A stretch of 64,000 nt of DNA from an uncultured Fluviicola sp. (GTDB lineage: Bacteria; Bacteroidota; Bacteroidia; Flavobacteriales_D; Crocinitomicaceae), in assembly GCA_913009205.1 (NCBI GenBank), contig CAJVYC010000001.1, forward strand, positions 124,001 to 188,000, in the 5' to 3' direction. Below are positions 1-64,000 of this stretch, one piece after another. Within the stretch, counting starts at the first letter, position 1. Each line of letters begins with the position of its first letter. The translations under genes and the position numbers were made by a program. A model generated the notes under the pieces. That model did not search any database, was not told the DNA's origin, and worked only from the letters and a program-made list of their open reading frames with translations.

Positions 1-1132
1 CAACTGCTTCTGGAAACAAATTCAACTCTGTGAGCACATCGTAAATCCGATCTGCTCCAAAAGAAATTCCAACTCCGGACATGTCTTTCATTCCAAAAAC
101 CCCTGTTAAATCGGCGTATCGACCACCACCACAAATGCTCCCCATGTTCACACCATTTGCCTTCACTTCAAAAATAGCACCTGTGTAATAGTTCAATCCA
201 CGCGCCAAGGTAACATCAAACTCAACCTTTGCTCTTTTCAAACCAAGCTCCTCAACTTGATCCAGAACAAATTCCATTTCAGAAACCCCTTCAAGACCAA
301 TTTCACTTGATGCCAAATAGGACCTCATTTGTGAAAGTCGGCTTTTCGTATCGCCCGTTATATCAAATAATGGGTTTATTTTTTCGAGGGCCATTTCAGA
401 AACACCTTTTTCAAGTAATTCTTTCACAACTCCGTCTTTACCGATTTTATCTAGTTTATCAATTGCTACGGTAATTTGAATCAACTTATCTGACTCGCCG
501 CTTACTTCAGCAATTCCCGATAGAATTTTTCTATTGTTGATTTGAATCGTAAAATCGGGCAGGTCCAAATTCGTTAAGACTTCATCGAAAAGCAATACGA
601 AATCAACTTCGTACAAAAGCGAATCACTTCCAACAACATCTGCATCGCATTGGTAAAACTCTTGATACCTTCCATGCTGCGGTCGATCTGCCCTCCAAAC
701 AGGTTGGATTTGATAGCGCTTAAATGGAAAAGAAAGTTCATTTTGGTGCTGTACTACAAACCGTGCAAACGGAACGGTTAAATCGTAGCGCAATGACTTC
801 TCGGATATTTTAGACGTGATTTGATTTAACTGAACTCTCTGCTCACTCGTTAATTTATCAAAACTCAACTCAGTCAATTCTTGGCTGACTTCACCATTTT
901 TTGTTTTTGTCAAGTAATTTCCAGAACGGAGAATGTTAAATATTAGCTGATCTCCTTCATCTCCGTACTTCCCTTTCAATGTCGTTGACAATTCAAAAGA
1001 AGGTGTCTCTATTGGTGAAAATCCAAAAATTTCAAACGATTTGCGAATGGTATTGAAAATGTATGTTCTTTTTGCTACTTCAGCCGGTAGAAAATCTCTG
1101 GTTCCTTTTGGTATGGAAGGTTTTTGTGCCAT
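1..1132 (-). CDS. hisS: Histidyl-tRNA synthetase, C-terminal part cut off by window edge
   Basis: Charges tRNA-His with histidine in the cytosol. The gene runs off the left edge of the window, so about 377 N-terminal residues are visible and the C-terminal anticodon-binding domain is missing. The protein starts [16 protein letters not shown], with the KGTRDF-like element typical of HisRS. Class II motif 2 is seen as the [17 protein letters not shown] stretch. The histidine-specific signature is [10 protein letters not shown], and motif 3 is close to [13 protein letters not shown]. Start is the ATG whose complement lies at 1130-1132. The frame is clean with no sign of damage. Identity is secure; the length of the full protein cannot be judged here. 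Confidence 0.95.
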
Positions 1133-1185
1133 TAACTTATAATTGGTCAGTAAAGGTAATAATTGTTCTTTGAAGGGTTGATTGA

Positions 1186-2226
1186 CTAGAGCTTTTCTTT
1201 CCCTAACCAACGTAATACATTTGAATGCCAGATGTCATTTGATTCCTTTTGAGTTATGATATCGATTTCCACTGCATAATCAATTACACGGCCTGGAAAT
1301 GAACTTCCAACTCCTTCCATTTCGCCCAAAGGATACGGATCATCTAGTCCGGCCAAGATTTGAGCCGATCCTACTCGATGCTTTAGCAATTGAAGCGTAT
1401 AAGAATCATGAACCAAAGTATCGAAGAATAAATTTTTATGTCCGAGAGAAGAACGTGGATCTTGAGCTTCCTCAAATAAATCAGGTCTGCCATCAAAACC
1501 TTGTAATCTTCGTCCATAGTTTGCCTGTCCTAACATACAACCATGCGCGAAGCAAGTTCTAATATTTGGAAATTTATGCACGAAATCTTTTAAAGTATAA
1601 AAATGAAGTGTGTCTGCTGTTTGCGCCATCATCCAAACCAAATGGAAACGCCAGTATTCATCTTTTAACTTTACCATTTTTTGCCCGTCGTATGGATGTA
1701 TTTCAATTGCCAAACCGTATTCATTTGCCAATTCGAAAATTGGAAGAACACTATCATCTGCTACAGAAACCCACTCTTCATCTTTATTCAAGAAGTGAGA
1801 AGGCAAACAAAGCAGTTTCATTTTCAACACATTTACGCAACGATCAATTTCCTTTAATGCATCTTCGAGAAATAAAGGTTGAACAACGAAGCCACATGTA
1901 AATTTATCGGGACGTCTTTCTTCCACACTTGCGTTGAAATCATTTTGCCAGCGGATCGCGTCAAAAGCATCGCTTCTTTCCCAACCATTGCAATAAATTT
2001 GAGATAAATTAAGCATTACACCGTGATTGATATTGTGCTTCGCCATCCATTCTATTTTCTCATTAAAGAAGAAGCTATCATCCGTAATTGGACGAGCCCA
2101 ATCACCTTGACGCATGAACTTCTTATCATCATCAATCCAAAACAATTTCTTTTCCTTCATAAAACTTGGAATTTCCTTTGGTTCAGGTAGAATATGTCCG
2201 TGTCCGTTAATTTTGATACTACTCAT
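1186..2226 (-). CDS. ACMSD-like amidohydrolase (aminocarboxymuconate-semialdehyde decarboxylase family)
   Basis: A 346-residue cytosolic enzyme of the amidohydrolase superfamily. By family, ACMSD removes the carboxylate of 2-amino-3-carboxymuconate semialdehyde in the kynurenine route of tryptophan breakdown. Visible features are the N-terminal metal-binding HGH at residues 9-11, an IEIHPYDG segment in the middle, CFAHG with another likely metal histidine, [13 protein letters not shown], and a late [12 protein letters not shown] whose aspartate would complete the zinc site. These segments follow human ACMSD in the same order. Length matches the family (about 335). No other kynurenine-pathway gene is adjacent, so the substrate is inferred from family resemblance only. 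A related decarboxylase acting on another carboxylated ring-cleavage product is possible. Confidence 0.82.
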
Positions 2227-2430
2227 GGAATACTTGCTCTTAATGATGAAAACTCAGATCGTTTATCGGAAGTAAAAGTACAAAAAAGCGTTAGCTTTTG
2301 ATAGGGAAATTGACTATCTAATTGTTTCATTATTCGATTGTTCGGTTACTCACGTGTGCAGCCAGATAGGGATCATTTAGGTTTCAATAAATCCAACAAA
2401 TTACTTTTGATTAAATCAAGACAAGGTAAG

Positions 2431-2466
2431 AAACAAAAAAAGGGCCCCGGTAAAACCAAGACCCTT
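2431..2466 (-). terminator. Intrinsic terminator of the metalloprotease gene
   Basis: On the minus strand an 11-bp stem (2456-2466 with 2440-2450, containing G-U pairs) closes a 5-base loop and is followed by a run of T (the A-run at 2431-2440 on the plus strand). It lies 23 bases past the stop codon of the M43 protease gene. Confidence 0.85.
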
Positions 2467-2488
2467 CAAATTTATTGAGATTCTAAGA

Positions 2489-4567
2489 CTAGTTATTCAC
2501 AACTATTCTTTTTACAATTTTTTTTGTACTTGATTGGATAGTCATTGTGTAAGAACCTCCAGCAGCACTAGACAAATCCAATTGGAATGTTCCAGCACTA
2601 ACTTGTTTGTTCATCACAGCTCTTCCAGAAATATCTGTAACAATAACAGTGTGATCTTCGCCTGTGAAGTTTTTCATTTCAACATTGAATAAACCTTCAC
2701 TTGGATTTGGATAAACATTTACACCGTCGTTCTCCAATTCCTCAACACCAAGAACGATACAGAAGTTACTTGCTTCAGATCCACCAAAGGCAACATTCTG
2801 CATTGTAACATAACTCTGTCCCCATTGATCAGTTATAGAATACGAACCATCAGTATTACAATTAGGCTCTGCTGTTCCTTCTAATCCATCACCCCAGTCA
2901 TCATAAATTACGAAATCGTAACATCCAAGAGTTAAACACCAGTCGAAATTGTAGGTAGTCTCATTGGCATAAGCACCAGCATCTCCTTGAGCCGTGCCAT
3001 TTTGCAATCCACCTGGAGGAATCACTGTTTCGATATTACCTCCTGAATAAATTAAATTAGCACCTGCATCCTTTAATTCCCAGTACGTTTCTTCTCCAAA
3101 ACAATCTGTTGATAAGTTAAATGTAACTATTTGACCACCAGCCGTAAGCGTATAGTTTGATGAACTAGCATCATTTCCAGAATTTGAATCCGTATTTCCA
3201 TTAGGAACACTTGTTGAAGCATTGAACACGTGTGTTCCTGAAGAAGCCATAAAAGGCAACGTTACATTTACAGAAGAACCCGCCGCTAATGTACCTGTCC
3301 AAGCTTGAGTTTGATTCGTTCCACCATCGATATTATAATTTATAGTGAATGAGGATATCGTGTTCGATCCGAAATTCTGAACTGTTACCTCTGGAGTAAA
3401 TCCTTCGGCACAACTTGAACCCGTTGGAGAAATTATTGAACTAACACCGGTATCATCTGGATCTTGAGACAACTGACAAACATTAGACGTTGTTAAACCT
3501 AATCTGCGCGGGCATATATCAAATACAGTACGCATTCTTGTTTTTTGATCGTTAGTAAAGATATTCATACATGCATCGTTCGTATAATCCATATAGTTTT
3601 CAACCATATCTTGGATTCCATCACAAGTTGTTTGCACATTACAATTATAGTTTGAACCTGAAGATTCAGGCGTATCATTACAGAAATCATTTCCACAATT
3701 AGAATCACCCCAAATGTGACGAAGCCCTAAGAAGTGTCCTACTTCGTGTGTCATTGTTCTTCCTAAGTTATAAGGAGCAGAATATGTTCCTGCAGGATAA
3801 ATTTGTTGGGAACCGAAATAACGATAACCAGCTACAACACCATCTGTATTAGCTGCACCATTATTTGAGTTCATTCCTCCTAAACCTGAATTGTTTGGAA
3901 ACTGCGCATAGCCAAGTAAACCTGAGTTACCGAAGTTCACAGTCCACATATTCATATATAATTCTGGATCCCAAATTGTTCCAGGCTTAATTGCATTAAC
4001 GCCGTTAATACCAGAATAAGATGCTGCTGACAATTGAACTCTGTCAATTCCATTCGTTGGCAATCCATTAGGATCAATGGCCGCCATGCAGAATTCAACT
4101 TCGATATCAGCTCCATCAGGATTTGTATTCGATCCATTGGTACCTAACATTCTTCTGAAATCCTGATTCATCACTTCGATTTGTGAAAAAACTTGACCGT
4201 CGTCAATATTTTCTCCTGATCCTAAGGCATCACCATTGTGAATTACGTGAACAACAACTGGAATTGTTAAAAGAACAGCTTTAGCTCCATCTAAGGCAGC
4301 TTGTTTCATTTTATATTCTTCGATTTTCTTCTGCAACCATGCTTCTTGTTGTTGCAAAGTTCCCATCCCTGGATTTTTGGCTCTTAATGCAGCGTCAGCT
4401 TCCATTGTAGCACAACGTGTAAATCCGTTTGGACCTACTATTGACTTAGTGACTAAGTTATCTTGATAAATTTCCTTAATTCCATTCTGCAAATCTTGAG
4501 CACTTGCTGCGAATTGCATAGAAAATAAAGCAACTGCGCAAGCAGCCCTGAGAGAGTTTCGTTTCAT
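2489..4567 (-). CDS. Secreted M43 (pappalysin/cytophagalysin-type) zinc metalloprotease with T9SS sorting domain
   Basis: A 692-residue exported protease. Residues 1-23 form a signal peptide ending ASAQ. A propeptide-like helical stretch follows, then the catalytic domain with the HEXXHXXGXXH zinc motif at residues 274-284 (HEVGHFLGLRH) and a later ENYMDY Met-turn region, as in pappalysin-like M43 peptidases. The middle of the protein contains a beta-sandwich segment rich in Asn and Ser. The last 75 or so residues carry a T9SS type A sorting domain, starting at VYPNPSEG and ending in a Lys/Arg-containing beta strand. This predicts export through Sec, then the type IX system, and anchoring or release at the cell surface. 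It stands alone with its own terminator. Substrate specificity cannot be read from the sequence. Confidence 0.9.
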   Translation of the reverse strand: MKRNSLRAACAVALFSMQFAASAQDLQNGIKEIYQDNLVTKSIVGPNGFTRCATMEADAALRAKNPGMGTLQQQEAWLQKKIEEYKMKQAALDGAKAVLLTIPVVVHVIHNGDALGSGENIDDGQVFSQIEVMNQDFRRMLGTNGSNTNPDGADIEVEFCMAAIDPNGLPTNGIDRVQLSAASYSGINGVNAIKPGTIWDPELYMNMWTVNFGNSGLLGYAQFPNNSGLGGMNSNNGAANTDGVVAGYRYFGSQQIYPAGTYSAPYNLGRTMTHEVGHFLGLRHIWGDSNCGNDFCNDTPESSGSNYNCNVQTTCDGIQDMVENYMDYTNDACMNIFTNDQKTRMRTVFDICPRRLGLTTSNVCQLSQDPDDTGVSSIISPTGSSCAEGFTPEVTVQNFGSNTISSFTINYNIDGGTNQTQAWTGTLAAGSSVNVTLPFMASSGTHVFNASTSVPNGNTDSNSGNDASSSNYTLTAGGQIVTFNLSTDCFGEETYWELKDAGANLIYSGGNIETVIPPGGLQNGTAQGDAGAYANETTYNFDWCLTLGCYDFVIYDDWGDGLEGTAEPNCNTDGSYSITDQWGQSYVTMQNVAFGGSEASNFCIVLGVEELENDGVNVYPNPSEGLFNVEMKNFTGEDHTVIVTDISGRAVMNKQVSAGTFQLDLSSAAGGSYTMTIQSSTKKIVKRIVVNN

Positions 4568-4765
4568 AGTTTCATTGTTTTAGTTTTCGCCATGTAATGT
4601 ACGAATAAGACCGTTCATATAAAAATCTAACATTAACAATTTTTCTGGAATATGATAGATACTTTAATACATGAAAACTACACATCAAATTTAAAGTGGT
4701 TTTAAGAAGTGGTAATCTTTAAGTGAAATTGTCATTGAATTGGACAACTCTATTTACCCAGAAGA
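4568..4765. other. Intergenic region upstream of the metalloprotease
   Basis: About 200 bases between the start of the protease gene and the end of ftsY, both leftward. No open frame of interest and no clear intrinsic terminator for ftsY were seen. The AT-rich stretch probably holds the protease promoter, but no convincing TTG / TAnnTTTG pair was found. Confidence 0.4.
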
Positions 4766-6628
4766 CTATGAGAAAAGCGAATCTACGAATTCACTTCTAT
4801 TGAATGGCTGAAGATCTTCCATTGATTCACCAACACCAATATACTTAACGGGAATTTTCATTTGATCAGAAATTCCAATCACAACACCTCCTTTGGCAGT
4901 CCCATCAAGTTTAGTAATTGCCAAACTTGTAATGCTTGTAGTTGCTGCAAACTGCTTCGCTTGCTCAAATGCATTTTGACCTGTTGAACCGTCAAGAACA
5001 AGCAAGACTTCATGAGGAGCTTCTGGAATCACTTTATCCATAACTCTTTTGATCTTACTTAACTCGTTCATCAAGTTGACCTTGTTGTGCAACCTTCCCG
5101 CAGTATCGATAATCACGACATCTGCATTCTGAGCTTTTGCAGATTGCAAGGTGTCAAATGCAACAGAAGCAGGATCTGCGCCCATACCTTGTTGTACAAT
5201 TGGCACTCCTACTCTATCTGCCCAAATAATCAATTGATCTACGGCAGCGGCACGGAATGTATCCGATGCTCCAAGAACAACACTGTTACCCGCCTTTTTA
5301 AAATGGTAAGCTAATTTTCCAATCGTCGTTGTTTTTCCAACTCCGTTCACTCCAACAACCATAATTACGTGTGGTCCATCGGCGTATTTTGGAACTTCAA
5401 ACCTCACTTCTTCCGATGAATTATTCTCTTCAAGAAGGTTTGTGATTTCTTGTTTCAGAATAGAATTCAATTCCTCTACGCCCAAAACTTTATCTCTGGC
5501 AACTCTTTCCTCAATCTTACCAATGACTTTTAACGTGGTTTCGACACCAACATCAGAAGTGATTAAGATCTCTTCAAGGTTATCCAACACTTCAGCATCC
5601 ACTTTGGATTTACCAACAACAGCGCGCGTAAGCTTATTGAAGAAACCTTGTTTCGTCTTCTCAAGTCCTTTATCAAGACTTTCTTTTTTATCCTTTGAAA
5701 AAATCCTATTGAACAACCCTCCTGACTTGCCCTCGGCCTCCTCAACCTCTTTTGTAGCTTCAGCCTCTAGTTTGGCTTTCGTCTTCTGCTCTAATTTCCT
5801 GGCTTCGGCTAATTGCTTTTCTTTAGCATCTTCAGCAAGACGTTCTTTTTCTATTTTTTTGGATTGAGCTTCTACAGCTTCTTTTGCTAATCTATCCTCT
5901 TCAGTCTTTTGCTGAGCTTCAGCTTCTAATTTAGCTTTTACCTCTTGTTCCAACTTGTTGGATTCGGCCAATTGATGTTCTTCAGCCTCCTTAGCAAGAC
6001 GTTCTTCTTCTATTTTCTTGGATTGAGCTTCTTTTGCTAACCGATCCTCTTCAGCCTTTTGAGCTTCCTCAGCTTCTAATTTAGCTTTTGCCTCTTGTTC
6101 CAACTTGTTGGATTCGACCAATTGATGTTCTTCAACCTCCTTAGCAAGACGTTCTTCTTCTATTTTCTTGGATTGAGCTTTTGAAGCTTCTTTTGCTAGC
6201 CGATCCTCTTCAGCCTTTTGAGCTTCTTCATCTTCTAATTTAGCTTTTGTCTCTTGCTTAAATTTGTTGGCTTCCACTAATTGATTTTCTTCAGCTTCTT
6301 TGGTAAGACGGACCTCCTCATCTTTCTTAGATTGAGCATCTGCAACTTCCTTCGCTATTCTAACCTCTTCAGCCTTTTGTGCTGCTTCAGCTTCTAATTT
6401 AGCTTTTGCCTCCTGTTCTAATCTATTGGCCTCAGCCAATTGATTTTCTTCAACTTCTTGAGCAAGTCGTTCTTCCTCTAATTCCTTTGCTTGAGCTTGT
6501 GCTTTATCCTCTTCAACCTTTTTTGCTGCTTCAGATTCTAATTTAGCTTTTGTCTCTTGCTCTAATTTTAGACGCGCTTCTTCCTGCTCCTTTTTTTTAT
6601 TTCCGAATAACCGATCAAAAACTCCCAT
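4766..6628 (-). CDS. ftsY: Signal recognition particle receptor FtsY with a long repetitive N-terminal region
   Basis: The SRP receptor GTPase that docks ribosome-SRP complexes at the inner membrane for co-translational insertion. The first 21 residues (MGVFDRLFG...) are followed by about 280 residues of highly charged Glu/Ala/Lys repeats (residues 22-301). The N domain follows (from about GGLFNRIFS) and then the G domain. GTPase motifs are a P-loop GVNGVGKTTT at 426-435, DTFRAAA near 456, DTAGRL at 508-513 and TKLDG at 572-576. FtsY proteins often have an acidic N-terminal A domain; here it is long and clearly periodic. The gene follows rpmB-rpmG-DUF4295, a common Bacteroidota order, but an intrinsic terminator separates it from DUF4295. 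Confidence 0.96.
   Translation of the reverse strand: MGVFDRLFGNKKKEQEEARLKLEQETKAKLESEAAKKVEEDKAQAQAKELEEERLAQEVEENQLAEANRLEQEAKAKLEAEAAQKAEEVRIAKEVADAQSKKDEEVRLTKEAEENQLVEANKFKQETKAKLEDEEAQKAEEDRLAKEASKAQSKKIEEERLAKEVEEHQLVESNKLEQEAKAKLEAEEAQKAEEDRLAKEAQSKKIEEERLAKEAEEHQLAESNKLEQEVKAKLEAEAQQKTEEDRLAKEAVEAQSKKIEKERLAEDAKEKQLAEARKLEQKTKAKLEAEATKEVEEAEGKSGGLFNRIFSKDKKESLDKGLEKTKQGFFNKLTRAVVGKSKVDAEVLDNLEEILITSDVGVETTLKVIGKIEERVARDKVLGVEELNSILKQEITNLLEENNSSEEVRFEVPKYADGPHVIMVVGVNGVGKTTTIGKLAYHFKKAGNSVVLGASDTFRAAAVDQLIIWADRVGVPIVQQGMGADPASVAFDTLQSAKAQNADVVIIDTAGRLHNKVNLMNELSKIKRVMDKVIPEAPHEVLLVLDGSTGQNAFEQAKQFAATTSITSLAITKLDGTAKGGVVIGISDQMKIPVKYIGVGESMEDLQPFNRSEFVDSLFS
5726..6565 (-). repeat. 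Tandem repeat within ftsY, about 5.5 copies of a 48-53 codon unit
   Basis: Residues 22-301 of FtsY divide into units that each begin with a variant of LEQEAKAKLEAE and contain QSKKIEEERLAKE. Unit lengths are 48, 53, 53, 50, 53 and a partial 23 residues. Copies three and four are nearly identical at the DNA level, which points to recent duplication. Copy four has lost three codons. The region should form a long, highly charged helix. Confidence 0.85.
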
Positions 6629-6638
6629 TCTGCTTTAT

Positions 6639-6671
6639 AAAAAAAAAGCTCCTTCCAAAATTGAAAGAAGC
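6639..6671 (-). terminator. Intrinsic terminator between DUF4295 and ftsY
   Basis: On the minus strand a 9-bp stem (6663-6671 with 6648-6656, two G-U pairs) and a 6-base loop are followed by nine T (A-run 6639-6647). It lies 42 bases past the DUF4295 stop and ends 11 bases before the ftsY start codon, so it would reduce read-through into ftsY. Confidence 0.75.
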
Positions 6672-6712
6672 CTGTATTTTAACACCCGAAAAATCAGTAC
6701 AATAAATTCGAT

Positions 6713-6868
6713 TTAATTCTTATCGAACCAATCTTTAACTTTATCGTTGTGTACAACTTCTTGTTTAAATGTGTAGTTCCCTGATTCAGAGTTCTTACTC
6801 ATTTTAATAACTTTCGTATGTTCTTTTCCACCACCTTTCTGTAGTGATGCTACTACTTTCTTTGCCAT
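6713..6868 (-). CDS. DUF4295 family small basic protein
   Basis: A 51-residue protein starting MAKKVVASLQ and ending WFDKN. It has the size, charge and position of the DUF4295 family, which in Bacteroidota sits directly after rpmG. The function is not established; the constant link to two ribosomal proteins suggests a ribosome-associated role (inference). Its ATG lies 8 bases after the rpmG stop codon, so the three genes are probably co-transcribed. Confidence 0.85.
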   Translation of the reverse strand: MAKKVVASLQKGGGKEHTKVIKMSKNSESGNYTFKQEVVHNDKVKDWFDKN

Positions 6869-6876
6869 GTCTTAGA

Positions 6877-7059
6877 TTATTTAATTTCTTTATGAAGTGT
6901 ATACTTCTTCAAAACAGGATTAAATTTCTTAATCTCTAATCTATCTGGAGTATTTTTTCTGTTCTTAGTCGTAATGTAACGAGACATACCAGGCATACCT
7001 GATTCTTTATGCTCAGTGCATTGCAATATCACTTGAATTCTATTTCCTTTTTTTGCCAT
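6877..7059 (-). CDS. rpmG: 50S ribosomal protein L33
   Basis: A 60-residue large-subunit ribosomal protein starting [18 protein letters not shown]. It has the L33 pattern ([12 protein letters not shown], then a basic tail ending LHKEIK). Only one cysteine remains of the four used in zinc-binding L33 proteins, so this is a zinc-independent form. It follows rpmB by 58 bases in the same direction. Confidence 0.96.
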
Positions 7060-7117
7060 TTTCTTTCTTTTAACGTACTACTTTTCTAACCTAGATCAGA
7101 ACTGTTGTAGGAAACGA

Positions 7118-7354
7118 TTATTTAATAAACCCTTTTAATCGTGCTTCCTTCACACAAACTGAAATACCTTTCTTATTAATCGTTCTCAACGCTGACGTGG
7201 AGATCTTCAAAGTAATGTATTCGTTTTCCTCAGGCATGAAAAACTTTTTTGTGATCAAATTCGGGTAAAACTTTCTTTTTGTTTTACGTTGTGAGTGAGA
7301 AACATTGTTCCCAACCATTACCGATTTTCCTGTGATTTGACAAACTCTTGACAT
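7118..7354 (-). CDS. rpmB: 50S ribosomal protein L28
   Basis: A 78-residue large-subunit ribosomal protein starting MSRVCQITGK. It has the conserved GNNVSHSQRKTKRKFYPNL segment and the C-terminal STSALRTINKKG stretch of L28. It is the first gene of the rpmB-rpmG-DUF4295 set, 74 bases past the cinA stop codon. Confidence 0.97.
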   Translation of the reverse strand: MSRVCQITGKSVMVGNNVSHSQRKTKRKFYPNLITKKFFMPEENEYITLKISTSALRTINKKGISVCVKEARLKGFIK

Positions 7355-7428
7355 CGTCTATTTATTAATTACTTATTCTAAAAGCGGGTGCAAAGAAACC
7401 ATTTTTTTCTAAAATTCACAAGCTATAC

Positions 7429-8682
7429 TTAACTTTTTTCAATATTAATTTTCAGCAGTTCACATCTTAATAAGTTTAGTACGGTCAATACCGAGCGTCG
7501 AATGTTTCGACTTCGGTCTTTTTCAAACTTAAACTTCTTTGATAGAACTCGCTCATTTCCAGCTATTGCTATGCAAACATCGCCTATTAAATCTTCTGGT
7601 AATCCGCTCGAGGGACCTGCATATCCAGACAATGCAATGCAATAATCTGTGTTCAAAATTTTCTTTCCATTTATCGCCATTTCCTCGACAACTTCGGTAC
7701 TTACCAATCCGTGTTCGATAATAGTGTGTTCGGAAACACCTACTAAATCCATTTTCACTTCTTTGGAATAACTTACAATTGAACCTTCAAAATAGGCCGA
7801 GGAACCGGCAACTGATGTTAGTGCCGAAGCAACTGAACCTCCTGTGCAACTTTCAACAGTTCCAACTGTCTTTTTTTGTTTTGTTAACAATTGACCGACA
7901 ACATCTGGAAGCGAAATTTGCCCGCGGCCGAAAACGTACTCAGGAAATATCGCTTCTAACGATAGCAAATAACTCTCTATAACCTGAAGCATTCGATCGG
8001 ATTTATTGGACGACAGACGAAGCCTTACTCCCCCAGAAGAAGGTAAATAAGCGAGAGAAATTCCATTATCTTTCATTTCCGTCTCTAAATCAACAATTCG
8101 GTCTGCGATATACGACTCTCCCATTCCTTGCGTTTGCAAAGTCTGATAATACAAGCCGTTTATTTCAAATTTATTCTGAAGGCGCGAAATCACCTCATTC
8201 AACATGATTGCTTTCATCTCATAAGGAATACCTGGCATACTCACCAAGACTTTTCCGTCTTTGTCAAACCACATTCCGGGAGCCGTGCCAAATTCATTAA
8301 ACAGAGCTGTTGCTTTATCTGGAACATGCGACTGAAGAATGTTGATATCTAGCATCTCCCTGTCGCGCTTCTCAAAAAACGATTTCACATGTTCCAAAAC
8401 CTCTTCATTTTGAACGAGTTTTGAATCAAAAAACTTACACAAAACATGTTTCGTAATATCATCTTTTGTCGGACCTAAACCGCCTGTAACCATAACAACA
8501 TCAACGCGGCTCATGGCTAACTCAAACGAATTAAAAATAACATCTTCCTCATCTCTAATGACTGTACAATACTCCACTTCACCTCCGAGAAGACTCAATT
8601 GCGAGCCTATCCAAGCTGCGTTGGTATTCACCGTTTGACCAATTAGTAATTCGTCCCCGATAGAAATAATTTCAACTGTCAT
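7429..8682 (-). CDS. cinA: CinA family nicotinamide-nucleotide amidohydrolase / competence-damage protein
   Basis: A 417-residue two-domain protein. The N-terminal half is a MoaB/Mog-like fold (EIISIGDELLIG, then TGGLGPTKDD), and the C-terminal part is a PncC-type NMN deamidase domain with TVESCTGGSVASALTSVAGSS and a later SGYAGPSSG. By family it hydrolyses nicotinamide mononucleotide and has ADP-ribose pyrophosphatase activity, recycling pyridine nucleotides. Length matches full-length CinA. Its ATG overlaps the rlmD stop by one base (TAATG), which suggests translational coupling. Confidence 0.93.
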   Translation of the reverse strand: MTVEIISIGDELLIGQTVNTNAAWIGSQLSLLGGEVEYCTVIRDEEDVIFNSFELAMSRVDVVMVTGGLGPTKDDITKHVLCKFFDSKLVQNEEVLEHVKSFFEKRDREMLDINILQSHVPDKATALFNEFGTAPGMWFDKDGKVLVSMPGIPYEMKAIMLNEVISRLQNKFEINGLYYQTLQTQGMGESYIADRIVDLETEMKDNGISLAYLPSSGGVRLRLSSNKSDRMLQVIESYLLSLEAIFPEYVFGRGQISLPDVVGQLLTKQKKTVGTVESCTGGSVASALTSVAGSSAYFEGSIVSYSKEVKMDLVGVSEHTIIEHGLVSTEVVEEMAINGKKILNTDYCIALSGYAGPSSGLPEDLIGDVCIAIAGNERVLSKKFKFEKDRSRNIRRSVLTVLNLLRCELLKINIEKS

Positions 8683-10115
8683 TACTTCAGTTTTTTGTAT
8701 TTGGCGATCGCTTCGATATGCCCAGTATGCGGAAATTGATCAACTAGCGACATTTTCTCTAGCTTGTACCCTTCTTTCAATAGCGTTTCCGTATCTCTAG
8801 CTTGGGTCGAAGGATTACAAGATATATAAACGATATTCTTGGCACCCAATTCAATCACTTTTAGTAATGTCTTTGGCGCAATTCCTGCTCTCGGAGGATC
8901 CAAAATAATTGTTGTAATCTTTTCTTTGTAATGCGGGTATTCTTTTAAAAACTTACCGACATCGGCAGTATAGAAATCAATTCCATTGATACCATTTCTT
9001 TCTGCATTTTTTCTGGCATCATCGATAGCTTCTTCAACGATGTCTACACCAATAATTTTCACATCTGCGTTTCTAGATGTCAAGATTTGACCAATTGTTC
9101 CAGTTCCGCAAAACAAATCCATTACAACATCGTTTGGCTTTAATCCTTCTTCAAAAACGTAGTCCAAAGCCTTATTGTAAAGTCGTTCAGCGCTTTTCGG
9201 ATTCGTTTGAAAAAAACTCTCCATTGAGATTTCAAAATCCAAACCAAGTAATCTTTCTACTATGACAGGCTCTCCAAATAACAGCTCGCATTGACCGTTT
9301 TCGATTTTCGCTCTATCGGCAACATTGTCATTTACTGTATGCTGAACTCCTGCTAGACGATCGCCTAATTTTTCTTTTAAGAAATCAACTAAAAATTTTG
9401 AATCGAATTTTTCCACATCTTGCGATGAAGTCACGAAATTCAATAGCAATTTATCCTGATGAAAAGATTTTCGCACGACAATATGACGGAAAAATCCAAT
9501 CTTTTGAGGTGGATGCCAAGCCGGCAATCCAGTTGATTTTAATAATTCTCGAATTTCAATCAAAATGGTTTCCCATTGCTCATCAAACATTCCGCTTGGC
9601 TTGTCTAAGGACTCCACTTTCCACCACGTCCCTCTTCTTTTAAAACCTAAAGCAAATGCATCATCAAGCTCTTCTCCTGTCTTTAAATCATGTTCTATTG
9701 AAGAGAAACTGTACTCCATTTTGTTTCTGTAATAGAAATGTTCTGGAGATGATATAAATTCATCGAAAATTTCGGTTGGATCCTCGATCCTTCCTATTCT
9801 TCTATAAATCTCTAACGTTGATTCTTGTTTGGCTTTTTCTTGTTCATCAATTGGAACATAAATATATGGCCCACCAGAAATTTCTTGAAACTCTGATTCT
9901 TTTTCAAGAGGCGATCTTTCGACAACCTCGATGAGCTTAGCTTCAGCAAATCGTTTTCTTTTTTTGGCCACTCTAGCCTTAACCGTTTGACCGGGAAATG
10001 CGTTATCAACGAACACGACATAATCGCCATCGTCTGTTGGGATTTTTGCAACTCCCTTACCACCGAATGCATAACCAGAAATTTCAACTGTTATGACGTC
10101 TGCTCTTTTAAACAT
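8682..10115 (-). CDS. rlmD: 23S rRNA (uracil-C5)-methyltransferase, RlmD/RumA family
   Basis: A 477-residue SAM-dependent RNA methyltransferase that makes 5-methyluridine in 23S rRNA. The N-terminal 60 residues form a TRAM RNA-binding domain (GYAFGGKGVAKI). SAM motifs include DLFCGTGTIG. The catalytic core shows ILDPPRAGI and SCNPSTQARD, whose cysteine is the nucleophile. No clear four-cysteine iron-sulfur motif is seen near the N terminus, so it may be a cluster-free member. It lies 6 bases after lpxA and overlaps cinA by one base. The exact target uridine is inferred from family. Confidence 0.9.
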   Translation of the reverse strand: MFKRADVITVEISGYAFGGKGVAKIPTDDGDYVVFVDNAFPGQTVKARVAKKRKRFAEAKLIEVVERSPLEKESEFQEISGGPYIYVPIDEQEKAKQESTLEIYRRIGRIEDPTEIFDEFISSPEHFYYRNKMEYSFSSIEHDLKTGEELDDAFALGFKRRGTWWKVESLDKPSGMFDEQWETILIEIRELLKSTGLPAWHPPQKIGFFRHIVVRKSFHQDKLLLNFVTSSQDVEKFDSKFLVDFLKEKLGDRLAGVQHTVNDNVADRAKIENGQCELLFGEPVIVERLLGLDFEISMESFFQTNPKSAERLYNKALDYVFEEGLKPNDVVMDLFCGTGTIGQILTSRNADVKIIGVDIVEEAIDDARKNAERNGINGIDFYTADVGKFLKEYPHYKEKITTIILDPPRAGIAPKTLLKVIELGAKNIVYISCNPSTQARDTETLLKEGYKLEKMSLVDQFPHTGHIEAIAKYKKLK

Positions 10116-10121
10116 TTGTTA

Positions 10122-10898
10122 TTAGATCATTCCGCGGATAATCCCTCTGTCGGATTCCGCTATAAAATCAAGGATTTGATTCCTCACTTTCGATTCTGGA
10201 ATTTGCTCATGAACGGCTTCAATTCCTTTACTAATATTGTTATTCATAACATAAAGCAGTCTATAAACATCTTCGATTGCCTTAACATCTTCATCATCAA
10301 AACCTCTTCGTCTTAACCCTATGGAGTTAACTCCTGCATAACCGATTGGCTCTCTAGCCGCCTTAACGAAAGGTGGAATATTTTTTCTTACTAGCGATCC
10401 TCCAGCAACAAATGAATGCGCTCCAATTCGAACAAATTGCTGCGTCCCCACTTTACCTTCTAGAATTGCATAATCTTCAATGATATTATGTCCAGCCAAT
10501 CCAACAAAACTCGCTAGAATAACATTGTCACCAACTTGGCAATCGTGCGCAACATGAACATAAGTCATTAAAAGACAATTACTTCCGACTTTAGTCACCC
10601 ATTTGTCTTTTGTACCTCTATGGATCGTAACACATTCTCTAATCACCGTATTATCACCGATCTCAACGGTTGTTTCTTCTCCTTCGAATTTTAAATCCTG
10701 AGGCTCAACACCGATAACCGATCCGGGGTAAATCTTACAATTTTTACCGATAGTAGTTCCAGGATAGATTGTCACATTGGGATGAATATGCGTTCCTTCA
10801 CCGATAATAACATTATCACAAATAGTTGTAAAAGAATCAACTCTTACGTTTTTGCCTAATTTGGCACCTTTAGATATATTCGATTGTGTACTAATCAT
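10122..10898 (-). CDS. lpxA: Acyl-ACP:UDP-N-acetylglucosamine O-acyltransferase
   Basis: First enzyme of lipid A synthesis: moves a hydroxyacyl chain from ACP to the 3-OH of UDP-GlcNAc in the cytosol. The 258 residues are a left-handed beta helix of hexapeptide repeats (for example IGEGTH, IHPNVT, IYPGTT, IGKNCK), with the catalytic histidine in HVAHDC and a helical C terminus. Length is as expected (about 260). Its ATG overlaps the stop of the lpxC/fabZ fusion by four bases, so the two are translationally coupled. Confidence 0.96.
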   Translation of the reverse strand: MISTQSNISKGAKLGKNVRVDSFTTICDNVIIGEGTHIHPNVTIYPGTTIGKNCKIYPGSVIGVEPQDLKFEGEETTVEIGDNTVIRECVTIHRGTKDKWVTKVGSNCLLMTYVHVAHDCQVGDNVILASFVGLAGHNIIEDYAILEGKVGTQQFVRIGAHSFVAGGSLVRKNIPPFVKAAREPIGYAGVNSIGLRRRGFDDEDVKAIEDVYRLLYVMNNNISKGIEAVHEQIPESKVRNQILDFIAESDRGIIRGMI

Positions 10899-12295
10899 TC
10901 TTTATCTTTAATGACTTGCGCTAACATTTGAGCTTCAACAACTGGCTGTCCATTGACATAACCAGTTCCACCCATATTAACCAAACCTCTTCGTATTGGA
11001 GACAATAACTCCAATTCAAACACTATAGTATCTCCTGGTGTTACTTTTTTCTTAAACTTAACACCATCAATTTTCATAAAGTAGGTTGAATAAAAATGCG
11101 GCTCATCCACTTTACTTAAAGCAAAAATACCTCCCACTTGCGCCATCGCTTCAATCATTAATACTCCTGGAAACACTGGGTTACCTGGGAAATGCCCCTG
11201 AAATATAGGCTCATTCATTGTAATATTCTTCACTCCAATGATTGACTGGTCTTCAATAGACATAATTTTGTCGACCATCAAGAATGGGAACCTATGCGGC
11301 AACATACTTTCAATATCTACAATATCGTAAAGCGGCTTTTTCGTTATATCGAATTGCTTCCCTAACTTCTCTTCGCTTTTCATGTAAGCCTTCAACACTT
11401 TGGCAAAAACAACATTCCCAGCATGACCTGGGCGTGCAGCTAAAATGTGCCCTTTAATAGGACGCCCGATTAAAGCCAAATCACCAACAATGTCAAGTAA
11501 CTTATGACGCGCCGGCTCATTTTCAAATTTCAATTTTGTGCTGTTCAAAACACCAATACCTTCAACGGCAATCTTCTTATCTTCTTTGCCTAAAAGCTTC
11601 GCTAAATGATCCAGTTCTTTCTGGCTAACATTTTCTCTTTCAACAAGAACGATAGCGTTATCTAAATCCCCCCCTTTAATCAAATTATTGGTTGCTAGGA
11701 ACTCTAATTCTCTCAGAAAAACAAATGTTCTACACGAAGCTATTTCAGTCTTAAAATCATTGATGCTGTACATTGTAGCATGCTGCGTGCCAAGAACAGG
11801 CGATTTGTAATCAACCATCACGGTTAACCTGTAATTATCATCTGGGATCGCAAGAAATTCAACTCCTTTGTCAAGATCTTCCCATTTAATATTTTCCTTT
11901 AACTCAAGATAGACTCTATCTTTATCTTGATCTTCGTAACCAACCTCTTCGATAGCATCGACGAATAATTGAGAACTCCCGTCCATAATTGGAATTTCAG
12001 GACCGTCAATTTTAATAAGCGCGTTGTCCACTTGGCATCCGTAAAGTGCTGCAAGAATGTGCTCAGTCGTATAAACTTTTGCTCCGTTTTGCTCTAATGT
12101 TGTCCCTCTATCAGTAGCTACTACAAGATCGCAATCCGCTTTAATTGTCGGTTCTCCTTCTAGATCAATTCTTTGAAATATGTACCCGTGATTTCCATCT
12201 GCAGGAACAATTTCCACGTTTACTTTCTCACCTGTATGTAGTCCAATTCCTGAAAGTTTAACAGGAGCTTTTAGCGTTCTTTGCTTTTCCGCCAT
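10895..12295 (-). CDS. lpxC/fabZ: Bifunctional LpxC deacetylase / FabZ dehydratase fusion
   Basis: A 466-residue fusion typical of Bacteroidota. Residues 1 to about 310 are LpxC, the zinc-dependent UDP-3-O-acyl-GlcNAc deacetylase that commits the cell to lipid A. Zinc-site elements are TTEHILAALYG, HKLLDIVGDLALIG and RPGHAGN. The last 150 or so residues are FabZ, the hotdog-fold hydroxyacyl-ACP dehydratase of fatty acid synthesis, with LPHRFPFLMVDKI and the catalytic-helix segment GHFPGNPVFPGVLMIEAMAQ. The fusion joins the two pathways that compete for hydroxyacyl-ACP. It starts 6 bases after lpxD. Confidence 0.97.
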   Translation of the reverse strand: MAEKQRTLKAPVKLSGIGLHTGEKVNVEIVPADGNHGYIFQRIDLEGEPTIKADCDLVVATDRGTTLEQNGAKVYTTEHILAALYGCQVDNALIKIDGPEIPIMDGSSQLFVDAIEEVGYEDQDKDRVYLELKENIKWEDLDKGVEFLAIPDDNYRLTVMVDYKSPVLGTQHATMYSINDFKTEIASCRTFVFLRELEFLATNNLIKGGDLDNAIVLVERENVSQKELDHLAKLLGKEDKKIAVEGIGVLNSTKLKFENEPARHKLLDIVGDLALIGRPIKGHILAARPGHAGNVVFAKVLKAYMKSEEKLGKQFDITKKPLYDIVDIESMLPHRFPFLMVDKIMSIEDQSIIGVKNITMNEPIFQGHFPGNPVFPGVLMIEAMAQVGGIFALSKVDEPHFYSTYFMKIDGVKFKKKVTPGDTIVFELELLSPIRRGLVNMGGTGYVNGQPVVEAQMLAQVIKDKE

Positions 12296-12301
12296 GAGTT
12301 A

Positions 12302-13342
12302 CTAATCTTTGGTTAATGATTTTATTTTATCTTCTAATGCGTGCAATCTATCTAATATTCTCGGCAATCTTCTGAAGCCTAAATATGATTTTTTATATTC
12401 TTTCGCGTCAAATCCAGGAGAGCCCATCATTGTTATATCATCTTTCACATCTCCACCAATTCCTGACTGAGCAGCAATTTTAACTCTATCGCCTATTTTA
12501 ATATGACCTGATAGACCAACTTGTCCCCCCATTAATACATTTCGCCCAACTTTGGTTGATCCCGCAACACCAGTCTGAGCAGCCATTGCAGAATCTTGTC
12601 CTATTTCTACATTATGCCCAATTTGAACAAGGTTGTCAATTTTGGCACCTTTACGAATAATTGTGCTCCCCATTGTTGCTCTGTCAATTGTAGAATTCGC
12701 TCCAATATCAACATTATCTTCAAGGATTACATTTCCGATTTGAGGAATTTTTTGAAATTCTCCTTTTTCATTTGGCGCGAATCCAAATCCGTCAGCTCCA
12801 ATTACAGCACCTGAATGGATAATACAATTCTTACCTATTATGCAATCTCTATAAATTGTCGCACCTGCGTAAATTACAGTTCCTTCGCCAACTTCGACAT
12901 TGGTTCCAATATTTACATTTGGATAGATTGAAACTTTATCCCCAATTATAGAATTAGCTCCGATATAAGAAAAAGCTCCCAAGTATAAATCTTTACCGAC
13001 CTTAGCAGCTTGATCAATAAATGACGGTGATTCGATTCTAGGTTCTTGATTGTTCATTGTATCATAAATCTCGAGCAGCTTTGCAAAGCAACCATAAGCA
13101 TCATCTACTTTGATTAAAGTCAAGGATTCTGGAATCGGTTGAGAAGGCTTAAATGTGTTGTTTACTATACAAATACTTGAACCTGTAGTGTAAATATACT
13201 CTTCGTACTTAGGATTGGCCAAAAACGACAATGCGCCCGGTTTCCCTTCTTCAATTTTCGCAAGGGTATCTACTTCAATAGAAGAGTTCCCTTGAACTTC
13301 TCCATTAATTAATCCAGCAATTTGCTCAGCAGAAAATTTCAT
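12302..13342 (-). CDS. lpxD: UDP-3-O-acylglucosamine N-acyltransferase
   Basis: Third step of lipid A synthesis, adding an N-linked hydroxyacyl chain to UDP-3-O-acyl-glucosamine. The 346-residue protein has the N-terminal LpxD domain ([31 protein letters not shown]). A left-handed beta helix of hexapeptide repeats follows, with the catalytic histidine in the IGHNVEIGQ region and a short C-terminal helix. Length agrees with E. coli LpxD (341). First gene of lpxD-lpxC/fabZ-lpxA-rlmD-cinA. A perfect -7 box ends four bases before its ATG. Confidence 0.96.
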
Positions 13343-13346
13343 ATAT

Positions 13347-13354
13347 CAAAATTA
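13347..13354 (-). promoter_or_regulatory. -7 promoter box of lpxD, four bases before the ATG
   Basis: Reads TAATTTTG on the minus strand, a perfect match to the Bacteroidota -7 consensus TAnnTTTG. Only ATAT separates it from the start codon, so transcription should begin at or next to the ATG. No good -33 TTG is present; a TTA lies 18 bases upstream. Confidence 0.55.
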
Positions 13355-13415
13355 TAAAAACAATGGTGTAACTAATAGGAATACGTTGAATTTATTAACA
13401 TCGTTGGCTTAACAA

Positions 13416-14099
13416 TCATATGTCGCACTCTTCCAAAGAGAAATGGTGGAAATTAGAAATATTGAGTTTAGTTTTGTACCAGATCATTGTCATCCCGATT
13501 GTTTTCCCTTTATACTCAATGGTAATGTGATGTTCAGGCTTTGGTCGCAGTGCAAAATCACTTTTTTCAAAATCGATTCGACCCGTTGCTTTGATTTTGT
13601 AATAGATTTTAGGAGTACTTATTAAGCCTAACTTTTCCTGCTGACAGGATACGACAGAACTTGAGTCAGCAAAAACCATGTCCTTATCATTAGGAATCTT
13701 TATGATTGTTCCTTCTCCTTGGGTTGTCGTTTTGATACCTTTTACATTTTTAGCAAGAAACACTTCTGATATAAAGCTCTCATAAGGCAATGTAAAAACT
13801 AAACTCAGGTCTTTTCTTTCGATAAGGTAAGCCTTTCCATTTTTGGTTTTATTGCTCTTACCAAAGTCCACATCTCCGTCATTCAGTGCTTGAATAACTT
13901 CCTTGTACGAGATCCCTTTCTCCTTCAATAGTATTGCCGTACTGTCAGAGATAACGATCAAACGATCTAAAACAGCATTCTTAACTCTATTGGAAGGTGT
14001 CCATGAACAACCTCTATTTTGGAAAAAGAAGATTACGAACACAAGACCCAATCCAAATCCGATTCCATAAAATTTCAGTCTACGTACAAACGTTTCCAT
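13416..14099 (-). CDS. Membrane-anchored conserved hypothetical protein
   Basis: A 227-residue protein I do not recognise. Residues 10-26 form one transmembrane helix (FYGIGFGLGLVFVIFFF) followed by NRGCSWTPSNRVKNAV. The rest is soluble, with a short helical segment (residues 40-75) and then a beta-rich region. The topology suggests a small cytosolic N terminus and a periplasmic body. Similar single-helix proteins with a C-W-x-P patch after the membrane segment occur in other Bacteroidota, but I cannot assign a function. It precedes lpxD by 73 bases in the same direction. A near-match -7 box (TATCTTCG) lies 15 bases before its ATG. Confidence 0.7.
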   Translation of the reverse strand: METFVRRLKFYGIGFGLGLVFVIFFFQNRGCSWTPSNRVKNAVLDRLIVISDSTAILLKEKGISYKEVIQALNDGDVDFGKSNKTKNGKAYLIERKDLSLVFTLPYESFISEVFLAKNVKGIKTTTQGEGTIIKIPNDKDMVFADSSSVVSCQQEKLGLISTPKIYYKIKATGRIDFEKSDFALRPKPEHHITIEYKGKTIGMTMIWYKTKLNISNFHHFSLEECDI

Positions 14100-14176
14100 A
14101 AGTTGAATTTTGTGCGAAGATAATCACTCCTTCATGAATTCTGAATTATAAATGACCTTTTGTGAATTGATGGCAT

Positions 14177-14211
14177 AAAAAAAGCCGTCTTGATTGATTC
14201 AAGACGGCTTT
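14177..14211 (-). terminator. Intrinsic terminator of trxA
   Basis: A perfect 13-bp inverted repeat (14181-14193 with 14199-14211) around a 5-base loop, followed on the minus strand by seven T. It begins 19 bases past the trxA stop codon. Its arms (AAAGCCGTCT / AGACGGCTTT) recur in the terminator at 22144. Confidence 0.9.
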
Positions 14212-14230
14212 CAGTATCTATATCACTCTA

Positions 14231-14548
14231 CTAAATAAGAACGTCTAATTTTGATTTTAATTGTGCTTCTGGAACTGCGCCAACTGATTTATCAGCAACT
14301 TCTCCTCCTTTGATAAACAAAACCGTTGGAATGTTTCTAACTCCAAATTTAGCAGAAATACCAGGGTTATTATCAACATTCACCTTACCGATAATTGCTT
14401 TTCCATCGTAATCCCCTGCCATTTTTTCGATGATTGGCCCAATCATTCTACACGGTCCACACCATTCAGCCCAAAAGTCAACAACTACTGGTCTATCTGC
14501 ATTCATTACTACCTCCTCAAAGTTCGCATCTGTTATTTCTAATGCCAT
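14231..14548 (-). CDS. trxA: Thioredoxin
   Basis: A 105-residue cytosolic disulfide reductase. The active-site WCGPC lies at residues 29-33 (VDFWAEWCGPCRM), and the cis-proline region NIPTV is present. The protein has the standard thioredoxin length with no signal peptide. It is followed by a strong terminator. It lies 106 bases after the small membrane protein gene and may have its own promoter, though none was identified with confidence. Confidence 0.97.
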   Translation of the reverse strand: MALEITDANFEEVVMNADRPVVVDFWAEWCGPCRMIGPIIEKMAGDYDGKAIIGKVNVDNNPGISAKFGVRNIPTVLFIKGGEVADKSVGAVPEAQLKSKLDVLI

Positions 14549-14654
14549 ATCTCTATATTTTTGTTTATTAATTCACCTTGCGGTATAAATTTACCTTTTC
14601 TATTCTTGAAGTCAATTATTTTGCCATTAATTTTTTTTGCGTCACCTTGTCATA

Positions 14655-15053
14655 CTATACATTCAAAACACGCATTTTTTTCATCGTTTTTTGATTCTCT
14701 GTCTTTAAACAGAAGAAATACTCTCCATTTGACAGAGCAGTAGAATCAAACCTTACAATATTCCCTCCCTTTGTTGCCATTTTTTCCATAACTGTCGCAA
14801 TGTCATTTAAATCCTGATCTAGAATTGTCAGTTTTACATCTCTCTGAGCTTCTGTTGTGAAATAAAACTCTAGTTCTCCTTTCGCAGGATCTTGCTCAAG
14901 CGGATAAAGCACGCAAAAGTCAGATTGAACTATTGCCCCTCTGCTCAACCTTTTCAAAAGAAGTCTATATAAAATAAACACTACCGTACCGACAAGTGTA
15001 ACGTACAAAATGCCGATCACTACATCCATAAAAGAATATCCTACTAATAACAT
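14655..15053 (-). CDS. Unknown membrane-anchored protein with a small beta-sandwich domain
   Basis: A 132-residue protein. Residues 7-30 form a transmembrane segment (MDVVIGILYVTLVGTVVFIL), followed by basic residues (LLLKRLSRG). The C-terminal 100 residues look like one small beta-sandwich: ELEFYFTTEAQRDVKLTIL, then LSNGEYFFCLKTENQKTMKK and a final valine-rich strand. This resembles the FlgD/T9SS-sorting type of Ig-like fold more than any enzyme. By the positive-inside rule the basic patch after the helix suggests the domain could face the cytosol; the topology is uncertain. Its ATG lies within TAATATG of the DUF493 stop, so the two are probably co-translated. Confidence 0.6.
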   Translation of the reverse strand: MLLVGYSFMDVVIGILYVTLVGTVVFILYRLLLKRLSRGAIVQSDFCVLYPLEQDPAKGELEFYFTTEAQRDVKLTILDQDLNDIATVMEKMATKGGNIVRFDSTALSNGEYFFCLKTENQKTMKKMRVLNV

Positions 15054-15054
15054 A

Positions 15055-15321
15055 TTATAGCGCCATTAAGCCTTCTATAGAAGACGATTTATTATACTTA
15101 TCAATTATCGAGTCGACATCCAACATCATTTCCTTCGCACTAATACTGACGTACTTTCCAGTTTTCGATGGCTGTAATTTTAAATCTACAGCACCATCAA
15201 AAAGCGCGGTAGTCTTAGCTATCGCTTCCGGTTTATTTGGAATTATAAACTTGAACAAATAAACATTGGGCCACTCCAATAAGTCCAATTGCTTTTTCAA
15301 ATTTAAATATGGATCAGACAT
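15055..15321 (-). CDS. DUF493 (YbeD-like) family protein
   Basis: An 88-residue protein with the DUF493/YbeD pattern: WPNVYLFKFIIPN, then SKTGKYVSISAKEMM and a C-terminal helix. YbeD has an ACT-like fold resembling the allosteric domain of phosphoglycerate dehydrogenase, and its role is not settled. It overlaps the end of the upstream gene by 8 bases. It also has its own promoter-like TTG-N18-TATCTTTG inside that gene, so it may be expressed separately from the menaquinone operon. Confidence 0.8.
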   Translation of the reverse strand: MSDPYLNLKKQLDLLEWPNVYLFKFIIPNKPEAIAKTTALFDGAVDLKLQPSKTGKYVSISAKEMMLDVDSIIDKYNKSSSIEGLMAL

Positions 15322-15889
15322 TTTGATCTAATTTTAGCCACAAAGATAATCGTTTACTTTCTCGAACAAGAACATTTTCAGCATCTAATTTTTGAATAGC
15401 TTCAATTGCAATTGGTTCGACGGCTTCAAGCTTCTTGATTTGATTCAACACATTCATTTGATCCATTTCATTTGAAACCAAAACTCCATCCAAACTTTCG
15501 TAGTCATAACTCCATGCATTTGCATACAGCCGTGTCTCTTGAAGCAAATTCAAAACGATACTTTCAATATCACTTATCGTATTCGACACCATTATTTTTT
15601 GTTTCAATACATTTCGTATCGAACTGTATTCACGAAATATTTCTCCAAGAGATTTGTCCTTGTAATTCGACCTCACCTCTTCGAAAGCAGATTTACCTTC
15701 AATACCTCCTAAAGCAAGATACGCTTCTCGAATTTTATTCAATTTATTCAATCTTGAAAGGAAAATTTTAGGAATTGGAGAAGTGCTAATAAAGAAATTC
15801 TTATGCTTAAATAGTTCGGCTAAAAACTCATTTTCCATTGCGTCTTCATCGGTAGCTACAATATAAATTCTAGCTTCTTCACTCGTCAT
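15314..15889 (-). CDS. Unknown cytosolic helical protein
   Basis: A 191-residue protein I do not recognise. The chosen ATG (MTSEEARIYIVATDEDAMEN) overlaps the terC stop by 11 bases; an upstream in-frame start at 15943 would overlap terC by 65 bases and is less likely. The sequence is mostly helical, with no signal peptide or membrane segment and no cysteine clusters. It ends with SKRLSLWLKLDQNV. It sits in the menaquinone-terC transcript and overlaps DUF493 by 8 bases. No function can be assigned. Confidence 0.65.
   Translation of the reverse strand: MTSEEARIYIVATDEDAMENEFLAELFKHKNFFISTSPIPKIFLSRLNKLNKIREAYLALGGIEGKSAFEEVRSNYKDKSLGEIFREYSSIRNVLKQKIMVSNTISDIESIVLNLLQETRLYANAWSYDYESLDGVLVSNEMDQMNVLNQIKKLEAVEPIAIEAIQKLDAENVLVRESKRLSLWLKLDQNV
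15341..15369 (-). promoter_or_regulatory. Candidate promoter for the DUF493 gene
   Basis: On the minus strand, TTG (15369-15367), an 18-base spacer and TATCTTTG (15348-15341) match the Bacteroidota consensus TTG-N17-23-TAnnTTTG. It lies within the 3' end of the upstream gene, with the DUF493 ATG 19 bases downstream. Confidence 0.55.
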
Positions 15890-16649
15890 TGCCTTCTTTT
15901 TTCTCCAAGTTATTACGCATCTTAATATTGATAAATTCAACAATTAAAGCATAAACCATAGCGAAGTAGATATAACCTTTAGGTATTTCTTGTCCAAAAG
16001 CTTCGGCGACCAAAACAACACCAATCGTTACTAAAAAGGCAAGTGAAATCATTTTGATCGTTGGACGGTTATTGATAAAGTCGCTAATTTGTTTTGCAAA
16101 TGTCATCATGATAATCATGGAAACAATTATCGCTGCGTAAATAATCACTATAGGACCGTGCTGTTCATCACCCAATCCATTTGTCATACCAACAGCCGTA
16201 ATAATTGAGTCGAAACTAAAGACGAGATCAATTATTATTATTTGGACAATGACCGCTCTAAAGGATTTCGCTTCTTTTCCTCCATGCTCCTCCTCGCCCG
16301 TCATAGAACTGTGCATTTCAATAGTACTCTTGTAAATTAAGAACAAACCACCAGCCAAAAGAACAATACTTTGCCACGAGAACTCTCTCAAGAATTCAAA
16401 TTTCGAATTCGGGAACAGAGCAGCATCCAATTGCATCAACCAAGCGACACCGGCCAGAAGCACCAAACGCACAAATAGCGCCAAAGACAGCCCTAAATTT
16501 CTCGCTTTTCTCTGTGATGTTTTCGGCAACTTATCCGTAACAATAGAAACAAAAATGATGTTGTCTATTCCCAGTACAATCTCCAGCATAGACAAGAGAA
16601 TGAAATACATAAAACCGTCCCAAGTGAATAAAAGATAAAAGAAGTCCAT
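15879..16649 (-). CDS. TerC family integral membrane protein
   Basis: A 256-residue inner-membrane protein with about seven hydrophobic segments. It has the family hallmarks EIVLGIDNIIFVSIV near residue 25 and DLVFSFDSIITAVGMT in the middle; the acidic residues in these two related motifs are thought to bind metal. TerC proteins are linked to tellurite resistance and, in other bacteria, to manganese export that supports secreted metalloenzymes. Which applies here is unknown. It follows menD by 3 bases. Confidence 0.88.
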   Translation of the reverse strand: MDFFYLLFTWDGFMYFILLSMLEIVLGIDNIIFVSIVTDKLPKTSQRKARNLGLSLALFVRLVLLAGVAWLMQLDAALFPNSKFEFLREFSWQSIVLLAGGLFLIYKSTIEMHSSMTGEEEHGGKEAKSFRAVIVQIIIIDLVFSFDSIITAVGMTNGLGDEQHGPIVIIYAAIIVSMIIMMTFAKQISDFINNRPTIKMISLAFLVTIGVVLVAEAFGQEIPKGYIYFAMVYALIVEFINIKMRNNLEKKEGNDE

Positions 16650-16652
16650 TCG

Positions 16653-18353
16653 TTAATTATTTGATTTAAAATGTTCAAAGAATCGCTTTAATTCAACATC
16701 ATTGTCTGTATTCGGAGTAAAAATTTCAAGCAAGATTGGTCGGTCGGATTCGGTCTCAACCATAAATTCAGGCATGAGTTGTTCCAATTCGGAAAGATTA
16801 CTCGCTTTCTGGTAGTCTACATTAAAGGCTTCACAAATTTTCTCTGCTGAAAAGTTCTGCTTTGTTTCGAAGAACTCTTCCAATTGATCCACTTTCGAAG
16901 GTCCATCAATAATTCGAAAAATTCCACCTCCAGCGTTATTTATTACGACTATTCTCAAATTCCCTCCAAGATAATTGCTCCACAATGCATTGCTGTCGTA
17001 GAAAAACGAAACATCGCCTGAAATGAGAATGTTTAATTTATTGTTTTTAATGAATGCGGCACCACAAGCCGTACTTGTACTTCCATCAATTCCACTCGTT
17101 CCGCGGTTTGAATAATATTGAATGGTAGAAACAGGGTCAACCAATTGGCAATAACGAACAACCGAACTGTTCCCCATGTGCAACAGTGAATTATCGGGAA
17201 GGTAATCCAACAAAAGTTCAAAAACACTTAAGTCAGAATAATTGGCAGTTTGGAAAAAAGACGGCAGCAAGTCCTTGTTCAAGTAATCGATTTTTTTCCA
17301 TTTCAATCCAAATGAAGAAACGTGCATCGGTGAATTCCAATCTAAAATACTCTTGAACAAATCACTTGGATTGCATTCAATGGAACGACTTAATTTTCTA
17401 AAGGTATTCATTTCTGGAAACTCGAACCCAATTTTCCAATGGGATTTAATATCACTTTGTCGAAGTAGATTTTTAATTCTCTTTGAAATGATTGCGCCAC
17501 CAATTGTAATTAGTAAATCAGGTTTAAAATCCTCAATCTCCTCTTCAGGAAAAGCAGCTAGTGTTCTGTCAATGCAATGAATAAATTTCTGATCAATCAA
17601 GTTAGAAGTGTTTTCAACCACCACGATTACTGAGTTATCAATGGCTAAACTGGACAGTTTGGATTGAAGGAAAGCATCCTTTTCCATCTGACCACAAAGA
17701 ATCAATTTGCGTTTTGAACTTTCCCAAATCATTTTTAATTCTGACAAGACACCAACTGTCAATGCATTTGAAACCTCACTTGATGCGATCGTCTCAAGTG
17801 CATCAAGTTCAACTTCAACCGTGCCATACATTGGCTCTGAAATGGGGCAATTAAAATGAATAGGGCCTTTCCAAGCTCCATTCCCTTCTTTAAATCCAGT
17901 GTTAATTTTTTCATCGAATTCTGCGTATTCACTTTCCGAAACAATTTCTGACACTTCTGCTTCGAAACAAATATGTTTGCCATACGCACCAACTTGCATG
18001 ATTGTCTGCCCGTCTCCGTGATTTACCCATTCTTGAGGTCGATCTGCACTCATCACAACTATTGGGACGCATTGATAAAAAGCTTCGGCAACAGCGGGAA
18101 AATAATTCAACATTGCAGAACCAGAGGTACAAACAAGTCCTACAGGTGATTTCAATTGTTGCGACATTCCAATTGCGTAAAATGCAGCAGACCGCTCGTC
18201 GTGTATTACAATTGATGTTAGCGAAGGATGGTTATCTATTGCAATAATCAAGGCTGCGTTTCTTGAACCAGGCGAACAAACAACATGTGTCATTCCATTT
18301 GAAACACATCCATTTATAAGCCTCGCTATACCCGATTTTACTGTTGTAATCAT
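16653..18353 (-). CDS. menD: SEPHCHC synthase (2-succinyl-5-enolpyruvyl-6-hydroxy-3-cyclohexene-1-carboxylate synthase)
   Basis: A 566-residue thiamine-diphosphate enzyme that joins isochorismate and 2-oxoglutarate in menaquinone synthesis. The N terminus shows VVCSPGSRNAALIIAI and the catalytic-glutamate-like VIHDERSAAFYAIGM. The C-terminal ThDP-binding half has RGTSGIDGSTSTACG, then GDVSFFYDSNALW and NNAGGGIFRIIDG. Length agrees with E. coli MenD (556). It follows isochorismate synthase by 13 bases, as expected for consecutive pathway steps. Confidence 0.96.
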   Translation of the reverse strand: MITTVKSGIARLINGCVSNGMTHVVCSPGSRNAALIIAIDNHPSLTSIVIHDERSAAFYAIGMSQQLKSPVGLVCTSGSAMLNYFPAVAEAFYQCVPIVVMSADRPQEWVNHGDGQTIMQVGAYGKHICFEAEVSEIVSESEYAEFDEKINTGFKEGNGAWKGPIHFNCPISEPMYGTVEVELDALETIASSEVSNALTVGVLSELKMIWESSKRKLILCGQMEKDAFLQSKLSSLAIDNSVIVVVENTSNLIDQKFIHCIDRTLAAFPEEEIEDFKPDLLITIGGAIISKRIKNLLRQSDIKSHWKIGFEFPEMNTFRKLSRSIECNPSDLFKSILDWNSPMHVSSFGLKWKKIDYLNKDLLPSFFQTANYSDLSVFELLLDYLPDNSLLHMGNSSVVRYCQLVDPVSTIQYYSNRGTSGIDGSTSTACGAAFIKNNKLNILISGDVSFFYDSNALWSNYLGGNLRIVVINNAGGGIFRIIDGPSKVDQLEEFFETKQNFSAEKICEAFNVDYQKASNLSELEQLMPEFMVETESDRPILLEIFTPNTDNDVELKRFFEHFKSNN

Positions 18354-18366
18354 TCTAACTACGAAA

Positions 18367-19323
18367 TTACAGGTTTTCCATTACGTTCAATAACGTTTTC
18401 GCTTTATTTTCCGTTTCCACCCACTCATTTCCTGGATTGGAATCAATAGTTAATCCACCACCGACATACAGATAACATTCTGAATCAATTATTTGAGCAC
18501 ATCGCAGATTGACATACAGTATTGTTTCTGCTCCAATCCAACCGATTAGCCCCGTATACAATCCTCTATCATGCCTTTCAATTTTATTGATAATTTCAAA
18601 AGATTCCCGCAAAGGCAAACCGCATACCGCTGGTGTTGGGTGCAATGTTTCTATCAACTCAACTAGACTTGTAGCCTTCATTTCAAACTCAAAATCTGTC
18701 AGCAAATGCTCAACGGGGCCGGACACAAGTGTTTTTGGACCGATCGATTTAATAGTCTCAATAGCAAGACCGTTTAATTTTGAATCAATATAATCCGTGA
18801 CATATTGCTGCTCATCGCGTTCTTTGTCCGTCCATTCAATCAAATCATTTGCAGGTCGCGTTCCCGCCAAAGCCATTGTTTTTCCAATGCCATCTTCTAT
18901 AGAAACAAGAACTTCAGGTGTCGCACCAATCCAGGTCCCGAATTCTTTACTCGAAATTAAATAGACAAAAGCATTCGGGTATTTTTCGCAAAGCGCATCG
19001 TAGTATATTTCTGGATTTAATGGGGAATTGACTTGTTTAATTCTCGATAGAATCGCCTTTGAAACTCGATTCTTTTTAAATTGTTCAAGGTATTGATTAG
19101 CCAAGTCGAGGTATTCATTTTTGGAATAACATTTTGGTTTGATTTCCGAGTTAAAATAAGATTCTCGAGAGTCATTCGATTCCTGAAAACCAAAATATGT
19201 TTCTCCAACGAAAGCTTTGACGATAAAACCTTCAAAATCCTCCATACGCTCTAAAGCAACAAAATCGCCTTCCTTCTTCCGCTTTTTTTCATTTGGAAAT
19301 CGGTATTTTAAAATATCACTCAA
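18367..19323 (-). CDS. menF: Isochorismate synthase with TTG start
   Basis: Converts chorismate to isochorismate, the entry to menaquinone. The 318-residue protein has the chorismate-binding fold: AILSRIKQVN, then GTWIGATPEVLVS, MALAGTRP, LHPTPAVCGLP and the C-terminal LYTGLIGWIGAE and VGGGLTIDSNPGNEWVETENKA. There is no upstream ATG in frame. The TTG at 19321-19323 directly follows the thioesterase stop codon, and the N-terminal ILKYRFPNEKK segment seems to belong to the fold, so TTG is the best start. Its position before menD supports MenF over salicylate- or anthranilate-type paralogues. Confidence 0.9.
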   Translation of the reverse strand: MSDILKYRFPNEKKRKKEGDFVALERMEDFEGFIVKAFVGETYFGFQESNDSRESYFNSEIKPKCYSKNEYLDLANQYLEQFKKNRVSKAILSRIKQVNSPLNPEIYYDALCEKYPNAFVYLISSKEFGTWIGATPEVLVSIEDGIGKTMALAGTRPANDLIEWTDKERDEQQYVTDYIDSKLNGLAIETIKSIGPKTLVSGPVEHLLTDFEFEMKATSLVELIETLHPTPAVCGLPLRESFEIINKIERHDRGLYTGLIGWIGAETILYVNLRCAQIIDSECYLYVGGGLTIDSNPGNEWVETENKAKTLLNVMENL

Positions 19324-19746
19324 TTAGGGTCTAGGAATTATCATTATTGTCAATCGGCCAGTACAAATCAATTTTCCCGTTTCTTCATTCGTAATGTTCA
19401 CTTGCCAAAGATGCGTTCGCTTTCCAGCATGAACGATTTTGCCCAAAGCGACAACATTCCCTTCGCTTATTCCGCCAACATGGTTTGCATTGACTTCCAA
19501 ACCCACGGGCACTTCTTTTTCCAAGTCTAGTAATAAAGTCGATCCTATGGACCCAATTGTCTCAATCAGCGCAGCACTTGCGCCGCCGTGTAACAATCCC
19601 ATTGGCTGATGCGTGCGCTTATCCACAGGCATTCGAACGCGAATAAAATCATCTCCAATTTCAATACATTCCATTCCTAAAACCTGCATAAGCGTGTTTT
19701 CGGAGAATTTATTTATATCCACTAAATCGACTTGTCTTAATTTCAT
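19324..19746 (-). CDS. Hotdog-fold thioesterase, probably 1,4-dihydroxy-2-naphthoyl-CoA hydrolase
   Basis: A 140-residue PaaI/MenI-type thioesterase. The hotdog motif is PMGLLHGGASAALIETIGSIG, followed by VGLEVNANHVGG, which matches DHNA-CoA thioesterases. The chosen ATG (MKLRQVDLVDINKF) gives the normal family length; an in-frame upstream start at 19881 would add 45 residues and overlap murB. A promoter with a perfect -7 box ends four bases before this ATG. As the first gene ahead of menF and menD, it most likely hydrolyses DHNA-CoA in menaquinone synthesis (inference from context). Confidence 0.85.
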   Translation of the reverse strand: MKLRQVDLVDINKFSENTLMQVLGMECIEIGDDFIRVRMPVDKRTHQPMGLLHGGASAALIETIGSIGSTLLLDLEKEVPVGLEVNANHVGGISEGNVVALGKIVHAGKRTHLWQVNITNEETGKLICTGRLTIMIIPRP

Positions 19747-19750
19747 ATCA

Positions 19751-19781
19751 CAAAGATAACTTCGCAGCGTGGAATTAACAA
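19751..19781 (-). promoter_or_regulatory. Promoter of the menaquinone operon
   Basis: On the minus strand, TTG (19781-19779), a 20-base spacer and TATCTTTG (19758-19751) match both halves of the Bacteroidota promoter consensus. The -7 box ends four bases before the ATG, predicting a leaderless or nearly leaderless transcript. Confidence 0.7.
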
Positions 19782-19836
19782 CATCTCGACGTGAGTAATT
19801 AATTTTCAGGAGTCGAAAATGAAAGGTGGAGAACTG

Positions 19837-19844
19837 TATTTTTG
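19837..19844 (+). promoter_or_regulatory. -7 promoter box of murB, four bases before the ATG
   Basis: TATTTTTG is a perfect TAnnTTTG match, followed by ATAT and the murB ATG. No TTG is found at the usual -33 distance. Confidence 0.5.
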
Positions 19845-19848
19845 ATAT

Positions 19849-20856
19849 ATGATTAGTCAAAATGTAAGTCTTAAGCCCCATAATACTTTTGGAATAGAAG
19901 TATTTGCCAATCGATACGCCTCATTTTCTTCCGTGGAGGAACTCAAAAACGCTTTGAACGAAAAAGGCGAGGACGAATTATTAGTTCTAGGAGGCGGAAG
20001 TAATATCCTGTTCACCAAAGACTTTAATGGATTGGTAATAAAAAATGAGATTAAAGGATTCGAGGTTATTTATGAAAATGAAGACGAAGCCTATGTAAAG
20101 GTGGGAGCAGGAGAAGTTTGGCATACATTCGTTTTAGAATGCATTGAAAGAGGTTTTGGAGGCGTTGAAAACTTATCTCTTATCCCTGGAAGTGTTGGAG
20201 CGAGCCCGATGCAGAATATTGGGGCATATGGGACAGAAATCAAAGATGTTTTTGTGGATTTAGAAGCTTATCATATTGAAAGTGGTGAAATCCATACATT
20301 CGATAAAAAACAGTGTGAGTTTGGATACCGCGAAAGTGTATTCAAAAGAAAATTAAAGAACCAATATATTATTCTCTCTGTGACTTACAGACTTTCGATG
20401 TCGCACAGAATCAATTCGAGTTATGGAGCAATAAAAGCTGAATTAGACAAAAAAGGAATTAGATACCCGAAAATTCGCGATGTCAGTAATGCCGTGATCG
20501 CGATTCGATCCATGCGACTTCCAGATCCTGCTGAGATAGGAAATGCCGGAAGTTTCTTTAAAAACCCAGTTGTGGAACAAAGTATCGTTGACCAATTAAA
20601 AACGAAATTTGAGAAGTTTCCCAATTACCCGGCTCCGGACGGAAAAATTAAGTTAGCAGCGGGATGGCTAATTGAACAAGCCGGATGGAAAGGAAAAACA
20701 TTTGGATCTTATGGAGTTCATAAAAATCAAGCCTTGGTTCTTGTGAACTACGACGATAGTTCTGGTTCCGATATATTTGATCTGTCAACTCAAATAATTG
20801 AAGATGTAAAATCAAAGTTTGGCGTTCAATTAGAGCGAGAAGTGAATATTATCTAA
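19849..20856 (+). CDS. murB: UDP-N-acetylenolpyruvoylglucosamine reductase
   Basis: An FAD enzyme that reduces UDP-GlcNAc-enolpyruvate to UDP-MurNAc for peptidoglycan, in the cytosol. The 335 residues fit the type I (E. coli-like, 342) form. FAD-binding elements are VLGGGSNILFT and SLIPGSVGASPMQNIGAYG; the region after this has the YGFRESVFK-like type I insertion (GYRESVFKRK). The catalytic serine segment is GNAGSFFKNP, followed by AAGWLIEQAGWKGK. It is transcribed away from the menaquinone operon and converges on the helicase gene. Confidence 0.96.
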   Translation: MISQNVSLKPHNTFGIEVFANRYASFSSVEELKNALNEKGEDELLVLGGGSNILFTKDFNGLVIKNEIKGFEVIYENEDEAYVKVGAGEVWHTFVLECIERGFGGVENLSLIPGSVGASPMQNIGAYGTEIKDVFVDLEAYHIESGEIHTFDKKQCEFGYRESVFKRKLKNQYIILSVTYRLSMSHRINSSYGAIKAELDKKGIRYPKIRDVSNAVIAIRSMRLPDPAEIGNAGSFFKNPVVEQSIVDQLKTKFEKFPNYPAPDGKIKLAAGWLIEQAGWKGKTFGSYGVHKNQALVLVNYDDSSGSDIFDLSTQIIEDVKSKFGVQLEREVNII

Positions 20857-20902
20857 AAGCTTCTTTTGGATAGTACCATTACTTAAACAAAGCGTTTTAT
20901 CG

Positions 20903-22129
20903 TTACCACTCGTCTTCGGTCCCCGTTTCTTCGCTGTCTTTTTTCAATAGCCATTGCCAATTGTTGCTTCCATCCTCTGATTCATTGAGAATCTCGCGGT
21001 ATTCACTCAAAGAAACCTCATATTGCTCAATGTCTTCGCCAGTGTATTTCTCAATTTCTTCTAATAAAGGTTTTTCATCTTGGCTACAGAATGAAATCGC
21101 TTGACCTTTATTTTTCCCTCTCCCGGTTCGTCCACATCGGTGAACATAATTCTCAGGATCTTCAGGCAAGTCATAATTCACAACATATTCCACGCTTGGA
21201 ATATCAATTCCACGCGCTGCTACATCCGTTGTTATCAAAATCTTATTTTCAGATGATCTAAATCGATCAAGGATATCAAACCGTTCACGCTGCTCAATTC
21301 CACCGTGCATAGCTTCAGATTCAATTCCCACGCGCTTCATAGCATCAACTATTCGACCAACACGGACCTTTGTTCTTCCGAAGACAACAACTTTTTTCTC
21401 AGGATATTCCTTAATCATACTCTCCAAGAAAAAACGCTTATCGTCCATATCTACAAACATTACAGAATGCGAGATGTTTTTTGCAACAGGATTCTTCGCC
21501 GATATTTGAATTCGAATTGCATTTCGAACCACATTGTAAGCCAATGATTTAATCTTCTTAGAAATTGTCGCGGAAAAGAAAAGCGTTTGACGTTTTTGAG
21601 GCAAAAACCGCATTACATCCGTAATATCTTTTGCAAAGCCAAGATCTAACATTAAATCTGCCTCGTCTAAAACCAAATAATCTACTTTGGACAGATCCAA
21701 TTCTCCTTGAGAAATTAAATCAAACATTCTACCCGGGGTCGCGACCAAAACATCGACACCATTATTAAGAGTCGCAATTTGCTGATCTTGTTCTACTCCG
21801 CCGAAAAGTCCGAAAACTTTAACCCCTGTATATTTTCCGATTTCTCGGTAAACACCAGCAATTTGCTTTGCCAATTCGCGTGTCGGAACCATAACAAGGC
21901 AACGAACGGTCCCCTTCGTGTATTTGGTTTTCTTTTTCTGAATAAGATGAATCGTTGGAATTGCAAACGCGGCTGTCTTACCCGTACCCGTTTGAGCAAT
22001 AGCCATGACATCTTCTCCATCCAAAATATGACCAATAGCTTTGAACTGGATATCGGTAGGACGTTTGAAACCTAAGCTTTCTAACTGTTGCTTTATTTCC
22101 TCTGATATTTTAAAATCTGAAAACTTCAT
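20903..22129 (-). CDS. DEAD-box ATP-dependent RNA helicase
   Basis: A 408-residue RNA helicase. In order it has the Q motif (GFKRPTDIQ), the P-loop AQTGTGKT, PTRELA, TPGRM, the DEAD box (LDEADLMLD), SAT, then TTDVAARGIDIP and HRCGRTGRG. A short acidic C-terminal tail follows the two RecA domains. The start is placed at the ATG of MKFSDFKIS because the longer frame (to 22186) would run through the terminator of the upstream gene at 22144-22176. Likely role is in ribosome assembly or RNA turnover; the paralogue class cannot be fixed. Confidence 0.93.
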   Translation of the reverse strand: MKFSDFKISEEIKQQLESLGFKRPTDIQFKAIGHILDGEDVMAIAQTGTGKTAAFAIPTIHLIQKKKTKYTKGTVRCLVMVPTRELAKQIAGVYREIGKYTGVKVFGLFGGVEQDQQIATLNNGVDVLVATPGRMFDLISQGELDLSKVDYLVLDEADLMLDLGFAKDITDVMRFLPQKRQTLFFSATISKKIKSLAYNVVRNAIRIQISAKNPVAKNISHSVMFVDMDDKRFFLESMIKEYPEKKVVVFGRTKVRVGRIVDAMKRVGIESEAMHGGIEQRERFDILDRFRSSENKILITTDVAARGIDIPSVEYVVNYDLPEDPENYVHRCGRTGRGKNKGQAISFCSQDEKPLLEEIEKYTGEDIEQYEVSLSEYREILNESEDGSNNWQWLLKKDSEETGTEDEW

Positions 22130-22143
22130 CTTTTCTAAGCGGC

Positions 22144-22176
22144 AAAAAGCCGTCTCAGTTGAACCGAGACGGCTTT
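22144..22176 (-). terminator. Intrinsic terminator of the zinc-ribbon gene
   Basis: An 11-bp perfect stem (22146-22156 with 22166-22176) and 9-base loop, followed by T on the minus strand. It begins 22 bases past the stop codon of the zinc-ribbon gene and ends 15 bases before the helicase ATG. This also decides the helicase start. Confidence 0.85.
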
Positions 22177-22197
22177 CACCTTTCAATAGGTATCTAA

Positions 22198-22956
22198 TTA
22201 TTTTGCTACCTCTGCCTCTTCACCGGGAACTAAGATACGTCCACAATGCTCGCAAGCGATAACTTTCTTCTTTGTATGAATATCTAATTGACGTTGAGGT
22301 GGAATCTTATTGAAACAACCACCACATGAATCACGGTCAACAGGAACAACAGCCAATCCATTTTTCGCGTTTAAACGAAGTCTTGAATAGGCACCAGACA
22401 AACGAGCATCTAAGTTCTTCAATGCAGACTTAGACTTCTTCATCAATTTCTCTTCTTGCGTTTGGGTTTCAGCAATAATTTCGTCCAATTCAGCTTTTTT
22501 AGATTCTAAATCTTGTGCTCGAAGTGTTCTGCGTTCTTTGGCTTCAGTAAGGATATCTTTCTTGTGACCAACTTTAGCTTTAGACTCTTTGCTTCTCTTT
22601 TCGTTCAATTTAATTTCCAATTCTTGGTACTCAATTTCTTTTGAAATTGATTCGAATTCTCTATTGTTACGAACGTTGTTTTGCTGCTCTTTATACTTCG
22701 CGATTGCAGTTTCAGCATCTTTGTTTGCGTTTTTTCTATCAGAGACATCAGCGTCTAGTGTTGCCAACTCCTCTTCCATCTTAGCAATTCTAGTGTCGAG
22801 CCCAGCAAGTTCATCTTCTAAATCTTGCACTTCCAATGGAAGTTCTCCTCGCACTATTCTAATTCTGTCGATCTCAGAATCAATTAATTGCAAATTATAT
22901 AGACTGTCTAATTTTTCAGCTACTGTCGCCTCTTTTTTAGTTGCAGTTTTTGCCAT
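22198..22956 (-). CDS. Coiled-coil protein with C4-type zinc ribbon
   Basis: A 252-residue protein. Residues 15-185 form a long charged coiled coil, and the C terminus has a four-cysteine zinc ribbon (CGGCFNKIPP, then ACEHCGRILV). This is the CT398/DUF164-like family of Bacteroidota and other bacteria; its biochemical role is not established, although nucleic-acid or secretion-related roles have been proposed for relatives. It follows the nif3-like gene directly. A perfect -7 box overlaps the nif3 stop codon four bases before its ATG. Confidence 0.85.
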   Translation of the reverse strand: MAKTATKKEATVAEKLDSLYNLQLIDSEIDRIRIVRGELPLEVQDLEDELAGLDTRIAKMEEELATLDADVSDRKNANKDAETAIAKYKEQQNNVRNNREFESISKEIEYQELEIKLNEKRSKESKAKVGHKKDILTEAKERRTLRAQDLESKKAELDEIIAETQTQEEKLMKKSKSALKNLDARLSGAYSRLRLNAKNGLAVVPVDRDSCGGCFNKIPPQRQLDIHTKKKVIACEHCGRILVPGEEAEVAK

Positions 22957-22959
22957 CTG

Positions 22960-24057
22960 TCAAAAATAATTTATTGGGTTTGTATTAACCACAGTTAAAT
23001 GAAGCGCAAATGTAGTGAATTTATTCTTCAAAATTGAGGCTATTCTTTTCGAAGTGAATTGTTCGCTTTCAAAATGTCCAATATCAGCGATTACGATCTT
23101 TCCTTCAGCATCAAAAAACTCGTGGTATTTATAGTCCCCCGTTATGAAAATGTCCGCTTTGGACTTTTTCGCTTGATTCAATAAAAAACTTCCAGCTCCA
23201 CCACAAAAGGCTACTTTCTTGATAGGTTCTCCCATTAAATCTGTATGTCGAATCACGCCACATTTAAATTCCTTTTTCACAAAATTTAAAAATTCGGTTT
23301 CATCCACCTCTTTTTCGAGCTCTCCAACCATTCCACTTCCCTCATAAGGATTCGAATTAACGGCAGCACTAATATCATACGCGACCTCCTCATAGGGATG
23401 TGCTGCAATCATTGCTGAAATAACAGCTTCAGTGGTGTGCCTTGAACAAACAACTTCAAAACGTGTTTCGGTCACCTTGCTCAGCTTTCCATTTTCACCT
23501 TCAAATGGTTTGGCGTTTTCATTGGGCAGAAAAGTACCCACTCCTTCACTCGAGAATCCACAATTTGAATAGTCACCAATAGTTCCAGCACCTGCATCGA
23601 ACATTGCTTTTGAAACGGATTCCAAATGATGATTAGGAACGAAGCACGTAATTTTATTTAGAATGTTTGACTTAGGCGAAAGAATTCGCAAATTTTTCAA
23701 TCCAAGTCGAGATCCAATTTCATAATTGACACCAAATCTATAATTGTCTAGATTCGTATGAATCGCATAAATCGCGATATCATTTTTAATTGCCTTGATA
23801 ACTGTTCTTTGGATATAATCAGATCCATTAATTTTCTTTAAACCTTTAAATACAATTGGATGGTGCGCAATGATTAAGTTACACCCCAATTCAACTGCCT
23901 CTTCGACCGTTTTTTCAATGCAATCAAGGGAAAGGAGAACACCATTTACTTCGACATTTGGATCACCCACAATCAATCCGCAATTATCATAAGTCTCTTG
24001 ACTTGATAAAGGTGCGAGAGATTCTAAATACGAGGTTACTTCTCTAATTTTTGTCAT
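22960..24057 (-). CDS. Nif3-like dinuclear metal center hexameric protein
   Basis: A 365-residue member of the Nif3/YbgI family (often named GTP cyclohydrolase 1 type 2 homologue). Metal-binding elements are IIAHHPIVFKG near residue 65, IYAIHTNLDNYRFGVN, and the C-terminal DIGHFESEQFTSK. The middle third is the extra PII/CutA-like domain found in long members (CFVPNHHLESVSKAMF..., then AHPYEEVAYDI). The exact activity of the family is unknown. It sits between the outer-membrane protein and the zinc-ribbon gene; Nif3 and C4 zinc-ribbon genes are often neighbours in Bacteroidota. Confidence 0.9.
   Translation of the reverse strand: MTKIREVTSYLESLAPLSSQETYDNCGLIVGDPNVEVNGVLLSLDCIEKTVEEAVELGCNLIIAHHPIVFKGLKKINGSDYIQRTVIKAIKNDIAIYAIHTNLDNYRFGVNYEIGSRLGLKNLRILSPKSNILNKITCFVPNHHLESVSKAMFDAGAGTIGDYSNCGFSSEGVGTFLPNENAKPFEGENGKLSKVTETRFEVVCSRHTTEAVISAMIAAHPYEEVAYDISAAVNSNPYEGSGMVGELEKEVDETEFLNFVKKEFKCGVIRHTDLMGEPIKKVAFCGGAGSFLLNQAKKSKADIFITGDYKYHEFFDAEGKIVIADIGHFESEQFTSKRIASILKNKFTTFALHLTVVNTNPINYF
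22961..22968 (-). promoter_or_regulatory. -7 promoter box of the zinc-ribbon gene, inside the end of nif3
   Basis: TATTTTTG on the minus strand overlaps the last Tyr-Phe-stop codons of the nif3-like gene. Four bases (ACAG) separate it from the ATG. It could give the zinc-ribbon gene its own leaderless transcript in addition to read-through. Confidence 0.45.
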
Positions 24058-24059
24058 AT

Positions 24060-24815
24060 TTACAAGCCGTAAGTTAATCCAACATTAAATCCAATAGCCC
24101 TATTGAAATGCTTGTATGAATCCGATTTCTCGTTTGAAGTTGTCAATTGAAATCGATATTCTGGCATAAATAGAACAGACATTTTCTTCCCTAAATTCAA
24201 TTGAACACCAATATTTGCGACAGCGCTCAAAGCAAAAGAATTAAAGCCGTTTTGAGTTTTAAATTCTTCAGTCGTTTCATTATTCACAGCATCCACAAAT
24301 ACCTGATCTTGTTTGTAATTAAGAAACATTTTCGGGACCAAACCGCCACCGGCATAAAAACGAACCGTATTCCCATAAGTAAAGAAAGCCTTAACAGGCA
24401 TTGTAATATAAGAATATGTCGTTTGATAACTGTGAAGCGTATCGACACCTTCAAACAAATAAAATTCACCATTTTGTATATACGTAATTCCACCTTCCCA
24501 AGTCAGGTATTCATGAACACGTTGTTTGATTCCAATCCCGAATGACCAGGTGTTTAAAAATGATTCATCCGCTCTAGTCCCCAATGGATCTGCATAGATT
24601 CCATTGTTGTTATCATTTTCAATTAACTTTCTTGAATTACGAGACCAATTGGCAATTACAAAAAATTCAGTTGTGGACAATGGAGGTAAAATGTCCAGAC
24701 TAACTTCTTTCACTGGTTCCGTTAACTGAGTGTCGTCTGAAATTTCAATTTGACTAAAAACCATGGTTGTCATCAATGACAGAGTAAAGACGAGGGAGAT
24801 ATTTCTAATATTCAT
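24060..24815 (-). CDS. Outer-membrane beta-barrel protein (putative)
   Basis: A 251-residue protein with a signal peptide (MNIRNISLVFTLSLMTTMVFSQ). The mature part is rich in aromatic residues and alternating strands: SFGIGIKQRVHEYLTWEGGI, then YITMPVKAFFTYG, VRFYAGGG, and a last strand ending GFNVGLTYGL. This fits an eight-stranded PorT/OmpW-like barrel. The start is set at the ATG at 24815, which gives a proper signal peptide; an in-frame start 30 bases upstream would add a polar leader. A near-perfect -7 box (TATCTTTC) ends four bases before it. Cargo or binding function unknown. Confidence 0.75.
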   Translation of the reverse strand: MNIRNISLVFTLSLMTTMVFSQIEISDDTQLTEPVKEVSLDILPPLSTTEFFVIANWSRNSRKLIENDNNNGIYADPLGTRADESFLNTWSFGIGIKQRVHEYLTWEGGITYIQNGEFYLFEGVDTLHSYQTTYSYITMPVKAFFTYGNTVRFYAGGGLVPKMFLNYKQDQVFVDAVNNETTEEFKTQNGFNSFALSAVANIGVQLNLGKKMSVLFMPEYRFQLTTSNEKSDSYKHFNRAIGFNVGLTYGL

Positions 24816-24819
24816 GACC

Positions 24820-24827
24820 GAAAGATA
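24820..24827 (-). promoter_or_regulatory. Near-consensus -7 box of the beta-barrel gene
   Basis: TATCTTTC matches TAnnTTTG at all but the last position and lies exactly four bases before the chosen ATG, the same spacing as in six other genes here. Confidence 0.4.
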
Positions 24828-24937
24828 CCAATTATTAGAATTCAACGTTTGATGTAAGCATTAAACTGTATGAATTATTTATTGTCCGTAATCCATAGTC
24901 TATTGTTGATAGTATGTTGGCTTAGAAACGAACATTA

Positions 24938-26866
24938 ATGCCTAATTTTGAATTAATGAAGCGCATAATCGGTATTCTTCCAGATCATGTTTTAATCCTT
25001 CTGAAAAGATTTGGAATAATCTTAATGACGATGTATTTCACCCGTATCGTCTTTTTATTATCCAACCTTACATCCTTTCAAAACTTATCCTTTTCGGATT
25101 TTATTGTGTCCATCTGGTTCGACATGATAACAATAGGATTGTTATTCCTTCCCTATTATGGTCTTTATTTATTACCGATTCCGCTCCGTCATACCAAAGC
25201 ATATAAGATCACTTTCAAACTCTATTTTCACCTAACAAGTGCTTTAATCCTTGGTTTAAATTTAATGGATGTTGAATACTTCAAATACACAGGCAAGCGA
25301 TCGACTTTCGATCTTTGGTCAATGTTTGGGGGAGGAGGAGATTTAGGTCAACTTTGGGACACTTTCCTAAATGATTTCTGGTTTGTAATTCTACTTTACA
25401 TTCTTCTAATTGTACTCACAGAATTCTTATACAGAAGAATCGATCGTAAGCCGGTTACTCGGTTGAACGGAAAAATATTTTATAAAATCAACATTATCTC
25501 TTTTTTAATGATGGTGCCTGTATTATTTGTAATGGGCCGAGGAGGATTTAATTTAAAACCGGTTGGAATCATTGAAGCCACACGATACACTGAGCCTGAA
25601 AATTTAGCGTTCGTCCTTCCCACAGCGTTTACAATGATCAAAACCATCGATCAAGGCGGACTTGAGCCTGTGCGACACATGTCGGACGAGGAAGCATTGC
25701 GCTATTTTGATCCTGTAAAAACGACGGAGCCACAAGACATTCTTCCCAACAAGACAAACGTCGTGATCATTATGCTTGAGAGTTTCGGGACTGAATTTGT
25801 CGGTGCTTACAACCAAGGTAAAGGATACACTCCTTTCTTGGATTCAATCATAGGCGAATCGCTTACTTTCGATTACAGCTTCGCCAATGGAAAGCGATCC
25901 ATAGAGGCCGTCCCTGCAGTTATTGCTTCGATACCTACCATGATGGAGAACGCGTACATTTCATCTCCTTATGGCAACAACAAGATCAATACCTTACCGA
26001 GTATTTTAAAGGAACATGGGTATGAGTCTGCGTTTTTTCATGGCGCAACAAACGGTTCAATGAGTTTTGATGGATTCTCTCGAATTTGTGGCTTCGATCA
26101 TTATTACGGAAGGTATGAGTACAACAATGATGATCACTATGATAAAACTTGGGGGATTTTAGATGAATATTTTAGCCCTTGGAGTGCGAGAAAAATGAGC
26201 AAAATGAAAGAACCTTTCTTCAGCACAGTTTTTACAATCTCGTCACATCATCCTTACTATATACCTAAACACCTCATAAACAAGATGAAACGGGGACCTC
26301 AAGAAATATGTGCATCAATAAATTATGGAGATTATTCACTCAAAAAGTTTTTTGTAGAAGCAAAAAAACAAAGTTGGTATAACAATACTTTATTCGTACT
26401 TTTAGCTGACCATACACCTGCGACAACATCAAAGATGTATAACCAAAGGACACATATTTTTAGAATTCCAATCGCGTTTTATCACCCTGGAGGAATTTTA
26501 AAGGCAGAGAGAAGTGATAGAACCTTTCAACAGTTGGATATTATGCCGACAATATTGGATCTGTTAAATATCGAAACCGATTATTATGCCTTTGGCAATT
26601 CATACTACAGTCCGAAAGGAGGCAGCGCTCTGGTCTATATGTCTGGTGCATACAGTTACTTTGAAGATGGTCGAATGATAATGTTTTCAGACAGTAAGGC
26701 ACGGAGTTTGTATAATTACACTCTGAAAAAAGTAGATTTAATAGACTCACTTTCATACTATAAAAAGGAGTCACAATCGGTAGAGATGAAAATAAAAGCT
26801 ATGATTCAACGTTATAATCATGACCTTCTTCAAAACCAAACAACTATAAATGAAACAAAGCATTAG
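24938..26866 (+). CDS. LtaS-like sulfatase-fold transferase, inner membrane
   Basis: A 642-residue protein with five predicted N-terminal membrane helices (residues 15-210) and a periplasmic alkaline-phosphatase/sulfatase domain. Visible elements are NVVIIMLESFG (metal-binding Glu), a nucleophile region ANGKRSIEAVPA where Ser replaces the Thr of LtaS, SSHHPYY, and LLADHTP (metal-binding Asp-His). The architecture is that of lipoteichoic acid synthase and related phosphoglycerol or phosphoethanolamine transferases. Gram-negative members modify envelope glycans or lipids; the acceptor here is unknown. An alternative ATG lies at 24956. Its last 17 bases overlap the lipid kinase gene, which suggests coupled synthesis. 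Confidence 0.87.
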   Translation: MPNFELMKRIIGILPDHVLILLKRFGIILMTMYFTRIVFLLSNLTSFQNLSFSDFIVSIWFDMITIGLLFLPYYGLYLLPIPLRHTKAYKITFKLYFHLTSALILGLNLMDVEYFKYTGKRSTFDLWSMFGGGGDLGQLWDTFLNDFWFVILLYILLIVLTEFLYRRIDRKPVTRLNGKIFYKINIISFLMMVPVLFVMGRGGFNLKPVGIIEATRYTEPENLAFVLPTAFTMIKTIDQGGLEPVRHMSDEEALRYFDPVKTTEPQDILPNKTNVVIIMLESFGTEFVGAYNQGKGYTPFLDSIIGESLTFDYSFANGKRSIEAVPAVIASIPTMMENAYISSPYGNNKINTLPSILKEHGYESAFFHGATNGSMSFDGFSRICGFDHYYGRYEYNNDDHYDKTWGILDEYFSPWSARKMSKMKEPFFSTVFTISSHHPYYIPKHLINKMKRGPQEICASINYGDYSLKKFFVEAKKQSWYNNTLFVLLADHTPATTSKMYNQRTHIFRIPIAFYHPGGILKAERSDRTFQQLDIMPTILDLLNIETDYYAFGNSYYSPKGGSALVYMSGAYSYFEDGRMIMFSDSKARSLYNYTLKKVDLIDSLSYYKKESQSVEMKIKAMIQRYNHDLLQNQTTINETKH

Positions 26867-27725
26867 GTTCATAATAAATCCTATATCTGGAGTTGGTAGG
26901 AAAAATATCATTCCTGGTTTGATTGAGAACAACCTCAATCATGATCAGTTTGAATATACTCTTGTTTACACTGAATATAAAAAACACGCAAAAGCGCTAG
27001 CGAATCAAGCCTCTAAGGAAGGGATCGATATTGTTTGTGCTGTTGGTGGTGATGGATCAGTTCATGAGGTAGGAACAGCTTTGATTGGAACAAAAACTAA
27101 ATTGGCCATCCTTCCTGCAGGTTCAGGAAATGGATTAGCGCGCCACTTGAATATCCCGATGAATTTGAAAGATGCTATTCTTTGCATTAATGATTCAAAC
27201 TCAATTGCAATGGACACTGTCCTTGTAAACGATAAATCATTCTTAGGAGTTGGAGGCTATGGATTTGATGCTGTAGTTGCTCAAAAATTCGATACACATC
27301 ACAGACGTGGTTTTTGGGGATATGTACAACTTATTATTCGTGAGTTCTTCAAATACAACCCTATAAACGCAACCATTGATATTGACGGAAAAGTAAAATC
27401 ACTTCCTGTAGTTCTATTGACTGTGGCAAATTCATCCCAGTTTGGAAATGGATTTACAATTTCACCGAAATCTGATGTTACAGATGGCGAATTGGAACTT
27501 GTCGTATTAAAGCCATTTTCAATTTGGTCAGCACCTTCTATTGTTTACCGCTTCTTCATGAAGAAAAGTGGAAAGTCAAGGCATTCTGAAATTATTCCTT
27601 TTAAAACAGCGAAATTGAAACTTTCAAAAAAGATTGCGCACTATGATGGTGAGCCTGTTAATGTAAAGAACGAAATCAACGTTAGTGTTGTTCCGAAAAG
27701 CTTATATATTTTAATCGGAAAATAG
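26850..27725 (+). CDS. Diacylglycerol/sphingosine kinase-like lipid kinase (YegS/BmrU family)
   Basis: A 291-residue soluble kinase. The nucleotide-binding domain has IINPISGVGRKN at the N terminus, VGGDGSVHEVGTAL near residue 65 and LPAGSGNGLARHLNIP near residue 90. The beta-rich C-terminal domain includes GGYGFDAVVAQ. By family it transfers phosphate from ATP to a lipid hydroxyl, for example diacylglycerol or a sphingoid base. It overlaps the LtaS-like gene by 17 bases. LtaS-type enzymes release diacylglycerol when they use phosphatidylglycerol, so recycling that product is the simplest joint role (inference). Confidence 0.87.
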   Translation: MKQSIRFIINPISGVGRKNIIPGLIENNLNHDQFEYTLVYTEYKKHAKALANQASKEGIDIVCAVGGDGSVHEVGTALIGTKTKLAILPAGSGNGLARHLNIPMNLKDAILCINDSNSIAMDTVLVNDKSFLGVGGYGFDAVVAQKFDTHHRRGFWGYVQLIIREFFKYNPINATIDIDGKVKSLPVVLLTVANSSQFGNGFTISPKSDVTDGELELVVLKPFSIWSAPSIVYRFFMKKSGKSRHSEIIPFKTAKLKLSKKIAHYDGEPVNVKNEINVSVVPKSLYILIGK

Positions 27726-27730
27726 ATTCA

Positions 27731-28186
27731 ATGTTATTTCTAGAGCCTACTCTCGAAAATTTTCAAAAACACATCGCTAAGCTTAAGAAGGATAAAGAAC
27801 CTATTTGGGGAACTATGTCGGCGCAAAGAATGTTAGAACACTTGACAGAATCTCTCGATATATCTATGGGTAAAGCAGGTGACAATAAACTTGAAATTCC
27901 ATTAGAAAATATCGGAAAAGCACAAGCATTTTTATTTTCAGAATACCCTCTTCCAAAAAACTTTAAAACTAAGTTCTTGCCATCCAATACGAGTAATCGA
28001 AATGCACATTTTCAATTGGCCATTTCAGAATTTGAAAATAAATGGGTAGAGTTTGAAAACTTCTTCGTCAAAAACCCGGATTTCAAGGCGCTTCATCCAA
28101 GTTTCGGAAACCTGAATCATAAGCAATATTTAGCTCTGCACTGTAAACACATGACGCATCATTTTGAACAATTCGAATTGATCTAA
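27731..28186 (+). CDS. DUF1569 / DinB-like four-helix protein
   Basis: A 151-residue cytosolic protein. The motif WGTMSAQRMLEHLTESLDIS near residue 25 and the C-terminal HPSFGNLNHKQYLALHCKHMTHHFEQF give the spaced histidines of the DinB/YfiT-like metal-binding four-helix bundle as found in DUF1569. Activity is not known. It follows the lipid kinase by 5 bases, and its stop codon overlaps the start of a small membrane protein (TAATG). Confidence 0.78.
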   Translation: MLFLEPTLENFQKHIAKLKKDKEPIWGTMSAQRMLEHLTESLDISMGKAGDNKLEIPLENIGKAQAFLFSEYPLPKNFKTKFLPSNTSNRNAHFQLAISEFENKWVEFENFFVKNPDFKALHPSFGNLNHKQYLALHCKHMTHHFEQFELI

Positions 28187-28347
28187 TGAACATGTATCTC
28201 TATGTCTACCCTATTTTTCCTGCCGTAATTATCGGTGTAATTAGTTGGCTTTATTGGAAAGAAAGAGGCTACTCATCAACGGTCCTCGGATATGGAATAA
28301 TTGTCGGCTATGTTTTCTCGCATTACATCTTCAAATATTTTGCTTGA
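28186..28347 (+). CDS. Small two-helix membrane protein
   Basis: A 53-residue protein starting MNMYLYVYPIFPAVIIGVIS. Two hydrophobic segments (about residues 4-23 and 31-52) are joined by WKERGYS. The ATG overlaps the stop of the DUF1569 gene by one base, the frame has good coding character, and it ends at a TGA. I do not recognise the family. The tight arrangement suggests it belongs to the LtaS-like/lipid kinase unit. Confidence 0.65.
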   Translation: MNMYLYVYPIFPAVIIGVISWLYWKERGYSSTVLGYGIIVGYVFSHYIFKYFA

Positions 28348-28464
28348 TAGCCCCTTATTCTGAATAGTTCATGTAACTTTATATCTTAGACCAATTTGTT
28401 ATGTTTCTCAAGCCTTTACCTAAAAAAAAATAGCGCTCAAACATGGCCAATGTAAAGATTGAAA

Positions 28465-29808
28465 ATGAATAGTTTTTTTAGTACGTTCGATAAAACCTCA
28501 TTAAGTCAATGGAAAGATCAAATTATCCAAGACCTTAAAGGTAAAGAACATTCGGTATTAGAATTCCATGATCCAATAGAAGAATTGGATTACAAGGCCT
28601 ATTACCATCAAGATGAGACAGCAAGTAAGAACGAAGCTCCTGGAAACTTTCCTTATACTCGAGGTCTAAAAACATCAGACAACAATTGGATGAATGGAGC
28701 TCTGATTGAAATCACAGATGAATCAAACGCAAATAAAGAAGCCCTTGCTCTTCTTATGAAAGGTGCAGACCTTCTTGTTTTTAAAACAAAAAAAACCGAT
28801 TGTGATTGGAATAAAGTACTTTCTGAAATAAAATTAGAATACATCAAAGCACAATTTGATGTTCCATCAATCAAACATTATACTGCAATTAAAGAGATTG
28901 TCGGAAATCAACTGAATACAGTTTCTTTCAATTTTGATCCAATGGCAATAGGACTGGAAATCATCAATGAATTAATTGAAGCGTCAGGTTCTCAGCAACA
29001 TCCTGTATTGGTTGTCAATGGGTTTGGTGTTCAACAATTGGGCGCTACTTCTTGGCAAGAGATTGCTTTTTCAATAAATATCGGGCATGAATATTTATTG
29101 AAATTAATGGAATCTGGATTATCGATCGACGAAGCTTCAGGTATGGTTCATTTCCATATTGGAGTTGGTAGCAACTATTTTTATGAAATCGCTAAATTCA
29201 GAGCTTTGCGCCAATTGTGGTCCAAAGTTATCGATGCCTATAACCCAGAGCACAGTTGCACTTACAATTGCAACATCACTGCAGTTATTGGTCATGCAAA
29301 TAAATCATTACGAGATCCGCACACGAATCTTTTGAGGCAAACGACGGAAACAATGTCCGCATCGAATGGCGCTGATAGCATTCTCGTTTTGCCTTATGAT
29401 CTGTATTCAATCAGCGGAGCTTCAGAACTTTCGAAACGAATGGCGCTAAATATTTCATTAATTTTGAAAGAGGAATCTTATCTTGATAAAGTCATTGACC
29501 CTGCAGGAGGAAGTTACTCAGTAGAAGCTTTAACGAAATTGATCGGAGAAAAAGCATGGTCTTATTTTCAATTAATAGAAAGTAACGGTGGACTTTTTAT
29601 CGAATCTGGATTGGACGCGTTTGTCAATGACATTAATTTGAAACGACAAGAACGGATCGAAGCTTTTCAAGCTGGAAAAATCATTGGAATTGGAATGAAC
29701 AAATACCACAGTCCTGATTTACAAAAGACTGAATGGGCAAAGAGATCATCTTATTTAGGAATCGAGCCTATTTCATTTGATATGGAATCAAAAAATAGCG
29801 TCGTATGA
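28465..29808 (+). CDS. mutA: Methylmalonyl-CoA mutase small subunit
   Basis: A 447-residue partner of the catalytic mutase subunit. It has the mutase TIM-barrel pattern ([11 protein letters not shown]-like segment, then [33 protein letters not shown] and [13 protein letters not shown]) but no C-terminal cobalamin-binding domain, as expected for the small chain. The ATG at 28465 ([12 protein letters not shown]) is preferred over a TTG two codons upstream. Its stop overlaps the large-subunit start (ATGA). The heterodimer interconverts methylmalonyl-CoA and succinyl-CoA in propionate metabolism. Confidence 0.93.
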
Positions 29809-31937
29809 AAAGAGTAGATTTTAATAAAATTGTCTTCGCTACAGAATCTGCCTCTGGAGAACTAAATCAAGTTTCAAATTTCGCGACAGCTGAAAAGATT
29901 AACATTCAAAATTTTTACACTGAAAAGGATGTTCAAGACATTGAGCATATTGGCTTTGTATCAGGAATCCCACCTTATTTAAGAGGACCGTATTCTTCCA
30001 TGTTCGCCATTCGCCCATGGACAGTGAGACAATACGCAGGCTTTTCTACAGCGGAAGAATCGAACGCATTTTACAGACGAAATTTGGCCGCAGGGCAAAA
30101 AGGACTTTCGGTTGCTTTCGATTTAGCGACGCATAGAGGTTATGATTCCGATCATGAACGTGTTGTTGGCGATGTAGGAAAAGCGGGAGTTGCGATAGAT
30201 TCAATATTGGATATGAAAATTTTATTCGATCAAATTCCTTTGGATAAAATGTCTGTTTCGATGACAATGAACGGAGCAGTATTACCAATTATGGCTTTCT
30301 ATATCGTTGCAGCGGAAGAACAAGGCGTTGATAAAAAAGAATTGGCAGGAACAATTCAAAATGACATTCTGAAAGAATTCATGGTTCGGAATACATACAT
30401 CTATCCACCATTACCATCCATGAAAATCATTTCTGACATCTTTGAGTATACAGCTCAAAACATGCCTAAATTCAATTCTATTTCGATCTCTGGTTACCAC
30501 ATGCAGGAAGCCGGAGCAACGGCAGCAATTGAACTTGCCTATACCCTCGCAGATGGACTTGAATACCTCAGAGCAGGAATAAACACAGGAATGAAAGTAG
30601 ACACTTTCGCGCCCCGTTTGAGTTTCTTCTGGGCCATTGGAATGAATCATTATACTGAAATCGCAAAAATGCGTGCGGGTCGCGCTATCTGGGCGAAGTT
30701 GGTAAATCAATTCAATCCCGAAAACAAAAAATCTCTTGCTTTAAGAACGCATTGCCAAACATCGGGATGGAGTTTGACAGAGCAAGACCCTTTCAATAAT
30801 ATTGCTAGAACGTGCATCGAAGCAATGGCTGCCGCATTAGGTGGAACTCAATCACTTCACACGAATGCCTTGGATGAAGCAATTGCATTACCAACAGACT
30901 TTTCTGCAAGAATTGCGAGGAACACTCAAATTTACTTACAAGAAGAAACAGGGATCACGAAACAAGTCGATCCTCTGGGAGGCAGTTACTATGTAGAAAA
31001 ATTGACGGAAGAGTTGATTAATGAGGCTTGGGAATTAATTGAAGAAGTGGAAGAATTAGGTGGAATGGCAAAAGCGATTGAAACTGGACTTCCTAAAATG
31101 AGAATCGAGGAAGCAGCTGCACGAAAGCAGGCACGAATCGATTCTAACAAAGATATTATCGTTGGAGTAAATAGATACCAGCTTGAAAAGGAAGACCCTA
31201 TTGAAATCCTTGAGGTCGATAATTCCAAAGTTCGTTATTCACAAGTAGCGCGGTTAAATGATCTAAAAGAAAACAGAGATCAAGCAAACGTCGATGCCTT
31301 GTTAATCGAGCTGGAAGACGCGGCTAAAAACAAGACTGGAAACCTCTTAGAAATTGCTGTTCGTTGTGCCAGAGCGAGGGCTTCATTGGGGGAAATCTCA
31401 ACAGCTATGGAGAAGGTTTACGGTCGTTACCAAGCTACAATTAGATCAATTAACGGAGTATATTCATCTGAATCTATGGAAGACAAAGATTTTAATTTGG
31501 CCAAAGAAATGGCCGACAAGTTCAGCAAGCTTGAAGGGAGAAGACCAAGAATAATGATAGCCAAGATGGGCCAAGATGGACATGATCGCGGTGCAAAAGT
31601 AATTGCAACATCATTTGCTGATATTGGTTTTGATGTGGACATTGGACCTCTTTTCCAGACTCCTGGAGAAGCTGCAAAACAAGCCGTTGAAAATGACGTT
31701 CATGTTTTGGGCGTTTCATCTTTGGCTGCTGGACACAAAACATTAGTTCCACAGGTGATAGCGGAATTAGAGAGATTAGGTCGAGGAGATATCATGGTCA
31801 TCGCCGGCGGTGTAATCCCGAAACAAGATTATGATTATTTATATGAAGCTGGAGTATTTGGCGTTTTTGGCCCTGGAACTAAAATTTCAGCTGCAGCTCA
31901 GAATATTTTAGGCTTGCTCTTAAAAAGTTTTGAATAA
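29805..31937 (+). CDS. mutB: Methylmalonyl-CoA mutase large (catalytic) subunit
   Basis: A 710-residue adenosylcobalamin enzyme. The N-terminal barrel shows [27 protein letters not shown] and [13 protein letters not shown], and then [14 protein letters not shown]. The C-terminal flavodoxin-like domain carries the cobalamin motif [13 protein letters not shown], with the His that replaces dimethylbenzimidazole, and later [12 protein letters not shown] and [13 protein letters not shown]. The length is normal. It overlaps mutA by four bases. No cobalamin riboswitch was found upstream of mutA. Confidence 0.97.
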
Positions 31938-32144
31938 TACGGTGAAAATTTTGCAGCTACAGCGGTAGTCTCTTTAGTTATTTAAGCTACTCCTCTTCTC
32001 AAGTGACCGTGAAACATTCATGTACAAAGCCATTCAAATATCTGATAAAGGATTCACCATTAATATGCAAGGTTTGTTTATCATCAATTTGAAAGCAAAA
32101 TAACGGTCAAAGGACGGGTTAAAAGTACTGGTTTTATTTTCTGA
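31938..32144. other. Non-coding stretch after mutB
   Basis: About 200 bases between mutB and the decayed lipoprotein gene. It holds a 27-codon open frame (32020-32103) with no recognisable character. The region looks like eroded sequence. No convincing terminator for mutB was found. Confidence 0.35.
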
Positions 32145-32802
32145 CGATTCTTCGCTTGCATTGCATTTAACAGCAGCGCACATTTTGAGTTAGGGAATAG
32201 AGCAGCCTTTTCAATTGTACTTTTAAGTGGATTGAATTCTTCCTATACAAATCTTAATAAGCAATTGGAGCGCGAAGAACATGTAAATATAATAGTTCAA
32301 TCCAATGTTCAAATCAATAACAGTGGAAACTCAAATTTCTCTGGAGCATATCCGAATGAGGAGCTTAAGGAACAGTATTTAATTGGTTTAAAAACAGAAC
32401 TTCAAGCAAGTAAAATTATTCTTAATGAGGTGAGTCCTGAATTTACAGTTCAGATCTCAAATTTTAAAATCAACGAATCGACAACAACAGAAACTGTTAG
32501 CGATACTGTTTCGGATAACCACGGAGAAACCTTTGAACTTACTTCCATTGATGTTTCAGCATCGGGAACGTTAACGCGCGTATCCAATGGAGAAATGTTC
32601 TCCTGGAGCGCAAATAAAGACAAGGAAGAAAAGGTAACAACCAACCGAGCAGCCGGTCAAGTAATTACTGGGGGACAATAAAGAAAAAACTGAGTACCGC
32701 GAAAAGTAACTCAGTACTAATGTTGCTCTCGACTATAGTAACAAAGTTGGATCACGCTCTGGCGTTGTTATTGTCAAAGAAATATTTAAAGCGATCAATT
32801 AA
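32145..32802 (+). pseudogene. Decayed secreted lipoprotein gene
   Basis: The longest open part (TTG at 32232 to 32681) encodes a beta-rich exported-type protein but lacks a usable start and lipobox. Upstream in the same frame is a lipoprotein-like leader (AAFSIVLLSGLNSSYTNL) where Leu stands in place of the lipobox Cys, and no ATG precedes it. After a run of five G at 32670-32674 the frame breaks. With four G it would continue as TGDNKEKTEYREK, meet a TAA at 32707, then go on as STNVALDYSNKVGSRSG and end at IFKAIN (TAA 32800-32802). Lost start, lost lipobox, one frameshift and one in-frame stop together indicate a pseudogene. The G-run alone could be a sequencing error. Confidence 0.65.
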
Positions 32803-32986
32803 TTGTTCTTTGAATTTAAGTATTTTCGAATCGTTCTTAACTCAAGATTTTGAGGATAAGAATGAAACCAAATATTAATCTTCTCGTAAGCAACTTGAAT
32901 GTCGAACTGTTAAAAAAAAGTTAACTTTAAGCAAATATTAAGATTCGGTACAATAATTGAATCTTAAAAGGAAAATCAAGAACACT

Positions 32987-33724
32987 ATGAAAAATATCAT
33001 TACTTGCCTAAGTTTAATTTTCATGAGTCAAATGACTTTCGGTCAGAACTATGACGAATTGAAAATCCTGTATGCAGATGGAGCGTATAAAAAACTAGTA
33101 GCAAAAGCTATCAAGATTACGGAGAATGATAACAGCAAGAAGGAAGTGCCTCCCTACATTTTTGCTGCCAAAGGTCTTCACAAAATACATTTATCAGGTG
33201 ATCCAGGCGAAAGGTATAAAAATGCGTACAAAGACGCAATCAAATATTTAGGAAAAGGCGTGAAGTACGACCTGAAAATAAATGATGGTGCTACTATTGC
33301 TGATGAAGAGTTCGTTGATTTCGTTGAAGAATTCCAAATGTCGCTCCTTACTCGAATCAGAAATGATGTTGACGCTGGTCAAGCTAGAAAAGCATATTCA
33401 TGGACTGTTAAGTACAATAAAATCACAGCACACCTTGTTGGCTCGAAATATTTAGCTGGAGCATGTAAATTCTTAGATTCAGATCCAGGAACTTCAAGAG
33501 CACTTTGGATTGAAGCGGATAATTTATTAAAAGAAGTTACTAGCATTGAAGGTTGGGGCGAAGCGGATAAAAATATGTTCATGTACGGAGTATTGTATTC
33601 TGCAGATGCCTTAAAAAACAAACGCCAAAAAGACAAAGCCAAAGAACTTTTAAATAAAGTGGCTCAATTTTTTGAAGAAGACGAAATATGGAAAGAGAAA
33701 TATGATGAGATCGTCAATTCATAA
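32987..33724 (+). CDS. Secreted helical protein of unknown function
   Basis: A 245-residue protein with a signal peptide (MKNIITCLSLIFMSQMTFGQ). The mature part is mostly helical with TPR-like features (LYADGAYKKLVAKAIKI, YIFAAKGLHKI, then KNKRQKDKAKELLNKVAQFFEED). The ATG at 32987 is chosen for the signal peptide; a TTG 30 bases upstream is in frame. It has no sorting domain, so it probably stays in the periplasm. It stands alone and is followed by a good terminator. Confidence 0.75.
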   Translation: MKNIITCLSLIFMSQMTFGQNYDELKILYADGAYKKLVAKAIKITENDNSKKEVPPYIFAAKGLHKIHLSGDPGERYKNAYKDAIKYLGKGVKYDLKINDGATIADEEFVDFVEEFQMSLLTRIRNDVDAGQARKAYSWTVKYNKITAHLVGSKYLAGACKFLDSDPGTSRALWIEADNLLKEVTSIEGWGEADKNMFMYGVLYSADALKNKRQKDKAKELLNKVAQFFEEDEIWKEKYDEIVNS

Positions 33725-33743
33725 ACCAACGATTTTATAACTA

Positions 33744-33775
33744 AACCCGTTCTAATTTATAGAGCGGGTTTTTTA
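33744..33775 (+). terminator. Intrinsic terminator after the TPR-like gene
   Basis: A 10-bp stem (33744-33753 with 33761-33770, one G-U pair) and 7-base loop followed by TTTT. It lies 19 bases past the stop codon at 33724. Confidence 0.85.
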
Positions 33776-33818
33776 TTGCAATTTGTTTTCCTAATTTAGC
33801 TTTCTCTCATTAGAACTC

Positions 33819-34973
33819 ATGAAAATAGCCCTTCTCCCTCTAGTCCTTTATGCATTCGGTTCATTCGGTCAAACTTACAACCCTTTCTACGCAAGTCTCG
33901 CAGATGCTTGTAATCAGGATACCGTCAATCAAAATTTAGTCACATTCGAAAGCTTTGGAGAAAAACAAGTTGGATCAACAGAGCTTGAAAACACATACGA
34001 TTGGCTTTACAATGCTTATGTGAGTTATGGCTATACAGACATTCAAGAAGATCAATTTTTCGCTTCTGGAGTAAGTACTAAAAACCTTGTCGTAACGAAA
34101 ACAGGTTCTGTTTACCCAAACACATATGTTATTATTGATGCGCATTACGATACTAAAAACGGTCCTGGTGCGAATGACAATGGGACGGGAACCGTAATCT
34201 TGTTGGAGTTGGCGAGACTTTTGGAAAATGTTGATACAGAATATTCAATAAAATTCATTCACTTCAGCGCTGAAGAAGATGGTTTGCTCGGAAGTCTCAA
34301 TTACGTAAATGACGATGTAATTACCACAAACATGGATATTCGACTGGTATTCAACATTGATCAAGTTGGCGGAACTACTGGAATGACAAACGACATTATC
34401 GTTTGTGAGAGAGACGAAAGTCCACCAGCGGCTAATAATGCTGCATCCGCAATAGCAACGACCGAATTGGCCAACTGCATTGAATTCTACTCCGCACTCA
34501 ACACTGAATTTTATTTTGCTTACGGATCAGATTATGTTCCGTTCATGAATAACGGCGAAGTTGTCACTGGACTTTATGAAAAGAATGAATCTCCCTACTC
34601 GCATACAAGTCAAGATTTGATTGTAAATATGGATTTGGACTATTTATTCCAAGTAACCAAAGGCACAATGGGGGCTCTAGCTCATTTTGTAATTGCTCTT
34701 GACGAAGTTTCACTTTCTGAGTTCGATAAATCAGCGATTAAGATTTATCCAACGCCTTCGGATGGCAATTTATCGATTGAAACGGATCGCCTCGTCGGTC
34801 AAAAAGCGAACATAACTGTGTTTGACATTTCCGGAAAAATTATTTGGAACCATTCAATTTCATCCTTTGGTCCAAAAGAACAAATTCAATTGAATAATTT
34901 GAATGCGGGTAGTTACTTAATGACTGTGGAATCTGAAGAACAAATTTATCGACGTAAGATCGTTCTTGAGTAG
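33819..34973 (+). CDS. Secreted M28 family zinc peptidase with T9SS sorting domain
   Basis: A 384-residue exported aminopeptidase-type enzyme. The signal peptide is MKIALLPLVLYAFGSFGQ. The M28 catalytic domain shows its metal ligands in order: DAHYDT, ANDNGTGT, SAEEDGLLGS, FNIDQ and a late SHTSQD. The last 75 residues are a T9SS type A sorting domain beginning IKIYPTPSDG and ending RRKIVLE. Expected role is peptide breakdown at the cell surface or outside. It is monocistronic, with terminators or promoters on both sides. Confidence 0.92.
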   Translation: MKIALLPLVLYAFGSFGQTYNPFYASLADACNQDTVNQNLVTFESFGEKQVGSTELENTYDWLYNAYVSYGYTDIQEDQFFASGVSTKNLVVTKTGSVYPNTYVIIDAHYDTKNGPGANDNGTGTVILLELARLLENVDTEYSIKFIHFSAEEDGLLGSLNYVNDDVITTNMDIRLVFNIDQVGGTTGMTNDIIVCERDESPPAANNAASAIATTELANCIEFYSALNTEFYFAYGSDYVPFMNNGEVVTGLYEKNESPYSHTSQDLIVNMDLDYLFQVTKGTMGALAHFVIALDEVSLSEFDKSAIKIYPTPSDGNLSIETDRLVGQKANITVFDISGKIIWNHSISSFGPKEQIQLNNLNAGSYLMTVESEEQIYRRKIVLE

Positions 34974-35020
34974 CCTTTATTTGGATTTGAACAATCCCTA
35001 TTGAATAACATCATTGCACA

Positions 35021-35054
35021 TTGCTGCAAGAGGGCCAAGAACCTCTTATCTTTG
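35021..35054 (+). promoter_or_regulatory. Promoter of ftsB
   Basis: TTG at 35021-35023, a 23-base spacer and TATCTTTG at 35047-35054. Five bases separate the -7 box from the ATG at 35060. The spacer is at the long end of the accepted range. Confidence 0.5.
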
Positions 35055-35059
35055 AAGTA

Positions 35060-35344
35060 ATGAAAAAAGCATTGCAATTACTTCGGAACAAGTTTATCCT
35101 AGCTACGGCCATATTCTTTGTATACACGTTGTTTTTGGACGAGAATGACATATTCACTATATTTTCTCAATCAAACAAGCTGAGTCATTTAAAAGAGGAC
35201 AAAAACAAGATGATAAAGGATTTGGAGGAAACCCAAATTACTTTGAAAAAGTTAAAATACAAGCCCGAAGTGGAACGATTCGCGCGAGAACAGAAGTTCT
35301 TTAAAAAGGACAATGAAGATGTTTACGTAATCTTCTACGAATAA
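35060..35344 (+). CDS. FtsB/DivIC-type septum formation initiator
   Basis: A 94-residue bitopic cell-division protein. A short basic N terminus (MKKALQLLRNKFI) leads into one membrane helix (LATAIFFVYTLFL), then a periplasmic coiled coil (KLSHLKEDKNKMIKDLEETQ) and the conserved end region EVERFAREQKFFKKDNEDVYVI. This fits FtsB/DivIC, which links FtsQ and FtsL at the divisome. The chosen ATG follows a -7 box; the longer frame from 35021 overlaps that promoter. Confidence 0.85.
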   Translation: MKKALQLLRNKFILATAIFFVYTLFLDENDIFTIFSQSNKLSHLKEDKNKMIKDLEETQITLKKLKYKPEVERFAREQKFFKKDNEDVYVIFYE

Positions 35345-35347
35345 AAT

Positions 35348-36499
35348 CTACTCCAAACTTACTCCCTGATCGAAGAAATTATTTTGATTGGAATCAATAA
35401 TATCAACATTGTAAAAATAGAACCTGGCGATTTGGGTATAATCATATCCGAGTTTTGCCATATTCATCGCTCCTTCTTGGCATAGACCGACTCCATGTCC
35501 AAAGCCACGACCATTTAGCACCACTTGGGATCCTTCCAAACATGTATCGAAATACGTAGATTTCAAATAGAATTTAACCCGCAAATCGCGCATGGGAACT
35601 CCTAATGAGGGATGAATATAAAAAGCACTTCGCTGTTGTTGTTTAAAATTGTAAATCTTATCGCCGTACTTTTCTTCAGTTACACCATAGTTCGTTTTAA
35701 GGAATGATTCCCATTTCGATTTATCAATACTTTTCGTCCAAGTAGCTTGAGGTGTATATATACAAAAAGTATCAATAAATGTTTCTACATATGAAACGGA
35801 GGTATTCCAAACGTGAGCCGCGTCACAAATTTGCCCACCACAATTCGCTGAGAAATAGGATGCTACCAAATAATTTGATTGATCTACAAGTACTTTTCCT
35901 ACCGTTGCCTTAACCGCATTCATTATTTTTGGAGTATGACGAAGCATGTTATGGTATGCCTGGCAATGAACGCCATCGCACAATTGAAACCCATCCTTTT
36001 TATGGCGGTGCTCGTTTTTTAAGGCATAGGTTCTGCTCATCAAAGCTTGAACTTTGTAATATTCTATATGGCGACCTCCCCCACCCTCCGATTCCACAAC
36101 GCCCGATAAATAATTATCCATGTCAACAAGGTTGACAACACGCAAGCGAGAACCGTCACTTGATATTTCTAAATTATCCCGGTAATAATGCTGTTTAGAA
36201 GTAGGCGACAACGCCTTTACATTCAACGCTGAGTTTACCGTATCTTGAATAACGATAATTTTCTCAAAAGTCTTATATGTGCCATTGAAACTAACTTTTA
36301 CATTTTTCCCTGTAATATCAACAATCATCGAAGACAATTTGCCCAAATCCGTTGAATCTCCTATCACAGAATAATTTCCTTGATGAAGGTTAATTGAAAC
36401 GCGTTTGACCTTGAGAGAATAAAGCAAACCAATCCTAAGCTCTTGCGCAAAAGACGGCTGGCTGACAGTAACAAACAGAATGAAGATAAGAAGCTTCAT
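35348..36499 (-). CDS. SpoIID/LytB domain protein, exported
   Basis: A 383-residue protein with a signal peptide (MKLLIFILFVTVSQPSFAQ). The SpoIID domain shows MDNYLSGVVESEG, YYKVQALMSRTYAL, DGVHCQAY, YFSANCGGQ and the late GRGFGHGVGLCQEGAMNMA. In Bacillus SpoIID is a lytic transglycosylase acting on glycan strands without stem peptides. In non-sporulating Bacteroidota it probably trims peptidoglycan in the periplasm. It converges on ftsB with 3 bases between the genes, and has a -7 box four bases before its ATG. Confidence 0.88.
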   Translation of the reverse strand: MKLLIFILFVTVSQPSFAQELRIGLLYSLKVKRVSINLHQGNYSVIGDSTDLGKLSSMIVDITGKNVKVSFNGTYKTFEKIIVIQDTVNSALNVKALSPTSKQHYYRDNLEISSDGSRLRVVNLVDMDNYLSGVVESEGGGGRHIEYYKVQALMSRTYALKNEHRHKKDGFQLCDGVHCQAYHNMLRHTPKIMNAVKATVGKVLVDQSNYLVASYFSANCGGQICDAAHVWNTSVSYVETFIDTFCIYTPQATWTKSIDKSKWESFLKTNYGVTEEKYGDKIYNFKQQQRSAFYIHPSLGVPMRDLRVKFYLKSTYFDTCLEGSQVVLNGRGFGHGVGLCQEGAMNMAKLGYDYTQIARFYFYNVDIIDSNQNNFFDQGVSLE

Positions 36500-36503
36500 A
36501 TAT

Positions 36504-36511
36504 CAAAATTA
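36504..36511 (-). promoter_or_regulatory. -7 promoter box of the SpoIID-like gene
   Basis: TAATTTTG on the minus strand, then ATAT and the ATG. The 15 bases up to and including the ATG are identical to those of lpxD. Confidence 0.5.
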
Positions 36512-36538
36512 CAATTCGTAAGCACCTCGATTTAAGGT

Positions 36539-37660
36539 CTAGTGAATAGTTTTCAACAAGGATTGTGCAACTTTTTTACTTGCGCCTCCTCCACCGAGAA
36601 TCCCCTCCAATTCATCGTACTTTTTCAGCAGCTCAGATCTGTACTTTTCATTCGAAATCAATTGATTCAATTCAGCCTTGATATTCTTTGCTGTGCATTC
36701 AGCTTGAATCAATTCCTTCACCACTTCTTCATCCATTATAAGGTTGACCAATGAAATGTATTTCACTTTTATCAGCCGCTTTGCAATCATGTATGAGATA
36801 TGCGATCCTTTGTAACAGACCACTTCTGGAACCTTGAACAATGCCGTTTCTAGGGTTGCAGTTCCTGACGTCACAACTGCGGCTGTTGAATTGTACATTA
36901 ACTCATAGGTTTCTCCAAAAATAATTTTTACTGAAGTATCGATACTCGCATAAAAATCCGTATCCAAAGAAGGCGCTCCAGCAATCACGATTTGGTAATC
37001 GGGATGTGCCTTAACCGCTTCGAGCATTATTGGGAGCTTTTTAGAAACTTCTTGTTTTCGGCTTCCTGGTAGAACTGCGATTATTGGTCGTTCATCCAAA
37101 TTGTTCCGACTTAGAAACGCTTGATTTGTTGCACTAAAATCATGCTTTTCGATCTCGTCAAGTAAGGGATGTCCAACATATTCTACATCGTAATCAAACT
37201 TCTTATAGAAGTCCTTTTCGAAAGGTAAAATAACAAACATCTGATCAACAATCTTCTTGATTTTATGAACGCGGTTTTGTTTCCAAGCCCAAATTTGCGG
37301 TGAAACGTAATAATACACTTTTATACCTTTCGCTTTTGCCCACTCAGCAATTCTTAAATTAAATCCTGGGTAATCGACCAATATTAAAGCATCTGGTTTG
37401 AATTCTGAGATATCATTTTTACAAAAGGAAATGTTCTTAAAGATCGTTCTAATGTTCATTAAAACTTCCACAAAGCCCATGAATGCCAAATCTTTGATGT
37501 GCTTGGTCATTCCTTCTTGCACGTCGTTCATTTTATCTCCTCCCCAATATCGAAAATCAATATTAGGATCTTCATCCAAAAGGGCTTTCATCAAATTACT
37601 CGCATGCAAGTCACCTGATGCCTCTCCTGCAATAATGTATAGTTTTGTTTGCTTGGACAT
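36539..37660 (-). CDS. lpxB: Lipid-A-disaccharide synthase
   Basis: A GT19 glycosyltransferase that joins lipid X and UDP-diacylglucosamine into the lipid A disaccharide at the inner membrane. The 373 residues show YIIAGEASGDLHASNLMKAL, MGFVEVL, LVDYPGFNLRIAEWAK, YYVSPQIWAWK, LPFEKDFY, VGHPLLDEI and LPGSRKQEV in the known LpxB order, and then VTSGTATLETAL. Length is normal. It follows a small membrane protein and surE in one leftward operon. Confidence 0.96.
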   Translation of the reverse strand: MSKQTKLYIIAGEASGDLHASNLMKALLDEDPNIDFRYWGGDKMNDVQEGMTKHIKDLAFMGFVEVLMNIRTIFKNISFCKNDISEFKPDALILVDYPGFNLRIAEWAKAKGIKVYYYVSPQIWAWKQNRVHKIKKIVDQMFVILPFEKDFYKKFDYDVEYVGHPLLDEIEKHDFSATNQAFLSRNNLDERPIIAVLPGSRKQEVSKKLPIMLEAVKAHPDYQIVIAGAPSLDTDFYASIDTSVKIIFGETYELMYNSTAAVVTSGTATLETALFKVPEVVCYKGSHISYMIAKRLIKVKYISLVNLIMDEEVVKELIQAECTAKNIKAELNQLISNEKYRSELLKKYDELEGILGGGGASKKVAQSLLKTIH

Positions 37661-37966
37661 TTAGAAGAACTTAACGTAGATAATGTAAGGAGCAAACAAT
37701 AATGTTCCTATGATGATCCCACGACCAATATTGTAATACTCTTTATTCAGGGTTGTATAGAACCAAATTAGGTTTGACAACAATGAAACAGTGATTACTT
37801 TGACTTGCATTGCATCAAATCCTTTAAAATCACTCCACAATCGTCCGAACGTATGGTTTTGAATCCATGAAAAAAGAAAGATAACGATTGGAATAAAAAT
37901 CAAAGGTGAAACAAGTCCAATAAGAACTCCCATTGCATGTTGTTTTGTAAATTTTATCTTCTTCAT
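37661..37966 (-). CDS. Small membrane protein between surE and lpxB
   Basis: A 101-residue protein starting MKKIKFTKQHAMGVLIG. It has three likely membrane segments (about residues 11-33, 55-70 and 80-98). The ATG at 37964-37966 overlaps the surE stop (ATGA), which is preferred over an ATG three codons upstream. The stop codon adjoins the lpxB start. Family unknown to me; its place suggests an envelope role. Confidence 0.7.
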   Translation of the reverse strand: MKKIKFTKQHAMGVLIGLVSPLIFIPIVIFLFSWIQNHTFGRLWSDFKGFDAMQVKVITVSLLSNLIWFYTTLNKEYYNIGRGIIIGTLLFAPYIIYVKFF

Positions 37967-38733
37967 AAATTCCAATTTTCTAATTCCTTAATTGCCTTAT
38001 AATGTGTCATGTCAAACTGAGTTGGAACAACAGTTGAGTATCCCTTTGCAATCCAGAATAAATCGGTATCGTCTGATTGATCAATGTCCATAAAATCACC
38101 TGAGAGCCAATAGTACGTTCTGTTGAATTGATCTGTTCTTATTTCAAATCGATCCTCCCAATACGCATGTGCTTGCCTGCAAATTTTTATTCCTTTCAAT
38201 GCTTCCTTTGGAAGATCTGGAATATTCACATTCAAACAAACTCCCTCTGGAATTCCATTTTTCAAAGAAGATTCTACAATTGATTTTACAATATCGATAG
38301 CCGCAGAAAAGTCCGCCTCCGAATCAAAAGAACAGAGCGAAAATCCAATGGAAGGAATCCCTTCCATTGCGCCTTCAACTGCTGCGGACATAGTGCCAGA
38401 ATAGAGAACATTCGTAGCAGTATTTGCACCGTGATTAATTCCTGAAACAATCAAGTCAGGTTTTCTATTCAAAATTTGATGAATCCCTAATTTTACGCAA
38501 TCAACTGGAGTTCCCGAACAGGCAAAAGATTCTATTCCAGGAAACAGTTTTGAAGGATACAACCTTAATGGATCATTAATAGTAATAGCGTGTCCCATTC
38601 CCGATTGTGGAGAATCAGGAGAAATCAATACAACTTCACCAAAATCCTTAACAGCTTCGTAAAGAGATGCGATCCCTTTCGAAGTTATTCCGTCATCATT
38701 TGTAATTAAAATAAGAGATTGTTCTGTTGCCAT
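37963..38733 (-). CDS. surE: 5'/3'-nucleotidase SurE
   Basis: A 256-residue metal-dependent nucleoside monophosphate phosphatase. The family metal site is visible as ILITNDDGI at residues 8-16, the Ser of SPDSPQSGMGHAIT and Asn of SGINHGANTATNV, with the following LYSGTMSAAVEG. Length agrees with E. coli SurE (253). First gene of surE - small membrane protein - lpxB. A TACTTTTG box (minus strand, 38765-38758) lies 24 bases before the ATG and may be its -7 element. Confidence 0.95.
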   Translation of the reverse strand: MATEQSLILITNDDGITSKGIASLYEAVKDFGEVVLISPDSPQSGMGHAITINDPLRLYPSKLFPGIESFACSGTPVDCVKLGIHQILNRKPDLIVSGINHGANTATNVLYSGTMSAAVEGAMEGIPSIGFSLCSFDSEADFSAAIDIVKSIVESSLKNGIPEGVCLNVNIPDLPKEALKGIKICRQAHAYWEDRFEIRTDQFNRTYYWLSGDFMDIDQSDDTDLFWIAKGYSTVVPTQFDMTHYKAIKELENWNL

Positions 38734-38837
38734 TTGAAAGGATAATTACATCTCGCCCAAAAGTAACTAAAGTTCTGTAATTCTTTACTAAGATTTAGCT
38801 CATAATCTGATGGTTTTAACTATTTTCGTTTGACTTT

Positions 38838-39428
38838 ATGAAGGGAAAGATGACAACGTCAGAGCTTATTAAAACTGTATCTAATATTACGCTAGAGAAT
38901 ATTGACACGATCAATAAGCTTGTGGGTAATTTGAATGAAGATCAGGTGAAGTGGAGACCCGACCAAGGATTTTGGAATATCTCTGAAGTTCTATCACATT
39001 TAAATGAATACAGCCGCTATTATCAACCTACCTTCAAAAAGAAAATTGCAAGTACTCGTTTTACCTCGACCAAAGAAGCCTTTTTAAGTTCCCCTTTGGG
39101 GCGTTCTGCATGGAAATCAATGAAGCTGGGTAATGCTAAGAATATCAAACGAAAATTCAAAGCGCAGAAAGGATACAATCCATCAATAGATTCTAGTCTT
39201 CTTACGGGACGAGAATTTGAGGATTTCATTAAGCATCAAACCGATCTGCAATCCATTATTGAATTGGCGCAAACAGTGAATATGAAACGCGTGAAAATTC
39301 CAATTTCTATTTCGAAAATTGTTCGACTGAGACTAGGAGATGCATTACTATTTGTGGTATACCACAACGAAAGACACGTTCAGCAAATAGCGAACTTGGT
39401 GAATCACCCAAATTTCCCGAAAGATTAA
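38838..39428 (+). CDS. DinB-like protein
   Basis: A 196-residue cytosolic protein. It has the DinB-type four-helix pattern: NLNEDQVKWRPDQGFWNISEVLSHLNEY near residues 28-58 and a C-terminal GDALLFVVYHNERHVQQIANLV carrying the second and third metal-binding His. Family members include bacillithiol transferases and other thiol enzymes, and many are unassigned. A second ATG lies 12 bases downstream. It is followed after one base by the NlpC/P60 gene, so both are likely co-transcribed. Confidence 0.8.
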   Translation: MKGKMTTSELIKTVSNITLENIDTINKLVGNLNEDQVKWRPDQGFWNISEVLSHLNEYSRYYQPTFKKKIASTRFTSTKEAFLSSPLGRSAWKSMKLGNAKNIKRKFKAQKGYNPSIDSSLLTGREFEDFIKHQTDLQSIIELAQTVNMKRVKIPISISKIVRLRLGDALLFVVYHNERHVQQIANLVNHPNFPKD

Positions 39429-39429
39429 T

Positions 39430-40182
39430 ATGGCAAAAGAGCATGCATACTGTATGGTCAGCGTAGCACCTGTTCGAGTGGATAAAAAAGACCAAACTGA
39501 AATCGTAACTCAATTACTTTTTGGTGAAGTCATTTCCATTCTCGAATTAAGCTATCCGTGGGCTAAAATATTGACGTTTGCAGATGGTTACAAAGGCTGG
39601 ATTGATTTTAAACATGTCCGTTTGATCTCCGATAAAGAAATGAAACGCTGGCTAAATGGCTTATCGTATTCAAAAGATAAAACGAGAAGTCTTCAAACGC
39701 CTTGGGGCATTCAATCCATTTACCGCGGTTCATCCATACCAGAGGGAATGAAAACATTCTCAATTGGTGCTGATGAATTCAAATGGCTTGAGGAAGAAAA
39801 AAATGAGAACACGACTGTTCTTGATTTTGCAAACGATTACATCAACACTTCTTATTTGTGGGGAGGAAAAACTCCTTTCGGAATTGATTGTTCAGGATTG
39901 ACACAAGTCATTTATCGATTTGCAGGATTCAACCTACCAAGAGATGCGTTCAAACAGGTTACAATCGGAGCGAAAGTTGAATTTAAAGATATTGAAGCCG
40001 GAGATTTGGCTTATTTCGAAAACAGCTCGGGAAAAATAACACATGTCGGGATCTGTAACAATCAAGGCGAAATAATTCATGCAAGTGGTCATGTTCGCGT
40101 CGATCAGTTAACAGAATCAGGAATAATAAACAGTGATTCTGGCGACTTAACACACAAGCTAACAACAATTAAGAGATTATAG
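39430..40182 (+). CDS. C40 family NlpC/P60 peptidoglycan endopeptidase
   Basis: A 250-residue protein. Two SH3-like domains occupy the first 120 residues (APVRVDKKDQTEIVTQLLFGE..., then TPWGIQSIYRGSSIPEG). The NlpC/P60 domain follows with the catalytic Cys in FGIDCSGLTQ, the His in ITHVGICNNQGEIIHASG and the expected spacing. It lacks an obvious signal peptide, as do many Bacteroidota homologues that act on cell-wall peptides. Likely substrate is the D-Glu-diamino acid bond. Confidence 0.88.
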   Translation: MAKEHAYCMVSVAPVRVDKKDQTEIVTQLLFGEVISILELSYPWAKILTFADGYKGWIDFKHVRLISDKEMKRWLNGLSYSKDKTRSLQTPWGIQSIYRGSSIPEGMKTFSIGADEFKWLEEEKNENTTVLDFANDYINTSYLWGGKTPFGIDCSGLTQVIYRFAGFNLPRDAFKQVTIGAKVEFKDIEAGDLAYFENSSGKITHVGICNNQGEIIHASGHVRVDQLTESGIINSDSGDLTHKLTTIKRL

Positions 40183-40244
40183 TATCCTTCAATCGGAGAT
40201 AAACATAAATTAAACGATATTTACACTATAAATATTAGAGGAAT

Positions 40245-41159
40245 ATGAAAGTACTTATTACAGGAGGTGCAGGTTTTATCGGAAGTAATCTTGCCAAAAG
40301 GATGGCCGATGATGGAAACGATGTGGTTGTTCTAGACTCTCTTTTGAGAGGAAATAAGTTAGAAAAAGAAACTTTCGAAAAGATAAAATTCATTCACGGA
40401 GATGTTCGCGACTTGGAGCTTGTAACAAAAGCTTCTAATGGATGTGATGTAATATTCCATTTTGCCGCAGTTCTTGGCGTTGATATTGTTGCTGACAATC
40501 CAGTTGAAACAATGGACGTTGAAGTGATTGGAACGCGTAACGTTGTGATGGCGGCAGAAATAAATAACATTAAAAAAATCATGTATGCTTCTACCAGTGG
40601 CATTTATAGCTCAGCTATTGAAGGCGCATTAACTGAAGAGGTTTTAGTTGATCCGCATACGTCTTACGCAATGGCAAAAAGGTACAATGAAATTTACTTG
40701 ACCTCACATCACCAAGAAAAAGGAATTGACGTTGTTTGCTTAAGATTCTTCAATGTTTATGGATGGAACCAAGACAATAGAATGGTTATTCCATTGTTCT
40801 TTGAGCAGGCAATCGCTGGAAACAATATCACAGTATTCGGTTCAGGAGAACAAACACGTGACTTCACTTATATAGATGATACAATTGAATCTTGTGTTCG
40901 ATTAATGGATTTGAAAGGATGTCACATTGTAAACATCGCAAATGAGGCTGAATGGTGCATCATGGATGTTGCAAAACAAATCAAGGATATAACCAATTCA
41001 ACTTCTGAAATCAGTTATGTCGAAGCTCCTAAGAAACGCTATGACTACGAAGTAGAGCGAAGAGTTGGGAGTTCTAAAAAACTAATGAGATTAACCGAAT
41101 ACAAGCCGCATACAGAATTAAACGACGGTTTAAGTAAAATATACAAACGCAATTACTAG
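40245..41159 (+). CDS. NAD-dependent nucleotide-sugar epimerase/dehydratase (extended SDR)
   Basis: A 304-residue Rossmann-fold enzyme. GGAGFIGSN lies at residues 7-15, the catalytic Tyr-Lys pair is Y141 and K145 ([11 protein letters not shown]), and [10 protein letters not shown] and [14 protein letters not shown] follow. These features match UDP-glucose 4-epimerase-like SDRs used for cell-surface sugars. The exact sugar cannot be told. It is followed by glyA after 7 bases, an unusual pairing that may just reflect co-transcription. Confidence 0.87.
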
Positions 41160-41166
41160 AATTGAT

Positions 41167-42441
41167 ATGACAACAGACGCACAAATTTTTGACTTAATTA
41201 AAGACGAACACCAAAGACAACTTCATGGAATTGAATTAATTGCTTCGGAAAATTTCGCAAGCGATCAAGTTATGGAAGCCATGGGAAGTGTACTTACAAA
41301 CAAGTATGCCGAAGGTCTTCCAGGGAAACGTTATTATGGTGGTTGTGAAGTTGTAGATAAAATCGAAAACTTAGCAATTGAGCGTCTTTGTAAATTATTT
41401 GGTGCAGAATGGGCAAATGTTCAACCTCACTCAGGTGCTCAAGCGAATGCTGCTGTTTTTCTTGCTTGTCTTAATCCTGGAGATACAATTTTAGGATTCG
41501 ATCTATCGCATGGCGGTCACTTAACACACGGTTCTCCGGTTAACTTTTCTGGAAAAATTTACAATCCTCATTTCTATGGTGTAAGTAAAGAAACAGGGCA
41601 AGTTGATTACAATATGCTTGAAGAAGTAGCCAAAAGGGAAAAACCAAAATTGATTATTTGTGGAGCATCTGCATATAGTAGAGATTGGGATTACGCTAGA
41701 ATTCGTAAAGTTGCGGATGAAGTAGGCGCTTTAATTTTAGCAGATATTTCTCACCCAGCAGGATTGATCGCAACTGGATTGTTATCGAATCCAATGGAAC
41801 ATTGCCACATTGTTACAACAACCACACACAAGACATTAAGAGGACCAAGAGGTGGGGTAATTATGCTTGGAAAGAACTTCGATAACCCTTATGGTTTGAA
41901 ATGGAAGAACGGAAATCCAAAATCAATGGCGGCATTGTTAGATGCAGCTGTTTTCCCTGGAACTCAAGGCGGACCTTTAGAGCATGTAATTGCTGCTAAA
42001 GCCGTTGCTTTCGGTGAAGCTTTAACGGATGGCTTCAAAGTATACATGAAGCAAGTAAAAGAAAATGCTTCGGTTATGGCTGATGAATTTGTAAAACGGG
42101 GGTATGCAATTATTTCTGGTGGTACAGACAATCACTCCATGCTTATTGACTTACGTTCGAAAAACGTTACAGGAAAAGATGCTGAAAACGCGTTGGTTCT
42201 TGCTGATATTACCGTTAACAAAAACATGGTTCCATTTGACACCGAATCACCATTCGTAACTTCTGGAATTAGAATCGGTACTCCTGCGATCACATCTCGT
42301 GGTGTTAAACCTAATGAGATGGCGAAGATTGTTGAGCTTATGGACAAGGTAATTACGAACATTGACAACGAGGAGGTTATTTCTTCAGTGCGTTCTGAGG
42401 TGAATGCTTTAATGAGTGAGCGTCCTTTATTTGCATGGTAA
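41167..42441 (+). CDS. glyA: Serine hydroxymethyltransferase
   Basis: A 424-residue PLP enzyme that interconverts serine and glycine with tetrahydrofolate. It shows [10 protein letters not shown], the [15 protein letters not shown] signature, [13 protein letters not shown], and the PLP-binding lysine K222 in [13 protein letters not shown]. Length is the usual 420 or so. No terminator was found; the sequence after the stop is an imperfect repeat. Confidence 0.97.
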
Positions 42442-42448
42442 TATAGAA

Positions 42449-42552
42449 TTTAGATATTGGATCTCTGCGCTTTTGGATATTAGACGATGAAGTTTAGAAA
42501 AATGAATGTCTAAAATCTAACATCCAAAAGTGAATTTACGAACAATCCTAAA
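42449..42552. repeat. Intergenic imperfect inverted repeat, copy 1
   Basis: Between glyA and the cupin gene. The arm CTTTTGGATATTAGAC (42470-42485) is an inverted partner of 42508-42530, which ends ATCCAAAAG. The element then continues TGAATTTACGAAC. Much of it recurs after the cupin gene (copy 2), including the 12-mer ATCCAAAAGTGA (42522-42533). Confidence 0.6.
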
Positions 42553-42561
42553 ATCCAATCA

Positions 42562-43062
42562 ATGAATACAGCCCAAGATATTATCGAGCATTTAGAGCTC
42601 ATCCCTCACCCAGAAGGTGGATTCTACAAAGAAACGTTTCGAAGTGAAGGTTCTATCAGTAAATCGGAATTGGGTGAAGATTATAGTGGTGAGAGAAGCT
42701 ACAGTTCAGCGATTTACTTCCTTTTGACATCTGATTCATTTTCGGCATTTCATAGAATCAAACAAGATGAATTTTGGCACCATTATGATGGAGCTGCAAT
42801 TAACGTTCATGTCATTGATTCGAATGGAATATATAGCTGTACAAGAGTTGGGAAAGGCTTTAAGAATGGTGAAGTACCTCAATTCGTTGTAAAAGGTGGT
42901 TCTTGGTTCGCGTCTGAAGTTAGTGACAATAGTCCTTTTTCATTGGTTGGATGTACGGTTTCCCCAGGTTTTGATTTCAATGATTTTGAATTGGCGAAAA
43001 GGCCCGTACTTATTGAAACGTATCCTGAGCATTTGGACGTTATTTTGAGATTAACAAGATAG
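42562..43062 (+). CDS. DUF985 cupin protein
   Basis: A 166-residue single-domain cupin. The DUF985 pattern is clear: IEHLELIPHPEGGFYKETFRS at the N terminus, SAIYFLLTSDSFSAFHRIKQDEFWHHYDG with likely metal-binding His in the middle, then VGCTVSPGFDFNDFELA. No substrate is established for the family. The gene is flanked by two related imperfect repeats. Confidence 0.85.
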   Translation: MNTAQDIIEHLELIPHPEGGFYKETFRSEGSISKSELGEDYSGERSYSSAIYFLLTSDSFSAFHRIKQDEFWHHYDGAAINVHVIDSNGIYSCTRVGKGFKNGEVPQFVVKGGSWFASEVSDNSPFSLVGCTVSPGFDFNDFELAKRPVLIETYPEHLDVILRLTR

Positions 43063-43072
43063 GTGTTGAATG

Positions 43073-43171
43073 TTGGCTTTTAGATTTTGAAGTTAAAAAA
43101 AATGAACGTCTAAGCTCTAAAAGGGAGTTCACGACCGATTCAATATCCAAAAGTGAGTGCAACGAACAATT
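43073..43171. repeat. Intergenic imperfect inverted repeat, copy 2
   Basis: Between the cupin and SDR genes. GGCTTTTAGATTTTGA (43075-43090) pairs imperfectly with GTCTAAGCTCTAAAAG (43108-43123). It shares ATGAAYGTCTAA and ATCCAAAAGTGA (43145-43156) with copy 1. Confidence 0.55.
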
Positions 43172-43190
43172 CAAGAAGAGTAAGCCTCCC

Positions 43191-43979
43191 CTAAAGCGCA
43201 GATTGCTTTCTAATAATCCTCCAAAATAATTTCGGTAAAAAACGCTTAATCGCTACTGCTTTAATTTCTCTATTTCCAATCAGGACTTCCTTTTTATCCC
43301 TTCGAATTGCATCTAAAAGTTGTCGTGCGCATTCTTCCGCTGACATTCCCGTTTCTTGGTTATTATCCATTATACCATGCTTCTCGCCGGATGCATTTAT
43401 AGCATTCACTGATATCTCTGTATTTATTTTACCAGGACAGGCAATTGTCACGTGAATATTGTTCTTCTCTTCTTCCAGTCTTAAACTCTCGTAAAAGCCA
43501 TGTAATGCATGTTTAGAGGCACTGTAAGCGCTTCTTAAGAAGAAACCAAACTTTCCTGCAATACTTGAAATTATTAAGTAATGTCCCGATTTTTGTTCAC
43601 GAAAAACAGGCAGGATTGCTTTCGCTAAAGCGATGTTTCCAAAGTAGTTGATTTCCATAATTCGTCGGTCGACATCCAATGGTGTTTCGTGCACTTCAGA
43701 ACGCTGCGACTTGCCTCCATTATTGAAAAGAAAATCGATTCTTCCAAAATGGTCTTTGACCTGTTTAACTAAATCTTCAAAATTTCCAGATTTCTCAAGG
43801 TCCATTGGAACAATAAGGTGGTCATCTGAATTTTGAAGCTTTGATTTCAACTCTTGAAGTTTCGATTCAGTTCGTGCTGACAAAACAACTTTGCCACCTT
43901 CACTCGCGACTTGAACAGCCATCGACTCACCTATTCCAGATGAGGCGCCTGTGATCCAAACAACTTTATCCTTGAACAT
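43191..43979 (-). CDS. Short-chain dehydrogenase/reductase
   Basis: A 262-residue classical SDR. The cofactor motif GASSGIG is at residues 11-17, NNG at about 87-89, and the active site is Ser139, Tyr152 and Lys156 (AYSASKHALHGF). The arrangement and C-terminal KRFLPKLFWRIIRKQ resemble DHRS7-like, membrane-associated SDRs that act on lipophilic substrates (inference). A TATTTTTG -7 box lies at 44001-44008 (minus), 21 bases before the ATG. Confidence 0.87.
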   Translation of the reverse strand: MFKDKVVWITGASSGIGESMAVQVASEGGKVVLSARTESKLQELKSKLQNSDDHLIVPMDLEKSGNFEDLVKQVKDHFGRIDFLFNNGGKSQRSEVHETPLDVDRRIMEINYFGNIALAKAILPVFREQKSGHYLIISSIAGKFGFFLRSAYSASKHALHGFYESLRLEEEKNNIHVTIACPGKINTEISVNAINASGEKHGIMDNNQETGMSAEECARQLLDAIRRDKKEVLIGNREIKAVAIKRFLPKLFWRIIRKQSAL

Positions 43980-44000
43980 ATTATGATATTAGTTAAGAAT

Positions 44001-44008
44001 CAAAAATA
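44001..44008 (-). promoter_or_regulatory. -7 promoter box of the SDR gene
   Basis: TATTTTTG on the minus strand, 21 bases before the ATG. The nearest TTG upstream is 24 bases away, slightly too far. Confidence 0.35.
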
Positions 44009-44057
44009 GTATAAAATAGTAAGGAGGGGGCACAATTACGATTTGGCATTCTTACAA

Positions 44058-44095
44058 AACAAAAAAATCCCGCCTCAATTAAGAAACCGGGATTT
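44058..44095 (-). terminator. Intrinsic terminator of the small exported protein gene
   Basis: An 8-bp stem (44065-44072 with 44088-44095) followed on the minus strand by a T-run (A-run before 44065). It lies 18 bases past the stop codon at 44114. Confidence 0.75.
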
Positions 44096-44113
44096 ATATT
44101 AGTGGTTTCGATC

Positions 44114-44536
44114 CTAAAGATCGTCTGGTAATTCAATTGTTTTAAATTCTTTTTGTCTTGGTTTCAACTGATCGATGAAAACAATTTTGAATTTTTCGCC
44201 ATCAACAGTATGAATCATTTCAGAAATTCCATTAATAATAGCGGGTGACAATTTCTTTGAATTGTAGAATTTAGCATCTAGTAGTTCGTACGTGTTATCA
44301 TCATATTGAAGAAATACAGAAACAATCTTTCCGTTTTCAACACGGGTCTTACCGCTAATACAGCGCGACCCGCCATCTTCAAAGTATGAGAGATAAACAT
44401 TTCTGTGCATGTCATCCGAAACAGAATGTGAACCTCTAGCGTCAAAAGCTTTTTGTAATCTTGTGAAGCAATCTTGAGATGTTGCCGACATAGATAATAG
44501 CACCCCAAAGAAAATTAATAATATTGTTTTTTTCAT
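44114..44536 (-). CDS. Small exported protein of unknown function
   Basis: A 140-residue protein with a signal peptide (MKKTILLIFFGVLLSMSATSQ). The mature part is a compact alpha/beta domain (CFTRLQKAFDARGSHSV, then GSRCISGKTRVENGKIV) with two cysteines that could form a disulfide. The ATG at 44536 gives a clean signal peptide; another lies three codons upstream. A TATATTTG box (44576-44569, minus) and a GAGCTcaAGCTC palindrome lie upstream. Family not recognised. Confidence 0.72.
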   Translation of the reverse strand: MKKTILLIFFGVLLSMSATSQDCFTRLQKAFDARGSHSVSDDMHRNVYLSYFEDGGSRCISGKTRVENGKIVSVFLQYDDNTYELLDAKFYNSKKLSPAIINGISEMIHTVDGEKFKIVFIDQLKPRQKEFKTIELPDDL

Positions 44537-44568
44537 ATTTAGCATTTTTTGAGCTCAAGCTCGAGTTT

Positions 44569-44576
44569 CAAATATA
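44569..44576 (-). promoter_or_regulatory. -7 promoter box of the small exported protein gene
   Basis: TATATTTG on the minus strand matches TAnnTTTG. It lies 32 bases before the ATG, with a 5-bp inverted repeat (44551-44562) between, which could be an operator or leader hairpin. Confidence 0.35.
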
Positions 44577-44642
44577 GCAAGTTTGGTTTAATTTTTGCCG
44601 CCTACTATTTAATTTCTTTATTTTGTGACAAATTCAATTTCG

Positions 44643-45212
44643 ATGAGTGAAAACCAAATAGCAGACCAATTTTCCCAATCTTTGAAAATTTTGCAATTAT
44701 TTAACAATTCAGAAAACATTGCAAAAATTACAAAAGCGGGTGATATCATGACTTCCAGCATAAAAGATGGAAGCAAAATAATCAGTTGTGGAAATGGCGG
44801 CTCAATGTCTGACGCAATGCATTTTGCAGAAGAATTGACTGGACGCTTCAGAGACGACCGACCTTCAATCGCTGCTTTATCAATTTCTGACCCCAGTCAT
44901 ATTACCTGTGTTGGAAATGATTATGGCTTTGATTCTATTTTTTCTCGATACATTGAGGGTGTTGGAAAACCGGGTGACGTTTTGCTTGCAATATCAACTT
45001 CTGGAAATTCTAAGAATGTGATTAACGCAATTAATGAAGCAAAAAGAAAAGGTATGGCAGTCATTGGGTTGACAGGAAAAACTGGAGGCGAAATGGCAAA
45101 TCTTTGCGATGTTGAAATTAGAGCACCTCATTCTGAGTATGCAGATCGAGCTCAAGAGATCCATATTAAGGTGATTCATTCACTTATCGGTTACATTGAA
45201 AATAATATCTAA
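44643..45212 (+). CDS. gmhA: Phosphoheptose isomerase (sedoheptulose-7-phosphate isomerase)
   Basis: A 189-residue SIS-domain enzyme that makes heptose 7-phosphate for LPS core heptose. It has [22 protein letters not shown], which matches the GmhA active-site region with the catalytic Glu, then [15 protein letters not shown] and [21 protein letters not shown] with the catalytic His. The ATG at 44643 is preferred over a GTG at 44625, as the GTG would overlap a likely promoter element. Length is normal (about 190). Confidence 0.92.
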
Positions 45213-45271
45213 AAACCAACGAAACACGACAACGAATTAATTACATTTGCAGCGAAATTTTATCAAGAACA

Positions 45272-45694
45272 ATGGGAACAATTGCACAACAATTTGAGTC
45301 AGGAGGACAAAGCTCTGACAAAGGAATATTTAACAACTTAGTGATGCTTGCGCGTGTTGACGGAACTGTTGACGATACGGAACAAGATTTATTGAATCGA
45401 ATTGCACACCGTTTGTCTTTAACTGATGAACAAGTGAGTGAAATACTTGAAAACCCTAATAATTACCCAATGATTCCACCTTCAGGAAAAGAAGATAGAA
45501 TTGAGCGCTTTGTTCAGTTCATTGAAATGATCTGTATCGATGGAGTAATTGACGCTAAAGAAGAAAAACTAGCAAACAAATACGGAATTGCTTTGGGTTA
45601 TAAATCTGAACAAGTTATTGAATTAGAGGCTATAATTATAGACAAACTTAAGGCAGGAGTAGAAGCAAATGAAATTATCGCTTCATTGATGTAA
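45272..45694 (+). CDS. TerB-like protein
   Basis: A 140-residue helical cytosolic protein. The TerB pattern shows as two related halves with acidic loops: ARVDGTVDDTEQDLLNRIAHRL and CIDGVIDAKEEKLANKYGIA. TerB domains bind metal and occur in stress and phage-response systems, but stand-alone TerB proteins lack a defined role. A -7-like TACATTTG lies at 45242-45249. A strong terminator follows. Confidence 0.8.
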   Translation: MGTIAQQFESGGQSSDKGIFNNLVMLARVDGTVDDTEQDLLNRIAHRLSLTDEQVSEILENPNNYPMIPPSGKEDRIERFVQFIEMICIDGVIDAKEEKLANKYGIALGYKSEQVIELEAIIIDKLKAGVEANEIIASLM

Positions 45695-45714
45695 AATTAC
45701 ACTTCTTTATTTTG

Positions 45715-45746
45715 AGCCGTTCTAATGCAAATTAGAGCGGCTTTTT
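45715..45746 (+). terminator. Intrinsic terminator after the TerB-like gene
   Basis: A 12-bp stem (45715-45726 with 45731-45742, with one G-U pair) around a GCAA tetraloop, followed by TTTT. It lies 20 bases past the stop codon. Confidence 0.92.
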
Positions 45747-45818
45747 AATTGTAAACAAGTTGTTGAAAACTCCACATCCTTATTGTACTGGAAACCGTTT
45801 TCGATGGATTAAATTCCG

Positions 45819-45826
45819 TAAATTTG
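45819..45826 (+). promoter_or_regulatory. -7 promoter box of the Fur-family gene
   Basis: TAAATTTG matches TAnnTTTG. It overlaps a TTG that would start a longer frame at 45824, so the downstream ATG at 45845 is the better start. No TTG at the -33 distance. Confidence 0.45.
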
Positions 45827-45844
45827 TCACTTACTGAATTTGAA

Positions 45845-46294
45845 ATGGTTCAAGAGGAATTACAGACTAAAGTAAAAAGCATCTTCTCCGCATACCTGGA
45901 GCAAAATGGACACAGAAAAACACCTGAACGATTCGCCATACTCTCTGAAATTTATAACTACGAAGGACACTTTGATATTGAGTCTCTTTATGTTGAAATG
46001 AAAAATCAGAATTATCGAGTTTCGCGAGCAACGCTTTACAACACGATAGAACTTTTATTGGCTTGTAACCTTGTTAGAAAGCACCAGTTCGGTAAAAACA
46101 TCGCACAATTTGAAAAAGCACACGGTTCTAAACAGCACGATCATGTTGTTTTAACCGATACGGGTGAATTGCTTGAGTTTTGCGACCCAAGAATCCAAAA
46201 TATTAAATCAACGATTGAAGAAATTTTTGATATTGAAATCCAACACCACTCGTTGTATTTCTATGGCGTAAGAAAAGGAACTAAAAAGAAATAA
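45845..46294 (+). CDS. Fur family transcriptional regulator lacking the structural zinc CxxC
   Basis: A 149-residue DNA-binding repressor. The winged helix contains [15 protein letters not shown] and [16 protein letters not shown]. The dimerisation half has [23 protein letters not shown] and ends [16 protein letters not shown]. Classical Fur and PerR carry two CxxC pairs for structural zinc; here the first is replaced by LTDT and the second is absent. This form is common in Bacteroidota. Whether it senses iron, another metal or peroxide cannot be told. It precedes STAS, purA and the OstA-like gene, with only a TTG start separating it from STAS. Confidence 0.86.
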
Positions 46295-46295
46295 T

Positions 46296-46649
46296 TTGAC
46301 TTTAGAATTTGACATAAACATCGAAGATCCTGTTATTACTTATTCTTTAGCAGGAAAAATTACCTCAGACGACGATTTCGAGGAATTAGAGAAATTTGTA
46401 TTTGATCACTTGAATCAAAATTATTTCAGAATCATTTTTGATTTAGCAGAATTGACCCACACAAACTCATCCGGAATTGGATTCTTTATGAGAACGCTCA
46501 CAAAAGCGAGAATTTTAGGGGGAGATTTGGTTTTATTAAGAATTGAGGGAAACGTTAAGAAGATATTTGAAATAGCGAAGTTAGATGAGGTCTACACTAT
46601 CCATACGAATAAAGAAGAAGCATTAAATCACTTTAAGCAAATACAATGA
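46296..46649 (+). CDS. STAS domain protein (anti-anti-sigma-like), TTG start
   Basis: A 117-residue single STAS domain of the SpoIIAA/RsbV type. The phosphorylation-site region is LTHTNSSGIGFFMRTL, with two adjacent candidate Ser residues. No ATG is available at the N terminus, and the TTG at 46296 sits one base after the Fur stop codon. Its stop overlaps the purA ATG (ATGA). STAS proteins usually pair with serine kinases and phosphatases; none is present in this window. Confidence 0.82.
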   Translation: MTLEFDINIEDPVITYSLAGKITSDDDFEELEKFVFDHLNQNYFRIIFDLAELTHTNSSGIGFFMRTLTKARILGGDLVLLRIEGNVKKIFEIAKLDEVYTIHTNKEEALNHFKQIQ

Positions 46650-47935
46650 AAGTAGACGTATTACTCGGTTTACAATGGGGAGACGAAGGCAAAGGAAAAA
46701 TTGTCGATGTATTGACTCCTAAGTACGACATTATCGCGCGTTTTCAAGGAGGGCCAAATGCTGGTCACACACTTGAGTTCAATGGCATCAAACACGTTTT
46801 GCATACGATCCCGTCTGGAATTTTTAGAGATGGAGTTATGAACTTGATTGGAAACGGTGTCGTTATCGATCCTGTAATTTTCCAAGGAGAGTTGGACAAA
46901 TTAGAGCCGTTCAACATTGATTACAAATCAAGATTATTGATATCTAAGAAAGCACACCTTATTCTTCCAACACATCGCCTTCTTGATGCAGCATCAGAAG
47001 CAGCAAAAGGAAAAGATAAAATTGGTTCGACATTGAAAGGTATCGGCCCAACTTATATGGATAAAACCGGAAGAAACGGATTGCGTGTTGGAGATATCTA
47101 TTCGCCGAATTTCAAAGAAAAATACAAAGCGCTCGTTGAAAAGCACAAACAAATGCTTAAGCGATATAAAGATTTTAATTATGATCTTTCTGAACTCGAA
47201 GGTCCTTGGATGGCGGCGATTGAATTATTGAAAGAATTGGAAGCTGTGGATAGCGAACAATACATCAACGATGCGATCAAAGCGGGTAAGAAGGTCCTGG
47301 CTGAAGGTGCTCAAGGAACAATGCTTGATATTGACTTCGGAACATATCCATTCGTCACTTCGTCAAACACTGTTACAGCTGGTACTTGCACCGGTTTAGG
47401 TGTTGCTCCAACGAAAATTGGAAATGTAATTGGAATTTTCAAAGCCTATTGCACAAGAGTTGGTAGTGGTCCTTTCCCTACTGAACTTGAAGATGAAGTT
47501 GGTGAGAAAATTAGAAAAGAAGGATCTGAATTTGGAGCAACTACGGGACGTCCTAGAAGATGTGGATGGGTTGATTTACCGCAATTGAAATATGCGATTA
47601 TGATCAATGGTGCATCTGAGCTATCAATGATGAAAGCAGATGTTTTAGATAATTTCGATACGATTCGTGTTTGCACGCATTACTTAATTGGCGAAGAGAG
47701 ATACGATTACTTCCCTTACGACGTTAATGACGTTGAAGTTGTTCCTGTATATGAAGACATCAAAGGTTGGAATTGTGACACGACGAAGTTAACTTCGATT
47801 AATGAAGCTCCTGCTGAGTTGAAAGCATACGTTGAATATTTGGAACGCAATTTGGAAGTTCCAATTACAGTTGTATCAGTTGGACCTGACAGAACGCAAA
47901 CATTAGAAAACAAAGAGAATAAAGTACTCGCTTGA
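46646..47935 (+). CDS. purA: Adenylosuccinate synthetase
   Basis: A 429-residue enzyme joining IMP and aspartate with GTP, the first step toward AMP. The N-terminal GLQWGDEGKGKIVD loop, GGPNAGHT, GIGPTYMDK, EGAQGTMLDIDFGTYPFVTSS and TTGRPRRCGW are in the canonical order. Length is normal (E. coli 432). It overlaps STAS by four bases, and its stop overlaps the TTG start of the OstA-like gene. Confidence 0.97.
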   Translation: MKVDVLLGLQWGDEGKGKIVDVLTPKYDIIARFQGGPNAGHTLEFNGIKHVLHTIPSGIFRDGVMNLIGNGVVIDPVIFQGELDKLEPFNIDYKSRLLISKKAHLILPTHRLLDAASEAAKGKDKIGSTLKGIGPTYMDKTGRNGLRVGDIYSPNFKEKYKALVEKHKQMLKRYKDFNYDLSELEGPWMAAIELLKELEAVDSEQYINDAIKAGKKVLAEGAQGTMLDIDFGTYPFVTSSNTVTAGTCTGLGVAPTKIGNVIGIFKAYCTRVGSGPFPTELEDEVGEKIRKEGSEFGATTGRPRRCGWVDLPQLKYAIMINGASELSMMKADVLDNFDTIRVCTHYLIGEERYDYFPYDVNDVEVVPVYEDIKGWNCDTTKLTSINEAPAELKAYVEYLERNLEVPITVVSVGPDRTQTLENKENKVLA

Positions 47936-49518
47936 ATTTAAAATTCAACATATTGAAAAGTGCGCTTATTTTTAGCGCACTTTTTTTGCATACAGCCATT
48001 GGCTTTGGGCAAGATGATATTCTGGAACTTTTACCAGGGTCTGACTTTGTTGAATTCAGTAATAAAAGAGCCTACCATCGACTTGTTGGAAACGTTCATT
48101 TCACCTACCAAGGAAACGAAATGTTTTGCGACTCTGCTCATTACTATGAAAAGGCGAAAATTGTTAGAGCTTATGGAAAAGTCCATATCAACAAAAGAGA
48201 TACCTTAAATCTGTTTTGCGATTCCTTGTATTACAATGGTAAAAGGCGAAAAGCAACACTCTGGGGCAATGTTCGCGTACGCGACAATGAGTTCAAACTT
48301 ACGACAGACACGCTTGAATACAACGCAAAAAAAGGCCAAGCCTATTACCAACATGGCGGTAAGGTGCAAAGCATTAAATCCAATGAAGTTTTAACGAGCA
48401 AGATTGGCTATTTTCATCCTGAAACAAAGAATTTCTTTTTTAATAAAGACGTCGTCTACAAAGGTCCCGATATGAATATGACCACGGATACATTGCGCTA
48501 TCTGTATAGTCAGAAAAAAACCTATTTCTTAGGCCCCACCAATATTGAAGTAAAAGAAACCACGATGTATTGTGAATCCGGATGGTACAATACAGAGACG
48601 GAAGAAGGCTCACTCCAAAAAAACGCGTGGATTGCGAGAGAATCAGATTACATTTCTGGCGACACCTTATTGTACAAGCCGAGCGAGGGTGAATACATTG
48701 GCTATGGAAATGTTTATTACATGGATTCCGTTCAAAATATTTCATTCAATAGTGACTATGCCTACTCTTCTGACACCTTGAATTTCTCGCTTTTAACAGG
48801 GCATGCCTATGCTACGAAGATTATGCAAGATGACACCTTGAATATTCATGCAGACACACTATTTAGCTATAAATCAGACAGTTTAGAAATTATAAAAGCT
48901 TACCATGGAGCTAGAATCTTTTCGCGTGAATTCCAAGGCCGAGCAGATAGTATTATCTATAACAAAGTCGGAGGTAAAATTGAAATGCATTACTCGCCAA
49001 TCGTTTGGGCTAAAACGGCAGAATTGAAAGGAACTTTTATTGATGTTGATTTAAACGACTCATTGGTCGAGCACATTAACATTTATGACAATGCGACTAT
49101 TTTAATGGAGGTTGCACCCGTATTGTATTACAATCAAATTGGGGGAATGAACATCATCGCTGATTTTAAAGACAATGATTTGTACCAGGCAACTGTCGTT
49201 GGAAATGCAATGACAGTATCATTTCCAGAGGACAATAAAGTCGGAGATACAACAACTACGGTTACCCGAATGGGAATGAATCGGTTGTATTCAAGTCGTT
49301 TGAGGATTGACATTGACAGTAATGAAATTACCGGAGTAACGTATATCGACCAACCCGACGGGGCATTTTATCCAATGGGTCAAATTGTAAAGTCAGAACA
49401 ATTCATTCCAGGATTTGATTGGAAAGAGGCGCTTCGCCCGAAAAAAATGGAAGATATCTTCCGAGAAGATGTTATCGAAGTTGAAGAGAAAAAAGACGAA
49501 AGCAGCCTTGAAAACTAG
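47932..49518 (+). CDS. OstA/LptA-like exported protein
   Basis: A 528-residue protein with a signal peptide (about MNLKFNILKSALIFSALFLH...GFGQ). The body has repeated OstA-type strands with the pattern of aspartate-threonine-leucine turns (for example DSAHYYEKAKIVRAYGKVHI, DTLNLFCDSLYYNG, TLEYNAKKGQAYY). This is the periplasmic beta-jellyroll of LptA/LptD-N, which carries LPS to the outer membrane. Bacteroidota have such long OstA proteins. It starts with TTG overlapping the purA stop, and there is no better start because the signal peptide must include codons 8-25. Confidence 0.85.
   Translation: MNLKFNILKSALIFSALFLHTAIGFGQDDILELLPGSDFVEFSNKRAYHRLVGNVHFTYQGNEMFCDSAHYYEKAKIVRAYGKVHINKRDTLNLFCDSLYYNGKRRKATLWGNVRVRDNEFKLTTDTLEYNAKKGQAYYQHGGKVQSIKSNEVLTSKIGYFHPETKNFFFNKDVVYKGPDMNMTTDTLRYLYSQKKTYFLGPTNIEVKETTMYCESGWYNTETEEGSLQKNAWIARESDYISGDTLLYKPSEGEYIGYGNVYYMDSVQNISFNSDYAYSSDTLNFSLLTGHAYATKIMQDDTLNIHADTLFSYKSDSLEIIKAYHGARIFSREFQGRADSIIYNKVGGKIEMHYSPIVWAKTAELKGTFIDVDLNDSLVEHINIYDNATILMEVAPVLYYNQIGGMNIIADFKDNDLYQATVVGNAMTVSFPEDNKVGDTTTTVTRMGMNRLYSSRLRIDIDSNEITGVTYIDQPDGAFYPMGQIVKSEQFIPGFDWKEALRPKKMEDIFREDVIEVEEKKDESSLEN
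47956..47987 (+). terminator. Terminator-like hairpin overlapping the OstA-like signal peptide codons
   Basis: A perfect 11-bp stem (47956-47966 with 47974-47984) and a 7-base loop followed by more T, 21 bases past the purA stop codon. By structure it is a strong intrinsic terminator. It lies within codons 9-19 of the OstA-like frame and encodes the hydrophobic core of its signal peptide. Confidence 0.7.
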
Positions 49519-49785
49519 CTCGTCTATTCCCTTGAGTTTTCCGAATCTTTAATTAAAGCAGAATCGACCCATTTCATATTTGAACTGGAAATCACAATTT
49601 CAAAGCGATCTAAAATAATTTAAATGGATTCTCTGCTCCTTTATATTCCTCATTCTTCCTAGAAAAGGAAATTTTTCGTTCTTTTTAACTAAGTAAAAAG
49701 GACAAAGAACATTTTTATCTCTAGTGCTGCGCGATACAATCAAGCAAGAATATGTAAATCATCAAACAAAAGAACAAAAAAGGAT
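49519..49785. other. AT-rich intergenic stretch between convergent genes
   Basis: About 270 bases between the OstA-like gene and a leftward lipoprotein gene. A 7-bp inverted pair (GTTCTTT / AAAGAAC) near 49679-49710 could form a weak hairpin. No gene or RNA was recognised. Confidence 0.35.
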
Positions 49786-50094
49786 TTACTCACACTCTAA
49801 ATCAGCGCTTCTAAAGTAGTTTAGAATTTCGATACGGCTTTCAAACTCTTGATCAACCAAAGTTGCACAATCATTCAGCTCTTCCTCATTCAATTTGTAA
49901 AAATCCTTCAACATTTTATAATTAACTGAATCTAAATACGAAGGATCAATTAGTTCCGTAACTGTCGAATCGTAATCACGCACAAATTGCTGGCAATCGC
50001 ATAAATTTTGAGCCACATTTATTTCGTCATTTTTTGTTCGCGTGCATGAGATTAAGACAAATACTGCGATTCCAAAAAGAAAAATTTTCATCAT
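49786..50094 (-). CDS. Small lipoprotein of unknown function
   Basis: A 102-residue lipoprotein. The signal sequence MMKIFLFGIAVFVLISC ends with a lipobox whose Cys at residue 17 would be acylated. The mature part is helical and acidic, with a CDCQQF pair and another Cys later. Two adjacent ATG codons are possible; the first overlaps the relA/spoT stop by one base. I do not recognise the family. Confidence 0.75.
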   Translation of the reverse strand: MMKIFLFGIAVFVLISCTRTKNDEINVAQNLCDCQQFVRDYDSTVTELIDPSYLDSVNYKMLKDFYKLNEEELNDCATLVDQEFESRIEILNYFRSADLECE

Positions 50095-52310
50095 TATTCA
50101 GAAATTTTACGTGAAACCCGCTGCACTCCTTCAACCTGCTCAAACTTGGTCATCAGTTGATTCAAATGCTCTGTATCATAAACCATCACTTTCATATTTC
50201 CTTCGAAAATTCCATCTTCAGTTTCGAAGGAAATTGATTTCATATTGATATTGTGCTGGTTTGAAATGATCTCTGTAATTCGATTCACAATTCCCATGCG
50301 GTCAATTCCACGAACCACAATTGAAGCAAGGTTCTCTTTGCGTTCCTTACTTTTCCAACGCGCCTTAATGCATCTATACGCCATTTTAGACATCAAATGC
50401 TCAGCATTGGAACAATTGTATCGGTGTATTTTAATTCCCTCGCTAATTGTAATGAATCCGAAAACATCATCGCCAGGAATTGGGCTACAACAAGCGGCCA
50501 TTCTGTAATCAATGTCTTTGAAATCTTCACCAATAATTATCGTATCCGCTTTCTGATTCACTTTTGAAATCGCACTATCTCTTTTTCTAGCTTTTCTCGG
50601 CTTGGCAATCTTTTTTTCCAAATTAAGAATCCCTGCCTTGTTCTCAATTTCTCGAAGTTTCGACAGGTCAATCTTCCCTTTCGCTATTTGAAAGTACAAC
50701 TCAGTTGCCGTTGAAATTTTATAATACTTTTCAAGAACAGTTACATTGTCTCCAATAAATCGAATGTTGTGTTGTTTGAACTTTCGCGTTAAAATTTCCT
50801 TACCATCTTTGGCAATGATTTTTCGCTCTTCATTCAGCGATGACTTAATTTTTTGCTTGGCTCTTGCTGTCGCAACGAATTTAAGCCATTCCTCATTAGG
50901 CTTTTGCTTGGATGAGGTTATAATTGCTACTTGATCGCCACTTTGCAATTCATAACTCAGCGGCATCAATTTATTGTTCACTTTAGCGCCGATACACTTA
51001 TCACCAATATCGGTGTGAATATCGTAGGCAAAATCCAAAATGGTTGAACTCGTTGGAAGAACACGCAAATCTCCCTTTGGAGTAAAAATGTAGATCTCTT
51101 CCGTGAACAGGTTCAATTTGAACTCGTTAATGAAATCCATCGCGCTCACATCAGGACTCTCCATCAAGTCGCGAATTTCAGAAATCCAACGGTCAAATTT
51201 ACTTTCATTCGATTTAGATTCTTTATATCGATAATGCGCTGCAAGTCCCTTCTCTGCAATTTCATCCATTCGAGAAGAACGAATTTGAACCTCAACCCAT
51301 TTACCAGTTGGCGACATTACCGTTGTGTGCAGCGATTCATATCCGTTAGCTCTAGGCGTCGAAATCCAATCGCGCAGACGATCAGGACTCGGTTGATAGA
51401 AATCGGTTACGATACTGTAGATTCTCCAACAATCAGGCTTCTCGAATTCAGGCGGCGTTTCAACAATAATTCGAATGGCGAAAATGTCGTATACCTCTTC
51501 AAAAGGAACACCTTTCGTTTTAATTTTTCGAGCAATCGAAGAAATAGATTTGGTTCTAACTTTGACTTTATAAATGTAGCCTTCGTGGGTAAGTGCTTCA
51601 CGAATAGGGTTTACAAATTTTCGAACGAAACGATCTCTTACATCTTTCGTCGATTTTAATTTTGTTTGAATGTCTTGGTAAATATCAGGCTCCGTATATC
51701 TAAAAGCAAGATCTTCCAATTCATTTTTAACGGTATAGATACCCAAACGATGTGCCAGCGGTGCGTACAAAAACTTCGTCTCCGAAGCAATCTTTATTTG
51801 TTTGTCCTGACGCATCGAAGCAAGTGTTCGCATGTTGTGCAAACGATCGGCGAGTTTAATTAGAACCACACGAATATCATCAGATATCGTAAGAATCATT
51901 TTTCTGAAGTTCTCCGCTTGTACAGATGCATTTTTATCAAATACTTCTGGAATCTTGGTTAATCCGTCGATGATTAATCTGACTTTTTCGCCAAATAAAT
52001 CTTCAACGTCTTCAAGTGTAATATGCGTATCCTCAACCGTATCGTGCAACAATGCACAAACAACCGCGGTAGCACCAAGTCCCATTTCATCGACACAAAT
52101 TCGTGCCACGGCAATTGGATGAAAAATATAAGGTTCACCAGATTTTCGACGCATTTCTTTGTGTGCATCAACTGCAACATCAAATGCCTTTCGAATAATT
52201 GCAGTATCTTCTTTGGTTCGGTCTTTTAAAGCACGAAGTAGTCCGCGGAAAGCATTTAAGATCTCCTTGCGTTCTTTTTCTAAATCGATATGAGCTGGAA
52301 CTTCTGACAT
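50094..52310 (-). CDS. Bifunctional (p)ppGpp synthetase/hydrolase, RelA/SpoT family
   Basis: A 738-residue stringent-response enzyme. Domain order is the HD hydrolase (YIFHPIAVA, then ALLHDTVEDT with His89-Asp90), the synthetase (NGYESLHTTV, EVQIRSSRMDEIAEKGLAAHY), TGS (EEIYIFTPKGDLRVLP), a helical/zinc-finger segment (CCSPIPGDDVFGF) and a C-terminal ACT domain. The intact HD motif indicates that it can both make and degrade ppGpp, as for the usual Bacteroidota Rel/Spo enzyme. It follows the fumarylacetoacetase gene with no gap (TAAATG). Confidence 0.95.
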   Translation of the reverse strand: MSEVPAHIDLEKERKEILNAFRGLLRALKDRTKEDTAIIRKAFDVAVDAHKEMRRKSGEPYIFHPIAVARICVDEMGLGATAVVCALLHDTVEDTHITLEDVEDLFGEKVRLIIDGLTKIPEVFDKNASVQAENFRKMILTISDDIRVVLIKLADRLHNMRTLASMRQDKQIKIASETKFLYAPLAHRLGIYTVKNELEDLAFRYTEPDIYQDIQTKLKSTKDVRDRFVRKFVNPIREALTHEGYIYKVKVRTKSISSIARKIKTKGVPFEEVYDIFAIRIIVETPPEFEKPDCWRIYSIVTDFYQPSPDRLRDWISTPRANGYESLHTTVMSPTGKWVEVQIRSSRMDEIAEKGLAAHYRYKESKSNESKFDRWISEIRDLMESPDVSAMDFINEFKLNLFTEEIYIFTPKGDLRVLPTSSTILDFAYDIHTDIGDKCIGAKVNNKLMPLSYELQSGDQVAIITSSKQKPNEEWLKFVATARAKQKIKSSLNEERKIIAKDGKEILTRKFKQHNIRFIGDNVTVLEKYYKISTATELYFQIAKGKIDLSKLREIENKAGILNLEKKIAKPRKARKRDSAISKVNQKADTIIIGEDFKDIDYRMAACCSPIPGDDVFGFITISEGIKIHRYNCSNAEHLMSKMAYRCIKARWKSKERKENLASIVVRGIDRMGIVNRITEIISNQHNINMKSISFETEDGIFEGNMKVMVYDTEHLNQLMTKFEQVEGVQRVSRKISE

Positions 52311-53579
52311 TTATTTTGCCGGAAGAACTTTCACTGAAACTTCTCCAAATCCAACGCGAACGTTGTCTTTTTCGCTATAACCTCTCATAATTACGGTATC
52401 GTGATCATTTATAAATCTACGTTCAGTTCCATCAGGCATAGAAACAGGTTTGGTTCCTTTCCAAGAGACTTCAAGCATTGAACCATATTGCCCTTCTTCT
52501 GGACCAGAAATAGTTCCCGAAGCCATCATATCGCCTACATTGATATTACATCCATTGCTTGTGTGATGCGCCAATTGTTGATTCATGTTCCAATACATGT
52601 GCTTGTAGTTAGAATTCGTCACAACTTTTTCAGTACTGTTTTCAGGTTGAATCGCAACTTGAAGATTGATGTCAATATGCTTGTTACCACTGAATTCTAA
52701 ATAAGGAAGCACTTTTGGATCTTGAACAGGCCCAGCAACTCTAAACGGTTCTAAAGCATCCAAGGTAACGATCCAAGGAGCAACATGTGTAGCAAAGCTT
52801 TTCGCTAAAAATGGTCCCAATGGAATGTATTCCCATTTCTGAATATCTCTCGCTGACCAATCATTGAACAAAGCCATTCCAAAAATGTAATCATCGGCTT
52901 CTTCGGTTGAAATTGAATCTCCCAAAGGTTTTCCTTCGTAGGTAACAAACGTCATTTCCAATTCAAAATCCAACAAACGACAAGGTCCAAAAACAGGTGG
53001 CTCATCATCATTTATTTTTTGCTGACCTTTAGGTCTATGCATTGGAGTACCTGAAACAACAATCGATGATGCTCTTCCGTGGTAACCGACAGGCAAATGT
53101 TTCCAATTTGGCATTAAGGCATTGTCCGGGTCTCTGAACATACATCCAACATTATAAGCATGTTGTTCACTTGAGTAGAAATCTGTATAATCTCCAACGC
53201 AAACAGGTATCAATAGCGTTACTTTATCAATTTCGAGTAAGATTTGAGGAATGTGCTCTGTATTCGCTGAGATCTCAGTATTGTCGCTTGAAAACAAATC
53301 AGAAAGGCGGTTTCTCAAAGATCGAGTTCCTTCTTTTCCTTTACGCATCATGCCATTCAGGGTCGTTGAATCGAAATCCTTCATAGTGAAGTCTAAGTCC
53401 TCTAAGTACCCCAATAACCACAATGCTCTTAAATCAATTACCATATCCCCAATTCGAGATACAACGCGAGTATCACCATCCGCAGATGAACCAATTCCGA
53501 ACGGAAGATTTTGAATTGGGAAGTCCGAATTTGCAGGAACTTCAACCCATGATTTTAAAGTTGGATCGTTTGCTTTCAT
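52311..53579 (-). CDS. Fumarylacetoacetase
   Basis: A 422-residue enzyme that hydrolyses fumarylacetoacetate to fumarate and acetoacetate, the last step of tyrosine breakdown. The N-terminal SH3-like part has NLPFGIGSS. The catalytic core has GDYTDFYSSEQHAYNVG with the metal Asp and catalytic His, the segment LPVGYHGRASSIVVSG, DFELEMTFV, NDWSARDIQKWEYIPLGPF and GDMMASGTISGPE. Length equals eukaryotic FAH. It is directly upstream of relA/spoT in the same direction. Confidence 0.95.
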   Translation of the reverse strand: MKANDPTLKSWVEVPANSDFPIQNLPFGIGSSADGDTRVVSRIGDMVIDLRALWLLGYLEDLDFTMKDFDSTTLNGMMRKGKEGTRSLRNRLSDLFSSDNTEISANTEHIPQILLEIDKVTLLIPVCVGDYTDFYSSEQHAYNVGCMFRDPDNALMPNWKHLPVGYHGRASSIVVSGTPMHRPKGQQKINDDEPPVFGPCRLLDFELEMTFVTYEGKPLGDSISTEEADDYIFGMALFNDWSARDIQKWEYIPLGPFLAKSFATHVAPWIVTLDALEPFRVAGPVQDPKVLPYLEFSGNKHIDINLQVAIQPENSTEKVVTNSNYKHMYWNMNQQLAHHTSNGCNINVGDMMASGTISGPEEGQYGSMLEVSWKGTKPVSMPDGTERRFINDHDTVIMRGYSEKDNVRVGFGEVSVKVLPAK

Positions 53580-53626
53580 AGTTTACTTTTTTCTGCTGAT
53601 CGAGTGAAGTCGAGCGCAATTATTTA

Positions 53627-54724
53627 TTAAACGTTGAAAAGGAAGTGCATTATATCCCCGTCTTCAACTATATATCCTTTTCCTTCTATTTTAAATTTTC
53701 CAGCTTCTTTAACGGCTGCCTCAGTTCCAAGTGTGACGAAATCCTCGTATTTCATTACTTCGGCACGGATAAATCCTTTCTCGAAATCGGTGTGAATAAC
53801 CCCTGCTGCCTGAGGTGCTGTCATTCCTTTCTTGATTGTCCAGGCTCGAACTTCCTTAACACCAGCGGTGAAATACGTATCTAAATTAAGCAATGAATAA
53901 GCAGAACGAATCAAACGATTCACGCCTACTTCTTCCAACCCCAATTCATCCAAAAACATTTGACGTTCGTCGTACGTTTCCAATTCCATAATGTCAGATT
54001 CAATAGCAGCTCCAATAACCAATACTTCGGCATCTTCATCTGCAACTGATACTTTAACAGCTTCGACGTATGCATTTCCACTTTTTACAGAAGCTTCATC
54101 AACATTACACAAGTACATTACTGGCTTTGCTGTAATCAATTGAAATGATCGAACTATTTCCTCTTCCAATTCATCAAATTCCATTGAACGAACAGATTTC
54201 CCTGAATCCAATGTTTCTTTAATTTTAACTGCCAATGCATGTTCTTTGACAATATCCTTATCGCCTGATTTAACGGCACGAGCGACAGTGCTAATCTTCT
54301 TTTCGATAGTTTCCAAATCTTTCAATTGAAGCTCGATATCGATTACTTCTTTATCTCTAACTGGATCTACAGAATTATCAACGTGGATGATGTTATCATC
54401 GTCGAAACATCTTAAAACATGAATGATCGCATCCGTTTCTCTAATGTTTGCCAAGAATTGATTTCCAAGCCCCTCACCTTTCGATGCGCCTTTAACCAAT
54501 CCAGCAATATCAACGATTTCCATTGTTGTTGGCATTACTCTATCAGGGTTCACCAACGTTTCCAGTTTTTCTAATCGAGGATCTGGAACCGAAATAGTTC
54601 CTATGTTTGGTTCTATGGTACAGAACGGGTAATTCGCTGATTGCGCCTTTGCATTTGAAAGACAATTGAACAAGGTTGATTTACCTACATTTGGCAAACC
54701 TACAATTCCACATTTTAAAGCCAT
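53627..54724 (-). CDS. ychF: Ribosome-associated ATPase YchF/OLA1
   Basis: A 365-residue GTPase-fold ATPase. GLPNVGKSTLFNCL lies at residues 9-22, followed by DIAGLVKGASKGEGLGNQFL, and YLCNVDEA replaces the usual NKxD, which is the basis for ATP preference. A TGS domain ends the protein. YchF binds ribosomes and affects stress responses. A near-match -7 box (TATCTTTA, 54748-54741) lies 16 bases before the ATG. Confidence 0.95.
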   Translation of the reverse strand: MALKCGIVGLPNVGKSTLFNCLSNAKAQSANYPFCTIEPNIGTISVPDPRLEKLETLVNPDRVMPTTMEIVDIAGLVKGASKGEGLGNQFLANIRETDAIIHVLRCFDDDNIIHVDNSVDPVRDKEVIDIELQLKDLETIEKKISTVARAVKSGDKDIVKEHALAVKIKETLDSGKSVRSMEFDELEEEIVRSFQLITAKPVMYLCNVDEASVKSGNAYVEAVKVSVADEDAEVLVIGAAIESDIMELETYDERQMFLDELGLEEVGVNRLIRSAYSLLNLDTYFTAGVKEVRAWTIKKGMTAPQAAGVIHTDFEKGFIRAEVMKYEDFVTLGTEAAVKEAGKFKIEGKGYIVEDGDIMHFLFNV

Positions 54725-55033
54725 TTATCTGATTTTTACGTAAAGATAATTGAAAGATGTAAATGAGCAACATACAGGGGTAAGTAGCTAAAAAAATCAG
54801 ATGTATTTTATTATAAAATTCGGAACAAGTATTGCTTAAAGGAATATCTAAAAACCCTCCTAATGAAACAAACATTACTTGTTTGCTGTGGATTATCATT
54901 GGCTACATCACTTTACTTTCAGAAATCTAAACTTCACAATTGGAGCAAAATAATTTAGAAACTTGTTAACCTCGTATAAAGACTTAAAATTATTGTATTT
55001 TTGGATAGTGTCTTACATATGCTAGAGAGCTAA
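54725..55033. other. AT-rich intergenic stretch, mostly decayed
   Basis: Upstream of ychF. A 31-codon frame at 54863-54958 begins with a signal-peptide-like stretch (MKQTLLVCCGLSLATSLYFQ) but ends soon after, so it looks like the stump of a lost exported protein. A TATTTTTG box lies at 54996-55003 without a -33 partner. No RNA gene was recognised. Confidence 0.35.
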
Positions 55034-55201
55034 GAAAAATGGATTTTGGGTTTGTTATCAAAACAATTAAAATTTAGTGCAAAAGAAGAATTTATATCAG
55101 TGAAACCTGCAGATCAATTTATTTTTTAATTTAAAGATGGCCGTATCGACGAAATTGACATTGATTAAGATATTTTAAATTTTATAAACCATTTACATTG
55201 A
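55034..55201 (+). pseudogene. Remnant coding frame with in-frame stops
   Basis: One frame reads like protein (WILGLLSKQLKFSAKEEF, then ISVKPADQFIF, FKDGRIDEIDID and DILNFINHLH) but is cut by TAA codons at 55127-55129 and 55166-55168 and lacks a start. It ends at a TGA overlapping the TTG start of the FISUMP gene. This suggests a former upstream partner that has decayed. The protein family is not recognised, and the call rests only on coding-like composition. Confidence 0.3.
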
Positions 55202-55983
55202 AAGAAATAAAAATTGGATCGCAAATATGGTCTGCAGAGAACCTTGATACAGGTTTCTTCCGTAATGGCGATAAAATTCATGAGGCATCAACGTTTAGAG
55301 AATGGGTACAAGCTGGAAATAATAAACAGCCGGCATATTGTTTTCCTCGAAATGAATATAATTCCGGTTATGGTAGATTGTATAATTCTTATGCTTTATT
55401 AGACCCAAGAGGTTTAGAGTATGACAATGCCAAATGGCGCTTGCCTTATACTGATGATTGGAAAAGATTGGAAAATTTTCTCGGAGAGGAATTGGCAGGA
55501 CTTCGGCTTAAAGCGAATAATTCATGGTCCGGGCACAGCTGTTCTACTGATATAAGTTGTCCCAATTGTAAAGGTTGGGTTCAAGAATATCGAAATAAAG
55601 TTCCCTGTCACAGATGTTTTGATAAAAGAATAATTTCGATAGATTGTAATGATAATAGTTTGAATGGCAATGAAGATTTTTATACTGCAAGTGGCTTTAA
55701 TGCCTATCCTATTGGTCATAGAATATATCTTCCAGAAAAGTTTTTTGGATCACTCGATGAAGCTTTAAATTATCAAACTTATAGAAGGAAAGAACAAGAA
55801 GCTGCATGGTGGGCTTTAGATTATGATATTATTGAGAAGTCGACTTTTACTGGAATGATAAAAAACAAGATTGGTATAAATCCTTGTAGAAAAATTAATA
55901 TTGAAATATTTAATTCAACCATAAATATTTCAGATCTTTTTTCTATTAATAAAAATGGATACTCAGTAAGATTAATTCAATAG
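55198..55983 (+). CDS. Cytosolic FISUMP-domain protein with an inserted zinc finger
   Basis: A 261-residue protein with a TTG start and no signal peptide. FISUMP-domain landmarks are IKIGSQIWSAENLDTG at the start, GRLYNSYALLDPRGL, WRLPYTDDWKRLENFLGEE, SGFNAYPIGHR and a final NGYSVRLIQ. Between the LKANNSW and SGFNAYP segments lies a region with two CxxC pairs (CPNC at 121-124, CHRC at 137-140), which looks like a small zinc finger. FISUMP proteins are usually secreted or lipoproteins, so the cytosolic form is unusual. The gene is more AT-rich than its neighbours and lies among decayed sequence, hinting at transfer. Function unknown. Confidence 0.72.
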   Translation: MKEIKIGSQIWSAENLDTGFFRNGDKIHEASTFREWVQAGNNKQPAYCFPRNEYNSGYGRLYNSYALLDPRGLEYDNAKWRLPYTDDWKRLENFLGEELAGLRLKANNSWSGHSCSTDISCPNCKGWVQEYRNKVPCHRCFDKRIISIDCNDNSLNGNEDFYTASGFNAYPIGHRIYLPEKFFGSLDEALNYQTYRRKEQEAAWWALDYDIIEKSTFTGMIKNKIGINPCRKINIEIFNSTINISDLFSINKNGYSVRLIQ

Positions 55984-56281
55984 TATTATTAAAATACTAC
56001 TAAAAAAAATGCTTAAAAGAACTGCTTGATTCAATTGGAGCTGTTCTCGTTGATGCTTACATAACTTTAATAAAGTGCGCTCATGGCAAGGTGAATTTAG
56101 TAACTCTCAATATAATTAGTCAATTGATTTGAGAAAATTACCAATCCTATATTGGGACCAAACGGCAACGATAAGAATTCAGCTAATTACTTATCGTTAA
56201 AAATTTATTCTCGAATTAATTAACCCTAATTAATTTTTCAATCCTCAATAAAAAAAGTTATTTTAACCAAACTTTTTCACA
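55984..56281. other. AT-rich region after the FISUMP gene
   Basis: About 300 bases. An unstarted frame of roughly 40 codons near 56010-56130 (KELLDSIGAVLVDAYI...) resembles coding sequence but has no start and no known family. The 3' part holds a hairpin at 56167-56198 and is otherwise the leader of the T9SS gene. Confidence 0.3.
56167..56198. repeat. Inverted repeat upstream of the T9SS protein gene
   Basis: A perfect 9-bp inverted repeat, AACGATAAG (56167-56175) and CTTATCGTT (56190-56198), which extends by four more pairs after a one-base bulge. It is followed by a short A/T run on both strands. It may be a weak terminator or regulatory hairpin, 83 bases before the next ATG. Confidence 0.5.
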
Positions 56282-57766
56282 ATGAAAAAAACACTTCTAC
56301 TTTTAGCAATATTGGTTCTCATTTCGTTGTCGTCATTTGCGCAGGGTAATTCTGATGACCCAATCTACAACAATTCAACATCATCTGCAGATCCAGTTTC
56401 AGTGCTGCAGTCAGGATTATCCAATGCCAAAACAGATACTATTGCTGGAATGATAATCAATGGAGAAATCCTAGATTGTGATTCCACTAATACTGAACTC
56501 ATGGTTTCAAATGGATCATGTGCTTATCAATGGTACTCTGATAGTCTTGGAGTAAATGTACTTGGTTCAGCTTCATCCCTTCCCCTTACAGGCATTACCG
56601 GTGATACTACTTTATATATATCTGAAGCAGTCGCTGATTCAGCAAATGGGCTTCCGTTGCCTCCACACTTTTCTGCCTTTAGCGGAATTGTTCGTGGGTA
56701 TTGGTTCCAAGCTTCATCGGATTTTATAATCACTGGAGCGACTGTTCCCACTGACGCCAGTACAGGTACATCTAACATTGCTGTATTAAAATTCAACTCT
56801 GCAGCTCCACCGCTTTGGACTGCTACAACGAATGATTTTACAGTACTTGGATTGTGGCAAAATGAAGTTGCCGATACAGTATTCTTTTGCGCTACTGTTG
56901 ATAGTGGAGACTATATTGGTGTCCTCGGTAACCGTGCTGATGTTAACTCATACGCCAGTGCTCCTTACACATCGTCAATTAATGGAGTGACTACAACACT
57001 GACAAGATTGGGAATGCAATACAACCTTTCTACTACAGCTCCTCAGGATGTTTTTTCTGAAGCTTTAGGATCATTATCTCGCGTTGAGCTAATTTATGGC
57101 AATGCAAATGGATTTGGACCAATCTACCCTGTTTCTGTGACAGCTCCGCAATCAAGCGCTCAGTCGACAACGATGAATATTTGTAGCGGAGACAGTGTTT
57201 TCGTAGGTGGTGCTATGCAATCAACGGCAGGTTCGTATATTGACACATTAGCATCAATTTATGGATGTGATAGTATTGTAACTACGGTTGTTGACTTTTT
57301 GATAGTTGATCCAAGTGCTTCACAGGCGGGGGTTCTTCTTACTGCCACAAATGCAAGCGCAACCTATCAATGGATTGATTGTGATAATGGTAACGCTCCA
57401 ATCGCTGGCGCAACAAGCCAATCGTATACCGCAACTGCAAACGGAAATTATGCTGTATTAGTGACTTCAAATTCTTGTACAGAAATGTCACCTTGTTTCT
57501 CAGTAACATCTGTTGGAATTGATGAATACGACCTGGGAACAGCATTTTCAATCTACCCTAATCCAACATCCGATGTAGTTAACTACTCGTTTAATGGTAA
57601 TTCATCAATGGATTTCACTCTTACAAACATTGCAGGTGAACTAATCTGGAAGGGCAATAGCGCTGGAAATGAAGGAACGATAGACTTGAGTGCGTGCGCA
57701 ACTGGAACTTACTTATTGTATGCAACAAACGGCGAAAAGCGAGCAATTATTCGTTTGATCAAGTAA
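56282..57766 (+). CDS. Secreted Ig-like protein with T9SS sorting domain
   Basis: A 494-residue exported protein. The signal peptide is MKKTLLLLAILVLISLSSFAQ. The body has an Ig-like start (CAYQWYSDSLGVNVLGSA), a large beta domain, an SxxxICSGDSVFVGG segment of the kind common in Bacteroidota surface proteins, and another Ig-like repeat (ASATYQWIDCDNGNAPIAG). The final 75 residues form a T9SS type A sorting domain starting SIYPNPTSD and ending RAIIRLIK. No catalytic motif is seen; an adhesin or structural surface role is likely. Confidence 0.85.
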   Translation: MKKTLLLLAILVLISLSSFAQGNSDDPIYNNSTSSADPVSVLQSGLSNAKTDTIAGMIINGEILDCDSTNTELMVSNGSCAYQWYSDSLGVNVLGSASSLPLTGITGDTTLYISEAVADSANGLPLPPHFSAFSGIVRGYWFQASSDFIITGATVPTDASTGTSNIAVLKFNSAAPPLWTATTNDFTVLGLWQNEVADTVFFCATVDSGDYIGVLGNRADVNSYASAPYTSSINGVTTTLTRLGMQYNLSTTAPQDVFSEALGSLSRVELIYGNANGFGPIYPVSVTAPQSSAQSTTMNICSGDSVFVGGAMQSTAGSYIDTLASIYGCDSIVTTVVDFLIVDPSASQAGVLLTATNASATYQWIDCDNGNAPIAGATSQSYTATANGNYAVLVTSNSCTEMSPCFSVTSVGIDEYDLGTAFSIYPNPTSDVVNYSFNGNSSMDFTLTNIAGELIWKGNSAGNEGTIDLSACATGTYLLYATNGEKRAIIRLIK

Positions 57767-57969
57767 TAAATAAATTATCGTTTTTAAAAAACACTTTCCA
57801 TCGAGAGGTGCTTTTTATACAACAAATTCATTTGAGAACGCTTTGGTCCTCTCACTTCGTCAAATTATTTACGCCCTGAATTCTCATACTCAAGAAAACA
57901 AGTCACCCTTAATTCTTCAAAAATGTATGAGAGAAATTTTAGATTATCTTCGTACGACAAAACTGAAAC
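57767..57969. other. Intergenic region between two secreted-protein genes
   Basis: About 200 bases. A weak stem near 57788-57816 with a short T-run could terminate the T9SS gene. A near-consensus -7 box (TATCTTCG) lies 17 bases before the next ATG. Confidence 0.35.
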
Positions 57970-59331
57970 ATGAAACACCTTTCAATAATAATCCTTGGGC
58001 TCCTAACTTTTAATTCAACTGCCCAAAACGATTCTACATTCATTAAATCGATATACAATGAAGCCTTATCCAACGGTAAGAGCCACGAAGATTTAAGAAG
58101 TCTTTGCAAAGATGTTGGTGCTCGTTTAACCGGTTCTGCCGAAGCTGCAATGGCCGTTGAATGGGGAAAGAATAAATTAGAAGGATACGGTTTTGATAAG
58201 GTTTATTTGCAAGAGATTAAAGTTCCGCATTGGGAACGAGGAACGAAAGAGGCGGGATGGATTAAAAATAACAACGGAGAATTGATCAAAGTGCATCTTT
58301 TGGCTTTGGGCGGCTCAATTGGAACAAATGGCCTTCTTGAAGCTGAAGTGATAGAATTTAAAAGGTTGGATGCTTTGAAGGCGGCAAAGAAAAAGAAAGT
58401 GCAGGGAAAAATTGTATTCATTAATCAGCCGATGGATGAGCAACAAATCAATACTTTTCGAGCGTACGGTGGTTGTTACCCGATGCGAGGGAACGGAGCT
58501 GTTGAAGCAGGAAGATTGGGTGCAGTTGCAGTAGTAATTCGCTCGTTAGGCATTCCAATTGATGAACATCCACATACGGGCGGAATGAATTACAACGATA
58601 GTATTGAAAAAATACCAGCAGCGGCTTTATCCACAATTGATGCAGAAAAGCTTTCCGAAGTTTTGGAAAATGGAAAAGCACGTTTTGTCCTTGAAATGGA
58701 TTGTAGAAGCTACCCGGTCGTGACTTCTTACAACGTAATTGGTGAACTTTCGGGAAGTGAAAAACAGAATGAAATCATCACGTTTGGCGGTCACTTGGAC
58801 TCATGGGATACAGGTGAAGGAGCGCATGATGACGGAGCTGGAATCGTGCATAGCATGGAGGCACTTCGAATTTTGAAGGAATTGAAATACAAACCAAAAC
58901 ATACGTTAAGAGTTGTTTTCTTTATGAATGAAGAAAATGGAAATATGGGTGGTAAAACCTACGCGAAAATCGTGAAAGAAAAAGGCGAGAAACAAATTGC
59001 AGCATTGGAAAGTGACCGTGGAGGTTTTGCTCCAAGGGGTTTTGGCTGTGACGGAACTCAAGAGCAAGTTGAGTTTTTAAAATCATTGGTGCATCACTTC
59101 AAACCGTATGAATTGAGCACATTTGAAAAAGGATATGGCGGCGTTGATATCAGACCATTAAAAGATGAATACGAAGGGATTCCATTATTTGGATTCATTC
59201 CTGATTCACAACGCTACTTTGATTTTCATCACTCACCGAATGATGTTTTTGAAAATGTGAACAAGCGCGAATTGGAGTTGGGTTGCGCAGCAATGGCTTC
59301 GTTTTTATACTTGATTGATCAGAAGCTTTAA
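57970..59331 (+). CDS. Carboxypeptidase Q-like M28 zinc peptidase
   Basis: A 453-residue exported peptidase. The signal peptide is MKHLSIIILGLLTFNSTAQ. A PA-like insertion lies around residues 120-250, and the M28 metal site is seen as FGGHLDSWDTGEGAHDDGAG, then MNEENGNMGG and FDFHHSPND. The order and spacing match mammalian carboxypeptidase Q (plasma glutamate carboxypeptidase). It has no sorting domain, so it probably works in the periplasm, hydrolysing dipeptides. It is monocistronic. Confidence 0.92.
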   Translation: MKHLSIIILGLLTFNSTAQNDSTFIKSIYNEALSNGKSHEDLRSLCKDVGARLTGSAEAAMAVEWGKNKLEGYGFDKVYLQEIKVPHWERGTKEAGWIKNNNGELIKVHLLALGGSIGTNGLLEAEVIEFKRLDALKAAKKKKVQGKIVFINQPMDEQQINTFRAYGGCYPMRGNGAVEAGRLGAVAVVIRSLGIPIDEHPHTGGMNYNDSIEKIPAAALSTIDAEKLSEVLENGKARFVLEMDCRSYPVVTSYNVIGELSGSEKQNEIITFGGHLDSWDTGEGAHDDGAGIVHSMEALRILKELKYKPKHTLRVVFFMNEENGNMGGKTYAKIVKEKGEKQIAALESDRGGFAPRGFGCDGTQEQVEFLKSLVHHFKPYELSTFEKGYGGVDIRPLKDEYEGIPLFGFIPDSQRYFDFHHSPNDVFENVNKRELELGCAAMASFLYLIDQKL

Positions 59332-59353
59332 TAGTTCTTAATTACGGAACGTT

Positions 59354-59485
59354 TTATCTTATCAACTTACTCTGGATTAATTCGTTAATTTCAATGGGAA
59401 CTTTCATGCCATTGGGATTTTTAGAAACCGTTCTCTTTTTCTCTTTTCTATTGGAATGTTTCAACTTATCATTCTCTACAATCAT
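59354..59485 (-). CDS. Possible small basic protein
   Basis: A 43-residue open frame, MIVENDKLKHSNRKEKKRTV..., ending IQSKLIR, opposite in direction to its neighbours. It has an ATG start and coding-like composition and fills much of an otherwise empty 390-base gap. No promoter or family was recognised, so it may be chance. Confidence 0.28.
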   Translation of the reverse strand: MIVENDKLKHSNRKEKKRTVSKNPNGMKVPIEINELIQSKLIR

Positions 59486-59719
59486 TGAATTACGTATTTA
59501 GATAAATCTAATGAGAATTTATTTTTGATAATAGTTTGAATACCTAAAGCTTGAAGACACCTCTAACCCCCTCACCACTATCCTTTTATTAACCGAGCAT
59601 TTGTTTATAAAAAAGTAGCTTGTTTAACGGAACGTTTCGAAGTTTAGAGTACTTTTGTATCGAAATAAAACTGTAATGAGCTCTTTTTGAGTTTAATTAT
59701 TTTTTTAAAAATACAATTT
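59486..59719. other. Upstream region of the oxoamine synthase gene
   Basis: Contains ACGGAACGTTT at 59627-59637, repeated directly from 59344-59354. A TACTTTTG -7-like box lies at 59650-59657, 62 bases before the ATG, with a TTG 27 bases farther up, which is beyond the usual spacing. Nothing else was recognised. Confidence 0.35.
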
Positions 59720-60991
59720 ATGGCGCAAGACATATTTGATAAAATTAAGAAAAACAGAGGTCCTATCGGGCAACATTCCAAAGGAGTTCACGGTTATTTT
59801 ACCTTCCCGAAATTAGAAGGGGAAATCGGTAACAAAATGATATTTCGTGGAAAAGAAGTTTTAATCTGGTCAGTGAACAACTACCTAGGATTAGCAAATC
59901 ACCCTGAAGTTCGTAAGACGGATGCTGACGCTGCTGCAGAATACGGATTGGCTTATCCAATGGGGTCTCGCATGATGACTGGACAAACCGCGATGCACGA
60001 GCTTCTTGAAAAAGAACTATCGGAATTTATGGATAAGGAAGACTCTTTCCTTTTGAACTTCGGTTACCAAGGAATGGTGTCAGCTATTGACTGTATGGTT
60101 GATAGAAATGATGTTATTGTTTACGATAGTGAATCACACGCTTGTATTCTTGACGGAATGCGTTTGCACGTTGGAAAAAGATTTGTGTTCAAACACAACG
60201 ACATGGAAAGCTTCGATAAGCAAATGGAAAGAGCTGCACGTATCGTTGATAAAACAAACGGTGGAATCATGGTTATTACTGAGGGTGTCTTTGGTATGGC
60301 TGGAGATCAAGGTCGTTTAAAAGACATCGTTGAATTCAGAAAATCAGGAAAATACGATTTCAGATTATTTGTTGATGATGCGCACGGATTTGGAACTGTT
60401 GGTAAAACAGGACAAGGTTCAGGTGAGCAGCAAGGAGTTCAAGGTGAAATTGATATTCTTTTCGGAACATTTGCGAAATCAATGGCTTCAATTGGAGCAT
60501 TTATTTCCGGTGATGAGCATATGATTGAATACTTACGCTACAACATGCGTTCTCAAGTATTCGCAAAATCACTTCCTATGACTTTAGTAGTTGGAGCTAG
60601 AAAACGTCTTGAATTATTAAGAGACCAACCTCAGCACAAAGAAAATCTTTGGAAAATTGCTAGCGCTCTTCAATCTGGATTGGTTGAATCAGGTTTTAAT
60701 ATTGGAGTGACAAACTCCGCTGTTACTCCTGTATTCCTTCAAGGTGGGCTTGCTGAAGCAACAAACCTTACCTTTGATTTACGCGAGAACTACAACATCT
60801 TCTGTTCAATTGTAATTTATCCAGTTGTTCCTAAAGATACATTGATGTTGAGATTGATTCCAACAGCTTCTCACACGCTTGAAGATGTTCGATACACAAT
60901 TGAAACATTCGTGGCAATTAAAGCAAAATTAGACAACGGTGAATACCAGTCAGAAGAAATGGCATCTGTAGAAGTTGATACGAAAGCTTAG
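59720..60991 (+). CDS. Serine palmitoyltransferase-like alpha-oxoamine synthase (sphingolipid or sulfonolipid synthesis)
   Basis: A 423-residue PLP enzyme of the alpha-oxoamine synthase family. It shows WSVNNYLGLANHPEV, GSRMMTGQTAMHELLE, a PLP-stacking His in SESHACILDG, VDDAHGFGTVGKTGQG and the PLP lysine in LFGTFAKSMASIGAF. The longer N terminus (GVHGYFTFPKLEGE) resembles serine palmitoyltransferase and cysteate acyltransferase rather than KBL or BioF. It would condense an acyl thioester with serine or cysteate to start sphingolipid or capnine-type lipids. The start is the ATG at 59720 (MAQDIFDKIKK). The substrate is inferred. Confidence 0.75.
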   Translation: MAQDIFDKIKKNRGPIGQHSKGVHGYFTFPKLEGEIGNKMIFRGKEVLIWSVNNYLGLANHPEVRKTDADAAAEYGLAYPMGSRMMTGQTAMHELLEKELSEFMDKEDSFLLNFGYQGMVSAIDCMVDRNDVIVYDSESHACILDGMRLHVGKRFVFKHNDMESFDKQMERAARIVDKTNGGIMVITEGVFGMAGDQGRLKDIVEFRKSGKYDFRLFVDDAHGFGTVGKTGQGSGEQQGVQGEIDILFGTFAKSMASIGAFISGDEHMIEYLRYNMRSQVFAKSLPMTLVVGARKRLELLRDQPQHKENLWKIASALQSGLVESGFNIGVTNSAVTPVFLQGGLAEATNLTFDLRENYNIFCSIVIYPVVPKDTLMLRLIPTASHTLEDVRYTIETFVAIKAKLDNGEYQSEEMASVEVDTKA

Positions 60992-61010
60992 TATTCAAAA
61001 TAAATATTGA

Positions 61011-61044
61011 AAATGCCCTTTGGAATTCCGAAGGGCATTTTTTT
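61011..61044 (+). terminator. Intrinsic terminator of the oxoamine synthase gene
   Basis: A 10-bp perfect stem (61011-61020 with 61031-61040), with GGAATTCC palindrome in the loop, followed by T to 61044. It lies 19 bases past the stop codon. Confidence 0.92.
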
Positions 61045-61076
61045 TGATTAGAATTTTAAATTAGATAAATTAGCAA

Positions 61077-62870
61077 ATGATTAAATCGTTACTCACTACT
61101 CTATCCGTAATATCTCTATGCGCCCATTACTCAAGCGCTCAAACATTTACAGAGTCAAGTATTGCACTTGGTGTTGCTCATGAGTATATTGATTCAAACC
61201 TAATGGGTGGAGGCGCAACTTTCTTTGACTTTAACAATGATGGTTGGGAAGACATCTATATTACTGGAGGAGATAATCGCGATCAACTATTTGAAAATGA
61301 TCAAACAGGAAATTTTATTGAGGTAGGAATTGCCGCTGGACTCGGATTCACGGGCTCGATAAAAACCAATGGTGTTATCTCTGGAGATATTGACAATGAT
61401 GGCTTCAACGATTTATTCATCACTACTTCTGAAAACCATCCGAACATTCTGCTTTTGAACAGTGGCAACGATACATTTACAGACATCTCAATTGACGCTG
61501 GAATTGTTGATTCCGTTTGGAGTATGACAGCCACATTTGGAGATTTTAACCGTGATGGCTTCCTAGACATATACTGCGGGAATTATGTCAAATACTCAAC
61601 CCTTCCATTCTACACCTCCATTTTTGGTGGATATCAGAATAATTTGTACCTAAATATTGGCAACAACACATTTCTCGATGTCTCGCAATCATACGGGATC
61701 ATTAATACGGGAAGCACGCTCGCCACAACCTTTACAGATTTTGACAATGATTCGGACATGGATGTAATAGTTGGAAATGATTTTGGCCCCTTATACGGCG
61801 GTAACGTATTGTTTGAAAACCAATTTCCAACCACCAATTTTGATAATATCTCGGCAACATCGGGAATTATGGAAGAAATTAGTTCGATGGGAATTGCAGT
61901 TGGTGACTTTGACGAGGATTTGGATTTGGATTACTACATTTCCAATATGGCGGAAAACATTCATCACGTCAACAATTTCGATGGAACCTTTACGGAAAGT
62001 GCTGCAAATGATGGAATTGAAGCTGCAAATGTCGTTTCATGGGGAACGTTCTATTTCGATTTCGACAACGACACTTATCTGGACCTTTTCATTGCTAATG
62101 GAGGGATAATGGGAACCGCTCTGCCGGAACCGAATAACCTGTACCGCAATCAGCAAAACGGCACCTTTTTTAACATTGCATTTGCTGAAGGAATTCAAGA
62201 CACTTTAAGAAGCCGCGGTGCAATTTATGGGGACATTGATAACGATGGTGATTTGGACGTTTTGGTTGTGAATAATGAATTAGACACTTCTATTGGACAA
62301 AACATTTCATTGTATAAAAACAATATGGATGGAGCTAAAAGCTGGATTAAAATAAACCTTGTCGGATTAGAGAGTAATATGGATGCTTATGGAGCGCATA
62401 TAGAGCTTTCGTCGAATGGAAGAACGTGGATAAGGGAAATTGATGGAGGATCAAGCTACCTATCGCACAGCAGCAGAATAGCGCATTTTGGATTGGGAAA
62501 TTACACGAGTGTTGACAGCATTAAAGTTATTTGGCCGGATGGAGACGCTCAAACATTGACAAACCCGGCGATTAATCAAACCATAACGATTACCGAATTT
62601 GATGCAAGTGGAATAACGGAATTCGATACAGAAGAAATTTCGATTTACCCGAACCCAGCGAACAAAGGAGTATTTGTAAAGAACCTTTCAAACAATTCAA
62701 TTGAATCGTACGGAATATATTCATTGGATGGAAAGTTGATTCAAGAAGGAATTCTAAACGCTTTTTCACTTCAACTTATTGATGTGCAGAAAATGATTTC
62801 CGGCACTTATATTCTTCAATTAAATTCAGAAGGAAATACAGTTAGTAAGAAAATTTCGATCGTTCATTAA
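61077..62870 (+). CDS. FG-GAP/VCBS repeat protein with ASPIC/UnbV and T9SS domains (CRTAC1-like)
   Basis: A 597-residue exported protein. The signal peptide ends near SSAQ. At least seven FG-GAP/VCBS blades follow, each with a calcium-type DxDxDGxxD motif (FFDFNNDGWEDI, GDIDNDGFNDLF, GDFNRDGFLDIY, TDFDNDSDMDVI, GDFDEDLDLDYY, FDFDNDTYLDLF, GDIDNDGDLDVL), forming a beta propeller. An ASPIC/UnbV domain contains YGAHIELSSNGRTWIREIDGG. A T9SS type A sorting domain begins SIYPNPANKG. The protein is probably a surface-exposed calcium-binding adhesin or matrix protein; no enzyme motif is visible. Confidence 0.9.
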   Translation: MIKSLLTTLSVISLCAHYSSAQTFTESSIALGVAHEYIDSNLMGGGATFFDFNNDGWEDIYITGGDNRDQLFENDQTGNFIEVGIAAGLGFTGSIKTNGVISGDIDNDGFNDLFITTSENHPNILLLNSGNDTFTDISIDAGIVDSVWSMTATFGDFNRDGFLDIYCGNYVKYSTLPFYTSIFGGYQNNLYLNIGNNTFLDVSQSYGIINTGSTLATTFTDFDNDSDMDVIVGNDFGPLYGGNVLFENQFPTTNFDNISATSGIMEEISSMGIAVGDFDEDLDLDYYISNMAENIHHVNNFDGTFTESAANDGIEAANVVSWGTFYFDFDNDTYLDLFIANGGIMGTALPEPNNLYRNQQNGTFFNIAFAEGIQDTLRSRGAIYGDIDNDGDLDVLVVNNELDTSIGQNISLYKNNMDGAKSWIKINLVGLESNMDAYGAHIELSSNGRTWIREIDGGSSYLSHSSRIAHFGLGNYTSVDSIKVIWPDGDAQTLTNPAINQTITITEFDASGITEFDTEEISIYPNPANKGVFVKNLSNNSIESYGIYSLDGKLIQEGILNAFSLQLIDVQKMISGTYILQLNSEGNTVSKKISIVH

Positions 62871-63001
62871 AACTTCCGCTTGCCGTATGAAGAATGAATT
62901 ACGAGTGATTTAGGAATCTTATTTCCGAAATCGTCTTCAATTACAATTCGATAGTTTCCTTTTTCGAAACCCTTAATATTCAAGAAATAGAAGTTTAGAA
63001 T
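62867..63001 (-). pseudogene. C-terminal fragment of an unrecognised protein
   Basis: The minus strand reads FYFLNIKGFEKGNYRIVIED, DFGNKIPKSLVI and a short basic tail ending KRKF before a TAA that overlaps the stop of the VCBS gene. The frame is closed by a stop at 63002-63004, and only a TTG is available as start. It looks like the C-terminal beta domain of a longer protein whose 5' part is lost. It could also be a very small gene of 38 codons from the TTG at 62983. Confidence 0.3.
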
Positions 63002-63035
63002 TTAACCTGGGCTATACATTCAGTTTTAAAAAGCC

Positions 63036-64000
63036 TTAACGCAAAGCGCGAATCAAAGCATCTAATTCTTGTTTTGTATTGAACGAGTGAATGCAAATCC
63101 GCAAACGCTCTTTCCCCTCGGTAACCGTTGGTGAATAAATTGGTTTAACAGCGATATTCAAGGCTTGAATCTTTTCCGCAACCATTTTAGTTGCTTCAAT
63201 GGAACCGAACTCAATTATTTGAATTGGTGACATTTCATTTGAAATCAAACCAGAATGATAAAAATTGGAACGGAAATAAACCAAGTTGGAATTCAATTTC
63301 ATTCGTCGATTTGAAGCTACACCAGAGGAAGCTAATTTTAAATTTCGTTCAAAAACAGACTCTGGAAGCGCTGTTGTATAAATGAACGACCGCGCAAAAT
63401 TATAGAGGTATTGAATCAAATCTGAACTCCCCAATACGCAAGCGCCATGAGAGCCATATGCCTTACCAAAGGTTACCAGTCGCGCAAAAACCAAATGAGT
63501 TAATCCCAATTCAAAAACCAAACCTTTACCGTTTTCACCAAACACGCCGCAAGCATGTGCTTCATCGACGATTAAATATGCGTTTCTTGATTTACACAAA
63601 ACCGCTAGCTTCTTGATTGGTGCGCAATCTCCATCCATCGAATACAAGGATTCGACCGCGACATAAATTGAACCTTCTGAACGCTCAATTTTAGCAGAAA
63701 GATCTTCAATGTCATTGTGTCTGAACGAGATCGTCTTTGCATGACTTAAGCGAATTCCATCTCTAACACTGGCGTGAATAAATTCATCATAGAGAATGGT
63801 ATCACCACGTTGAGGAATGCTGCTAAAAAGCCCCAGATTCGCATCATAGCCTGAATTAAACATCAAACTTGATTGTACAGCAAAGATTTGAGCAATTTCA
63901 GATTCAATTTCGAGCATTCTTGGCGTTGTTCCGGAAATCAATCGTGAACCCGTCGCACCATAAGAAGAAATTTCACAAGAAAAATCCTCCTTGGAGAGCC
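63036..64000 (-). CDS. 8-amino-7-oxononanoate synthase-like PLP enzyme, N terminus beyond window
   Basis: About 321 C-terminal residues are visible; the frame is open to the window edge (LSKEDFSCEISSYGATGSRLISG), so the start lies outside. It is an alpha-oxoamine synthase: GATGSRLISGTT, NSGYDANLGLFS, a stacking His in YDEFIHASVRDGIRL, VDEAHACGVFGENGKG and the PLP lysine in TFGKAYGSHGACVLGS. The TFGKAxG form with Gly-Ser-His-Gly is typical of BioF, which joins pimeloyl-ACP/CoA and alanine in biotin synthesis. KBL-like function is less likely. It is the second family member within 3 kb. Confidence 0.82.
   Translation of the reverse strand, partial: LSKEDFSCEISSYGATGSRLISGTTPRMLEIESEIAQIFAVQSSLMFNSGYDANLGLFSSIPQRGDTILYDEFIHASVRDGIRLSHAKTISFRHNDIEDLSAKIERSEGSIYVAVESLYSMDGDCAPIKKLAVLCKSRNAYLIVDEAHACGVFGENGKGLVFELGLTHLVFARLVTFGKAYGSHGACVLGSSDLIQYLYNFARSFIYTTALPESVFERNLKLASSGVASNRRMKLNSNLVYFRSNFYHSGLISNEMSPIQIIEFGSIEATKMVAEKIQALNIAVKPIYSPTVTEGKERLRICIHSFNTKQELDALIRALR

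Follow-up and report, generated by a model that had tools for sequence, protein, structure and literature searches.

Lipid head-group transfer with recycling of diacylglycerol (DAG) has been described in both Firmicutes and Gram-negative bacteria. In Firmicutes, LtaS and DgkB serve lipoteichoic acid synthesis with DAG recycling. In E. coli, OpgB (MdoB) acts in the membrane-derived oligosaccharide (MDO) cycle, and the DAG arising from this cycle is recycled by DgkA (PMC10865820). Two other proteins invite comparison with the locus studied here: VP1736 of Vibrio parahaemolyticus (PDB 3lxq), which itself has no assigned function, and dhSphK1 (PG1348) of Porphyromonas gingivalis, a lipid kinase from the same phylum that has been modelled on SphK1 (PMC9045371).

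The window analysed here is a stretch of 64,000 nucleotides from an uncultured Fluviicola sp. It carries a gene for an LtaS/OpgB-type transferase (LTAS) followed by one for a YegS/DgkB-type lipid kinase (KIN). The two proteins share with the Firmicutes system the LtaS-type fold and metal residues and a soluble kinase of the YegS/DgkB type, but here the genes overlap and the nucleophile of LTAS is Ser instead of Thr. Lipoteichoic acid or phosphatidylglycerol (PG) is not in evidence here. The E. coli cycle is a Gram-negative head-group transfer with DAG recycling, as proposed here, and the WGxxD motif region of OpgB is common with LTAS; however, the OpgB nucleophile is Thr, and DgkA belongs to a kinase family unrelated to KIN. 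VP1736 is the closest solved structure to LTAS by sequence and by fold and also has Ser at the place of the nucleophile (GTRS), although the two are only about 24% identical. dhSphK1 can be likened to KIN by description only, and the order to which KIN belongs is without a serine palmitoyltransferase (SPT) over the cut-off. With a probability of a little under 0.6, we propose that LTAS carries out a periplasmic head-group transfer that releases DAG, and that KIN rephosphorylates it.

The four-gene locus and its LtaS-type transferase

The window genome is 2.8 Mb in size and 99% complete, and the closest relatives with a name are MAGs that carry the label Crocinitomicaceae or Flavobacteriales. 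Four plus-strand genes occupy positions 24938-28347 (Table 1): the first two overlap by 17 bases, the third starts after a gap of 5 bases, and the last two overlap by 1 base; an ORF check found this layout and its coordinates to be exactly as an earlier note on this DNA had described them. The single PF00884 gene of the genome and its single PF00781 gene are the neighbours LTAS and KIN.

Table 1. Positions of the genes and predicted functional residues in the window.
Feature	Position	Strand	Length or basis
LTAS, LtaS/OpgB-type membrane alkaline-phosphatase-superfamily transferase	24938..26866	+	642 aa
LTAS Glu281, predicted metal ligand (= S. aureus LtaS Glu255)	25778..25780	+	alignment
LTAS Ser321, predicted nucleophile	25898..25900	+	alignment
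LTAS His437, aligns with LtaS His416	26246..26248	+	alignment
LTAS Asp491-His492, predicted metal ligands	26408..26413	+	alignment
LTAS-KIN overlap	26850..26866	+	17 bases
KIN, YegS/DgkB-type soluble lipid kinase	26850..27725	+	291 aa
DUF1569 protein, DinB/YfiT-like helical fold	27731..28186	+	151 aa
Hydrophobic protein, probably two helices, new family	28186..28347	+	53 aa
Predicted cysteate-C-fatty acyltransferase (SulA/CFAT) gene	59720-60991	+	structure-sequence scores, diagnostic Lys

LTAS consists of N-terminal transmembrane helices followed by a C-terminal catalytic domain, which is predicted by homology to be periplasmic. It matches the Sulfatase family (PF00884) with 128.7 bits (cut-off 25, E = 3.7e-37), yet reaches only 109.5 bits against the LtaS equivalog NF053595 (cut-off 970) and 45.8 bits against the OpgB/MdoB model NF003000 (cut-off 574). 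Judged by these scores, it is an LtaS-type enzyme that lies outside both named families. A fold search with its AlphaFold model (mean pLDDT 82) returned, in this order, 3lxq, LtaP and LtaS of Listeria, LtaS of S. aureus, and then PbgA/YejM and sulfatases. Our literature searches found no paper that states the function of the LtaS-like proteins common in Bacteroidota.

The metal and nucleophile residues of LtaS-type enzymes are found in LTAS as Glu281, Ser321, Asp491 and His492, with Ser in place of Thr. Glu281, His437, Asp491 and His492 are invariant among 24 aligned sequences, and position 321 is Ser in all members of the subfamily; OpgB of E. coli has Thr there, as do several paralogues. In a pairwise phmmer alignment, Thr300 of LtaS falls one residue earlier, opposite Arg320 of LTAS. 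The earlier note was right that the nucleophile is Ser and not Thr, but the Ser, from which it supposed that donor or acceptor may differ, was rejected as an argument for another donor, since this residue is an invariant hallmark common to the whole subfamily. We take His416, Trp354 and Arg356 of S. aureus LtaS to be its glycerophosphate-binding residues; in the alignment to that protein, the first is kept in LTAS as His437, and the other two are replaced by Met375 and Phe377, which counts against the proposed cycle.

The occurrence of YejM/PbgA among the matches of the fold search would agree with LTAS being a non-catalytic lipid sensor or binder of the same kind. We regard this as extremely improbable, because all the predicted catalytic residues (Glu281, Ser321, His437, Asp491 and His492) are conserved and 3lxq and the LtaP/LtaS folds match better than YejM/PbgA; both observations count for the cycle.

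Pairing of LTAS and KIN among relatives

We searched 60 relatives for LTAS, fetched the loci and mapped their neighbours; most of the genomes are MAGs. KIN lies directly after LTAS in all 35 loci from other genomes of the order, which represent seven families and LTAS identities down to 28%. When the window is included, the gap between the two genes ranges from -71 to +2 bases in 36 of 36 pairs, with start codons chosen by homology. Within the order but outside the genus, ten genomes have both orthologues, one has KIN alone, none has LTAS alone and 15 have neither (Fisher p = 2e-6, a statistic that ignores kinship and is inflated by shared ancestry); no genome with LTAS and without KIN was found in the order. 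G099, a member of the window's family, has both genes in separate places, and this counts against the cycle. A literature search, most subscription journals being outside its scope, found no description of the LTAS-KIN pair.

The earlier note had treated the four genes as one unit and suggested that their order be compared across relatives. The comparison bears out the adjacency of LTAS and KIN, whereas the DUF1569 and small-protein genes are not constantly found with the pair. DUF1569 has been gained or lost, LTAS has been lost several times, and only KIN and the small protein are kept throughout the genus. The four-gene unit was therefore rejected, as LTAS, DUF1569 and the small protein each have their own history; the core of the locus is the LTAS-KIN pair.

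In six genomes of the genus, KIN sits between the same neighbours and no LTAS is found at that place. When mapped on a tree built from four proteins encoded nearby, the presence and absence of LTAS require at least three changes; two of the six LTAS-less rows in this tree are short and their placement is unsure. In one other case (L059, from G030), stops split LTAS into two ORFs, by decay or possibly by assembly error. Because KIN persists without LTAS in these six members, LTAS-derived DAG is not the sole substrate of KIN. If LTAS makes a product that KIN must clear, and KIN has further work to do, such asymmetric loss is in the expected direction. The transferase would thus seem to depend on the kinase and not the reverse, as in Firmicutes, where the need for DgkB lasts only as long as LtaS produces DAG, and where dgkB, otherwise essential, becomes dispensable when the synthesis of lipoteichoic acid is blocked (PMC10865820). 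With KIN fixed beside LTAS, loss in this direction predicts that LTAS-type enzymes leave a lipid in need of rephosphorylation.

In other orders, the LTAS orthologues (30-39% identity) have no adjoining kinase; the exception is G287, in which KIN is the second gene upstream of LTAS. At four loci (L109, L112, L113 and L116), the LTAS orthologue is directly followed by a gene for a membrane-anchored PTP/DSP-like phosphatase. G160 and G079, which belong to one family of another order, each carry an LTAS paralogue with a YegS-type kinase gene immediately after it; the paralogue of G160 is 26% identical to the window LTAS. On the LTAS tree, which was built by a quick method and contains long branches, the distribution of linked and unlinked members takes six changes, and a single origin of linked LTAS was not recovered. 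The pairing may reflect either an old linkage that was later separated or repeated linkage.

The neighbourhood might also exist without any biochemical cycle, KIN being a housekeeping lipid kinase, LTAS an independent co-expressed envelope enzyme and the overlap a result of operon compaction. The six genus members that have KIN without LTAS, the many LTAS genes of other orders without an adjoining kinase, and the other neighbours of LTAS in those orders, such as the PTP-like phosphatase, would all fit this explanation, and the first two count against the cycle. We nevertheless find it unlikely, given that the overlap is retained across families at 28-60% LTAS identity, that the pairing recurs with a paralogue, and that LTAS was never found without KIN in the order.

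Kinase substrate and lipid donor

KIN matches DAGK_cat (PF00781; 102 bits, cut-off 23.6, E = 1.7e-29) as well as YegS_C (PF19279). It falls just under the cut-off of TIGR00147 (YegS/Rv2252/BmrU; 110.6 bits, cut-off 118.65), which the kinases at L107 and L214 exceed. Its GGDG motif (residues 66-69, GGDGS) and DGE(P) motif are intact, and GSGNG is found in KIN and nearly all its relatives where DgkB has GTxND. Unlike DgkB of S. aureus, KIN has no Asp at the place of Asp97, which belongs to the nucleotide/metal site. This difference counts against the cycle, as does the presence of a DgkA-type kinase gene (PF01219) in the window genome.

The earlier note also considered sphingoid lipids as substrates, on the strength of a gene at 59720 that it described as serine-palmitoyltransferase-like. 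That gene scores 590 and 581 bits with structures of SulA/CFAT and 236 with SPT, reaches 298 bits against the SPT model NF047600 (cut-off 640), and conserves the Lys that matches Lys281 of SulA, the diagnostic Lys of SulA/CFAT (PMC9304779). Its product is a cysteate acyltransferase (SulA), which opens the pathway to sulfonolipids, and the sphingoid link through this gene was rejected. No SPT over the cut-off was found in the window genome or the 60 relatives, and the gene of this genome that scores best against the SPT model encodes a glycine C-acetyltransferase. Since SPT was not found and the 59720 gene encodes SulA, sphingoid substrates are unlikely for KIN in the window's order, and DAG is the best guess. 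A further alpha-oxoamine-synthase-like ORF lies near the SulA gene at 63036-63941 on the minus strand.

In two f22 genomes, G287 (L107) and G295 (L193), a true SPT gene is divergent from a KIN-type kinase. KIN might accordingly be imagined to act on sphingoid bases or ceramide, with LTAS modifying a ceramide-type lipid with phosphoglycerol or phosphoethanolamine. GSGNG is common to KIN and the kinases beside SPT in these two genomes, SPT, KIN, AspRS and LTAS are consecutive in G287, and PG1348 of P. gingivalis phosphorylates dihydrosphingosine (PMC9045371). Set against the lack of an SPT over the cut-off in the window genome and its 60 relatives, the SulA/CFAT assignment of the 59720 candidate and the glycine C-acetyltransferase identity of the other paralogue, this explanation is very unlikely.

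With DAG as the probable substrate of KIN, the lipid from which LTAS would release it could be PG, as the earlier note had it, or phosphatidylethanolamine (PE). The proposal of PG is weakened by the replacement of two of the three LtaS glycerophosphate contacts and by the result that no canonical pgsA over the cut-off was found in the window genome or the 60 relatives, TIGR00560 being among the models used. The genome encodes two CDP-alcohol transferases, one PssA-like and the other resembling archaetidylinositol- or phosphatidylinositol-phosphate synthases and unlike PgsA. The PssA-like enzyme makes the precursor of PE. An Lgt homologue is also present; the known donor of Lgt is PG, so PG may come from a diverged enzyme. 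A paper on new species of Flavobacteriaceae, Crocinitomicaceae and Cytophagaceae reports PE and aminolipid as the predominant polar lipids of Brumimicrobium ulvae, a Crocinitomicaceae isolate (PMC12313589). We consider PE no less likely than PG to be the donor.

If LTAS takes PE and not PG, the outcome would be a phosphoethanolamine modification similar to that of EptA, and KIN would still recycle DAG. The nature of the two CDP-alcohol transferases, the lack of a TIGR00560 match over the cut-off in the 60 relatives, the polar lipids of the Crocinitomicaceae isolate and the replacement of LtaS Trp354 and Arg356 all speak for this variant, while the Lgt homologue, with some PG perhaps coming from a diverged enzyme, and the nearest folds (3lxq and LtaS/LtaP, EptA not being among the matches listed) speak against it. 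We view it as a tentative possibility; since it is a special case of the proposed cycle, our confidence in the one overlaps with that in the other.

The proposed cycle and the two small proteins

The conserved neighbourhood, the loss pattern and the recurrent pairing fit a cycle of head-group transfer and lipid salvage; the earlier note's idea of such a cycle is retained in this form, with PG as only one of two candidate donors. LTAS would be anchored in the inner membrane and expose its catalytic domain to the periplasm, where, with its bound metal and Ser321, it would remove the phosphorylated head group from a phospholipid (PE or PG) and pass it to an envelope acceptor, leaving DAG. The DAG would then move to the inner leaflet, and soluble KIN would phosphorylate it to phosphatidic acid for reuse. 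The overlapping reading frames could keep LTAS and KIN in step, and the DUF1569 protein, perhaps a regulator, and the 53-aa protein, perhaps a membrane tether, would go with KIN. If this is true, some envelope molecule of Gram-negative Bacteroidota is decorated through a cycle akin to those behind lipoteichoic acid and membrane-derived oligosaccharides, perhaps with PE as the source. A more specific version, in which the cassette is driven by PE without canonical PG synthesis, the 53-residue protein is a tether holding KIN and the DinB-like partner tunes the system, seems to us doubtful.

The DUF1569 protein matches PF07606 with 26.7 bits (cut-off 21). Its model is helical (pLDDT 88, from an alignment of six sequences only) and weakly matches DinB/YfiT proteins (E = 7e-3, probability 1.0), and His37, His140, His143 and His144 are conserved. 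Among the mapped loci, DUF1569 was confined to the window's family and the 53-aa protein to its genus. Some genus members have KIN and the small protein but no DUF1569, while in G034 and G099 KIN is followed by DUF1569 and the small protein was not detected. At the place that corresponds to 28347-28459 of the window, most genus members have a gene for an EI24/CysZ-like membrane protein of about 250 aa, which is missing from the window.

A profile search matched the 53-aa ORF to no known family. It has 31 homologues including the window's own, the others holding the equivalent position in 30 further genomes, with the family motif YPxxPAxxxGxxNWLYW[RK][RK][RQ]GYTS and codon-position differences of 0.42/0.28/0.63; on these grounds we take it to be a real gene. 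The protein is present in 28 of the 28 genus loci used for the tree, and its constancy with KIN, and not with LTAS, suggests that it is a partner of KIN.
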